64,000 nt of DNA from Pegea sp. RAD2-039 (taxonomy: Eukaryota > Chordata > Thaliacea > Salpida > Salpidae), in NCBI GenBank assembly GCA_034620365.1, contig JAQGEQ010000091.1, forward strand, positions 186,001-250,000, read 5' to 3'. Below, piece by piece: positions 1 through 64,000 of this stretch. The notes below the pieces were generated by a model, which had not been told where the DNA came from, did no database searches, and was given only the letters and a program-made list of their open reading frames with translations. Within the stretch, counting starts at the first letter, position 1; every line of letters begins with the position of its first letter. Position numbers and translations under genes: made by a program.

Positions 1-1007
1 TTTTTACTGAAATATAAATTTATATGAAAAAATCTAATCTTAGGAATTTTTAATTTAAATGTTTACATAACTTTATTTTCAATGAAATTCAATTTCAAAA
101 GACATACTTTTAACAAATCAAATAAATTAACTGTTTGAATTAATCGATAAAGCTGTTTTATGTAAAAAATACTTATTTCTTATTGATTTTTGTTCCAAAA
201 AAACCATTGATAATTTATAAGATAGCAATTATTATTTTTTTATTGTTGAATCATATATTTATTAATAAAAAAAGTTGTTTTATGTTTGAAAAATTCAAAA
301 CGACACTAAATGTGGAAATAATTTGAATATTATTAAAAGAATTATACAAATTCAAAATAAACTTTTAAAATAAACTTGTTTCAAATTATTGAGTTTGTTA
401 AAGAAGTTAAACTAAAGATGGTTTATTGCTTATTTAAAATGAAAAGTAATCTGTTGTGTTTTGATTTAAACCTAGATAACAATTCTAGTAATTTGATATG
501 TTTACTCAAATACAGAAAGAAATTTGATCTACAAATTGTTATCATTGTACTTTTTCTTTTCAAATATTTTGCTACTTTTTGCTTTATGATTCTCAAAAAT
601 AAATATACTCCAAGATTATCTTTTGACATTTAAATTTTTCAAGATAAAGAAATATTTAACAATTTGTAAAAAAACAGGAAGAATTAAATATTTATAGAAC
701 AAATTACAAGGCTATTTTGGATTAAAAAACAATAAATAAATCACATTTTGACAAAATTAGGGATTAAAAGAAACGCTATGAATTCTAAAAATTAAATTAC
801 ATACATAAATTATTTGATTTTCAGCTTAAAACATTTCCAATTACATCATTAAAACATAGAAAAGTATATTTTAAACTTATAAACAATCTGACAGTTAGTG
901 AACAATTTTTAATTAAAGTCTTAACAAGGATTACATAATTAAAATGAGATAAAAATATTTTAAATCTAAATTTACTGTCAATAAGTCTACAACAAGTTTT
1001 ATATCAC
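1..1007. other. Non-coding AT-rich left edge
   Basis: No convincing coding exon was found on either strand. The missing 3' exons of the profilin-4-like gene (minus strand) would be expected here or beyond the left edge, but I could not identify them. The short open frames between about 376 and 633 have low-complexity composition and no recognisable motif. Confidence 0.5.
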
Positions 1008-3487
1008 CTGATAACCCTCTGATTTCGCTTGTATCTCTAAACTCTGACGATTAATAAGAACACAATTTTTGACGTGGCCAGTTGCTGTAAGGGCATCATA
1101 CAAGAGATTATTAAGTTGTTTTAGCTTAATGCTATCCTATAAAAATTGTTAGATGTTAAATTTGAAGCTGATAATTAAAAGAAGTTATTTTAGTTGAACG
1201 AAAAATAAATCTTAACTTTTTAATTTTTGTGAAAAACTTAATATAAACTTTATAATTAAAAAATATTTTTTTTCTTTATGTAAATCAGCTAAGCATATAA
1301 AATGGAAAAATAATAAAATATTTAAAATTAGAAAAATTGTATTTTATATGAAAAAAACTACATAAGATTAAAATTAAAGTTTATTAAAACAAACAAATCT
1401 GTTATTACATTAAATATTAAGAAGAAATAGAAAATGTTTATATTGTTACTTATTCTTTGCTTAAAATTTTTAAATGCTTTTTCAAAAAAAATTGTTTAAG
1501 ATGAACACAATAATTTTCTAGTGACAAATATTTCTAACTTTTAATAGAAATACTTGGATTAAACTCTTCTAGTAAAATTGATTGAAATACTCTAGTCTCG
1601 AGTAGAAATAAAATTCAATTAAACAGAATAAATTAAAGTCAAAAAAACATTTCTCTAAATAGAACAATTAAACAAATTTAGCTGTCAATAAATAGATATT
1701 TCTTGTAAGCATTTGGATAAAATATATTAAATCAATAAACTATTTATAAAGTAGAAGATATGAAAAAAGTACAATAAACCATTTATTTGAAATACTAAGA
1801 CTTGGTTTATACTATTCTTTAAAGATAAATGAAAAACGAATAAGGTCGATTATATCTTTTAGAAAGTCTTTATTCAACAACACCAAGTAGAAAAATTACT
1901 AACAAATCTTTCAGTTAGAGATCAAAGGTGCTGAGAACATGGTGTAAAATATTTATTTCAATAGCAGTGTGTTTGCTGCTTTTACAAACGAACACTTTTT
2001 TATAATAAGTCAATAAATAAAAACTACAAGATTAATTTGTATGTATCCAAACAAAACTTGAATGAGGTAACTTTTCGATAAACCAACTTTGTTTTTTTTT
2101 GTTTCTTACAACTTAGCATAAAATCAGTTTACATTTATTTAACTTGTTATATTCATTTTTTAATAAAAAAAGAAAATCAATTGATACCAGCTTGAGAAAC
2201 AGTTACTAAATGTCGTGTTTTAAATATTGTAAATAAATAAATGCTTCCAAGTCATATATAATATATATTTATAATCCAAAATAGAAATAAATACTTTTAT
2301 TAGCATAAGTAATTAATGTATTTCATTAAATAAGAAAACCATAAAAGTTATATGATATTTTTGAAAAGTTTTTTTTCTTAACTTTAACCTTAATCTTTAA
2401 TTTAACTTAAATCTTAGAAAAACTGCAAATATTATATTAGTGGCTTCATATTTGAATATAAAATAAATTTCAATTATAGTTTAATGTTTTCATGCAGTAC
2501 AACTCGACAATATTTTATGTAGTATTGACAAGAACCAATTCTCTTCATACTTTTCGTTAATAATTTGTTCTTTAGCGCCACCTTCCGTTTGAAAATAATT
2601 TTAAAATAAATATTTTAAATGTGTACTTTTTTTGGATAAAACTGAGTTTAAAAAGTAATTTACTCATTAAGATTTGACAACCGTAAGTTGAACTTAATTA
2701 GATAATGAAAATGAATATAACTTTTTTAAACATAATAATAAATAATAACAAATTAAAGTTTAAGTGAAAATCAAACTACTAATCACGTGGGTTCAGTTTC
2801 TCAAACGTCAGCTAATAGTTTCAGTAGTAAGAACTTGCTGATCAAAGTAAACAATTAAGAAAAATGGTCTTGTACTTTTAAAAGATGAACAAAAATAAAA
2901 TCAACCTTTTTAAAAAATTAATCGCATTAATAGTTATCTGTATTGCTTGAATAAAGTTAGATATTGTTTCAAAAATTACCATTTAACTTTATCTTTTTTA
3001 TCAAAATAATATAGTAATATTAACTAATAAATATTGATAGATTAATGATTACAAAAATAGTTAAGCTGCATATCTTTTTAAAAATGATTTAAAAGTTATC
3101 TTTAAAAACACACAATTGTATTTAATCTTTTTTTATAAAGATTAACATTCGTTTTAAACTTTTTTACAACTAAGTTTGAAAACAATTTAAATATTATATA
3201 TTTATAGAGTAAAAATATTTGTTGCAAAAAGATAAGAACATTACTGAATGAAATCATAATCAACAGTTTCAAATTACACAATATATGAACTAAATAGTTT
3301 GATAAAGATTATATTACTAGAATTAAATCTTTATTTTGTGATTACAATTTATAATTGGAAGTCTCTCATTAAACTAAACTCTTTTACAGAATATGTGTAA
3401 GAAGATTATATATTTTTGTAAGACAAGTTTACTTACAGGCAAACCATTCACTTGGTATTCCTTATTTTCTTTCCATTGATCAGCCAT
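1008..3487 (-). CDS. Profilin-4-like protein, partial (5' exons only)
   Basis: Two minus-strand exons are visible. Exon 3437-3487 encodes a 17-residue start (MADQWKENKEYQ...) and ends at a strong GTAAGT donor. Exon 1008-1136 encodes 43 residues in phase 0/0 between a TATAG acceptor and a GTGATA donor. The second exon resembles the profilin N-terminal helix and first strand, especially profilin-4: compare LNNLLYDALTATGHVKNCVL with the family pattern of a leucine-rich helix followed by T-x-HV. Profilins bind actin and/or phosphoinositides; profilin-4 members are divergent and often testis- or cilia-associated. The join crosses a 2.3 kb intron, far longer than the roughly 55-bp introns common nearby, so an unseen exon may lie between, or the first exon may belong to another transcript. 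The 3' exons were not found. Confidence 0.45.
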
Positions 3488-5496
3488 CAATAAGTCCAGA
3501 AATAGAATAAAACTTAAGTTTAAAGATCATAAAAAGCTAAAAATATAAAACTAGGAACAAAGTGTTAAATAATAAATAAGAAAAAATAAAATACCAAACA
3601 TTTTGATACATTGAGAGATTCCCTATAAAAGCATATTTACAAAAAATATGCATTGGTTTAATCAAGTGGTATTTTAAGCGCTTGATATAGCAGTAAACAT
3701 GACTTGTTGTATATTACTATTAGTTTATATTAATAAATTAATTGTAGATGCAAACTTAAGTTATTTTAAATGGTTGAATAAGAAAATTAAATCCATAAAT
3801 TTATGACAAAATTCAAACTTTTATTGGAAATTAATTAATTTTGTTTTTTTGTATGTTTTAGTGACTAAAATTAATTCATTTTATTTCCTGATCAAATATT
3901 TAACGTCCATGATAATAGTAATTTAACTTAATTACTTTTATATTTCAGTTAGTTGACTATTTGTAGTTATCTTTTTAAAATAATAATTTATAAGTAAGAA
4001 AAAAATACATTTGAAATTATAAATAAAATAACAAACTTATCATCAACCATTCAAAAGTATATTTTATTTTAAAACTATATCTGTAACCCATACCAACAAA
4101 ACTGAAAAGTAACATAACTGTAAGGGAATTTCCCTTAAATAAAAAATTAATAAATATTTACAATAAACATAAAATTACATCTTCAAGATCAGCTAGCTCA
4201 AAAGACTCATTTCAAGAAGCTTAAAAAACTGTTTTAAATAATTCATCCTCTGTTCCATATTAAAATGAATAATTCTAAAGCTTTTCTAGAATAATTTGTC
4301 TACAATCTATTCAATTTGTTATACTTTACATTTCACTCCATTATTTGAGTGGTTTAAAAATAAAATGAAGTTATAGAGATTAAAAAAATTAATAAGTGAA
4401 ATGAGATTTATAACAAACTACCTTTGTTTAAAGGTAATAATTTAATTTAGAGAATAGTACTTTATAATGTAATATTTATAGTAAAATGAGTAAAAGTTTG
4501 AGTATACAACAAAAGTTCTTGACTCATGTGACTTTATTTATCTTGTACAGTTGGATTTAAAACTTTTAAGCTTATATGCACGCATATGATAAGTAACATT
4601 CTAAGTATAAAGCTGTTTGTTTTTTATTAAGTTTAACAATAGCAAAAAGTTAATAAAATCTTAAGGCAAAAATCCTTAAAAACAGTTTCTTGGAATTTTT
4701 TAAAAAGTACTAACAGTTTTTCATCAAAATCTTTTTCTGAACTGTCTTTATTTTTTGGCTTACATAATTGACAGCTAAATTTCTGAATTCACCACTCAAT
4801 CAGAATTAAAAACTAAATAACTTTTATGTTCACATACTCTTTCAACTCAACGAGTAATTTCAGGAAGTTTTTATAATTTTTGAAGGGTATACAATCTTAA
4901 AGATTTATAAACAAATGTTTTATTATTTGTCTTTCAAGTAAACACCAGAAAATTGTTTTATACATCATTAAAGGTGCTACATGATATTATTTTGCTTTTT
5001 TATTCTTACATGACACATATGTTAATAACTTATCTCTCAAGTTTATCTACTGCACATTAATTAATTTTTAAAATCTTAAAAACGATCCTTAGAGCTTACG
5101 AGTCTAAAATATAATTTGTGGGAGAGTTTAAAGTTTATTTGAATCGTGAAATTAGTTGGACTAATCTATATTTCAGTTTGTATTTTACTCATGTGCAGAT
5201 GACAATTTTCGTTTATTCCTTTTAAATAGAAAAACCAACAAAACCTTTTGTACCTAGAAAAATCTCATTCCCATTGAAAACAAAATTAAAGACCACAAAA
5301 ATCAAACTTTAATGTTAAGCATCAAAAGTCTATCATACATCTAACTAAAGAGAATTAGATGAAGTAGAAAACAAGTTCCCCAAAACTTAGATAAAAATCA
5401 AAACTTATTATTACATTAATTTCGACATTAAAAGTAACCAGATGTCAGAAAAAGTTTGACGTTTGCTTTTATCGTCAAGAATGTTGAAGAAAACAT
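3488..5496. other. Intergenic, no gene seen
   Basis: AT-rich sequence between the profilin-4-like start and the 3' end of eIF1A. It probably includes the eIF1A 3' UTR and the promoter of the downstream gene. No coding exon, RNA gene or recognisable mobile element was seen. Confidence 0.5.
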
Positions 5497-7239
5497 TTAA
5501 ATCTGCAAAAGAATGAATTAAATGATTAAACTAAGACTGAGAAAAGTTAAAACTTACATTATCAATAAAAGAAACTTTTGATTTCTCTGATTTTCCTGCT
5601 TTTGCTGGTTCAAAAAAGTCTTCATCACTGTACTCTTCTTCACTAATATCATCTTCTTCACTGTCAGTAATCTCGTCAGTCTCTTTAGGTTCTGCTTCTA
5701 CACCTCCTACATGATCGAACATGATGACCTCGTCATCTGGAGCGAAATTGTCAGCATTTATGTTAGCTGTAAAAAAAGTTTCGAGTTATCAGCTGTTAGT
5801 GGGTCACGTGGTAGTTTGAAACCTGTATCAGGCAATTCTCCATAAGTTTTCAGATTTCTAGCTTCATCAGCAGTATACTTCATGATCACATCAGCTTTGC
5901 TGTCCTGGTAATCCCGCAAACCAATCAAAATGATATCAGACTGATTTATCCACACCTAAAGTTTAACACAAGTTTTCAAGAATCAAATTTACCATAAAAT
6001 CAAATTTTTACAATTTTATTTAAAATAAAATTCTTCAAATAAATTACAAGTTAATTGCAAACAATGTAGACCAACTTGAAAAAGGTGAAAATTAAAGAGT
6101 TGTTTACATAATTGTACCATATAAAATAAATTGTATAAAAATGAATAAATAAATAAATAAATGATTTATAAAACATACTCTCTAATATAATCTTTTAATA
6201 TAAAATTTAGTTTTAGAAACTTTATCAAAATTAAGTTAAAAATAACTAATAAATATAAAAGAAATAATTTCAAATTTTTCTTTACTTTTTATGCCAGTGA
6301 TAAAATATTAAAACTCAAAAATCATTTTTAAATTATTAAACAAATAAATACTCAAAAAATGAACCTTTTTACGAAGTTTTCCTCGTATATGACACAATCT
6401 TTTAGTTCCGTCAAAGCATTGAGCATCAAGCCTACCATTGCCCAGCATTTTGATGACCTGATAAACAAATTCATTTTAGAAATTAACCATTAGTAAATTC
6501 AGTAGAATTTTATACAATATGATTTTTAAAGCAAAAGTATTTAATATTATACGTCAAAATTGTAAAAAAAAACCTAAAAACATCTTATAAAAATATAAAT
6601 GGTTCTTATTTACCAATTGATTTATAAAAAATATATTTTTTTATATATATTAAAAGGCATATTTGAATTAGAGCTGCTATTAAGATTTAATAAAATCATT
6701 TGTGGAATCTTCTAAAACAAAAGTATACTTATTAGGGTCTTCTTAAACCATTTAAGTTAGAAAAAGAAAAGAAAAAAAAACTAATAAATAAATAAATAAA
6801 ATGTTAAATATAGTAGCTTATAAATAAAAACTATTTCATTTTATCAAAAAGATTTTTTCAATTATGTAAAAATCATGAAAACAAAAAAAACATTTTAGAT
6901 AGAATTATTTAATTTATAAACTCTGATTTTACCTGAGCATATTCTTGGCCATCTTCTTTAAAGATCAACTCCCTTTTTTCACGATCATTTTCATTCTTAC
7001 CCCTGCGTCTATTCTTTCCTCCCTTTCCTGATAAAGTAAACAACATTTAAAGTTTCATCAAACTTTAAAAAAAACTTATAAAGATATTTATATAAATTAA
7101 AATTATAAAAATAATTTTTATAATAATTTTAAGTTTTCATTCAAATATCAAACAAATTATCCCCAAAACCAAAGATAATATATATATATTATAATCATAA
7201 ATAAAATGGCAAAAATTGCTAACCTTTATTCTTAGGCAT
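5497..7239 (-). CDS. EIF1A: Translation initiation factor eIF1A (183 aa, extended acidic tail)
   Basis: eIF1A binds the ribosomal A site of the 40S subunit and, with eIF1, promotes scanning and start-codon choice. The exons (minus) are 7224-7239, 6933-7027, 6365-6457, 5823-5955, 5558-5766 and 5497-5502; all phases agree. The protein starts [19 protein letters not shown], the canonical basic N-terminal tail. The OB fold follows ([44 protein letters not shown]), then the helical subdomain [13 protein letters not shown]. After that the family's short acidic tail is replaced by about 70 residues rich in E/D/S. The last coding exon is only ATT-TAA, giving a C-terminal Ile as in the family's DIDDI ending. 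Reading through the last donor would instead add eight residues ending SFNFSQS. The usual family length is about 144 aa. A pyrimidine-rich AG lies about 13 nt upstream of the ATG. Confidence 0.93.
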
Positions 7240-8759
7240 TGTAAATATTCAGCTTAAAATACAGACAAAACTAAAAACTTATATCTGCCAAAAAAAATTA
7301 TTAAAGAACCAAAGAAAATTCAAACTAAAAATTATTTTTTAATAGTTTAAAATATTTTAAATTTTTTTATAATAAAATACAAATTTAGAAATTAATTTAT
7401 GAACATTTTAATAATAAAAATATAACTTTAATATTTTTTATTCAACAACTTAATTTTTTGTTGCTTTATTCTACACATCTAAAATACTAAAGTTGTAATA
7501 CTTCAACATAAAAATACTTAAAAAATGCAAAAATCATAGAAAAAATTAACATTAGTTTATATATTATATTAATAAATGAATAATAAAACTATGATCAACA
7601 GATAATCTCTGAAAAAATGAAGAAAAGGGTTAGAAGACTCCCAAAGTTGTAAAGACTTTTAACTATTAGTTACTAGTATAAGCTAATGACAAACAGAATT
7701 GACCCAAAATGGACTTACAACACTTTTTAATATTGCGCAACTTTAAAGCGAAACGTATTACCTGTGGCTTACTCCAGACAAAAATATATTTTAATAATTA
7801 TACTTCGAATGAATGTATCTAAATTTGTATAGTATTTTCAAGAATGTGAACTGTTGGAGATCATTTAGAAGTCGAAAAATATAATCAAGATGTTTAATCA
7901 AGAAGCATGTTTTTAAAGAATTTGTCAGCTTCTGGAGTTTAAATATTATTTTTAACAGAATGTATTCTTTTAAAATCGGAATTTTGTCAATATTTTCTTA
8001 AAATCAATAAATATTCAGAGTTTGTTCACTCAGAAAAGAGCTTTCAAAAAACTATAAAGTTCTAATAATTACTTACTTTCTTATTTAAGCTTTTTTGATC
8101 TAAACTTAGCTTTGAGAAAGTCTATAGGGAATATATGAGCAATCGTTCTAGTCTGTTATTTTATCTTTTGATTGGATAAAATTTAGCATAAATTTCGACC
8201 AAATCTTGCCTTGAAGCTTCTTAAGAGATGTTGATGCAAACAACATGATAAATAAGAGATTATCGGCTAATAAGTTAGAATGTTTGTCATTGTCGCTAAA
8301 TTACTTGCTTACAAATATAAACCCTTATTTTATTATTGTTTTATTTTTATTTACTATATATTTGAGTTGTTTAACAGAAGATCTTTTTACCGCACAAGTA
8401 AATATCATTTGGATGAATATAATATATCTAGGGTAGAAAAGTTGAAAGAAGAAAGTAGAAGAAGGTTTGTTGCTTAACGATCTAAAGCTTAAAGACTGAC
8501 TTTAATAGTAGAATAAAAGGGTCCAGGATTTCTAATTATCATGAAAAAGAGACTGGGCCTTACAATTTAGTAGAGGAGGAAATCAAAACTTGATAAGAAC
8601 TTCATTAGCTAGAAAATAAAAAAGAGCTTCTTAATGGCTCCGATCAAAGATTCAAAAAAGAACTTGATCATTCCTACTACAAGAAAGCTGAAGTAACAAC
8701 AAATCGCGATTGAAGATATATGAGCGTTTTCATTCATTCAAATATACAAAGAAACTAAT
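7240..8759. other. Intergenic, no clear gene
   Basis: AT-rich. Around 8370-8430 there is a stretch (TAACAGAAGAT...ACCGCACAAGTAAATATCATTT) that recurs in diverged form at about 9595-9645, so both may be copies of an old repeat flanking the G+C-richer island. Overlapping open frames at 8245-8477 belong to this stretch; I do not recognise a product. Confidence 0.4.
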
Positions 8760-9240
8760 AAAGACGTTATTTGTGTACTTCCTACATATCCTGCCTTACC
8801 CAACCGATATCTAAGCTGGTCTTCTTCATATAGAAAAGGGTGTAAGAGTTGCCGCCTCGTACATTCATAGATTAAATGTAAGCGAACACGTACTTTTCGG
8901 ACATGGAATAGCGGCCTATCACTATTGCTATGGTTTTCAGTGGGTGATTAGGGCATCTCGCCAGAGCCTCATCCTATTAGAATCTCATACTATTCTAAAC
9001 TCACTTCATCAGCTGCTTTCATTTCCTCTTCCAGAAAGCTCAGGGTACTAAAAGCCGCGTCCAACTTGATATTCGCAAAGTCTTGAGACAGGGCACCAAG
9101 ACTATTCCCCCTACTATCAGAACGTAACTATCAGCGGAGGAGCATTACCCGAGGGCGGGTTTTTGACGCCATAAGTAGTGGCTCAAACTTGACAATAGTC
9201 GTGACCCCGCCTGAGGTGCCAGTCGTTTTATCCTAATCAA
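8760..9240. pseudogene. G+C-richer island with broken coding frames, probably decayed mobile element
   Basis: About 480 bp with clearly higher G+C and many CpG, unlike the surrounding AT-rich DNA. On the minus strand, protein-like stretches occur in different frames separated by stops, for example TTIVKFEPLLMASKTRPRVM, then FANIKLDAAFSTLSFLEEEM, then HPFLYEEDQLRYRLGKAGYV. The plus strand also has long stop-poor runs. This looks like the remains of an element or transferred gene with a different base composition. I do not recognise the family. It is bordered by two diverged copies of a short repeat (about 8370 and 9595). Confidence 0.35.
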
Positions 9241-9762
9241 GGAAATAATTAATTCTTTTCTTTAAGTTTTTGAATTTTAGATAATTGCATCACAGAAAGC
9301 TATTTGATTGTTTAGTTTCTTATTGAGCTCATAAGACATATACGAGCTGCATGAGATATACCATTAGATAACTTATAAAGCTCTTCATGTTTAAGAGTAA
9401 AATTATAACTTTTTCAAATAATCAAAGCTTAAAGTGATTTAGTATAAAATCTAAATGTTTGTAATTATATTTATCAATTCAAACAGAAGTCAGCGATTAA
9501 ATAAAACTTATGAAAGTTCTGATGTTTTAAAAGAAAAAATACTGAAGAATAAGAAAGCTCTTAAGAACTAATACTAGAGTACATCTTAATGTTATAACAG
9601 AAGATTATCTTACCGCTTACGTGAATATCATTTATATATATTATATTCTACATTATAAAGCAATGTTACTTATCAGTTGTTATGCGGAATTTTTAATGAA
9701 GTAGATCTCTTAAGTAATTATTATTACTTTTACTTCAAAATGATTAGTTTGAAAGAATTGTT

Positions 9763-9789
9763 CAAGTCACAGAAAATATAGTGACTTGA
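9763..9789. repeat. Small perfect inverted repeat
   Basis: A 9-bp arm (TCAAGTCAC) pairs perfectly with GTGACTTGA across a 10-nt spacer. It could be a hairpin or a protein site; no function can be assigned. The rest of 9241-10077 holds no gene that I can see. Confidence 0.4.
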
Positions 9790-10077
9790 GTCGAGTAGTT
9801 TCAATTTCTAATGTTTAGAAACTTCCACCTAAGAGCACATTAAAAAATTTAAGGTGGTTGAGGTTAAACATCAAAGCTGGTTTCCAAACATTACTTTACC
9901 TTGTAGGCAATCATTAATACTTTGTTTTTAAAGTTGCTTAAAATAATTAGTTTATGATTAAAAAAACCATTTAATAAACATCAATAGATTTTAAATAACT
10001 AAAGTCAGTTAAACCAAACATTTAAAAACATAAGTCTTATTTATTTTTAATTGTTGATACAAAACTAAATGATTGAC

Positions 10078-12125
10078 TTAAATGACAAGCTTGTTTAATC
10101 TCAAACATTCTTCATTTCCTTTTTCTTTCCTATTTTCACATTTAGCAACTCTTGAACCGAACTGAATAGCTCGTTTTGGAAGTGAAGCACAATTCCGCAA
10201 ACCGCACTTATAAGCTGCAGCTCGTAAAAGAAGTTTTTCTCCAACACCTCTTGGTAAATCGAAATCTACTTTTAAATGGAGAGGGAGTTGATTGAGAAAT
10301 GAAACAAAATCTTCATCTAAAAAGGGGAATCGAGCTTCTTTAGTATGATCAGAAATCACTCTGAAAAATAATTCTAATGAAGCTGAGATAAATCTTCAGT
10401 AATCAACAAACCTGTCATCTCTTCCCAAATTTCTTGAAGAGATTCGCTCTACATCTATTTCAATCTCTTTTTTGACTTGTGATAAGTCATTTGTATTTTG
10501 GAAGATACCTCGATATCGTGAATATCCTCCTAATTGTTCATCAGCTCCCATTCCACACAAAAGTAGTTTAGATGAAGAGGAGTAAGGAGTCTCATCCAAC
10601 AACTTACCTTTTCCTCTAGATGCAAACCATACAGCACAAGCAATACTATCATCTAAAACCGTTTTTTTTGGATAAGTCAAGTCTGCAATTCTTTCAGGTC
10701 TTAATCTTTTTAATTCTTCAATTTCTACATCAATCTTAACAAAACACCATTTTCGTCTAGGACATAAAAATTGAAGCTCCTTTAAGGTACTAAGACCAGT
10801 TAAACGGTCAGGCACATCAAACTTGTTTGTAGTTGATTTTTTTTCAAAAGCAACATTTAAAAGATCAATTTGAATATTTTCAGGTAAAAGTTGATGAACT
10901 AAAAGTGCTATAAAAGTGCAATCAATTCCTCCAGAAAATAAGATAGCAACAGAATCAGTTTTTCTTTCATGACACAACACCCGTTTGCAAACTGACTTCT
11001 TAAACTTTGCAATAAATTCATCACAAAGATCAGATCTTCCTTCAACATCTAGATAATTTTGTAAGACACAAAAAGGATTATCTGAAGTAAAAGATACTTT
11101 TGGTAAATCCTGAAACTTTTTGCTGATTGTTTGATATTTTCTTTCCATGACTGTAGTAAGTATTATTTCAGATTGAAAAACTTCAAACTGTTCATGAAAA
11201 TCCTTCTTACACTTTAAATCATGACTTATAAATGATTTCCAAGGATAACAAATCATTTTTAAATCCAATGAAGACATATTTAAAGAATAGATGCCATCAC
11301 TTGGGACTTCATGCCAAGCAAAATCTACATCTGAGTTACAAAATGATGCCACTGAAGATAATTCAAATCCATTCAAGTTTGAACGACATAAGAGACTTCT
11401 TCTACCAAAATAATCTCGTCCAAAGTATAATTGATTTGTTGGTTGATGAAAAAATATGATTGACCAAGGTCCTTCAAGTTGAGATAATAATTCCAAGACT
11501 TCATATTTTGTTTTTAATTTGTTTAAAGTTTTCACTAGAATTGAAGTATCACTGTTTCTCTCATCTATCTACAAATACAAAACTCTAATAAAATAAATGA
11601 TAAAACTATTTAGAACATCTTAATTTAGCTGATGTCCAATAGACTGATCTGAACTTATTAATCAGAGTTTACCTTGGAATTTGCAAAAAACTTAATAAAC
11701 AATAAATAAAATAGAAATTAGTGACCTCTAAACCATCATAAATTTCTCCATTCCAAATTAGAATATTTCCATCTGCAGTGGAAACTGGTTGAGTTCCAAT
11801 CTCTTCACCTCTCATATGCAAAACCCAAGACTCAAAATAGACATGTGTACCATTAATAGAAACTGTCAAATTTGAATTGAAATCTTTTCCCCTGCGGAGG
11901 AGGTTTTTACGGACATCTCCATTGATTGGTGACGAACAGCAACCTTTCTTCAAAAAATTTAAATCAAGGTTAACATCAATTTCTACACTTTTATTTCATG
12001 AATTTATCTATAAGATTTTAGATTATAGATTTCTTTTATTGTTTTATTTTGTTAAATTTTTTTAAATTTTATCAAAATCCAACATTCTTACTTACCTTTA
12101 AAATATAACAATAAATTCCACACAT
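10078..12125 (-). CDS. ASNSD1: Asparagine synthetase domain-containing protein 1 (563 aa)
   Basis: A member of the glutamine-dependent asparagine synthetase superfamily. Exons (minus) are 12096-12125, 11726-11947, 10412-11568 and 10078-10360; phases agree. The first exon encodes [10 protein letters not shown], placing Cys2 as the N-terminal-nucleophile position of the class II glutaminase domain. The glutaminase part continues with [19 protein letters not shown] and [12 protein letters not shown]. The C-terminal synthetase domain carries the ATP-pyrophosphatase loop SGGID at about residues 296-300, then VPDRLTG, a [19 protein letters not shown] segment, [15 protein letters not shown] and [16 protein letters not shown]. 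The order and length match ASNSD1 rather than true ASNS. The family's biochemical activity is poorly established; in vertebrates it is mainly known for an upstream ORF. The gene is divergent from the transporter at 13942. Confidence 0.93.
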
Positions 12126-13941
12126 TTTGAAAACATCAAATTAAATATTCCTTAAAACACTAAACAAAAAACTTAAAATTTCAATCATTGATAATTATAT
12201 CCATTTATAAAACTTTAATAAAACAATATTTATAGAAAAAATATCAAAGTTTGCAGACAAAAATCTTCCATTAAAAAATATAAAAATTACCTTTTACTTT
12301 CAAATTTTATTTAAAATTGAATTATAAAGCTTATAACAATAAAAAACCTGATCTATCTAAGATGAAAGTAATCTCAGCTTCATCTTAAAAATCTTCTCAA
12401 AATCTAACATTTAACAAAATTATTTTAATTATTCCTATTATTTATATACCATTTTTATACAAATCACTAATTGAAATTCATTATTAAAAAAAAATTTTAA
12501 ACTGAACGTGCAACTTGTTGGGGAACCACCAGCAGTATTTTTTTTATCATCAGAAAGTTGTATTTTACAAATGATAACTATTTATGTAGAAAATCTGTTT
12601 AAGTAAATATAATTAGATTATTTTTACTCAAAAAAATAAAAAAACGGTTTATTTTAACCTGAATACCTGACAAATCCTATAACAAAAATTAAGAGTTTTT
12701 AAATCTACTTCTTTGAGTATAGAAGAGGCACAATAAAAACAATTATAATAACATAGAATTTGATCCACCTTAAATAAAAAAGCAAACACTATTATAGCAG
12801 CTGGATGGTCGTCTTACTAAGGGTCCTTTTTATTTCAATACTTTTATTTTCTAACTTAGTTTTAAAAACTAAAACAATCTTTACTCCAACCTTTTAAACT
12901 TTTATCAAGAAATATTCTTTATTAGGGACCACCACAAGCATAATTTATATTAGATATTTGTTGTGCTTTAAAAAAATGAAATCTTTTAGCAGGTACTGAG
13001 TGAGCATCAGGAATACGGAATTAGTTAAGAATAGATCAACTGCTTTATTAAATTATTAATCTAGTAAAAATACTTTTATGATAAATGATTTTCTTACTTT
13101 GACACAGCAAAGTACATTTCATTGGAAAAATGAATCTTAGATAAAACAATTTCCTCAATTAATATTGGTGCCGAAGTAATTAAGTGTTAGAATTTTACCA
13201 GAAATGTCTAGAAGAGTATTCTTGAATTAGATGCAATGAATTTAGCTGGCTTTCTGTTGCGTGTTGATTTTTATAAAAAATAGTTGTAGAAAGAGTTTGT
13301 AAAATTTTATTTTTTTAACAACTTTAAGATTTTACTAACTACAGACTATGGTTTTTTTCTTTGGCATTATTAAGTTTAAACATAATTACATAAAAATAAC
13401 ACATACAAATTATCGGTCATACGGTGCTTCCCCTTACATTGTAGCTTCCAATTTTAGCAAACAAAGCATAAGTTTATTTATAAAATTTAAATTATTGACA
13501 TTGGTGTACAAATCATATTTTTAAAAAGCTTAGCTTTTCTATGAAAATATTTAATGAATAAATATTAGTAAATTTACTCAATTTTTCTCTAATTTTGAAG
13601 ATATTTTTTCTTCATTATTTTTATGGTACATAATCAATGTTTTATATTTAAAGTTTATTATTTTTTGAATATATTGGAACTATTTACTTCATTCAATTAC
13701 TTCATTAACACTAAATGTTTAAAAACACTATAGATCTGTATTACTCTTATACTTTCTTGCAATCAATATTATTAAAATATGTATATAGAAAAAGTTTTTC
13801 CAAATACAATTAATATCTTTCATATTCAGTTAATCAAGTTTTTCTACTAATTATATGTTTAATTTTTATAACTTTTAATCTTTATCATATGCAGGAATTA
13901 ACTTTTTATCTTTATGAATATTCATAGAATAAATAATTAGT
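12126..13941. other. Divergent intergenic region
   Basis: About 1.8 kb between two divergently transcribed genes, so it presumably holds both promoters. It is AT-rich, with no exon or recognisable repeat. A pyrimidine stretch ending in AG at 13926-13927 lies 14 nt before the transporter ATG and may be a 5' UTR or trans-splice acceptor. Confidence 0.5.
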
Positions 13942-15342
13942 ATGACTGAAGAAACTCTGAGCTTTACAGTTGAAGAAGCTGTAGAAAAGATTGGATTTGG
14001 AAGGTTTCAATGGAAGCTCTCATTATTCACAGGATCTGCTTGGATGGCTGATGCAATGGAATTGATGATTTTAAGCATCATTTCACCTCAATTAAGATGT
14101 GAATGGCATTTATATACATGGCAAGAAGCTTTAATCACTACTGTAGTCTTTATTGGGATGATGTTAAGCTCTTCAATGTGGGGTTCTATATGTGACTCTT
14201 ATGGAAGAAAAACCGGTTTAGTTATTTGTGTTATTTGGACTTTTTATATTGGATTTTTAAGCTCTTTCTCACCAAACTTAATTTGGTTGCTTGTTTTAAG
14301 GGGTTTAGTTGGGTTTGGCATTGGGGGTGTCCCTCAGTCAGTTACTTTATATGCCGAGTTTTTACCTTTGAAGTCTAGAGCCCCTTGTATTATGCTTATA
14401 GAAGTTTTTTGGGCTATTGGATCTTGTTTAGAGGTGATCTTAGCATTAATTTTGATGCCAACTCTTGGTTGGAGGTGGCTTCTTGCTATAAGTTCTATTC
14501 CTTTGTTTATATTTACAATTGCTTGCAAATGGATGCCTGAAAGCCCACGTTATCATATCTTATCTGGTCAACCACAAAAAGCTTTTGAAACTTTGCAAAG
14601 AATTGCTGCAGATAATAAAACAGAATTACCAAAAGGAAAACTGATTTGTGAACGACAAAAGAATAGAGGGAAAATAAAGGACTTATTTAAAACTAAAGAG
14701 TTAACAAGAACAACTCTATTATTATGGATAATCTGGTTTAATTGCGCTTTTTCATATTATGGTTTAGTTTTGATGACTACTGAACTTTTTCAGCAAGAAT
14801 TTGAAGATGGTAAGTGTCTTGAAAGTTCAAGTAGTGATGGAGATTGTAATATGGTATGTCATGAGCTTACTTCAAAAGATTATACAGATTTGTTATGGAC
14901 TACTATCGCTGAATTTCCAGGTTGCCTGCTAACTATTGGTATTATTGAATACTTTGGAAGAAAATGGACTATGATTTTAGACTTTGGTGGTTTTGTGATA
15001 TTTGTTCTTTTGATGATGTTGTGTGTTTCAAGAAACTTAATTATCTTTTTTCTTTTTGCTGCTAGAGCATTTATTTCTGGAGCTTTTCAAGCAGCATATG
15101 TATACACACCTGAAGTTTATCCTACAACTATAAGAGCTGTTGGTTTAGGATCTTGTAGTGGAATGTCCAGATTAGGAGCAATAGTTACACCTTTTGTTGC
15201 TCAGGTGATGATGAGTTCATCTTTTCATATGGCTCTCATAGTATATGCAGTAGTTTCTCTCTTGGCTGCAATCTCTTGTTACTTTCTGCCTATTGAAACC
15301 AAAGGTAGAGCAATGGAAGACTCTGCAACTACAACAAGTTAA
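13942..15342 (+). CDS. SVOP/SV2-like major facilitator transporter, single exon (466 aa)
   Basis: A membrane transporter of the major facilitator superfamily, most like synaptic vesicle 2-related protein (SVOP/SVOPL), itself related to organic ion transporters; the substrate is unknown. The N-terminus [20 protein letters not shown] (about residues 9-28) and the first membrane segment with [13 protein letters not shown] (33-45) are hallmarks of SVOP. The MFS signature [10 protein letters not shown] falls at 81-90, with a conserved Arg in the next loop ([11 protein letters not shown], 119-129) and MPESPRYH after helix 6 (198-205). The second half has [11 protein letters not shown] and ends with [12 protein letters not shown]. 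About twelve hydrophobic helices are seen. It is shorter than vertebrate SVOP (about 550 aa), mainly at the N-terminus. There are no introns, unlike most neighbours, which may reflect retroposition or intron loss. Confidence 0.9.
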
Positions 15343-15870
15343 AAGTTTCTTTGTATTTATATCTTTATCTCATCATAAGTAATCTTCATATTGTTATATG
15401 TTACTATTCTAATATTTTGTTCATATTTTCTAAAAGCTTAAAAAAACAAATGTGATTTATCTTCCTTTTATTTTAAAATAATTCATTGTATCTTTTTATT
15501 ATTATTCTATCACTCTATTTATTATCAGTAGTTTATTATATTATTGACTGGAGATTATTTTACTAAAACTGCTAACTTATAAGCTTTCCATTGCATCATT
15601 TTGCACATTATTCCTGCAATTACATTCTCTTGCTAAATAATCTTTTGATATCTAATAATAGAGATTTATTGAGTTATGCTGTTGGCAATTGTGTATATTT
15701 GCACTTGTTATGTAATGTTTAAACCACCTTAACATGTTTTTAAAACCTTTAATATTGCAGTTTGTAGTATTAATTTATTATATTATCATGTGACTATATT
15801 CTATGTTTTGCTTTGTAACCATGTTATCATCTCTGCACAGATTTTATGATAATTTTTTACCTAAACAAAA
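15343..15870. other. Spacer between transporter and Nudix gene
   Basis: Probably the transporter 3' UTR followed by the upstream region of the Nudix gene. A CTCTGCACAG acceptor-like site ends at 15840, 30 nt before the next ATG. No coding exon was seen. Confidence 0.45.
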
Positions 15871-17809
15871 ATGTCGCTTGAATGGTGTAGAAAAATAAAA
15901 TCGTTGTTAACTGGCTTAAATAATTTTGCATTGTCAGGTTAGTTATTATTTATTTTAACTAGGTTTATGTTTTAGTTTATATTTGTAAAGAAGAAGTCAA
16001 GTTATTACATTTTTCTTTAACATCACACTGAACTATTTAAAAAAACTTTAAAAATATCTGTAAGGTTGACAAGTTCACAAAATTTTAATGAAATAAAACT
16101 TATATTTGTATTTACAACAAGCTTTATGTACATTTATTATTCATTGCAAGTCATAGGTACAAGTAAAATAACCTTGCAATTATAATTTTTATTAAATAAA
16201 AGACAATTCAAATAAATAGTTAGTTCTTGATGTAATTCATAAAAGTGATTTGGAAACATGTAAAATAACAACTTTTATTTTCATTACAGCTGTTTTAAAA
16301 TCATTACTAATAAAATTTGTATTTCATTTTCTTCTATAAATATTTACATAAAATATTTTTGTTTCCTAGGATCTTCAAAAGATCTTTGTTTACCTTTTAT
16401 TGTTAATAATTCTCAAGTTGGGTTTATCACACCAAAAGTTGTTCTTCTTTTGAAACGTTATCCGAATGTATTTGAAATATCATCTTCACATGTCAAGTTT
16501 ACTTCTAAGCTCGCTACTTACGAAAATAGATCAGAAGCTGTTGCAAATGTTTTAGAAGAGCTCAGAAAAAATGACTCTTATATCTCGTTGAAGCTATGGA
16601 GAGATGAGGTAACTATTTGCTCCTTTTAACCCCATTTCTTTGTAATCTAAACTTTAGAGAAGAGCTTTTTATAAACTTATGATAAAATTTCATTTTTGAA
16701 TAAAAACTTTCAACCAGTTGATGAAAACAAAATCAATTGATGTAAAATCAATATTTGAAATTTATTTATTTCAATAAATGCAAAGGAGGGTGCCTGAAAA
16801 AGCTAACACACATTCTCACAATTGTTTACTAAATATCATTTCAGCTATATGAAGTCAGATCGGATTACATCGGAGCCCCGATGTTCAAGCTTGAAAGGTG
16901 TGCATGTCCAATGTTTGGGGTATCTGCATGTGGGGCACATATGAATGGGTTCGTTAATCATTCAGAGAAAGGACTATCTTTATGGATTGCCACTAGGTGC
17001 TTTTTGCTTTTTTAAAAAATGATTTTCTTAAGAAAAGAATATCAACTATAATTCAAACTAAATAAATTCTATCAGATCATCAGGAAAGCAAACTTACCCA
17101 GGAATGCTTGACAATATGGTTGCTGGTGGTATCTCATGTGGATATGGAGTTAAAGAAACTTTGATAAAAGAGTGTGCAGAGGAAGCAGGAATACCTGAGG
17201 AGCTAGCGGCAAAATCGATTGTTGTTGGGATGATAAGGTGACTTTATGAAAATCAATAATATTGATTTTGAAATCGTCTTATTAAGATTTGTAAACCTTT
17301 GTACTAAACAAGCTTTTACAAATAAGTTTTATTCAAATCACAACCTTAAATGGTTTGTTAATGAAACTCATGTTTAAGTTGATGGTTTTAGCTACACGAA
17401 TGAAAACAATCTTGGGATTAAACCGGAAGCTCAATTTTGTTTTGATCTTGAAGTTCCTGAAAGTTTTCAACCAACTGCAGTTGATGGAGAAGTTGAAAAA
17501 TTTGAACTTTATCCAATTGAAGAGGTTTATTTTGAAAATTAACTAACCACGTGTGTTAATAACTGAATTTTGCAGGTAAAAGATCTGATTACTTCTAACA
17601 ATTTCAAGCCTAACAGCGCTGCTGTTACTTTAGACTTTCTTATTAGACGAGGATTTATCAATCCTGATAAAAGTGAGATTTTGATCTTTTTAAGACAATT
17701 TTTTTAGATAATTATTTAAAATAATCATTTTATTTCAAGATTTTATCCAAATAAAATTTGTTTAACAGTTGAAAATTACATCGAAATTTTACAACTCCTC
17801 CGTAAGTGA
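15871..17809 (+). CDS. DUF4743-Nudix hydrolase (thiamine pyrophosphokinase-related), 296 aa
   Basis: Related to the DUF4743 plus Nudix proteins such as yeast YJR142W and plant NUDT20/24, which act on (oxy)thiamine diphosphates or related nucleoside diphosphates. Exons (plus): 15871-15937, 16370-16608, 16845-16996, 17076-17237, 17392-17524, 17576-17672 and 17769-17809, phases consistent. The N-terminal DUF4743 part has VGFITPKVVLLL and LYEVRS. The Nudix fold follows with CGAHMNGFV, SLWIATRSSGKQTYPGMLDNM and the Nudix box at about residues 170-192 (GGISCGYGVKETLIKECAEE). The catalytic KECAEEAGI core is intact, but the first Glu of the consensus (GX5E) is Tyr176. The C-terminal FKPNSAAVTLDFLIRRGFI block is typical of the family. 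Intron 2 carries a LINE tail fragment. The gene converges on USB1. Confidence 0.9.
16757..16840 (-). mobile_element. LINE 3'-end fragment in Nudix intron
   Basis: A short TTTA run followed by TTCAATAAATGCAAAGGAGG and then GCTAACACACATTCTCACAA. It matches the 3' UTR end seen in the other LINE copies of this window. Only the last 70-80 bp are present, as expected for a severely 5'-truncated insertion. Confidence 0.6.
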
Positions 17810-18322
17810 CTTCACATCAAATTTCGTCTCTCTGATTGTTTCTAGCACACCGAACTCAATTTACGAGAAATTATCCAAGTTATGGAACAATTTTTTCGTG
17901 TGTGAAGTTATTAGATTAGACTTTAATAGGCAGCAGATTTATATTTAGTAACATTTCGAACTTCGATCAAACAACAAGTTTTTATTTATCAATTGTTGCT
18001 TTATTGTCAGTTTAAAAATTTTTCGATCAGTTTTGTCAGCTTATGTTATAGAGTTATAAAAAATTGTTGATCCTCATTTTCTAAATATTTTTAAACCAAA
18101 ATGTATGACAAATGGAGATAACAAATTTTAAAGCTTTTATACCGGAAATAATGCAGCAAAATAAATAAAATAAAAATATATTTGAATCAAATTTTATCAA
18201 AATATCAATTTTTAAGATATAACTTTTAAGTCTTGATTAAAATTATGATGATGACTAATTAAACTTTTGAATATTTAAAATCAACAAAAATAAGAAAATA
18301 AATCGTTTTAATAAATAAGCGA
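17810..18322. other. Convergent 3' spacer
   Basis: Shared 3' flank of the Nudix gene (plus) and USB1 (minus). AT-rich; it will contain both polyadenylation regions. No exon was seen. Confidence 0.5.
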
Positions 18323-19570
18323 TTAATCAAGTTGTTTTAAAGAAAAAGTCAAAAGTTTATTTCCTGATTTCATAAAAATGTGAGTCACTTCAAATGACAT
18401 TAAAGTCGAATTTTCATTTTCAATATTTGACCAAAATGTTTTAAAATAGTCTAAAATATGAGAGGAATCTTTATGAGAACTTACATCGCCTAAACACCAA
18501 GCTATACTTATATGAAATGAAGGATTTTTATAATATTTATCACAATTATATGCAGTCATTGCTTCATCAATACAAGAAACTGCTTTCTTCAGTTTTTCTC
18601 TTATAGAATAGCAATCAATCTGAAATATAATTCATGAAACAAATAAGTTTTTATTATCAAATAGATTACCTTAAAACCCAAAAAAGAGCGGGTCTTTTCT
18701 TCATTGGTAAAAAAAGAAAGACTTTTGCTTGAAAAGTAGGTCTTAAACTGATAAAAGTTAGTAAACAGGTTCTTTAGGTCACTATACATAGGTTGAATTT
18801 GATGATAAGCAAGCACAACAGTTTTTGAAAGACTCAAGTGTATCTCTTTCATAGAGTGCCATTCCATATCACCTAAAAAATGAATTTTCCAAGTAAAACT
18901 GCTTTATAATAAATGTATAATGAAATAAAGATTTATAAATAATATCATCTTAATTATACCACAACAATGAGTTTCTTTTAATACAATTTATATTCTAAAT
19001 CTGTCAAATTATATTTGTAACAAACAGGTTAGAGTTTGAAAATGTTGAAAAATTTAAGTTTCATTTTCTTATAAGCATCTATGAGATTAAAACATAATTG
19101 AGTTAAACAAAAATCTTCCTATTCAATAACAAATCAAACATAAATAAAATACTTTTTTCTATATTAACTTCTAACAGAGATAATAAATAATATAGATAAG
19201 ACACATTTAAGTGATCATTTAAAATAAAAGTAAATATAATTTAAGTTATTTAATTAGCAACAGAGTCAGCAGTTAAGTAATTACCTTTAAAGTTTTCTAT
19301 AGAATTATTTACTTCTTGTATTAGATCAAAACTTTTCTTATATGGATAAGGAACAAATATGTGAGTTGCCCAATTACCAGGTTGATGAGCAAAGCTTCTT
19401 TTTCTTCCAGAATGACTCTCTTTAATAGCTTTCTCTACTTTTTTGTTAAAAAGATCTTCTATAACATCTGGTACTACCAGCTTAGTTGAACAAGTACTTT
19501 TTAATTCATTATTTTTTTCTTCATCACTTGATTCACTTTCATAAGTTTGTAATAATTTTAAACTGTTCAT
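18323..19570 (-). CDS. USB1: U6 snRNA 3'-5' phosphodiesterase USB1 (261 aa)
   Basis: USB1 trims the oligo(U) tail of U6 snRNA in the nucleus, leaving a protected 3' end. Exons (minus): 19285-19570, 18670-18872 and 18323-18619, phases consistent. It is a 2H phosphodiesterase. The two catalytic tetrapeptides are HLSL (from residue 107) and HISI (from residue 199), spaced as in the family. Diagnostic family blocks are RKRSFAHQPGNWATHIFVPY near residues 57-76, FTNEEKTRSFLGF, FHISIAWCLGD and KSGNKLLTFSL at the end. The N-terminus is acidic and low-complexity (SESSDEEKNN), also common in USB1. A CAG acceptor-like site lies only 6 nt upstream of the ATG (19577-19579), with a pyrimidine tract before it. 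Confidence 0.94.
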
Positions 19571-20579
19571 TGTATTCTGTAATAAATAAAAATAATAAGA
19601 TTTATAAAAATTATATGATTGTCTTTTTGTAACCAGAGAAACATTAAAAATTTAATTTTAAAATATTTCAAGCTACTTGCAGGTATAATTTTTGAAAAAT
19701 AAAATTTTTATAAAAATACAATTAATAAGAATTATAAAAAAGAGAAAATATTTAAAAGCTGTTAAAATGCTAAAAAATTATAACCCAAAGAATAATTATT
19801 TAAAAAATGAGTTCTACGAACTGGGAAATACCCAAAGTCGTAAATATATTAGAAACAATTTCGATTTAGTGTAAAAACTCTAACTTTGGCTCAAGAACAA
19901 TTAAACTTCAATTATGATAATAAGATGTATAAGTTTGAAAATTAAAGTTTTACTACAAAAAGAATGTATCAATCTGAAGAAAATAAAAAGTATCTACGAA
20001 TTAAATGAAAGTTATTTACCTAAGTGCGGTAGAAATGCATGTTTTTATTACATAAATAGTTTTTGAAATTAACAAGAAAAATAAATTTATTACTGATGTT
20101 AATATCTACAGAATAATATATTTTATTTAGATTTTTCTAGCTTGATACTTACAAAGAATGACTACAAAATAAGTAGTATTTATTTTTTTCTTTAATCTAC
20201 TTTTTGATATTTTGTAATTCACCAGTATTCTGGCGAAACAGATGGCTACAGAAAGAGTCAACTTCCAGCGAAAACGTTTCAAACAACAGAAAGAATAGAG
20301 ACTATAGAAACTTAAACAGTCCGAACTATAGTGGACTGAGCAATCCAATCGTGAAAACTTTATGAAAATTCATAGATGTTATAAAAAGCGTTCAATATCT
20401 AATTATGCTCTTAAAGAATATGTTTTCAAATGAATCTACTGAAAAAAGTAATAGGCATGTTTGAAAGCATGTATAAAAGAGACAGCATGACTTTTTAGTA
20501 AGTCATGAACATAGAGATGATAGAGATGAACAAAGAGAGTGGTCACTATCATACAAAGTGTCCTTAACGGAGAATATAT
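19571..20579. other. Intergenic, no gene seen
   Basis: AT-rich. A short plus-strand open frame at 19692-19874 is lysine- and isoleucine-rich and looks like chance. Around 20450-20580 composition becomes richer in G+C toward the decayed element that follows. Confidence 0.4.
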
Positions 20580-21020
20580 TCTCTCTGCTTACTCATATTC
20601 AATCTGGTGATGGATGATGTGGTGGAAGTAATTAGTAACAGGATGTAAGTGTGATCAGGAGGAGATACTATTTTGCTGAAAAAGCATCACCTAAACTGCA
20701 ATCAAATTTTCAAAGTTTTCTCTTAGAGAATGGTCTTATGTGATCTGAAGATGAATGTTACAAAGTGTGCAGCTGTTAACCTAATAGTGGAAGTAAAGTG
20801 GTAAGTCACTAATGAAGTGACGAGGTGAAGTGAGGTGAACGAGTTATGATCCAATTACTTGCAGTAGGGACTTTCCCTCACTGTTAGAAAGGGACAAGGT
20901 AGCGCAGAAGAGAATCTAAAGCCTCAACAATGACTTTTAAGTTCAACCCAAAAAAACTTTAAAGAAATTGGAGAGGAACTCAGAACTGACCGCCGACTGA
21001 AAAAACCTGACATCAAGACC
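20580..21020 (+). pseudogene. Decayed reverse transcriptase fragment
   Basis: In one plus-strand frame, interrupted by several stops, the translation from about 20586 reads LLIFNLVMDDVVEVISNRM, resembling the LSPxLFNLxMDDL region of non-LTR reverse transcriptases. After two stops it continues GDTILLKKHHLN...QIFKVFS, then RMVLCDLKMNVTKCAAVN. This has the spacing of the RT block that follows the catalytic DD, ending in the GLxLNxxKC-like motif. The stretch has higher G+C than its flanks. It is dead, and differs from the LINE copies elsewhere in the window; R2/R4-type or a related clade is possible. The part after about 20800 is not recognisable. Confidence 0.45.
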
Positions 21021-22383
21021 CGAAACGAATTTTAAGTTTTTAACTTTATTAGATAATGTAGATAAGATGGAATACAAGTAAAAGTAAGAAAATAACAAAG
21101 TCCTAAATGTAGGCTATATTAAAACTGTAGAACTTTCTAACAGAAATACTTCACTACAATTTTTTTAGATAATGCAAAAAGACTAATAGTTTTTAAACAA
21201 TTATATTAGATAAATTACGACGTTATTATTACTATTAAAATTTAAATACAAGATGTTCACAATTTGTGTAATTAACTTCATGAACACAATATGCTTTAGA
21301 TGCAATTTTAGATATGTTTTATTCATATTTGTGTAATGAAAATAACTCTTAACGAGAGGTTTGCTCTTTTTTATTCTATTGTAAAAAGCGGTTAATAACA
21401 ATAGTAAGAAACAACGAGAAACCCAAAGCATACAAAAAATTAGTTATTCACAATGCGTGTAAACGAGACTTGAAATACATATGCGTTAAAATATTCTACT
21501 GCAATACCATTCAAATGTATAACATATGTGGTCAAATAATCTCCTGTTATACAATTTAAGAATTCAGCGTTAAGTATAATACTATTACTAACTTACTTTA
21601 GCTTCTAAAAAGAAAAGTAGAAAAAATGTTAACTCATGATAATTATATTTATTTTATTTACAAATATTATTAATTTGTGATAACTTCAATTCTTTATTTT
21701 AATAATGAACAACATGGTTGAAAATATGAAACAAGCAACTAATTTGTAAGCAACTAAGTAAGCAAGTTCTTTGGGTTTTGTTGAGAGGCCTTGATGCTCC
21801 TTGATTAAAATTTTTACAATCATTTTGGTCACACTTTATTTTCATAATCTTCAGTTTAAGAGAAGTTTCAGGAACTTTTTCTAAGATCAAAAATTTTGGT
21901 TATTTTTCAAAACTGCTTTTAAACTCCAAATTTTAAGGAAACCTTTTATTATTGTCTCGCAAGTAAGCTTGAATAATCATGAATTGATTTTTTAGACTTG
22001 TTTAAATTATTCCAAAAATTGTTCGTTTAAAATCTACCCTCAAAGAATTTGCTAAGAAACTTTTAGTGTAAACGTCGTTAGTATTTATTCAAACTCATTT
22101 TTTCATCTTTAAAAATATTTGAAATTTTGTCAAACAACCTACCAGCTTCATATTACAGAATAATTTTTAATTCCAATTCTTAATTACATCTTTAAATTTT
22201 AATTGGAAAAGTTTTTGATCAATACAACATTTAATATAATAAATTAATTGTCATTTCTTTAAAAACAAATATTTAAACGCTCAATATTAGAATACTATTT
22301 TAATCTTATTTTAAACTTTTATTTTTTAATCTTGATTTGTGTTCAAACAACTATTTTCAAATCTATTAATACTCACTTTCATA
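21021..22383. other. Intergenic, no gene seen
   Basis: AT-rich sequence between the decayed RT and the 3' end of the small membrane protein gene. No coding exon could be supported. A minus-strand open frame at 21201-21431 begins with a hydrophobic run but then becomes low-complexity. Confidence 0.45.
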
Positions 22384-23397
22384 TCACATATTTGTGATAA
22401 TTGGTGAAGGAGCAACTTCAGTATTATTTCCCAATAATTCATTTTGCTACAATTAAAAAAATTATCATTTCAGTAATAACAAACTGTTACAAATTGGAAT
22501 AATTACAATTGAAATTGATCTAGATCTTCCTTTTATCAATTTTCATGAAAGTTTTAATAGAAAATGTCAAACAAATGTAACAATTCTTACTGTTTGGAGG
22601 GCATATGTAGGTTCTTCAACACTTTTTTGGCGATTGATTCCGTAGTAGCACCACAGAATCCCAAAAATAAATAACATTATCAGTACGAAGATTAAAATAT
22701 GATCTGTTAGAGATTTAACTATAGTTAACTTTAATTATAGTTGATGCAGCTAAATAATTTTTTATCAAAATTAGCATCAAATAGATAAATAAACGTTAAA
22801 AAGTTGCTCAATAATTAAAATATTTAAAGTATTTGAACGACTAAGAAAAACGAGATTTCTCATTTTGAGAAAAAAGAGAAAAAAGTATTTCTCAAATTAA
22901 AATAATCAAAACTTTATTTTTATTTTATCTCAAACATAATTGAACTTTTTATCTTCATCTATATCTTCTTAATCATTTTAAGTTAAGCTAAACTAAAGCC
23001 TCAAAGTATAGAATTCGATAATATACACTTACACCATTTAATTCCACCACTAAAACCAAAGCCTCCTCCAAAAGACCCTTTTGTAAAGAACATTTTTGTA
23101 CTTTTAAATAAGATATCATTTAAAATATATTGAAATTTGAGCTCAAAAAAAAATCGGTCAATATTTCTAAGATTTTTTTACAACGCGATTAATTTCCTTA
23201 ACTTAAAATGGATTTTAATAAAATTGGCATCTTTTAAAAGTAAAGACTTTGATTGTTACCTCCTCTTCTTCGTGACTCCGCTATCTATAAAATAAGATCA
23301 AAACAGTTCTGATAAAAGAATTATTTAAAACTGTCACCTGAAGTGATGAAGCCAATAGAAATACCAAAAAAAACATCTTATTCATCATTAGTAGCAT
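22384..23397 (-). CDS. Small single-pass membrane protein, glycine-rich ectodomain (101 aa)
   Basis: Not recognised as a known family. Five minus-strand exons join cleanly: 23338-23397, 23260-23284, 23033-23077, 22591-22703 and 22384-22446. Exon 1 is a signal peptide (MLLMMNKMFFLVFLLASSLQ). A basic cluster SRRRGG follows, then the glycine/phenylalanine-rich segment GSFGGGFGFSGGIKW (29-43). A strong transmembrane helix spans about residues 45-64 (HILIFVLIMLFIFGILWCYY), followed by a polar cytoplasmic tail of about 37 residues containing EEPTYALQ. The predicted topology is type I: short secreted side, one helix, tail with a possible tyrosine motif. Support comes from the frame staying open across four splices and from the sensible order of segments. 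The exon 3 acceptor (CTTTACAAAAG) is weak. Because all exons are 25-113 nt, ordinary ORF calling misses the gene. Confidence 0.62.
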
Positions 23398-23795
23398 TTG
23401 TCAGTTTATTTAAATGAATATTCACTAATAATAAAATTGACTTCATTAAATCATAGGAACAAAGTCTTTTTTAAGACCTTCTTTAAATTTTTAGGAATAA
23501 TAAATGAAAAATGATGACACAATTTATTAAAAATGTCTAAAAATTTGTTTGAAATTTCTTTAAAGTTTTTGAATGCTGTAATAACTTTCAAATTAAGAAA
23601 TTAATTTTTTAAATTAAGAAATATGTTTTTCAAAACGTATATTTATTTTAAGTCTCAACAATTGATTAACTCTGAGAATCATTAGGTTTTACTAGAATTT
23701 GAAACTAATTAAAATATAAAATAATAATTTAATTTTTAAAAACAACCATTTTTTTATTTAATTATAAACAAAACAAACTTTAGTCTAACAAATAT

Positions 23796-23895
23796 TTATT
23801 TATTTATTTATTACAATAAATGTGAAAGAGGGTGCCTAAAGAGAACACCTCTCGCTAACACACATTCTCACAAATTAGATCAAATTAGATATCAA
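23796..23895 (-). mobile_element. LINE 3'-end fragment with short TTTA tail
   Basis: About five TTTA units, then TACAATAAATGTGAAAGAGG and GCTAACACACATTCTCACAA, the same 3' terminal sequence as the longer LINE copies on the minus strand. The copy is truncated to little more than its last 80 bp. The rest of 23398-24340 is AT-rich without a gene. Confidence 0.65.
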
Positions 23896-24346
23896 ACATA
23901 GACCTAAAAAAATACATTTTATTCACCTTACATCTATTCACCTAAACAGTTTTTACAATTTCATTTTTTCTGAGATTTTACTTTAACATTTAGAAAAAGG
24001 TAAAAAACATGTAAAGTTAACAAGAAATAAAATTACAAATTAGAAAGTAAAAATAAAACTCTACAAAACTGCTGTGAACAATTAAACAAATTAGTAACAT
24101 TCATTGATTAAAAACTGCAAAGCATAAACAAATTAAACAAAAAGGGAACTAAATTAATAGAGACTTTGAAAAACCACTTTATTAGCATGCTTTTCGAAAT
24201 CAGTCAAACGTCACGAGTAGAATGCTTAGCTTTTAAATGAACTATGCAAAAGCTATTTTTTCTTAAGTAATTGTGTGACTATTCTGTATCTATTCAAGAT
24301 TGGCTTCAGCCTAAATATTCTTAAAATTTTATTTTCTCTGTTTGAA

Positions 24347-24877
<531 letters not shown>

Positions 24878-25418
24878 CAATAAATGCGAAGGAGGGTGCC
24901 TAAGGAGAGCACCTCTCGCTAACACACATTCTCACAAATTAGATCTATTTGACGTGTAAACGAAAAAGCATATGACAATGAAGAATTGCACAGAATCATA
25001 GTATTGTAAAAGAGAAAAATTCACAGTTTAGAAATGGCAATGTTGGCGATATTATAACAATTCAGCTTTTTCTTCAACAGCATAAGTGATTTTGACATGA
25101 CAATCTCTGATGGCTGATTGTTCCATGTACTGATTGTGCGGTATGAGAAAAAACTTAATCTGGTTAACGCAGCTGGTGGAGTGGGCTTATTAAGATGTAA
25201 TTTATGTCTTCTAAGTTGATATAACTTGAGGGAGGGACTAATAGAGAAAAAGTCATCAAACTGAAGATCAATTAGGTTGTGAATAATTTTAAAAATCAGA
25301 ATAAGGTCGTATTTAATTCTTCGGATTTCCAAAGTATCTAGATTGAAGAAGCTGAGACGATGCTTATAACTCTCGTATTTGATATCAAGTTTCCTGCAAA
25401 CCAATCTCGTAATAAATT
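24878..25418 (-). mobile_element. 5'-truncated LINE (Jockey/CR1 group), reverse transcriptase C-terminus
   Basis: A minus-strand frame from about 25418 to 25021 encodes the end of a non-LTR retrotransposon RT: FITRLVCRKLDI, then FFNLDTLEIRRIKYDLILIF, then LRRHKLHLNKP, FFSYRTISTWNNQPSEIV and a final FKxxL-like segment. This matches the conserved C-terminal domain after the RT thumb in Jockey/CR1-type elements. A 3' UTR of about 140 bp follows, ending in the conserved GTTAGCGAGAGGTGCTCTCC region, then the TAAA tail array. The frame is intact, so this copy is relatively young, but it lacks endonuclease and RT core and cannot move by itself. Confidence 0.85.
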
Positions 25419-26528
25419 GTAATAAATATTCATTAATACTAGTAAAATTTGTTTAAAACAATAAATATAATTTCTTACTATAGTAAAGAGACTACAAATG
25501 AAGATGAATAACAAAAAAAACGAGATAATTTCAAAGAAAAATGTTTTAATTAAAAGGAGAATTATAGACATTACAAGCATTTTTATAAGTCAAAGTTGTT
25601 TTTTAGATATTTACTAAGTGTTAAGTTTGAACTTGATAAATACTGAGAACTGGTCACTTTTTCAAGCTGTAGTCTTTAGAAGACACATAGTAAACAGAAA
25701 TTAACTTTTCATATAAAAAAATCAAATTTAAAAGTCTTGGTATTAATTGAAATATTTGCATAATTACCTAAAAACGTTTTATGAGAACCTATCAAAATTT
25801 ACTTCCACAAATAGAAAATTTGGTGCAAAGTTGTGAACAGTAAACTATCTATTCTTAAAATTATAAAGTTTTATTTTGAAATTGTTTCTCAAATAATTAT
25901 TTAAAATTATTTAAAGCCTGAGTAGAAGGGAAATTTGTTAACTTTCTGACAGTTCTTCTAGAAGAGCAGTCTGCATCTGGATGGAGAGTGGAAGCCTGAT
26001 GCATTGACGATAACTAGATCTCCATAATTTCTGCTCTGGCTTTTCAGCATGATCGCTCTTGGCTGAGGCACGCCATTATTACTCAATTATCTTAAAGAAT
26101 TTCAATTTGGCTTGCACAAAAAATGTTGGTTTTTACTCTACAAGTTTTATTGAACATTTGATAAACGCTTTCTGTAAATAATCCTAATATTCTAAGACAA
26201 TGTAACAGCAGAATATACTCCATAATTTATTGAAGTAAGTTTTGACCAAAAAGCGTGACATAAAAGACGTAATATTGGAACACTTATCTTTACATTTACT
26301 TTACTCTGAGCAACGGAAATAACTTAATATAAGGTTTACTACATATCATGAAATTAAAATCAAACTAATATAATAAAAAAAGGTAGTTCCATCTGGTTAG
26401 CGTGTATATGAAAACAGATTTAATCTATTGTTCTCTTTTATTAGCAAGGCTTTTGGAATCATTCTATTTTTCTGTGAATTGTAAAAAGAAGTTTCAAGCT
26501 TCTAGAATTAAAAATTAGATATTGACTT
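25419..26528. other. Intergenic, no gene seen
   Basis: AT-rich apart from a slightly G+C-richer patch at about 25930-26070 that I could not identify. An open frame at 25338-25580 (minus) overlaps the LINE boundary and is hydrophobic low-complexity; not credible. Confidence 0.4.
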
Positions 26529-27041
26529 CTAATTTAACAAACTAAAAGTAGCTGTAAGACTAACAAATATATCCTTAGTTCAAATTTATACTTGGTTCAA
26601 ATAATTTGTACTTACTCTTTGGTATTTTAAACTTAACTTCACCTTTTTGAGGCTTATAATTATTCAGTGCTGAAACTAAGTTAACAGCTTTCGTTTCCCC
26701 CATCAGTTTATATAACTCTTCCCAGACGTTCATCAGATCTTTTTCATATTCAAGTCTCATCTAAAATCAGTAAATATTTTGAAATCTATCTATCTTTACA
26801 GACAGAAGCTACTAAAAATATTTTAAATATGGTAATTTATTTTTACAACAAGTTTTCATTAAGTCTTATACTGATTAAGTTGAAATAAATATACCTGCTT
26901 ATTTTCAACTTCTTCCAACTCTTTTCTGTAAGTTAAAAGATTTTTAAACACAATTAAGCATTACAAAATAAAGTTTTAAACTTACGAGCCTTCCACCATT
27001 GATTGTCCAATAATCATAACAACTATTAAGTTAATCTTCAT
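26529..27041 (-). CDS. Small secreted protein of unknown family (84 aa, or 90 aa if last intron retained)
   Basis: Not recognised. Minus-strand exons are 26986-27041, 26895-26925, 26616-26760 and 26529-26551. Exon 1 encodes a signal peptide (MKINLIVVMIIGQSMVEGS). The mature part is charged and mostly helical: KELEEVENKQ, then MRLEYEKDLMNVWEELYKLM, then GETKAVNLVSALNNYKPQKG and a basic end VKFKIPK. Two C-termini are possible. The GTAAGT donor after 26616 with a TTACAG acceptor at 26552 gives a tail of TTFSLLN. Without splicing the frame runs to 26575 and ends FEPSINLN. The intron would be 64 bp, in line with many of its neighbours. No cysteines are present, so it is not a disulfide-rich peptide. 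A secreted peptide or helical binding protein is possible, but no function can be stated. Confidence 0.6.
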
Positions 27042-28231
27042 TGCAGGCACCACGTTGAGCTGGTAACTTAGTTAATCAATTACTTAACTGGTAAATTAGT
27101 TAAAACGTTCAAATACTTATTTTATGTTGTACAATTGACAAACCTTGAAACTATAACTATTAAAAGTTTCTTCAGCTACTTACAAACATTACTAAGATAA
27201 AAACAAATCAAAAACTTTTAATTTATACTTTATCATTACAATACGGTATTTTTGATATGTCATGCATGACTCCTACTTCCTAAGACCCAGTTGACAGTGA
27301 GACGCTGAACTTCAAACTTTAATATTTGTCTAAGCTTTTTATATGAAGAATGAATTATTGTCACTATTTGTGAAGCAATTTAAGAAGTAAACACAAATTG
27401 TTCTGATAAAATTTGATCTTGATTCTGCTTGAAAATTATCATTATAAACTCAAATTAATAATATTTTGTATCAAACTATCAGCTAATTCTAGATCATAAA
27501 TCTTTAATTTTTTTAATCTGAGTCGTCTGATATATTTCCACATGTCTATTTCAGTATAAAAACAAGACAAATGAAACAGACGCAAACCAATAAAATATAA
27601 TCTGATTCCCAAGTATTTCGTTAGAAAATACCCACAGAATGTTTCTGATTTTTAAAAGTTGATGATTGCTTTAACTTAAAAGTTTTTTGGGTATTGAGTT
27701 TCTAACAATTGAATTTAAACTTTACTAGCTTATGAGATTGTTGACGATATTTAAACAATAATTGTGATTTGAGATATAATTATTTTTTGACAATTTTGTT
27801 GAAATACATAATTCTGTTGCTGACATAATGACGTAAATTGAATATTTCATTTAGACAGTCAATAGATTTGTCTGTTTTCTTGTAACCAGATATATTGTAA
27901 CATCAGCTTTAATTGTGGTTATTATAAATTATGAGATATTAATTATAAATCAAAAACACAAAACTTTAAATGGAATCAAATATTAATAGTAGATTAAATA
28001 TTTTTGAAGTTTAGAAGAATCGCTAAATACTTGGTATCTTTATACTCAAAATGGTGCAAGCTCTTTATAAATGAAATAAAAAATAACCTCTTTTATTTCT
28101 AAAACATAAACTTTATTAATTGCATCAGATTTTGCACCAAAAAACTAAATATTAATTATACAACTTATAGTAGCACAGTATATTAAGAAAGCAGAACAAG
28201 TAAATAAAAAATTTGTCGTCAAAAAGCATCT
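27042..28231. other. Intergenic, no gene seen
   Basis: AT-rich spacer between two minus-strand genes. It presumably contains the promoter of the secreted-protein gene and the 3' UTR region of the coiled-coil gene. No exon or repeat is supported. Confidence 0.5.
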
Positions 28232-29354
28232 TTAAGTTGCTTCTAAATGCTTAAGCATTTTTTGCAATATTTTTTCCTGCTTTTCACAGTCTGAATGTAA
28301 AAGTAAAAATTCAACGCACATTTTATAGTAATCTTCTTTGTGATTATTTGTTAATTGTATTAGTCTGTCAATTTTTAATTTAAGAATTTCTTGATCCGCT
28401 TTTCGTTTAGTCTCAAACCTGGTAATATAAAGTTTAATTCTTTATTTTAATTTTTTATTATTTTAAGACAAAAATTGATCACTATTTACAATTAATTTAA
28501 AACGATTGTAAGCAAGTTAGAGAATATCTAACTTAGATATTTTTTCTTGTTTTTCTTTTAGCATATCCTCATACTTGCAGCACATTTTGTTGAAACTGTC
28601 AATAAGAGCATTAACTTCATTATTTAACAACTCTGATTCCTATAAAATAAACAAACTTTTGAAGTTTTTTTTTATAAAAATATAAAAACCAAAGGTATTA
28701 GCAAAAACTAACTTTTTGGCGTTTTATCATTTCGTTTCTTGAATCTTCTAAACGGCGTGAAAACACATTGTACAAACTAAAACCTATTTCAGTTGCTTCT
28801 TTTTCCATTTTCAATGTCCTCCTTAAATGAATAATGCTATACACTTCACATAGCTCTTTACTCATCATTTGCGGGATCATATCATATATTTGTTCCGTTT
28901 TTATTCTAAAAACAAGAAAAAAGTGATTCACTTTGATTTATATGTCGCATAGTTTAATGATAAGTTTTAAACATTCTAAAACTATGGTTCAATTTTTCAT
29001 AAGTCAAGTTTTGTCTTAAAAAGTGTAGAAATAAATGTAAAAAAAAGTTTTTAAATTTGAACAGCAAGCGTTTCGTTTCTTTTTAGCAATTAAGTTTGAA
29101 GTTAAAGTTACAGCTTCAACTTCATATAATAAGTATACGCGAAAGTTTTTCATTCATAGAAATTTCACAAGTAATTTTGTTTTAATTGTTACTCAATGAA
29201 AAACATAAAAAAATAAGTAAGTTGGTCTTACGTACTTTAAAGATTTAATTGCCGTTAAAAGGCTTTGGTTTTTCTCTTGCAAAAACGATATTCTTTCCAT
29301 TGTTTGTTTTTCTGAATTTTTTTTTATTAAGTTTTTTGTGTAATCATTCTTCAT
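28232..29354 (-). CDS. Coiled-coil protein of unknown function (201 aa)
   Basis: Four minus-strand exons join in frame: 29236-29354, 28713-28905, 28533-28639 and 28232-28418. The predicted protein is almost entirely charged helix with heptad-like spacing: MERISFLQEKNQSLLTAIKS, then IKTEQIYDMIPQMM, then RRLEDSRNEMIKRQK, ESELLNNEVNALIDSFNKM, KYEDMLKEKQEKISKFETKR and KILQKMLKHLEAT at the end. There is no signal peptide and no membrane segment. I do not recognise the family; short coiled-coil proteins of this kind are often cytoskeletal, centrosomal or kinetochore components, but that is a guess. Exon 1 is joined at GTACGT rather than the nearby GTAAGA, because only that keeps the frame. Confidence 0.65.
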
Positions 29355-30442
29355 TTATGTTAGTTTTCAATAGTTTAATTTAATATAAATAATTATAAAT
29401 AAAAAGTTTTAACTCTTTAAACTAACTCGCTATTAAAACTTACTTTTTATTCTTCTTCAATTACTTTTTATTAGTATTCATGAAATTTTTTCTCGTTTCT
29501 TTGCTAGGTTTTAAATAAACAAAACTGTACTACAGACTTTTATTTCTTTATGACTATTTAAAGAAAAATATTTACAATAACTGATTGTAGTTAAAGAAGT
29601 ACAATTTAAGATTGACATCAAACATAAAAATCAGCTTATATTTAAGTTTTTACAAATACCTTTAAATTTCAAAATAGTTTTTCATCATAAAGCTTAGAAA
29701 CAAAAATTATTAATAAATATAGTATGAAGTAAGTCAAAATAAAATTAAAATGAACCATTTTAGTAATAAGTAAGTTTAGTACACTTAAATATATTCTAAT
29801 ACTTTATTGTTTCTCAAAAGCGTTTTATTAATTATTAGATTCCTTTTTTTAACCTTTTTACCTTCTTTTTTAGATCTTTAATAATATTTGTTTGATTTTT
29901 ATAAGTTATCTGTCTATTTCTACAAGCTTAATGTGTCTAATTTTCTTGTATATCATTTTTAAAACTTTATTTTTTAATTCATTTGAAAATTATTGAATTA
30001 AGAAATAAATCAGATTATGACAGTTCGTAGAGAGAATTTTAGTTACAAGTAAAATTGTTGAGTAAATTTAAAATATGTTATTGTAACTTGTATGAAAACT
30101 TAAAATTTTTTTCAAGAAATTAGTTTAACTTTTTTGTATAAATCAAATTATAGTAAGACTTAATAGAATGTTTAGGAATATTAAAATGGTTATTATACAA
30201 ATATAATTAATTAATTTATAAGGTATAAAATATGATTTTTTCAACTAATATTTTTTAAATCAAAACTCATAAATTATTTTGGTACAATATTTAATAAAAA
30301 TATTTATTTTAAAATTAAAAGTTTAATAATAATTGTTTACTAATATTGTTAGTCTTGGTTTATACTTTTAGAACTTTTTATAAAATTATATAATGTTATT
30401 TTTCAGAGATTTAACTTTTTTATTAATTGTTCAGAAGGGAAA
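29355..30442. other. Divergent intergenic region
   Basis: Very AT-rich region between the divergent coiled-coil gene and the MPLKIP-like gene. Promoters are expected, but no specific site stands out. A TTGTTCAG acceptor-like site ends at 30434, 8 nt before the next ATG. Confidence 0.5.
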
Positions 30443-31242
30443 ATGAGTGATAACTATCATTATTCATCATCTAATTATAATGTAAATATTGTTTTTTATA
30501 ATTTATATTTTTATAAAATATTTTCATATTTTGTTAATTATGTCTTATGGTATTAAATTTTTGTTAATATCAATTAAGAATTTTATGTTTTGACTTTTTG
30601 AAAGATCATTAGTATAATATTTTAAATATTTAAAAATGATTTGATCAAAAAGTTTATTGTGATATAAATTTAAGCTTAATATATTGATTTATTAAGTTAT
30701 AAAAAGTTTTTTAAGTCAATTAGTATTTAAGATATTTTGTTTGTAAATTTATCTTTCATTTTTAATATTTGTTTTAAAAATATAAATTTTTCAACCATTA
30801 ACAATTTTTAAATTTTTATAATTCTAAATATCAGTATCAAGCACAACAATACCAACATACAAACCATCCTCAAATGGAATCAAATAATTTTCACTATAAT
30901 TCGAGATTTAATCAGCCAATGGTATGATTTTATTGTTTTTAACATATATATATCATAACTTCAATTTATAAATATCTCCAACAGAACTATTTTGACCAGA
31001 GGTCCAGATTTCCAAGGCCCAGATATTATTCAAATACTAGACCAGAGTATTCAAGAAGCCGTCCATACCCAAGATATCGTAATTCGTCACAGTACCATAG
31101 AAGAGGTCATTGGAGGGATCAGGAAAATGAAGGCAAGAATAATATTGAAAGATACTATCAACCAAGTATGGTAGAAGACCCCTGGTTAGAATTTGAACAA
31201 ACAAAAGCAGATGATTCATCAACTACTGAAGAAACTAAATGA
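30443..31242 (+). CDS. MPLKIP: MPLKIP/TTDN1-like protein (127 aa)
   Basis: Exons (plus): 30443-30481, 30835-30921 and 30985-31242, phase 0 throughout. The protein is low-complexity and rich in Tyr, Asn, Gln, Arg and Ser (MSDNYHYSSSNYN, SRFPRPRYYSNTRPEYSRSR), then has a conserved C-terminal block ERYYQPSMVEDPWLEFEQ at about residues 97-114. That block matches the ENYFKPSMLEDPWxxLE signature of M-phase-specific PLK1-interacting protein, mutated in non-photosensitive trichothiodystrophy. The vertebrate protein binds PLK1 and is also linked to lariat RNA debranching through DBR1. Human MPLKIP is about 179 aa; here the disordered N-terminus is shorter and Tyr/Arg-rich rather than Gly/Pro-rich. An AATAAA follows at 31286. 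Identification rests on the short C-terminal motif plus the disordered Arg/Tyr-rich body. Confidence 0.78.
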
Positions 31243-32790
31243 AACATTTTATTGACTTTTTTGTAGATAATTTCTGATTTTTATGAATAAAACATCTCTG
31301 GTAAATTATAATAGAAGTAATATTCAGCTAAGCAAAGTTTTCTGTATTTATACAAGTTTTTCAATTTTTATAGAAATAAATGAAGAAACAAATAATTTTT
31401 AAATGATTTTAATAATACTTTTGTGAAGCAATAGCACTAGCTTTTTTTGCAAGCAAACAACTAATATTTAAAAGGTTATATCTAATCACTTCAGAGGTTT
31501 TGATGTACTTTAGTGTCAGATTGGTTTGACTTTTTTTACATTTTAAGTTATCTATAAAATTTAATGTATTTGAAGCTCATGGTACAGCCTTATAATCTGT
31601 TATTAATTTAGAATTATTACAAACCAGATTGAATTAGGTTATAAGAAAACTATTTTGATAAAAAATAAAACAGTAAAAAATAGATATTTTATCTTTGGTA
31701 TTTACATAAAAACCCTCCAACTAAAGGTGGTCTTCAAGCAATTACAAATCTAAAATGACTTCTACCTCGAAAATAAATTCCTTACTATCATAATCAAGTA
31801 GATTTGTTTTGAAAAGTATCTTAACAGCCTTGAAAAGGATGATTAATATTTTGTAGATATCCAGCATTAGCTGAATATAAACAGCTACAAAAAGATCTAA
31901 TTTCAGATTTATGTTAAACTGTTGCTGTGGTAAACAGCCTAAAGATGCATTTAATGGCTTGAAAACTTTAATATTTGTTTATTCATTACTTTTAAATTAC
32001 AATTAATTCCCTTTTTTTAATTCACCAAAATCTGAAATAAATCTTTTCCCAGCAGTCTTAAAGTTGTCGAATTTTATTCAAACTTAGAAAACTTGCATGA
32101 AAGGCTGCTTTAAAGTCAAATATTAAATGATTTTAAACTGATAAGAAGCATTAGCAAGGACTTTCTAAAAACTGAATTTTATCTTTATTTGCAGCTAGAT
32201 AAAAAGTAAGAAAAAAAAAGTATAAAAAATAATTTTATTTGACAAAAGCGAACGAGTTTTTCTATAATGACAGATTCAAAAAAGCTGAAACCGATTTACA
32301 AATATTTCAAAAACAATTCATCAGTACATGCCAGCGAAAACTCCACAAGATTTTTAAAACTATCGGTTTAAAAACAGTAAAAAAACTGAGAAAATGAAAA
32401 ATTCACAAATCACTTGCCAATTTGGTTGATATTTCAAAATATTCCAATATAGAAACTCTTTATTTGATTCTTCAACAAGCATACAAGTTTAAAAACAAAT
32501 TATTCAGTTATAAGGTTTTCAAATAAAAGCATGGAGCCATTATTAAAATCTAAAATAAAATTGAAAGTGAACGATGAGGCGATTTCAGTGAAAACAAAAC
32601 TGGTGAAAAAAATGATTTAAAAAAAAACAAGGTTTGTTGAGCAAATGTAGAAGTAAAAAAGAAAAGCAAAAAGTAGATGATTAAAAGTGATGCAAAAGCG
32701 GGAAGTCTGGATCTTTACTTTGTACTGATTTCATTGATATATTTTGTATCGATTTAAACAAGTATTTACATGATGAAATATGAAAATATA
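31243..32790. other. Intergenic, no gene seen
   Basis: It holds the MPLKIP 3' UTR and the 3' flank of SMAD4. A short plus-strand frame near 32266 (MTDSKKLKPIYKYF...) ends after about 34 codons and is not supported by neighbouring exons. No repeat was recognised. Confidence 0.45.
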
Positions 32791-36479
<3,689 letters not shown>

Positions 36480-38177
36480 TATTTTTAATTAAAAAGGCCG
36501 TACTAGTTCTGCATAATAAATAATTCATCAATAAAAACAAACAATAAAGAGTACATTTAAATAAACAACAAATTATAGTTCAAATAAAAACTAAAATATT
36601 GAATTATCTTAAAAGATATCAATATTAAAACTACATTCAAACTTCATACTTATTTTGTAATTAAAATTATGTTACATGTATTAATATTACATGAGTTACA
36701 TAAGTAATATATGATATAAAATTCTATTGGTAAAATATTTTAAGCAACTACATTATACTACGAGAAAATAAGATTACTGTAAACAATAAATAATCATAAT
36801 AAACAAAACCACCTGAAATTGTTAATATAAATATTTGTAATTTCAGTATGACTAAAATAGACATGCTTTTGTAATCCAGCTATAATGACAACTCAAAATT
36901 TATCAAGAATACATAGCTCATGATTTAGTTTTGTAAAAAATTAAATAATTTTACATAGTTAAAAGTAAAACAGTGATAATTAATAAAAATAACTTTTAGT
37001 TTTCATAATCAGAAACAAAAAATGTTTGCTTTAATTATAAGAAAAAAAATCATAGAATGTTTTGATTATAAAAACAGACAAAAATCGTTCTGATGAGAAT
37101 TATTAAAGATTTATAACATTAAACAAGAAATTAAACTTTTAACTAAAGGTGATATAAGAAAACTAAAGCTAACTTTAGGTTATGACGGAAATTTCGAGTG
37201 CAACAATTGACATAACCTAAGCACGCCTGTGTATGCTAACTTTAATAAACTACCAAGAAGAGTGTTGACAGGAAATAAATTTTAAAAATAGCAGCACCGC
37301 AAATTTTCATTTTCTACTATTGAAACTCTACGAAAGTTAATGATCTGTAAAGCTTTGTTTTGAGAGAAAGCAAATTAAAAAACTTAGTCAAAATTTTACT
37401 TAAATTAAAGTGAAATTTAAATTACAGTCAACTTAAAAATTAAGTCTATTAAGTCATTTAATTTAGTTTGAAGATAAGCACTTCATAAATAATAAAAAAT
37501 AAATATTTTGTTTGATCTAAGAAAATACACTATATAATTAAAATATAGAATCAATGATCTCATGATTCATGAGCAATGATCAATGATCTTCTATGATTCC
37601 TAAAAGACTCAAAAATCATGCTTTTAGCAAAGTCAAGAATCTATATAACTATAATCATTAAATACTTGAACAGCTGTTATTCAGGATGCGAAATTTCTTT
37701 ATCTTGATAAGTAATCTAAACCATAAGTCTTGTTTTTTAAACAGCTACAGCTATTACGTCCATTATCATTTCAAAATAGTCAACTTCTAGACGTACTGTA
37801 AGTAGAATTTAAAACTGAATTTGTTGTGAGGCAAAGTTGTGCAGGGTATAATAAATTAGAAATATTATTAGATATAAAATAAGAAAAAAGAATATCAGCA
37901 TTATATACAATTTATCAACGACTTTCTTTGACCATACTCCTTTTTACATAATTCTAAAAGAGATGATGAAACTTGCTGTTGTGGTGGAGCTGGAAAAAGA
38001 TTCCAAACTGTGGTTACTCTATTAAAAAGGCTACCAGCCACTGGATGGTACTGAAGTTATTAGTTGGGTAATTTTAAATGATGAACATCTAAGGACATAT
38101 AGAGGATTGCGATCTCTAAAGAAATCATTAAAAACAGAAAAGAAGAAGTGATTGATACTATTAAATATTTAATTGTG
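36480..38177. other. Upstream of SMAD4, no gene seen
   Basis: AT-rich; it probably contains the SMAD4 promoter. A stretch near 37960-38040 has a plus-strand reading with CCCGGAGKRFQTVVTLLKRL but is not flanked by convincing splice sites and I cannot assign it. Confidence 0.4.
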
Positions 38178-38735
38178 CTAACACACATTCTCACAAAAAG
38201 TATTATGCATAACAATAACTGTAAATATAACTAAGTTGGAAATATAGAAAGAAAAAGATGTAACACATGGCATTTCAGTAGTTCCCATACACTATAACAG
38301 TGAATAATTACACAGAATATTAAATATATAAAAAGTAAAACAGAATCACAATTTTAAAATGAAGACTGTGGTAATATTAAAGCATTTTAACTTTTGTTTA
38401 GACAGCATTAGTGATTTTGAGATGACAATGTCTGATGACAGCCTGTTCCAAGTACTAATTGTTTGGTATGAGAAAAAACTTGCTTTAATTAATGTACCAG
38501 GTGATATGGGGTTATTAAAGTATAATGTGTGTCCTCTGAGTTGTCTGAGTCGTCAATAATGATATAAGTTGAGAGAAAGACTAATGCGAAAAAAAGTATT
38601 GAATTGAAGGTCAACTAAACTGTGGAAAAATTTTAAAATAAGAAGTAAGTCGTATTTAATCCGTCAAATTTTCAAAGTATCTAAATTTAAGTAGCTGAGA
38701 CTATGTTAGTATATTAGTACGAGGTCCAACATTAA
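38178..38735 (-). mobile_element. Old 5'-truncated LINE copy
   Basis: Starts at GTGCTAACACACATTCTCAC, the shared LINE 3' end (minus orientation). It then follows, with many substitutions, the 3' UTR and RT C-terminal sequence of the copies at 24878 and 48030; for example, the region equivalent to LDTLEIRRIKYDL is readable near 38640-38690 but frames are broken. The 558-bp remnant lacks the RT core. Confidence 0.75.
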
Positions 38736-40643
38736 CTGATTCATTTAAAATTTGACTACACAATGATTATTTTTAGAATATCAAATCAAGAAAGATAACT
38801 ACCTAATATGTAACTTTTGTACACTTTGATTTTAAAAAGATCTATAAAAGTAAAGTCAAGTCTGTAAAAATATAAATGGAAACGGTGCAAAAACTTCCGC
38901 TGTGCTTTACAGCTTCTTAAGATCATACTTTTATTGTTTTAATTCTATAATTTCTTAGATTACAATTTTTCTAAATCTTACATAGCCAGAAACAATAGCA
39001 ATAAAGCTTACTATTTTGTTGAGTAGTAATTGCCGTATTTTTCTACTTTTATATTATTACACTTTTTTTAATAAATACTATTTTTATGGTGTTGTGTACC
39101 GTAAATACTAAAAAAAGGTTTCTTTACATCAACTCTGGCTCGATGTTAACATAAAACAGAAAATAGTAAATGAACGCTTGACAGATCAATTCCTAACTGT
39201 ATAATTTCTCGGCCAATAAAACCAAGCTAAAAAAGTTAAAAAATAACAGAGCCTTGCTCTTATTAGTAGATATTTGTGCTGATGGGTCTACTATCGTGTG
39301 TAGATGCAGCCAAGCACCTACAAAAACAGTAAATTGTATGATATTAAGAAATAAAGAAACTAGAGCTCAAAAGTTACTGAACAGATAAGCGCCAAAATTG
39401 AATAGATGGTATATGTAAAATTGTAAATTAAAGCTCAACTATACTTTTTTATTACTGCTATAAAATTGTGAGCGCCGTTTAACTATTTAATTTAGTTTAA
39501 TATGACTTAGAAATAAGTTTTACTTTTTAAAATGTATCAACTATCGCAAGTAGGTAAAATGATTTCAGATAAAGTGCAAATTATTGTTTAAAAAAATCAC
39601 GCATAAGCTTTCGAATAACTTAATATCTTTGTTTTAATATATAATGTATATTTGTTATACTTTCCTTAAATTCTTTTTATTTTCATTCTAATCATAAATA
39701 ATTTGCTTTCACAGAATTATTGTGCTTTAAATGTGCCGATAATGGCCGATAGCGATTACTTCCATTCAAATTTTAGTAAGTTGCCTCGTTCTACAAGATA
39801 GTTTAAATATTGAACTCTATATATTTAACAAGCTAATAATTTATTTTTTTTTATTTTCATATAAATTGTTATTACATTTTACTTATTGCATAATTTTTTT
39901 ATGTTGATCTTTATGTTTGGTGTTTTTCTTTTATTATTAATTAACTTATTTCTATCTTAGTGATTTAACGAATTTTCTTGATATTTTTTATATAAAAACA
40001 TAATAAAAATTATAAATTTGTATAAATAATTATTAGCAGTTATTGAATTAAAATTTCAATTAGATATTTAAAAGTTTTAATTTCAAATATAAACTTATTA
40101 AATTTTACCATTTTAATTTTTGATTAAAGTAGCATAGTAAAGCCTATTGTATATTAAAAATGTATTTTTTATAGTTTTTTCAAGTTGCTTTCTTTAAAAA
40201 TCATATAGATTTTATTGTAAATATTATTTTATATAGATTTTTAGCATTTTACTTTAAATTAAATTTTTAAAGCTGTTTTTATTGCAATGTTTTCTTAAGC
40301 TTAAATTTTTATTTGTATCAAATACAAGTCTTTCAATTTTATTTCAGTTAATTATAATAAAATGATTCATCAGAAGAAGTCTTGTAGACTTGTTTTCTAA
40401 ATTTTAAAGAAAGCTATTTTATAGAGTTGATATAATACTTTAAAGTAATATTAACTTTCTTTTAATCTTGTTTTTGAAACTATTTTTAGTTATAAAAGCT
40501 GAAACTTGTTTTTATAATCAATTAAGAAAAAGCTCTCTTTTAGACTATGTGCTTAAAAAATTATAAATAGAAATGATTTTTTTTACATTTTTTTTTCAGA
40601 ATAATATTTTCTTGATAATATTATTGTGTTGATAACCAGCAAA
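38736..40643. other. Upstream of BUB3, no gene seen
   Basis: AT-rich spacer. A long pyrimidine tract ending TTTTTTCAG at 40599, 44 nt before the BUB3 ATG, looks like a splice acceptor, so a 5' UTR intron or trans-splice site is likely. No coding exon upstream was found. Confidence 0.5.
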
Positions 40644-42512
40644 ATGACAAGTAATTCATTTTGTTTGTCAAATCCTCCAAGTGGTGGAATATCTTCTTTG
40701 GCATTTAGTTCAACTTCTCAGTATCTTCTTTGTTCATCATGGAATAAGACTGTTAGTTTGTATGATGTGAATGCAGATAAGATACGATTTAGTTATCAAC
40801 ATTTATCTTCAGTGCTTGATTTATGTTTTGTGGTAAGAACAATTATTTTTTATCAAAGAACTATTTATCTAATGAATAGCTGCTTATAATCAATTATTAT
40901 TCTAGTTATAATTTAGATTTAAATAAGTTTTATCATTTATAATCTATTTATTAAAAATTTAAATAGATTTACATTTTTTAAATTATTTTTTACTGATTAT
41001 CTAAACATATATTATAAAAGTTAAATTGATCCTTTTCTAAAATCTAACTTTTTTATAGGTGTTGTTAAAAGGTTTAGAATTAGTAATCAATCATATACCT
41101 TTGTAAAAATTTTGATTCTGAAGAATATAAGATAATTACTTAAATAAAAACTTCTAAATTATTGAATTTATTTAAATTATTCTTAGATTTTTGTTAAAAT
41201 CTATTATTTTATAAGGAATGATTTGATAATAAGTTATAGGTTAATAATGAAAGTACTTAAAGCTTAAGTTTGTTTAAAATTATTTGATTACTTTGTTGTA
41301 GCTTTAGTATTATAGAAATTTAATTAATGATTATTCTACAGGACTCTGTTAATGTCTGTAGTGGTGATCTAGATGGTAATGTTGTTTCATATAATGTCAA
41401 CACTGGAAGGCAAGTAGAAATGGGCAAGCATGCAAATGGTGCCAGGTAATTAACTGAATCATCATTTAATTTAGTTTTAAATTATAATTAAAAATCACAA
41501 CTTTTTTCTTGACTTTTAAAAATGTTTTTAACTTTTTTAGGTGTGTTGAATACTCGTCAGATATTAACTCTGTAGTTAGTGGTGGTTGGGATTCTACTAT
41601 AAAATTATGGGACCCAAGAACTTTATCAATTACTGGGTCATATGACCAGCCAGGAAAAGTATTTAATTTTTCTATAGAATTAGCATCAGATACTGATATT
41701 TCACTTTAACAGGTTTATACAATGGCTTTATGTGGTCACCGACTAATTATAGGTACTTCAGGCAAGCATGTTCTTATCTATGATCTGCGAAACATGTCTA
41801 AAGAGGAACAGAAAAGAGAATCAAGCTTAAAGTATCAGACAAGATGTATTCGAGCGTTTCCTAATCAACAGGTATCATCAACTGATCTTCATCTCACATC
41901 CTTCACACCTTCTTTTAAGGGTTATGTCTTGAGTTCGATTGAAGGACGAGTCGCTGTCGAATATATCGATCCGTCTCCTGAGGTCCAGAAGAAGAAATAC
42001 GCTTTTAAGTCTCACCGTCTCAAGAATAATGGAATTGATGAAATTTATGCAGTTTATGCTATTGCTTTTCACAATCAACATAATACTTTTGCTACAGGTT
42101 TTTATCTTACAACTTTCAACTCTTTTTAACCTCTAAACGTCCAGGTGGTGCTGATGGTTTTGTGAATATGTGGGACGGAATGAATAAAAAACGCTTATGT
42201 CAATTTCATCAGTTTCCTGCCGCTGTGTCATCTCTGGCTTTCAGTCCTGATGGTTCACTCTTATCAATTGGTTGTTCTTCTTTTTATAATTGTGTAGTTG
42301 AACCTGATAAAAACATCAATCAAATATATATCCGTCGTGTAACTGATACAGAAGTTAAACCCAGGTGATCTTCATCATCTTTTGAAGATGATTTTTTTTA
42401 TCCTCATGTTTCTTATAGCCGCGTTTCTTCAGTTCCTTCTCAAGGAAGTAACTTCCAATCGAGGCCAGTGGATTACAGTGGCAAACCTCTTCTTACTAAA
42501 GCTTCAGGCTGA
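40644..42512 (+). CDS. BUB3: Mitotic checkpoint protein BUB3 (353 aa)
   Basis: A WD40 beta-propeller that recruits BUB1 and BUBR1 to kinetochores in the spindle assembly checkpoint. Exons (plus): 40644-40832, 41342-41445, 41541-41658, 41713-41871, 41920-42097, 42145-42364 and 42419-42512, phases consistent. Family blocks in order: PPSGGISSLAFS, SSWNKTVSLYDV, VEYSSDINSVVSGGWDSTIKLWDPRT, LIIGTSGKHVLIYDLRNM, ESSLKYQTRCIRAFPNQQGY, VLSSIEGRVAVEYIDPSPEV, KKKYAFKSHRLK, AFHNQHNTFATGGADGFVNM and KKRLCQFHQFPAAVSSLAFS. The start is the ATG at 40644 (MTSNSF), equivalent to the human start; the upstream in-frame GTG is not used. The last exon adds about 30 residues (SRVSSVPSQGSNFQSR...) beyond the usual short KPKSP end, a modest C-terminal extension. 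Confidence 0.96.
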
Positions 42513-44616
42513 TGTTTGAGATGAAGTCATTTGTGAAGATTATCCGAAGATCTTTTAATGAGAAGCTGAACTTGTAGCTTCTACTTTTTATTTTGGTTAT
42601 TTGAAGAAATATTTCTGTTATAATTACTTTCTTTGTAAATAACATACTTAGTAAATAAAAAGCAAAAGAAAAAATCTCTTTTTATAAAGTAAGTTTTGGT
42701 AAGTTGTTCCACTCAAATGTCAATCATTTGTACTGTCTGTATATCATTTAGAGAGTTGAGAAGCTTGTCTCTTAACACTGGTCTCGCTTTTCTACTAGTA
42801 AGCCTCTTTAATTTGATGATTAATTCACAACCGTGTTACTTGTTTTCACAAATAAAACTTTGTGTTTTAAACTCTTATATAAAAGTTAATCTAATTATTA
42901 TAAATTTTCAAACTTTAGAAATGCAAATAATAGCTAAACATTTATATTTTTCCTACATTACAAAAACAATTTTTAGATGTAACTTTATTTTTATCAGTTT
43001 ATCAAACTTTAATCTTATTCTGCTTAGAGTTGTCAATAAAGTTTGACTTTGGTATAAAGCTTGGTTGGTGAGTTTAAATTTGCTCTTTTTATATTAGCTA
43101 TATTTGAAGTACTGTATTAAAAAAACATTTAGTTTGTTTAAAAGTATATATCTACTAAAAGAGAAGGAACTGTTAAAAGGAAATTACTGAAATATGTTTT
43201 GATTGTCGATAACTGTTTCACACATGATTAAAAACTTTCATAAATTGTAGAAAACGATTCTGGAATTATGATTCAAGTAATCCAGGCTCCCAAGAGAATG
43301 ACAAATCTGTATTTAATGAGGTTAGGACACTCTGAACATATCAGTTTAATTACTTTGAGGTCAAATTTGTTCAACTTTAATTTAAAGTTTTAGAAAACTA
43401 ATTGATTCTCAAACTATCTTTCTGGTGTTACTGGAGGTGATAAACATATTTATTTTATTCAATGCATGGCTGCAGATTACATCACAGTTAAATTGCTAAA
43501 TCCACTAAATAAAAGTTGGATTATCTGAGAGTTTTTAATAATATGGAATGTTATCAACAGTTTTGTGAATAGATGTGATTAGCTTTTACATCATTTGATG
43601 AGAATCATTGAGTTTGAGGAGACAGTACGCCAGCTGATCACTGAAGAAAATGATCAGTTCCAAAGTTAAACAGAAAATACTCGCGAGAGAAATTGGTAGA
43701 TAGTTTAAAGTCTTATTTCCATCTCCCTTTTCCTGCAGTGGGATAATAATGGAAGTCTTCTGCTGGAAAATAATGAAGAATTAAAGAAATGTAATATAGG
43801 TTGTTATATTAAATAGAGCGCTCAACAAAATAGGAAGTTTCAGGTGTAGGAGATAGTCTGTTTTTATTACTGTGTATAGCAGTTGGTATATTAAGATCAT
43901 GAGAATAAAATCAACCGTAGGATTTGATTTTTTTACTTTGGTGAAAGTTTAATTTTTTTAAGATCTCAGTAACACAAGTTTTTATTTTCATCAACCAGGA
44001 CATATGCGGGAATTACATTTAACAAATTTTTGCGATGATTCTAATTAATTATATGTAAACTTATGTCCCAAACGCTAAAATTAATTAGGCATCATCTAAT
44101 GTCGTTTTAAAGACGTTCATATTTAATACAAGTGCTGGGTACCACTGAAATTTGTAATATGCAACGAATCTTTATAAAAAGTCTTATAATTTACGAATCT
44201 TAAGCCTGTGCTCCTAATGAACCTAATTGCTTGTAAGTAAAATTTGATGCAACCATTTCAGCATAAAACTTATCAAGTTATCTGATAATGAGAACAAAAT
44301 CAGTTAAAGTTATTGTTGAATGTTAGCTAGTGTTGATATTTGAGTTTTTTAAAGTTACCTAATTGTTCTTTTATTTAATAGATTAATTATTTCGAAGTTT
44401 ACTGTTTTATTTTAGATTCATTAAAAACTCTAAAACTCTGCCTTCAACTTTTGACTCATTTATTACTACAACAAAATAATCACTGATAATAAAGAAATAG
44501 TCATCAAGTCATTGTTGAAGTTTTGCCTTTTCTTTTACTTATTGTTTGTAGAAGGTCTGAAAGTAAAGAAGACACATTAGAAAATCTGAAACAGAAAAAT
44601 AACTAATTCAAAAAAC
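42513..44616. other. Convergent spacer BUB3/eIF3g, no gene seen
   Basis: 3' flanks of BUB3 (plus) and eIF3g (minus). The 117-codon open frame at 42696-43046 has no family-like motif. A short helical reading near 43610-43670 (EFEETVRQLITEENDQFQS) ends in a stop and has no convincing splice partners. Confidence 0.45.
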
Positions 44617-46636
44617 TTACTTGGCCCATTCGACGTTGAGAATTAAATGATCATAACCCCAACCACACAACTGTTCAATAGCTTTAGCAGCGTCATCCTT
44701 ATGATAGTAAGTAATAAAAGCGAATCCCTAAATACAACAAAATTATATAAAAATTTCCAACCACCAAGCAAACCAAATTAACCTTCGAATGTTGAGTGTG
44801 TTTATCCTTAGCAAGAAAGATTCTTTGAACAGGACCAAAAGGTTTGAAAAGATCTTGTAAATCTGATTCTTTGGTTTCTTCCGAAAGGTTTGTGACACGG
44901 ATTGTTGATTGTTCATTATCTGATTATCAAATTAAACTTTTAGTTAGAAACTTAAATTGAAAGTTTTGTAAAAGTTTCTTTTTTATTATTGCAACATTCG
45001 AACAACAATTAGAGATGCCACGTGTCAATTGATTTGTTAATTAATCTAACCTCTTGGATTTCGTGATGCCATCGTACTACCAGCCAAGTTTACTCCAGCT
45101 CTTCTGTTTGGAGGGACATATCTATCAGAGCTACCAAGATCAGTTGAAGCCTCAGGTCTAGGTTCAGTATCTGAAATAATTTGAATCTTACAATTAGCAT
45201 TTGAGAAAATACAACCAGAATACCTCCTTTGGGGACAGCAGGACTATTTAAAGTCTTAAAGAAGTTTACATATTGGAGTTGATGACGTAGTTTAGCTAGA
45301 GTTGGGTCCTCTGGCTCTTGTATGCCATCATCATGGCTGAGATTAAGAAACTGCATATAGACGTCCTAGAAGAAAGTATTTTTCAAGTTTAATTTTCTTA
45401 CTAACATTTTTAGGTCACCCATAAAGTTTGTGAATTTCAGTAATTTAATGAGAATTTTTCTATCAATTAAAAACTTAACCAGCGACAAAAAGTTGATAAA
45501 AGTCTGGGTAAAGTAAACTTACTTCAGAGACAAATGTTGTTCCTCTATTTGGGCCAGGAGGATCATTTGCAGAAAGTCCAAATTTCTTCAACTTCTTTCT
45601 TCTTGCAGCAGTAGCAGCAAACCGACGAGTTTCAATTTTATACTTTCTAGTAGTCTAACAAGAATTGTTACAAATCAGAAGTGCTTTGTCAACACATACC
45701 TTAATCTGTTGTCCTTTCTTATTGATCCCATATTCAATGACAGTTTTGATATCACCATCAATTGATACAATTGGTTTTGGAATTTCTGCTTCAAAGTCTT
45801 CTTCAACATCAATTGGGTCAGCCCAGTTAGTTTTATTATCTGGAGTGTCAGCCCAGCTTAATGAACTATGGAAACAGTTAAAGGTGAATTAATTAATGGA
45901 GAAAATGTTTATATTGAAAATATATTGAAGATAATTTTGAGAACATTTAAGTTTATGTATCATTTTTCTATATTTTTATGATTGAAATTAAATCTATCAT
46001 TAAATATTTTCTTATTTGATTAAATGTAATTGATAATAATAAATAATAATAAAGTAAATAATTGAGTTTAAATTTTCATAAGCAACTTAGATTAGTTTTT
46101 ATAAATTATAAAATTTATAAAGTAAATAAAAATGATATATCTAAAATTGAAAACTAAAAACATTTCAAGCCAAGAATACATAGTTCTTATCTATTAGGTA
46201 AGATCATTATGATTTTTGAAATTTAAGATAACAAATAATGAAGTATAAACATTATAAAGATATGTAAACACTATGCAGTAAAAATAAAAATGATAGAACA
46301 AACTTATTAAATATTTAAAGAAAAGAAATTAACCAATTATATAGATTATATTGATAATAATGCATAAAAATAAAATAAGTAAATTACAATTTTTAACCAG
46401 AAAAAGAATATATGATAATCTGTATTACTAAAATGTTTAATAATACAAATGAAATCATTTTTAATTAAATATTAGGCACACAACCTTTAAATTCAATCAT
46501 TTAGGTATACCTAATAACTAATTTTATTTAAAAAAATATTTTAACTTCATAGCTTAACAAAATCTATAAACATAAATAACTATAATGAATTAAAAAATTA
46601 AAACTAAAAATAATCTTACCCAACTTGTTCTGGCAT
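44617..46636 (-). CDS. EIF3G: Translation initiation factor eIF3 subunit G (274 aa), zinc knuckle absent
   Basis: An RRM-containing subunit of eIF3 that acts in scanning and reinitiation. Exons (minus): 46620-46636, 45700-45865, 45523-45654, 45224-45365, 45051-45170, 44783-44919 and 44617-44727, phases consistent. The N-terminal part has [34 protein letters not shown] and RRKKLKKFG, typical of eIF3g. The C-terminal RRM has RNP2-like IRVTNL (199-204) and RNP1 KGFAFITY (238-245), ending [13 protein letters not shown] with the stop directly after. Where the family has a CCHC zinc knuckle (C-x2-C-x4-H-x4-C), the aligned segment ([20 protein letters not shown]) contains no cysteine, and no cysteine at all occurs before the RRM. 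The protein is shorter than human (320 aa). Confidence 0.94.
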
Positions 46637-48019
46637 TTTAATAAGTTTACCAATGTAATATTTAAAGAGAAATAAAAACTTCAATAACAGTTACCAACCT
46701 AAAAAACATAATTAATTCAATAAAAATATTAAATTAACAAAACTCCAAGTCATTGTTAAAAAACAATAAATTTAAAAGAACATTCAAAGCTGAATATATA
46801 AAAGAATATATAACAAAAAAGAATTTAGACTCAGATTAAAACTAAGCATGTTTATATTTAGAATGGAAAAATAAATTAATTTCAAAATAAATCAACTTTA
46901 AAATTTAAGCTATAAAAATATTAAGGAATACTATATAAAAAGAATAAATAAATAATATATAACTTAGAAATAATCTTTTGAAGTTTGAAAAAAGTTACAT
47001 TGACATTTACAAAAATTGCATTGTTTTCCTATTTAGCTTTTATTAATAAATTTATTAAGTAATTATGATTAATAAGTTACCAGTTACAAATTAGTAGGTT
47101 ATAGCTGAATAGTAGTCAATAAGTTAAAAAATTATAAGAACAATAAATTATGATATTACCGATATGGAGTACTAACAAATTAATGATAATATTAAATAAA
47201 AATTGCACCAAAAGCTATGTAAAAGTAAAGCAACACAATTTTACGAGGTGGTATCTGATACCAGTGACGTTAAAATCGAAAGTATGACTTTATGGTAAAT
47301 TTTAAAAAAATACCGAACTGACTAATTTTTAACTGATATTTAGTTTATTAGCTTAATTTATTTCATTATTAGAAATGAATATTTAACAATTATGCAATAT
47401 TTTTTATAAATAAAAAATTTAAATAAAAATGTCTCTTAGCTTCAACAGATTTTAAACAAATTTGAAAAGTACTTTAGTGTATCCATTACATATACGGTAA
47501 AATATAACAGAATATTTGATTTATTGAAGTATATTATATAAGCATTATGATAAAAATAAATATACCAAAAAGTGAATTTGAAGCTACAACTAAACTTTCT
47601 ATACGAAATAAATTTTCTATAGAGAAAACGAAAAGTTTTTAGAAAACTATAAATAAATTTTAAATATAACTGTTTAAAACTTCTCCTAAACTCATTTACC
47701 ACCTAAATATAAGTTGAACCGAAAAAGATAAAAAACAAGTATAATTTTTAATTTTTTAATTTTGTTTCATTAAAGTGTATAAAATCCAAAATGAGTAAAA
47801 AAAGAAAAGAAGAAGTTCTTTCTGAAGGATTAAAAACAGAAATAAGCCTCATGTTTACTTAAAAAAATGTTAGAAAGATGTAAGAAAGCGAATATTTTTA
47901 ATGTAAATGATATCAGATATTAAAAATTCGAATACATTTATTTGTAGTGACTGTGTTAGCTAACTACCTAGCTTTTTACAAAATACTGAAGCAAAAAAGA
48001 TCATATGATTTGAAATATA
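46637..48019. other. Intergenic, no gene seen
   Basis: AT-rich upstream region of eIF3g plus LINE flank. A GTTTTTTAG acceptor-like site (minus) lies about 60 nt upstream of the eIF3g ATG. A short plus-strand frame near 47790 (MSKKRKEEVLSEGLK...) stops after about 23 codons. Confidence 0.45.
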
Positions 48020-49870
48020 AATTCTTATTTATTCAAAAAAAATGCAAAGGAAAGTGCCGGAAGAGAGCACCTCCCGCTAACACATATTCTCACAAATAAT
48101 ACCTATTATATATAACTAAGTCGAAAACAGAGAAAGGAATGACAGCTCAGTAGTGCCTATACATTGTAACAGTGAATAATTATATAAAATGTTGATAATA
48201 TAAAAAAGAGAAGAAGAATCACATTTTAGAAATGAAAATGTTAAGACGGTTCAACTTCTTCTTGAACAACACGAGTGATTCTGACATGGCAATGTTTAAT
48301 GGCAGCTAATTTCAAATATTAATTGTCATCATGAGAAATGAATTGCTCTGATTAACGTACCAGGTAATACGGGTTTATTAAGGTATTATGTATGCCGTCT
48401 GAGTTGATATAACTTGAGGGAAGGACTAATAGAAGAGAAATCATCAAACTGACGATCAATTAAATTGTGGAAAATTTTAAAAATAAGAGTTAAGTCGTAT
48501 TTAATCCGTCGAATTTCCAAAGTATCTAAATTTAAGAAACTGATACGATGTTTATAACTATCATATTTAATATTAAGTTTCCTGCATACTAATCTCGTAA
48601 ATGTGGCCTGAACAGACTCTATTATTTTGATATCACTAACTTGATATGGCATCCATGCACTGACATTGTATTCAAGAATTGGACGTACGTACAATTTGAA
48701 AAGATTGATAAAAAAACATGGATCCTTAGAATTAAAGCTCTTTACAATAAAGTAGACAAGGTTGATTGATTTTGCGAAGATTTTGGAAACATAACTGTAC
48801 CGTTTAAAGTCAGATGATATATTTAATGCCGAGGTCTAGAACCGAAGATATTCGTTGAATTATAAATCTATTGATGGAATATTGGTTTAAGGAATTTGCA
48901 GCTGGTTTACGAGAGAAAGTCATAAGTTCAGACTCTGTGGGCTAGATTCTGAGCTGCCAATTCATAGACCAGCTTTCTACAGTGTTTAGTGTAGTTTGAA
49001 GTTTCGAAGGATTGCGAGACAATAACTTAATGTCATCTGCATACACAAACACTCTGACATCATATTCTGCTACTAGTCTTCTGATGAGGTCTTCAATGAA
49101 AATTAAAAAGAGAAGGGGAACTAGAACGGAACCCTGAGGAACACCACTGGTGACTTGAGTAGGAGTAGATAAAGATCTTTTAACACGAGTTTGTTGAGCT
49201 CTACCTGATAAGTAATCTTCAATCCACTGTAAGATAAAGCTGTTGATTTTTAAATTTTGTAATACAATAATGAGCTTGTTGTGTGGGACAGAATCAAGCG
49301 CTTTAGCAAAATCGAGATATATGATGTCACAAGGAGTAATACTTTCATAATGGGCTGTAAACTCATTGAGAAAAGTGAGATGTTGAGTCAGGGAAGATCT
49401 GCGCTTCACAAAGCCATGTTGGATATCAGATATTAGATGGTGCTCCATCAAATAACTGGTCATATGATTGTGAATGATATGCTTTTGAGTTCTAGAGATA
49501 ACTGAAGTCAGCGAAACTGGTCTGTAGTTAAGTACAGTGTTTCTGGGACCCTTTTTTATGAACTGGAGTAATAATAGCTTTCTTCCAAATTTGTGGAATT
49601 CTTCATTGCCTAAGAATGATGTTAAAGAAAAGCGATAAAGGTAGTGATAAAGAGGGCGTAGTTTTTCTTAAAAATCAAAGCAGGGATCTGATCAGGGGTG
49701 TTGGAAACTGATGATTTTAAAGAAGAAATAGCTACCATATCGACCGTTATGTCAAGATCTATCATCTCAGAGACATTTGCAAGAGTTTTGGGGTAAGAAA
49801 GAGAAGGAGTATTGCCATTAAAGGTTATAAAAACGCTATAGATTTCGGTACCACCAATGTAAACTTTAAT
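48020..49870 (-). mobile_element. LINE (Jockey/CR1 group), longest copy, 5'-truncated and broken
   Basis: Reading the minus strand from about 49850: a readable segment with SSVSNTPDQIPALIFKK (start of the RT domain), then NYRPVSLTSVISRTQ, GFVKRRSSLTQHL, YLDFAKALDSVPHNKL, GVPQGSVLVPLLFLIFIEDL and the catalytic VFVYADDIKLLSRNP (intact frame 48942-49463). After a broken interval comes the C-terminal part (48386-48694: MYVRPILEYNVSAWMPYQVS, LNLDTLEIRRIKYDLTLIF, LRRHT). The 3' UTR follows, ending in the shared ACACATATTCTCACAAAT region (plus-strand reading) with a very short TTATTTATT tail. No endonuclease domain is present. Frameshifts and stops show it is inactive. The YADD box and the C-terminal domain identify a non-LTR retrotransposon of the Jockey/CR1 type. 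Confidence 0.9.
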
Positions 49871-51159
49871 AAAACTTGATTTTTTTTAAGTGTTTATTTT
49901 TTGCTTACGTATTGTGATGAATGTGTAATAAAATCAGCTAACTGTTGCATACTGCATGTTGTTGCATACCTTGTGATCACGTGTTAAAATTATTTGTTGA
50001 TCTACAAGAAAAGTAAACAATGATTTGGGCGATCCGAAAACTGCAGTGGAAAGTAAATAAGACTTTCTAACGAAAATATAAAATTCAATTTTTGCAAAGT
50101 GCCAGTTGTAGGGTCTTTAGTCTCAACTTGAAGTTAATCTTCAACAGTTTGACCATGTGTCCACTAACTGAAGACTTACTTTCTTAAAAAAAGGGTGATG
50201 TAGAAAATGTAATAAATAAAGATTTTGAACAACTTATTAAAAAGCCCTCAATTTTTTTATATCAAAAACTAGCAAGTATTATTTAAATTCTCTAAATGCC
50301 AAAGAAGACTAAGTGACAATATGAGGTCCTAGTTTTCGAATTATTCAAGAAAAAGTATCCAACAAGCAAATATTTTTTCCAGTCTTCATCTTTGCTTTGA
50401 AACAAATAATTCTTTTTTGTAGCTTCTCGCTTTGGTGAATCAAGCTTTAGTGTAAATTGAAATATTTAAATAAATTAGGTACAAATGAAATTACTTCAGA
50501 TTTTTGAAATTTACAAAAAGGAAATTTAACTATTAGGTTATTAGATAGAATTAAGTTAAAATTAATCAATTTAAAATAAACTTTGTAAAAATACATTCCT
50601 TTTTTCTCGAGTATTCTACTATTTCGTCAACTTTTGATAATTTCGAATTTTTTAATTATGTGAAAGTTGTGTTTAATTAATTTGAAACACAAAAAATTTA
50701 ATTTATTCAAAGTCCTCAACAATAAAAATAACACTGAAACTAAAGATCTATTTTCTGTATCATATCCAAAAGAAGACATCCAGTAAGACACTACAACAGC
50801 TAAAAACAAACTCCATCAAATATGTTAAACGCAACAAGTTTATTTTCAATGTGATTATCTACTACCAAGCTGGAAAAGAAAATCTCGACAAATAAACCAT
50901 GCCGAGATACAGTGCCCCGGTTAAGTACTAACAACTAGTTCTTCCTTAAAAATGTTATTTAAATTTAATGGTGTAGTTCGAACAGAAACTAGAATTAACA
51001 ATTTAAATGTTTATTAAACCAAAAATGGCTAAAAACTAACAAATAAAAGAACTACATCAATTTAATCAAATAGAATTTTGAAAATATGGTGTAGATGAGA
51101 ACCGGCGCTCATTCAAAAATCTTCGGTATCAGTAGCTTTAAATAAAGGCTTGTAGCCAA
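49871..51159. other. Intergenic, no gene seen
   Basis: AT-rich 3' flank of the NTF2 gene and upstream flank of the LINE. The minus-strand frame at 50627-50809 has a hydrophobic start but no supported splice partners. Confidence 0.45.
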
Positions 51160-52653
51160 TTAAGCTTGGTTGTGAAGAACCATACGAAACATTTCTCCTT
51201 TTACATAGAAGTTAGCGGGTCCAGCAGCTTTTAGTACAAAATTGTGTGAAAAAGCATGTGGTGGATCTTCATCAGTCTGTTGGGTGTTTAAAATCAGAAA
51301 TATATTTGATGTTTAGCGAGTGTTACCCACCTTTAACATGCCAACCACCATGATAAGAAGCGTTTCATCATCAATTAGTTGATGATCCATAGTTGTAATT
51401 TTATGTTCGATGTTGACAAAGCGAAGAGACTGTAGAAGATATTTGTGAAATAAATATAGTGAGAAATTTAACAAAAACAATATGAGAGGAAACATATTAA
51501 AAGGTGTTAAGTATCACAACTCAGCATAATTAATATAGAAAGATCAGAAACACAATAAAGTAAAATATAAATTGTAAATCAAGAATTTAGTTTCAGTGAA
51601 GAAAACGAACCTGCAAAGGATTTATATTTTATTTAGAAAATTTTAAAAGGTGATAGAAAACGTTTTTAATGAAGATTGAATTGATAGAAGACACTTTTAG
51701 GGGAATAGTAAAGCATCTGATGTCTTTGATAAATATTTTTGGTTTTTATCTTGCATTGAATAACAAGGAAGGTAATTAATTTACTTTATCTAGCTGGAAG
51801 GTAGTCTAGATATTTTTTGGTTTAAAAATAAAGGATTTTCAATTAATTCAAGAAAACATTTATATAATTGGAAGTATTTTCAATTACAGGTATTTTGTAA
51901 AATAATAATGAATTATCTTGAAGCAGATGATAAAAAGAATAGAAATACATCATTTACTTACATTCAGTTTTTCTTGAATTTCATCTTTACCTTGGCGTAA
52001 ATCACCTTCAAAAGTCATTTGAGAGTCTGCTCCCTATATAAACAAAAGAAAATAATTTGATAATATATTTAACACGTGGCTGCCAATTACAAATTCATCA
52101 GCTCTTATAGCAAACAAGAATATAAACGAAGAGGTAGTTGGAAGGTTTTAGGTATCACAATTTAAGATTAGTACAGAAAGAATAGAAATACTACTGGCAT
52201 AAAGTAACATGTAAATTATGAATAAAAAATTCATTCTGACAAAAATAGAAGAAGGTGAAGAAACTGGCAGTGTTACATATCATTTAGTAAAGAAAATAAC
52301 TCGAATCTTGGTTTTTAACAAAATTGTAAAAGATTTTGATGTAGTGATGGAATCAGGAAGGGAATTTCAAACCTTAGTTACCCTTATAATGTTGGGAAAT
52401 ATTAACTTAGTTGTCTAATTTTATAACTTACTACAATTATCTAATAAAAATTATTTATTTGCTTATTTCAAAATAAATATAGAAATTTATTAGAGAAATT
52501 TTAAAAAAAGTTGAACATTTAGATAAAATACCAAATTATCAAAATGAAATAAAGTCTTACATAAAGATTTGCCAAAGAATCTCCTCTCTGCGGACTCTTA
52601 TAATTTCCATAATAAACTTGTAAGAATTGTTTAGCAATATCTTCAGCCGACAT
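51160..52653 (-). CDS. NUTF2: Nuclear transport factor 2 (126 aa)
   Basis: NTF2 carries Ran-GDP into the nucleus through FG nucleoporins. Exons (minus): 52561-52653, 51962-52033, 51331-51429 and 51160-51276, all phase 0. The 126 aa is essentially the family length (127). Sequence blocks: AKQFLQVYYGNYKSPQRGDS at the N-terminal helix, then DSQMTFEGDLRQGKDEIQEK, equivalent to the family's LTWEGQQFQGKAAIVEKL, and DHQLIDDETLLIMVVGMLK, equivalent to DHQPTPDSCIISMVVGQLK. The end is FSHNFVLKAAGPANFYVKGE with FRMVLHNQA. The NTF2 fold is clear; the single-domain length points to NTF2 itself rather than NXT1 or G3BP. The first two introns each contain a copy of an about 250-bp repeat. A TTAG acceptor lies 12 nt upstream of the ATG after a long T-rich tract. 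Confidence 0.9.
51496..51730. repeat. Intronic repeat copy 1 (NTF2 intron 2)
   Basis: Begins GGTGTTAAGTATCACAACTC and aligns by eye with the copy at about 52140-52370 in intron 1, including blocks AGAAAGA, ATAAAGTAA, GTGAAGAAA and a later TTTTTAA segment, with many small changes. Two related copies in consecutive introns of one gene suggest a local duplication or two insertions of a small non-autonomous element. Confidence 0.45.
52140..52370. repeat. Intronic repeat copy 2 (NTF2 intron 1)
   Basis: Begins GAAGGTTTTAGGTATCACAA and parallels copy 1 (51496-51730) in the same orientation. The plus-strand open frame at 52218-52418 lies inside this repeat and is probably not a gene. Confidence 0.45.
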
Positions 52654-52761
52654 TAGGGTTAGTTACTAAGTATCAGAAAAAATAAAACCTAAAAATAATA
52701 GTAGATAAGTTAGTTGCTAACTAAAGATTATTACATGGAAAAATATTTGCCACCAAAAGTC

Positions 52762-53247
52762 TCATTTGTCTAATTTAATAAAATTATAACCAAGGTTTGT
52801 AACTGAAACTGTTTCTTGATGTATTTCATCATAATCATACCACTCTCTTTCACTCAAATCAACATTATCAAAAAGTATAACTGAATTACATAATACAATC
52901 CAATCATCCCCAAAATCAAAATCAATTGGTTCCATCCCTCTACAATCAAATGCAACAATACAATGAAGTCTTGGTTCATCTGCTTCTGTATAACTTTTTA
53001 TACTATCTTTGATTATATCTAAAGTATTTTCTCTAGAACAAAGCTTGCATTTTTGGACCATTGAGGCAGTACCTCTACCACCTTTGGTTTCACTACTTTC
53101 AGTTAGAGATACATATTGCCAAGTTCTACTTTCTTCACTACAATTTGTACATCTGAATTTTAGAGTCCATCTAAATTTATCCCCACAAACTTTTAATTCT
53201 TCTACATTTTCAAAATTTGCTTTGATTTGAAGACCAATTTTTACCAT
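52762..53247 (-). CDS. CZIB: CXXC-motif zinc-binding protein, UPF0587/C1orf123 family (161 aa)
   Basis: A small conserved eukaryotic zinc protein of unknown exact role. It is a single exon. The start is the ATG at 53247 (MVKIGLQIKANFENVEEL), which lines up with the family's MGKIALQLKA start; the 34 in-frame codons upstream (from 53349) are basic, show no conservation and are probably 5' UTR. Two CxxC pairs (C33-TN-C36 and C67-KL-C70) form the zinc site. Family blocks: FRWTLKFRCTNCSEESRTWQ, KGGRGTASMVQKCKLCSREN, ECRG-like FDCRGMEPIDFD, and WYDYDEIHQESV-like WYDYDEIHQETVSV near the end. The length equals the human protein (160 aa). It lies upstream of NTF2 on the same strand, with about 110 bp between its stop and the NTF2 start. 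Confidence 0.93.
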   Translation of the reverse strand: MVKIGLQIKANFENVEELKVCGDKFRWTLKFRCTNCSEESRTWQYVSLTESSETKGGRGTASMVQKCKLCSRENTLDIIKDSIKSYTEADEPRLHCIVAFDCRGMEPIDFDFGDDWIVLCNSVILFDNVDLSEREWYDYDEIHQETVSVTNLGYNFIKLDK

Positions 53248-56200
53248 TTTATTTAGATATGATTTCTTGAACTGATTAGAAGATTTCTTAAATTCTGGTT
53301 TTATGCTTCTTGAAAACCTTTTCGGAAGATGCCAAAGAGAGGATGACAAAGTGCGCGAGTAGTATGCAAATTAGTAAATTATAAATTTGTTGGAATAAAT
53401 TTCATTTAAATAAAAGAAATATACTTTGCTTTATTTAAACATGATTTCCTAAACCAAATTCAAATAAATTATTATAAAATAGATTTATATAATATAAATA
53501 AATAAAATTTAAATGTACAACTTATAAGCTTATACTAAATATAGCAGAATATCTTAAGGGTACATTTAAAAAGTAAAAATTATAAATCAGAATTTTGCAA
53601 AATACTTTAAATTTAAAAAAATATATAATATCACATATAAGCCTGATTTCATACAAAAAGTTTTTCTTACTGACAAATAATTAGAAAATATACATACTTA
53701 ATTTTATTCAACAAATTTCCCATTAGAAATTTTTCAGAAATATTTAAATTTTACCTTTAAAAAAACTTTATCAATATATACTCATTAACTTGAATAACTT
53801 ATTTGAGACTGGAAATAAATTTTGATTATTTAATTTAAGGATATAAAATCAATAAATAATGTTTTATGATAAAGTAAAATATTTTCAAATTAAAAATAAT
53901 TACACTATAAATTTATAAAAAAAAGACTTAACATTTAATTAATTATAAATTATAAACTTAATCTAAATCTTTATTTAATAATTTTCATCAAAAGTTTTTT
54001 AATGAACATGAAATGGGAAATAAGAATATTTGAATAAATATCATTTTTATATTTAGATTTCAACATTTCAGATTAAAAAAATTTCAAGCAAATACAAATT
54101 AGGTTGATAATCTTTGGCATATAAACTGCTTTATTAAGCAGAAGTAATATAATTCTATATATAATATAAGAAGTAATATAGAAGTAATATAATTTTGATG
54201 ATTATTTGACAAAAATTAATTTTAAAATAATACCTAATTTTGGTCAAAACAAAGTTTTATTTTGAATGTTTCTAAAATAAAAATTTTCAAGAAGTTAACC
54301 AAAACTTTGTTGTAAAAAGTTATAGATAAATCTATACAACAAGAAAATTAAAAAAAACAAAAATACATAACCGGAAATACTAACATAAGAATTTAGCAAA
54401 GTGTTTTTCAAGACGATTAAAAATAACTACATACTACTAATAAAATAACTTAAGACGTATTCTCATAGTTAATCCATTTGAATAATTGCTGATTTAATCA
54501 TACAAATAATTATGCGACTTTTGCAATGTTTACAAATCAATAATTGATAACAATTCAACCATTATTTTATAATAATCATAATTTAAAAATGAAGACTAGT
54601 AGAAAGAAAAAAAGTAATTTACTGATAAGAAAATAATTTTTTAGGTAGCTTAGCATTCTCTGACTAATGCTAAAGTGTTCTCTTTGTGAAAAGTCGAAAA
54701 AAATAAATACAAAAATGCAAAGTTAAAAAGTCTTTTAAAACTTTAACAAATAGTTCTGTTTAAAATAATACATAAGATGGATGAATTCTTCTTTCTGTAA
54801 AAATAATTTATAAATTGTCTTTATATCTTTTACCATAAAGCTGATATTTCAAAGTATTTTAGGTATTTTTTTTTAAACTATCTCTTTTTAATAAAAGTTT
54901 CACTTTCATAAACCTATTTAGAATTAGTTTGTGTCGACCTTTTTAATAAACGACAAAAGAAATCAGTCTATATCAGTCTATATCAACTAATATGTAAATA
55001 TCAGGTAACCACCAGAAGGCAAAACGTTTGCTTTGATATTCTGAAAAGATATTTTTACCTTTTTGGTATAGGAGCAAAATAAAATAATCAACTAATAAGA
55101 ATGAATTAAAGAAAATTATATGATAATAAATTGATATAACTATGAGCTCAGCTATTAATTCCAATCCAGAAATTGAAGATACATCTCAACTTGAAAAGAA
55201 AAAAATTATAAAAAATTCACAGATATTAGGGTTTAAGGTTTTTCTTGTATGTTTGAGACAGTCCGTCAAAGATTTCCACCACAGTAAGTTGCAAGTAATG
55301 CTTTTTTCACTATACACATTTATTTTAGTAATCAGTAACATGCGCAGATAATATCAAGCATTAAATTGCAATTTTTATTCATATAATATTTTCTCTATAA
55401 ATTTTGTAACTAAAAAAGCTATACTACTTTGGTCGAAATTTAAGTCAAATACTTAAAATATAAAATTATTGAAATAGATTTTACTTATCCGTGTTCACAA
55501 AGTTTATCAATCTTTTTATCGATCGCCTGGCATCATAATACAAACATGCATTACTATAAAAAGCTAGTTTCGTACAAAGAACAACATTTTTGACAATATC
55601 AAGTGGTTCGATTAATTATTCTAAGCAGTAAAAACTCTTTGAACAGCAAGTCGATTTACAGAAAAGCATTCATTTAGAAAGTTAGGAAGTTTTTAGGAGT
55701 GCGACGGGATGTAGCAAGACACCTATCTTAATATTAGTTTTAATGATCCTAAAAATGTTACACACCCAATAAGTAGCTGGATCTGAAAATCAAATTAACG
55801 AATTAAATACAATGTTGAAGCACTAGATTTTTACTGTCTTACTTCTTAATTTACTGAAGAACTGTTACCTTGATTAAAACTTTTGATTAAAAAGATTAAG
55901 CATTCATAATTAAACAGAGTATATCAAGAAAATATATTTTATTCACGGTATGACTGAGTTTGGTTCCATAAATAAATAAGTTACTAGTATTTGATGGTTT
56001 TCTTTGGTACAATTATTTTCTCAGAATTTTCATTCGTCAGAATTAAATTTATTGATAGTATTTTTAGTTAATCTGTTTTAATTTATTTTCATCTTAATAT
56101 TGTTATCTATCAAACTGATATTCTTAATTAAACGACAAATAGTTTGTCAGCAACTTGGTTGATCAACAAGATTTTTCTATAATTCATGTCGGACTGATAT

Positions 56201-57241
56201 TTTTCCCTATAAACCATATAAATTCTTGGTTTCTAGAATAATTTTGATTTATTTTTTCCTTTTGTGTTCCTATAAAGTTTTTACTTAAAATGGTCGCTTA
56301 ATTCAAAGTTTTTCAGTTGATGTTTAAATGATATATCTTAAGCATTTTTGAAATTCTTATATCTTTTCAAAACTTCAATGAAATTCAATTATTATAAAAT
56401 ATTTTAATTGTGATCGAAATTATGCTAAATTGATCACAAATTTTAATAATAACAATGATAATAGTCTGATGTGGCCAACAAGGGCCTTGCTGGGATTTAA
56501 AAATTAAAAGATTTTTTAATAAAAGCCTTAATACTAAAATGAAAACGCCAGTTTCTCCTTCTTACCGTGGCAAAGCTTAATTTATGGCAAGTCATATTTC
56601 TTAGTTTTCAGTAAAAATAACTTTTATTATTCTCTCTATGTTTTACCTCAAGCAGTCTAATTTTATGAATTATTTTCTAAGTTGTCTATTTAGATTTTTA
56701 CATATCTAAGATCTTTTTTATTTTATAACTTTTTATCAAAAGCTATCGTTTTTCATTTGATTTCTTTTTATAGTTTTTTAGATAATTTTTTTTAGATAAT
56801 TAAATTTTGTTGTAGCTTTTACTATTTGTTATTTCAATTTACAAAAAACTATAAAATCTTTAACATTTAATAAAATTAGTATTATTTAATCAGTTAATTA
56901 TTGTTTTTAGAATTTATATTTATAACTTTCATATTATGTTCTTTAACTATTGTCTACATTTTAAATTTCTTAAGTATTTAAAATTTATTAATAAATTCTT
57001 GCTAGTTCTATTCAGTTTATTGATTTATTCAATATTTTTTTATAAGTTAATGACTTGGTAATGAATATAACACTTATATTACTTATCTTACATAATAATT
57101 TTGCTTATTTATTACTTGATTAAGTTATCAATTTATAATTTTGATTTTATACAATATAAAAGTACTCAATTTTAATTTTTTCTTTCATAGTCACAAACAT
57201 TTTGAATCTGTTTAAAATAAAACTATTTAAGTTTTCTAAAA
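53248..57241. other. 4-kb gene-poor stretch
   Basis: Mostly very AT-rich sequence without recognisable exons or repeats. The only credible coding candidate is the plus-strand open frame at 55142 (listed separately). A pyrimidine-rich TTTCATAG acceptor-like site ends at 57190, 51 nt before the CTU1 ATG. Confidence 0.5.
55142..55291 (+). CDS. Possible orphan first coding exon
   Basis: From ATG at 55142 the frame encodes MSSAINSNPEIEDTSQLEKK and continues with a protein-like mixed composition (SQILGFKVFLVCLRQSVKDF, then HH) up to a consensus GTAAGT donor after 55291. I could not find an acceptor and continuing exon in the next 2 kb, and I do not recognise the product. It may be a 5' exon with a distant partner or a chance frame. 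Confidence 0.25.
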
Positions 57242-58339
57242 ATGAAGTGTATACGCTGTGGTACTGGACGAGTTTTGATAAAACGTTCTAGAAATGGAGA
57301 CAAAGTTTGCAAAGAATGTTTTTTTCTGTTGTTTGAAACTGATGTTCATAAAGTTATTACTGAATTTAATCTTTTTAAGCGTGGAGAGGTAGTTGCAATT
57401 GGTGTTTCAGGTGGTAAAGACTCTACAGTTTTAGCTCATATATTAGATACACTTAATAGACGATATGATTATGGTCTTGATCTTCGTCTTCTTTCAATTG
57501 ATGAGGGCATAACAGGCTATAGAGATGATTCATTGGAGACTGTTAAAAGAAATGAAACTGAATATGGTTTACCACTTACCATTTTATCTTACCAGGATCT
57601 TTATGGGTGGACTATGGATTCAATTGTTAAGCAAATTGGGAAAAAGAATAATTGTACATTCTGTGGTGTTTTTAGACGCCAGGCATTAGACCGTGGTGCT
57701 AAATTTATTAAAGCAAATAAAGTTGTGACTGGTCATAATGCTGATGATGTGGCTGAGACAGTGATTATGAATATTATGAGAGGAGACGTTGCTCGCTTAA
57801 AGAGATGTACTTCAATTATCACTGGAGATGACCCAACTGGTATTCCACGTGTTAAGCCTTTAAAATATGCTTATGAAAAAGAAATTGTTTCTTATGCTCA
57901 TCATAAAAAACTTGATTATTTTTCAACTGAATGTATTTATTCACCTGAAGCTTATAGAGGTAATGTCAGAAATTATATAAAAAATCTTGAAGCTATAAGA
58001 CCTAGGGCAATCATGGACATTATTCATTCTGGTGAAAATATGGTTATTGAGAAAGGTGTTAAGCTTCCAAAGCTAATGAATTGTGTTAGATGTGATTATA
58101 TTTCTTCTAATGAAGTTTGTAAGGCTTGTGTTTTATTAGAAGGCTTAAATAAAGGTATGGCAAAAGTAGGTGTTGGAAAAACAAGCAAAATTAAAAAGTC
58201 TTTGATAAATCATGAAGAACTTCAAAAGAAGTATGAATCCCTAAAAATTCTTGATGAAAAAATTAAAGAAAGAAAGAATAATGTTGGATGTAATAATTCT
58301 AATAAAGTTTGTTGTGGTTCTGGTCGCTGTAGATCATAA
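57242..58339 (+). CDS. CTU1: Cytoplasmic tRNA 2-thiolation protein 1 (365 aa)
   Basis: CTU1 (NCS6/ATPBD3) adenylates and thiolates U34 of tRNA Lys, Glu and Gln with CTU2, using sulfur relayed by URM1. It is a single exon; human is 348 aa. The N-terminal zinc site uses C3, C6, C23 and C26. The ATP-pyrophosphatase PP-loop SGGKDS spans 56-61. Two of the catalytic/cluster cysteines are C138 and C141 in [15 protein letters not shown], and the third is C231 in [18 protein letters not shown] second zinc-ribbon lies at C281/C284 and C293/C296. The C-terminus ends in a Cys/Asn-rich tail ([12 protein letters not shown]). EEF1E1 begins only 162 bp downstream on the same strand; no AATAAA is present between them. 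Confidence 0.97.
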
Positions 58340-58470
58340 GATCTGTTTGAAAATATGATGACATTGTTTGATTATTAGTAGTTCTTTTGATATAGTTATT
58401 TTTATGTGTTTTACTTTGATACAGATTGAATGATTTTAATTCTATCAACTTAATAATTATTTTTCTTTAT

Positions 58471-58479
58471 TTATTATAG
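58471..58479 (+). promoter_or_regulatory. Splice-acceptor-like site before EEF1E1
   Basis: A pyrimidine-rich run (TTTTTCTTTATTTATTATAG) ends in AG at 58478-58479, 22 nt before the EEF1E1 ATG. It lies in the 162-bp gap after CTU1, where I see no AATAAA. This is what an internal trans-splice site of a polycistronic unit would look like, but it could also end a 5' UTR intron. Confidence 0.4.
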
Positions 58480-58501
58480 GTGTAATCAAAATTTTAATAA
58501 G

Positions 58502-58972
58502 ATGAATGTTTTTCAAAAAGAGGTAGAAGAAGTAGGTTCAATGCTAAATGTTGAAAAGCAAAGTTTTATGTTGGATGCTAAAACTTCTATAAGTCATTAT
58601 TCTAGTGCTCTTGTAAAGTTAGCCATGGCATGTAAGGATTATGAGGCCTTAGATGGAAAAAGTGCTGAAGATAAAGCTTTTATCTGGCAATGGCTAGAGA
58701 TAAGATCTCAAATTGAAGAAACTGATCTGTTGCAACTATTACAAAAGTTGAATAAAGATTTACTTTTGAAAGTTTTTTTAGTTGGCAACCAATTGACGGT
58801 TGTTGACTTTGCAATGTTTTGTGCTGTCAAGTCTTTGTGGCTATCTCTTTGTCATTTTGATAAGCATGAAACATTTTGTAATGTTTCGAGATGGCTTGCT
58901 CACATTCAACAGTTTAACAAACAAGCTAATAGCTTTAATTTATTAGTTTCCAAAAGTAATTCTTATTACTAA
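58502..58972 (+). CDS. EEF1E1: AIMP3/EEF1E1, multisynthetase complex factor (156 aa)
   Basis: A non-catalytic scaffold protein of the aminoacyl-tRNA synthetase complex with a GST-like fold; it binds methionyl-tRNA synthetase in animals. Single exon. The C-terminal GST domain shows the most similarity: EDKAFIWQWLEIRSQI, equivalent to the family's EEKAIVQQWLEYRVTQV, then LLQKLNKDLLLKVFLVGNQL, equivalent to LLKDLNSYLEDKVYLTGYNF, then TVVDFAMFCAV and NVSRWLAHIQQF. The N-terminal thioredoxin-like half is short and poorly conserved. Human EEF1E1 is 174 aa. It sits between two other plus-strand genes, and both CTU1 and EEF1E1 serve tRNA function, so co-expression is plausible. An AATAAA occurs about 35 nt after the stop. 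Confidence 0.88.
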   Translation: MNVFQKEVEEVGSMLNVEKQSFMLDAKTSISHYSSALVKLAMACKDYEALDGKSAEDKAFIWQWLEIRSQIEETDLLQLLQKLNKDLLLKVFLVGNQLTVVDFAMFCAVKSLWLSLCHFDKHETFCNVSRWLAHIQQFNKQANSFNLLVSKSNSYY

Positions 58973-59308
58973 AAGACTTTTTATACTTTATACATTCAAA
59001 TCTAAAAAATAAAAATATTAAAGTGTTTTATTTTAATAATCAATAGCTGTGCTGGGTTTTGAGACTAGTTAAGAAAATTTTTAGTTTATAGCTAAACTAT
59101 TCGGTGTTAATTTTTATTTTTATTATTTTGAATAATTATTAGTTTAAAATATTTAATTGAATTTATTCTTAATCACTTTCAAGACTTTATTTGTTATATT
59201 CTTTGCTTTTAAGTAATCAAGTTAGATTAAGCTTCTATAATTTAATGTGTATTATCTCATTCAGTCAACAGTTTGATTTTATTTTTTAGGGATTAACCCT
59301 TGTCAACC

Positions 59309-60644
59309 ATGGCATTGTCAAATATTAATATTTTAGCTGCTATTTGCAAATTACTTGTGATCTTGATGGTAAGATTTTTTCTGTTTAATTTATTGCTGAT
59401 TGAATGATTAAGTAAATAGAGTAATAAATATGAGCTGGCATTTATAATTTTTAAATAAACTTTAGATTTATTGTTATTAATAATCATTCCATCTTTATGT
59501 ATGAACAACTAAATCATAGCTAAAAATAAATAAAGCCAAACATTTTTCATACATTAATCATCTTGTAGAAATATATTAATGATAGCAGTAAGCAAATAAT
59601 AAATTTACAAATTACTTTTTCTAGTGCTGCAAAGTTTATTTTCCTTATAACTTAGAATTAATTATTTAGGTTAAAGGAGATGGAATAGATAAAAGTCAAT
59701 GCCTTTCTTTGGGATTTACTCCTGATTTGATATGTAGTTCATGTGACAAGTTATCTGATTTTAACTTAGAAATATTAGAAGATGACTGTAAAAATTGTTG
59801 CCAACCAGATTCTGAAGATGTTGTTGTTAAAGTAAGTTGTTATCATATAATTATTTAACTATACTACTTAAGAAATAACTTTTTGTCATATATAAATTGG
59901 TTTTCAACAAATTATCTTAGCTTAATTGTTTAAATCAACTCACAAGTTATGTTGTTGTAGTGGCCTCATGCCATTTTAGAAATATGTTATTGAGCCTTAC
60001 CAAGGTACCCCTCTGTTAAAGGTAATTTTAGAAGTAGATATATTCTCATATTTGAAGTGCTTTTTACATTCCTACTTAATGTAGTATTTGGTGAAATTAG
60101 TGGTGATGGTAGCTTGCTTATTATTTTTCTAAATATCTTTAGAAATATTCGCATGCTGTACTAGAGGTATGTGGATGAAAGCTTGGACGTTACCCCCAAG
60201 TTCAAGGTATTCAATTAAACGCTTGCCATGTTTTTGTGTGATTATATTTGTAGTTCAGCTGCATTTCACAAAATAAAATCCTTGTTTTGTATTTGCTGAA
60301 ATATTTAATTAAAATTAAGTTTTTGAATTTGAATTCACTTTTATAATATTTTATATCTAGCTTTCATTAAAAGTCATAAAATGAAGTCATTTCCAAATGT
60401 TCAAGTAAAGGTTGGTGTACTCTTTTTCATGTTTCAATTTTAACAATAACTGATAATAGTTTCATTTCAAACTCTAATTACCAACCTCATATAATATTGA
60501 ACATCTTTTTTTCAGTATGTAAGAGGTAAAGATCCTACAGTGCTTCTTCTTGATGAGAATAGAGAAGTCCAAGAAACATTAAGCGTTGAGAAGTGGGACA
60601 CTGATAATATAGAAGAATTTTTCACTGAAAAATTGAAGCTATAA
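59309..60644 (+). CDS. SELENOF: Selenoprotein F (Sep15), in-frame TGA = selenocysteine (154 aa)
   Basis: An ER thioredoxin-like redox protein that binds UGGT and takes part in glycoprotein folding quality control. Exons (plus): 59309-59368, 59670-59831, 60143-60206, 60361-60410 and 60516-60644; all junctions keep frame. Exon 1 is a signal peptide (MALSNINILAAICKLLVILM). Exon 2 is the cysteine-rich UGGT-binding domain: QCLSLGFTPDLICSSCDKL, then FNLEILEDDCKNCC. Exon 3 encodes HAVLEVCG, then TGA at 60176-60178, then KLGRYPQVQ: exactly the family's EVCGUKLGRFPQVQ, with the CxU redox motif at residues 84-86. Exons 4-5 give FPNVQVKYVRGKDPTVLLLD and SVEKWDTDNIEEFFTEKL, as in Sep15. Decoding requires the SECIS found at 60899-60969. 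A naive annotation would truncate the protein or skip exon 3. Confidence 0.95.
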
Positions 60645-60898
60645 GAAATCTTTTCAATTTTAATTCCATCTTACATTTAATTTTTTTAATTTCTTTCCAT
60701 CAAATATCCATTTTTCTTTTGATATTTTCAACAAAATATTTATAAGTACAATTTGTTTCTTAGCTCTTTTTATATCTTACTTTTGCTGTTTTGATATTGG
60801 TTTTGTGGGTACCAATTATTTCGTGAAACGTGTCTCTGGGGGTGAAGCATGTTTACAGCGTTATGGTATCAGAAATTTCTGTGGTCTTTGATGACTTC

Positions 60899-60969
60899 TT
60901 TATCTTAATCTATGATGATTAGCTGTTAAACCAACTCGGAGCAGCTATTTGGATGAAATTTAAGATAAA
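60899..60969 (+). promoter_or_regulatory. SECIS element in SELENOF 3' UTR
   Basis: A stem-loop about 255 nt after the stop fits the eukaryotic SECIS. Helix I: TTTATCTTAA (60899-60908) pairs perfectly with TTAAGATAAA (60960-60969). SECIS core: ATGA at 60912-60915 opposite GGAT at 60951-60954, giving the tandem G.A/A.G pairs. Helix II: TAGCTG (60920-60925) pairs with CAGCTA (60942-60947), with weaker pairs below it. The unpaired AAA (60928-60930) lies in the apical loop 12 nt after ATGA, the conserved spacing. It recruits SBP2 so that the TGA at 60176 is read as selenocysteine. Confidence 0.9.
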
Positions 60970-61043
60970 AACAGATTTTTCTCCGCATTTCTATCAAACA
61001 GTAGATTGTAGATATATTCAGGGTTTTGAAAACCTTTATACTA

Positions 61044-61049
61044 AATAAA
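61044..61049 (+). terminator. Candidate polyadenylation signal for SELENOF
   Basis: AATAAA about 75 nt after the SECIS, in the right place to end the SELENOF mRNA with the SECIS inside. AATAAA is frequent in this AT-rich DNA, so this is suggestive only. Confidence 0.35.
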
Positions 61050-62454
61050 ACATTATCAACTCAAACAAATTTTCATGATAATTATACCGACAAATTTTGA
61101 CAGTAAATTTGATTTAGCAAGATACTTGCAAACACTTTTCAATAGACTAAGAGTAAATAGATTTCCTGATAAGCTCTCAAATAAACTCTCAATAAATCTT
61201 TCTAAAGTAATCTATTTTTAAACTCAATGATAACTTTTTATTTAAATAGAAAATTTGACTATCTTGTCATCATTTTTCCTTGTAAACATCCTAACATAAA
61301 AATTGAGGAAAACTCAGCATACAAAAAATCCTTATTGAGGCTGGTAAAGTTTGAAATCGGAAATAAATTTAATTTTTTAGAAACAGTCACAAGTAAAAAG
61401 ATAATCTTTGAGGTACATCCATTTTTAGCAATTTAATTTTGAATTGAACGTTTCAATTTGCATTCATTGATTCGACTAATTAGTAAATAGTTGAAGTAAA
61501 TAGACTGCAGCCAGTTTTGAGTAAAGATTTCACTAGATAACATCATCAACAAACTTCAAGTAATTCTTCATTTCAAATTGATGTCAATTGTTGAAGTTGA
61601 AAAGACTTTTAATTTGTTGATTGAAATCCTTTGTCTCAGCTTCCAACTTACAAGAATATTTCACGTTTTTATTACAACTGTCTCTCAAATCGATACTAAT
61701 CTCTACGAAAAAGATCAAAACGGTTGTGTTCGAACGTTTGCTAGTAACCCACTTGCAGCCCACTGGATATGTGAAGTCATATTCAGATCACGACTGATGA
61801 ATTTCAGGAGTATTGGAACCAAAAGTACGGCGTTGATAACACCGCTTTCACAGTTTTCAAAAATAGAAGGAAGTTTGGATTGAAGAAAGCCATTGGATGA
61901 AAGTCAAGTTTGTTGTTACAATTTTGGTCAAAAAATAAAATGGTTTATCAACTTTTTTAGTTCATAGTAAAAGTCAAATAGGACTTGTAATATATGAAAA
62001 AGTTGAGAATATATTTAGAAATTAAATTTCGTTGAGGTACATACAGACTTTTTACTGTAAAATGAATTAGTTGTTTTTTGTTTTACATTTTGTTCAAAGT
62101 TTCTTCTATTTATGATCAGCAAAATTTAGTGTAAATTTTGAAAAATGTTTTTTGGAAGTGATCGACTTAATCAAATTAAAAATCTACAACCATTTGTAAA
62201 TTTGCAACCATATATTTTACACAAACAATTGCTAAGTGTTCAGAAGCAGAGCTGAAATTGTTTAAAAAAAGTCAATTAAACTGCAAATTATTTTTAGTTA
62301 TTATGTCTAAACAATGTTTGTTGGATTTGTAATAATTAATTTAGTTCAAATATTTGAGTAATTTCTTAGAATAATTGAAATTAAAACTTTATTTTATTAA
62401 CAGATAGTAAATTATTAAATAAAAAGAAGTTAGTATTTAGATAAAAAGTATCCT
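61050..62454. other. Convergent spacer, no clear gene
   Basis: 3' flanks of SELENOF (plus) and the P450 gene (minus). The plus-strand open frame at 61578-61883 lies in a slightly less AT-rich patch (about 61450-61960) and includes protein-like text (IDTNLYEKDQNGCVRTFASN), but no family was recognised and no splice context fits. It might be a fragment of an old element. Confidence 0.4.
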
Positions 62455-64000
62455 TTAATGTCGTCTTTGAATTTTTAAACTAAGAGTTTGAACCGGTTCA
62501 AGTAAACTTGAGTTGAGTTTGATATTTTCTTCCTTATCAAAAGAAACAACTGAAAATTGACGAAAAAATTTGGCCAAAATAACTTTTTGTTCTTGTAAAG
62601 CAAAACGTTGTCCAATACAGTTACGTGGGCCCGCTGAAAAGGGTATATAAGAAAATGGAGATAGGTTTCTCTTCAAACGGTTTTCAACATCAAATCTTTC
62701 AGGTATAAACTTGTTTGGTTCATCCCAAAGATCAGGGTGTCTATGGATAAAATAGATAAATATATTTACACTCTGTCCTTTTGGAATCAAGCATCCATCT
62801 ACAAAGATATCTTCTTTTAACTTACGACCGATAAAAGGTATCGAAGGGTAAAGCCTTAAAACTTCCTTGATTACTAAATCAAGATAAGTTAACTGATTCA
62901 AGGTATTGAAAGTCACATTACAACATTCATTATCTTTAAAAACTTGGTCTATCTCATCTTGAACTTTTCGTTGTTTATCAGGATATCTTCCAAGTAAGTA
63001 AATAGCCCAAGTCAAAGCTATAGAGCTTGTGTCATGTCCTGCAAACATAAAAGCGTCAACTTCTTCTTGAATATCTTCTGCTGAAAGCTTTTTTCCATCT
63101 TCAGTTTCAGCTGATAACAAAATATCCAAAAATGCTTTTTTACTTTTCTGGTGTTTTGTATTTTTTTCTTCAGACATTTTAGCTTTCATCCTATCTTCAA
63201 TTACACTTTTTGATTGGTTGTGAAGAACTTTTAATATCTTCTTTTGTTTTCTATTCAGACCACTTAGTTTAAAAATAGTTTCATTCAGTAATATTGGATT
63301 GGTGATTCGTTTTTGAACAAGTTTATTCATACTGTAAAATACAAAGTTTGATTTTTGCTGGCTTATTAAAATCTCAACAAAATTATATTACTATATTCAT
63401 TAAAAAAAATAACTATTTTTGAATTATCTTTACTATAGCATACAGGCTAGTAATTCAGTAGATAGAAAAATTTATCTTTATAATCATATTTGAAGATAAA
63501 CTTACCTATGAACTGCTTGAACATAATCACTGCTCTCATTAAGTTGAGCTTCGATCTTAACACCCATTGCAGTCTCACAGATGATATCAAAGGCACACAA
63601 TTTTAAGCAGTGCAAGATATCTACCTCACTTCCTTGTGAGATACTTTGATCAACAGATTTTATAAAGATGCTCGCATGATCGTTCATCACTTCCAAAAAG
63701 TTGAGTAAGATAGCATGATGAAAACTAGGAGTGATTATCTTTCTTCTTTGATGCCATTTCCTTCCAGCAGACATCGATAAACCATCTTTGATCCAAGGTC
63801 TTAGAAGATCATACGCACTAGACTTTGTGAGTTCCTTTGAACTTTTTAAGATGTTTCCCGCGTAGCTTGGATGAAGTAAAACTACAAAACTGTAAGTTCC
63901 AAACCAGGAAACGACCATTTTGTGTTTAGTAGCTTTTGCAAAGTCTAAACATGCACGTTCAAAAAATTTAAAGAAATCTTCTTGATTATGAGGAAAGCTT
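62455..64000 (-). CDS. Cytochrome P450, CYP4 (CYP4V-like) family, 5' end outside window
   Basis: A haem-thiolate monooxygenase of the ER; CYP4 enzymes typically hydroxylate the omega end of fatty acids or related lipids. Two exons are visible (minus): 63506-64000 (continuing past the edge; frame from 63999) and 62455-63331, joined in frame. Motifs in order: GLSMSAGRKWHQRRKIITPS, the C-helix WxxxR region; CETAMG, a CYP4-type signature; FMFAGHDTSSIALTW, the I-helix oxygen-activation site; KEVLRLYPSIP, the ExxR of the K-helix; PERFD; and the haem loop FSAGPRNCIGQRFALQE with the Cys ligand. About 456 residues are present; roughly 50 N-terminal residues including the membrane anchor are missing beyond the right edge. 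Nothing suggests a pseudogene. Confidence 0.94.

Follow-up and report, generated by a model that had tools for sequence, protein, structure and literature searches.

A predicted Sep15 (SELENOF) selenoprotein gene with a SECIS element in the genome of a probable tunicate

The window analysed here, a whole stretch of 64,000 nucleotides of Pegea DNA, contains a spliced coding sequence with a TGA in frame, which raises the question of whether this codon terminates the protein or specifies selenocysteine (Sec). Almost certainly, this is a working gene for the selenoprotein Sep15 (SELENOF), from what is probably a tunicate, and its UGA is predicted to be read as Sec by means of a SECIS element. The exon structure, the UGA codon, a SECIS element and matches to each part of the Sec machinery that was searched can be demonstrated in the DNA itself, and transcription, translation, ER location, the redox role and UGGT binding would be expected by analogy with the known family. 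Automatic annotation would plausibly misread the TGA of this gene.

The gene model comprises five exons between 59309 and 60644 on the plus strand, and its spliced length of 465 nt encodes 154 residues. All intron ends are GT/AG and the exon junctions are in phase. The features of the gene are the following:

59309..59368, plus strand: exon 1, starting at the ATG; donor gtaaga
59670..59831, plus strand: exon 2, with the Cys-rich part CLSLGF...CSSC...CKNCC; acceptor ttatttag, donor gtaagt
60143..60206, plus strand: exon 3, the Sec codon exon, KYSHAVLEVCGUKLGRYPQVQ, from the reading frame
60176..60178, plus strand: in-frame TGA, the Sec codon (residue 86), from the reading frame and the alignment with a Cys of structure 2a4h
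60361..60410, plus strand: exon 4; acceptor atatctag, donor gttggt
60516..60644, plus strand: exon 5, with the stop codon TAA at 60642-60644; PF08806 match of 51.4 bits at 60510-60638 in the genome search
61044..61049, plus strand: AATAAA, candidate polyadenylation signal from the motif alone, 75 nt 3' of the SECIS element

Exon 1 probably encodes a signal peptide, as judged from the hydrophobic N-terminal stretch alone. Exon 2, as read from the sequence, encodes CLSLGFTPDLICSSC...DDCKNCC, a Cys-rich part that may be the region with the UGGT-binding role; an N-terminal Cys-rich UGGT-binding region is part of what defines Sep15/SELENOF. The exon that the initial annotation had placed at 60143-60206, with EVCG-TGA-KLGRYPQVQ, was recovered as described, its TGA at 60176-60178 corresponding to residue 86 of 154.

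The assignment to the family is carried by two comparisons in which the query had C in place of Sec. The Pfam domain Sep15_SelM (PF08806) matches residues 79-153 with 111.8 bits (cut-off 26), and the better of two PDB matches is the Sep15 structure 2a4h, presumably from fly, which aligns without gaps over residues 67-151 (1.8e-27, 99.3 bits). SelM shares the Pfam domain with Sep15, but its structure 2a2p gives a far weaker match (5.5e-05, 26.3 bits), which places the protein closer to Sep15 than to SelM. At the redox position, where Sec or Cys is expected, this protein is predicted to have Sec, encoded by the TGA within EVCGUKL, whereas 2a4h reads EVCTCKF and has Cys there. The identity proposed for the gene and the reading of its TGA as Sec are supported, in part by the domain score and by this Cys aligned to the Sec codon. 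The genome holds a single PF08806 place at E ≤ 0.001, out of two candidates scored, and exon-by-exon matching, a procedure that a divergent gene could escape, gave no sign of a further Sep15 or of a SelM. Another relative, Fep15 of fish, is a Sep15-family member according to a cited title; PMC3316567 gives it as detected in vertebrates only.

Reading UGA as Sec calls for a SECIS element, and a stem-loop of this kind lies 267 nt 3' of the Sep15 stop codon:

60899..60969, plus strand: SECIS element, from its geometry and a match to Rfam SECIS_1 (RF00031) at 60902-60966

Helix I pairs 60899-60908 with 60960-60969 at 10 of 10 positions, and helix II is paired at 9 of 10, two G-U pairs included. 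In eukaryotic SECIS elements the AA of the loop lies 11-13 nt after ATGA; here ATGA (60912-60915) is followed by 12 nt and then AAA (60928-60930), with GGAT at 60951-60954 on the other side, so that the ATGA/GA core with tandem G.A pairs, the loop AA spacing and helices I and II are all present, as had been described earlier for helix I, ATGA, the 12-nt spacing, AAA and GGAT. The distance between the TGA and the element, given then as about 720 nt, holds for genomic DNA but not for the spliced mRNA, in which TGA and ATGA are 474 nt apart.

Against the Rfam SECIS_1 model the element reaches 30.2 bits (461 bases searched with a permissive E-value; E 4.7e-4) and falls short of the gathering score, 35; for this reason, a search of the whole 64-kb window at the gathering threshold returned no Rfam match. 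That score is strict for the Pegea genome, given that all five other SECIS candidates also fall below it. A SECIS descriptor found one place on the plus strand of the window and none on the minus strand, and none in any of 40 first-order random 64-kb sequences (one strand each); it was drawn up post hoc from the element itself and consequently does no more than back the E-value.

The initial annotation had further held that the organism keeps the whole Sec machinery, and that absence of tRNA-Sec or eEFSec from the genome would speak against its reading. Both were found in the 105.7-Mb assembly (387 contigs), on contigs C28 and C20, respectively, and the set is completed, in agreement with that claim, by matches for SBP2, SEPSECS and PSTK and for a selenophosphate synthetase (SPS) that includes a Sec exon. 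The tRNA-Sec at C28:386883-386968 scores 79.1 bits with anticodon TCA and is the one match above the family cut-off among the 38 listed; three of the other 37 (L003-L005) are tRNA-Ser by ARAGORN. L7Ae gave nine genome matches, and two adjacent exons on C6 join into an SBP2-like stretch whose top PDB match is SBP2 (9.1e-38), the runner-up being eL30 (3.5e-5). For eEFSec, domain III matched twice on C20 and in none of 14 control genomes, and the tested C20 exon has eEFSec alone as PDB match at E ≤ 0.001 (2 of 2 sequences). SEPSECS is represented by six matches on C1, in a family that was also matched in 3 of the 14 controls, and all six PDB matches of the tested C1 exon are SEPSECS. A frame of 322 aa on C21 has as its top NCBIfam match the eukaryotic PSTK model at 107.3 bits, against a curated cut-off of 382.35; the PSTK and SPS assignments derive from matches below curated cut-offs together with reading of the sequence. 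These matches support the presence in the assembly of genes for tRNA-Sec, SBP2, eEFSec, SEPSECS, PSTK and SPS with a Sec exon.

As a separate observation, 14 of the 38 listed tRNA-Sec model matches fall on a 41.7-kb contig (C225; L003, L006-L009), which looks like a tRNA-Ser gene array; L003 on this contig is a tRNA-Ser with anticodon TGA.

Two other explanations of the TGA have to be weighed against this evidence. It is very improbable that the locus is a decayed Sep15 copy with a nonsense mutation: in formal terms a TGA means stop, and the score of the SECIS element lies under the Rfam gathering threshold, but this is the sole PF08806 place of the genome at E ≤ 0.001, the remaining 153 codons are open and the introns have kept GT/AG ends. 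Moreover, the family matches continue to residues 151-153, beyond the TGA at 86, and this TGA sits at the Sec/Cys position of the family, with a SECIS element 3' of the gene and the machinery present. The same element bears on the idea that the TGA is read through with another amino acid and that the stem-loop is coincidental. PMC4561486 indeed discusses readthrough of the SPS UGA with amino acids other than Sec; however, the core elements of the SECIS are complete at E 4.7e-4 within 461 bases, the post hoc descriptor fits none of the 40 random 64-kb sequences, and the genome has tRNA-Sec, SBP2 and eEFSec. We give readthrough as little credence as decay, and retain a functional Sep15 selenoprotein gene as the best explanation.

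In such a gene, SBP2 bound to the SECIS element of the 3' UTR would recruit eEFSec with Sec-tRNA(Sec), and Sec would be inserted at the UGA, codon 86 of the mRNA. The outcome would be an ER protein whose thioredoxin-like domain bears a CGU redox motif, and this Sep15 probably partners UGGT in glycoprotein quality control.

With regard to the host, a frame on contig C14 matches bacterial cellulose synthase (2e-21), and about 1.5 kb further on, in the same direction, lies a GH6 frame that scores 27.5 bits genome-wide (cut-off 27) and 35 bits when searched alone; we infer that both frames belong to one gene. A cellulose synthase that carries a GH6 domain is a trait of tunicates, and this region probably points to a tunicate host. 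A rotifer, initially suggested by base composition and genome size, was discarded as a candidate on the strength of this region. An 18S gene is present (L038:921-2711), whereas COX1 had no match. The Sep15 gene itself had been expected to help constrain the phylogeny, an expectation that stands insofar as Sec-less lineages are excluded and fails in that the gene hardly places the animal. Its value here is weak because Sep15 with Sec is widespread and reported from Ciona. The taxa abbreviated Aq, Ta, Nv, Lg, Ct and Bf are presumably a sponge, a placozoan, a sea anemone, a limpet, an annelid and amphioxus. Sel15 appears in all six of these invertebrates in Table 1 of PMC3473315, and Table 1 of PMC2874816 includes the 15 kDa selenoprotein (Sel 15) of Ciona intestinalis, a tunicate selenoprotein of the same family. 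In this regard, there is nothing out of the ordinary about the Pegea Sep15: both its family and this kind of host are known. What is gained, for a tunicate-like genome that is compact and AT-rich, is a Sep15 gene with defined limits and a sketch of a functioning Sec system; the value is mainly for annotation, where the Rfam gathering score would lose all six SECIS candidates.

A more unusual locus than Sep15 lies outside the window. The selD model matched the genome at three places, all exon pieces of one locus and all below the cut-off, within C3:2349376-2352599. The analysed stretch, L040, is C3:2346000-2355900 and shows the following features:

L040:3377-3590: SPS exon A, Sec form, GLKGUGCKVP, from sequence reading
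L040:3737-3809 and 3874-3990: SPS exons B1 and B2, Ala form, SLHGAACKIP, from sequence reading
L040:4090 onward: SPS exon C, common downstream exon, from sequence reading
L040:6537-6600: SPS SECIS candidate with a GUGA core (29.2 bits, E 0.0026)

Exons A and B2 have identical phase at their 3' ends, ahead of exon C, and B1-B2-C with the following exon aligns from residue one with selenide, water dikinase 1 in the PDB (4.4e-57). This sole detected SPS locus probably uses alternative 5' exons to produce both a Sec-containing SPS2 and an SPS1-like protein with Ala at the Sec position. According to PMC4561486, the non-Sec SPS isoform of tunicates has Gly; Ciona has one dual gene, Molgula both isoforms, Botryllus and Halocynthia two separate genes, and Oikopleura the Sec form alone. 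Since dual SPS occurs in ascidians (PMC4561486), the Pegea locus agrees with a tunicate host. It differs from the ascidian dual genes in having Ala where their non-Sec form has Gly; if the reading is correct, this would be an ascidian-type dual SPS gene with Ala instead of the Gly described so far, which would suggest that loss of the need for Sec leaves the choice of residue at this site unconstrained. The term SPS1-Ala has no occurrence in the main text of PMC4561486, and a thin check of the literature from 2015 on found no report of an ascidian SPS alternative first exon with Ala. For a selenoprotein specialist, this alternative-exon gene with Ala might be worth pursuing.

Further SECIS candidates came from scanning the genome for SECIS_1 at E ≤ 10, a setting at which 4 of the 14 prokaryote controls also gave matches (none over the cut-off). 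Four places were found, at 30.0, 28.6, 28.3 and 22.1 bits, none over the cut-off. The Sep15 and SPS elements are absent from this listing at E ≤ 10, and the search therefore undercounts and is neither complete nor specific. Three of the four places adjoin in-frame TGAs, namely those of SelN, thioredoxin reductase (TrxR) and SelO. The 30.0-bit place on C52 adjoins a frame with DQSCUGSGRTLR, which we take to be SelN, and the frame neighbouring this Sec frame has no Pfam match; the 28.3-bit place adjoins a thioredoxin reductase C-terminus whose last residues are GCUG, and the 22.1-bit place lies beside the last frame of the SelO gene, which terminates in KISUSS. When the four loci were rescanned at E ≤ 0.05, the SelN and C11 elements alone were recovered, and the TrxR and SelO candidates are accordingly identified by their position. 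A covariance model of the local SECIS elements was considered and dropped, as the MAFFT alignment misplaced the 3' arms. In the SelN gene, a minisatellite-like repeat (L010:439-1428, C52) separates the Sec exon from the SECIS candidate.

The fourth place, a SECIS-like element of 28.6 bits at C11:750135-750197 on the minus strand (L011:1501-1563), lies about 70 nt past a short frame that ends in QQPANKDS-TGA-CAA-TAA, and possibly marks an unrecognised selenoprotein or arises by chance. SelI was considered for it and rejected: CDP-alcohol phosphotransferase has five genome matches at E ≤ 0.1, and the single one on C11 is about 213 kb off.

Elsewhere in the window, a long tetranucleotide repeat at 24275-24959 carries two overlapping open frames with LFIY repeats, which are mechanical ORFs and no gene. 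Just 5' of Sep15 and on the same strand lie a PP-loop/zinc-ribbon protein (57242-58339), presumably CTU1-like, and a GST_C/Arc1p-like protein (58502-58972), presumably EEF1E1-like, the three genes being tightly spaced.
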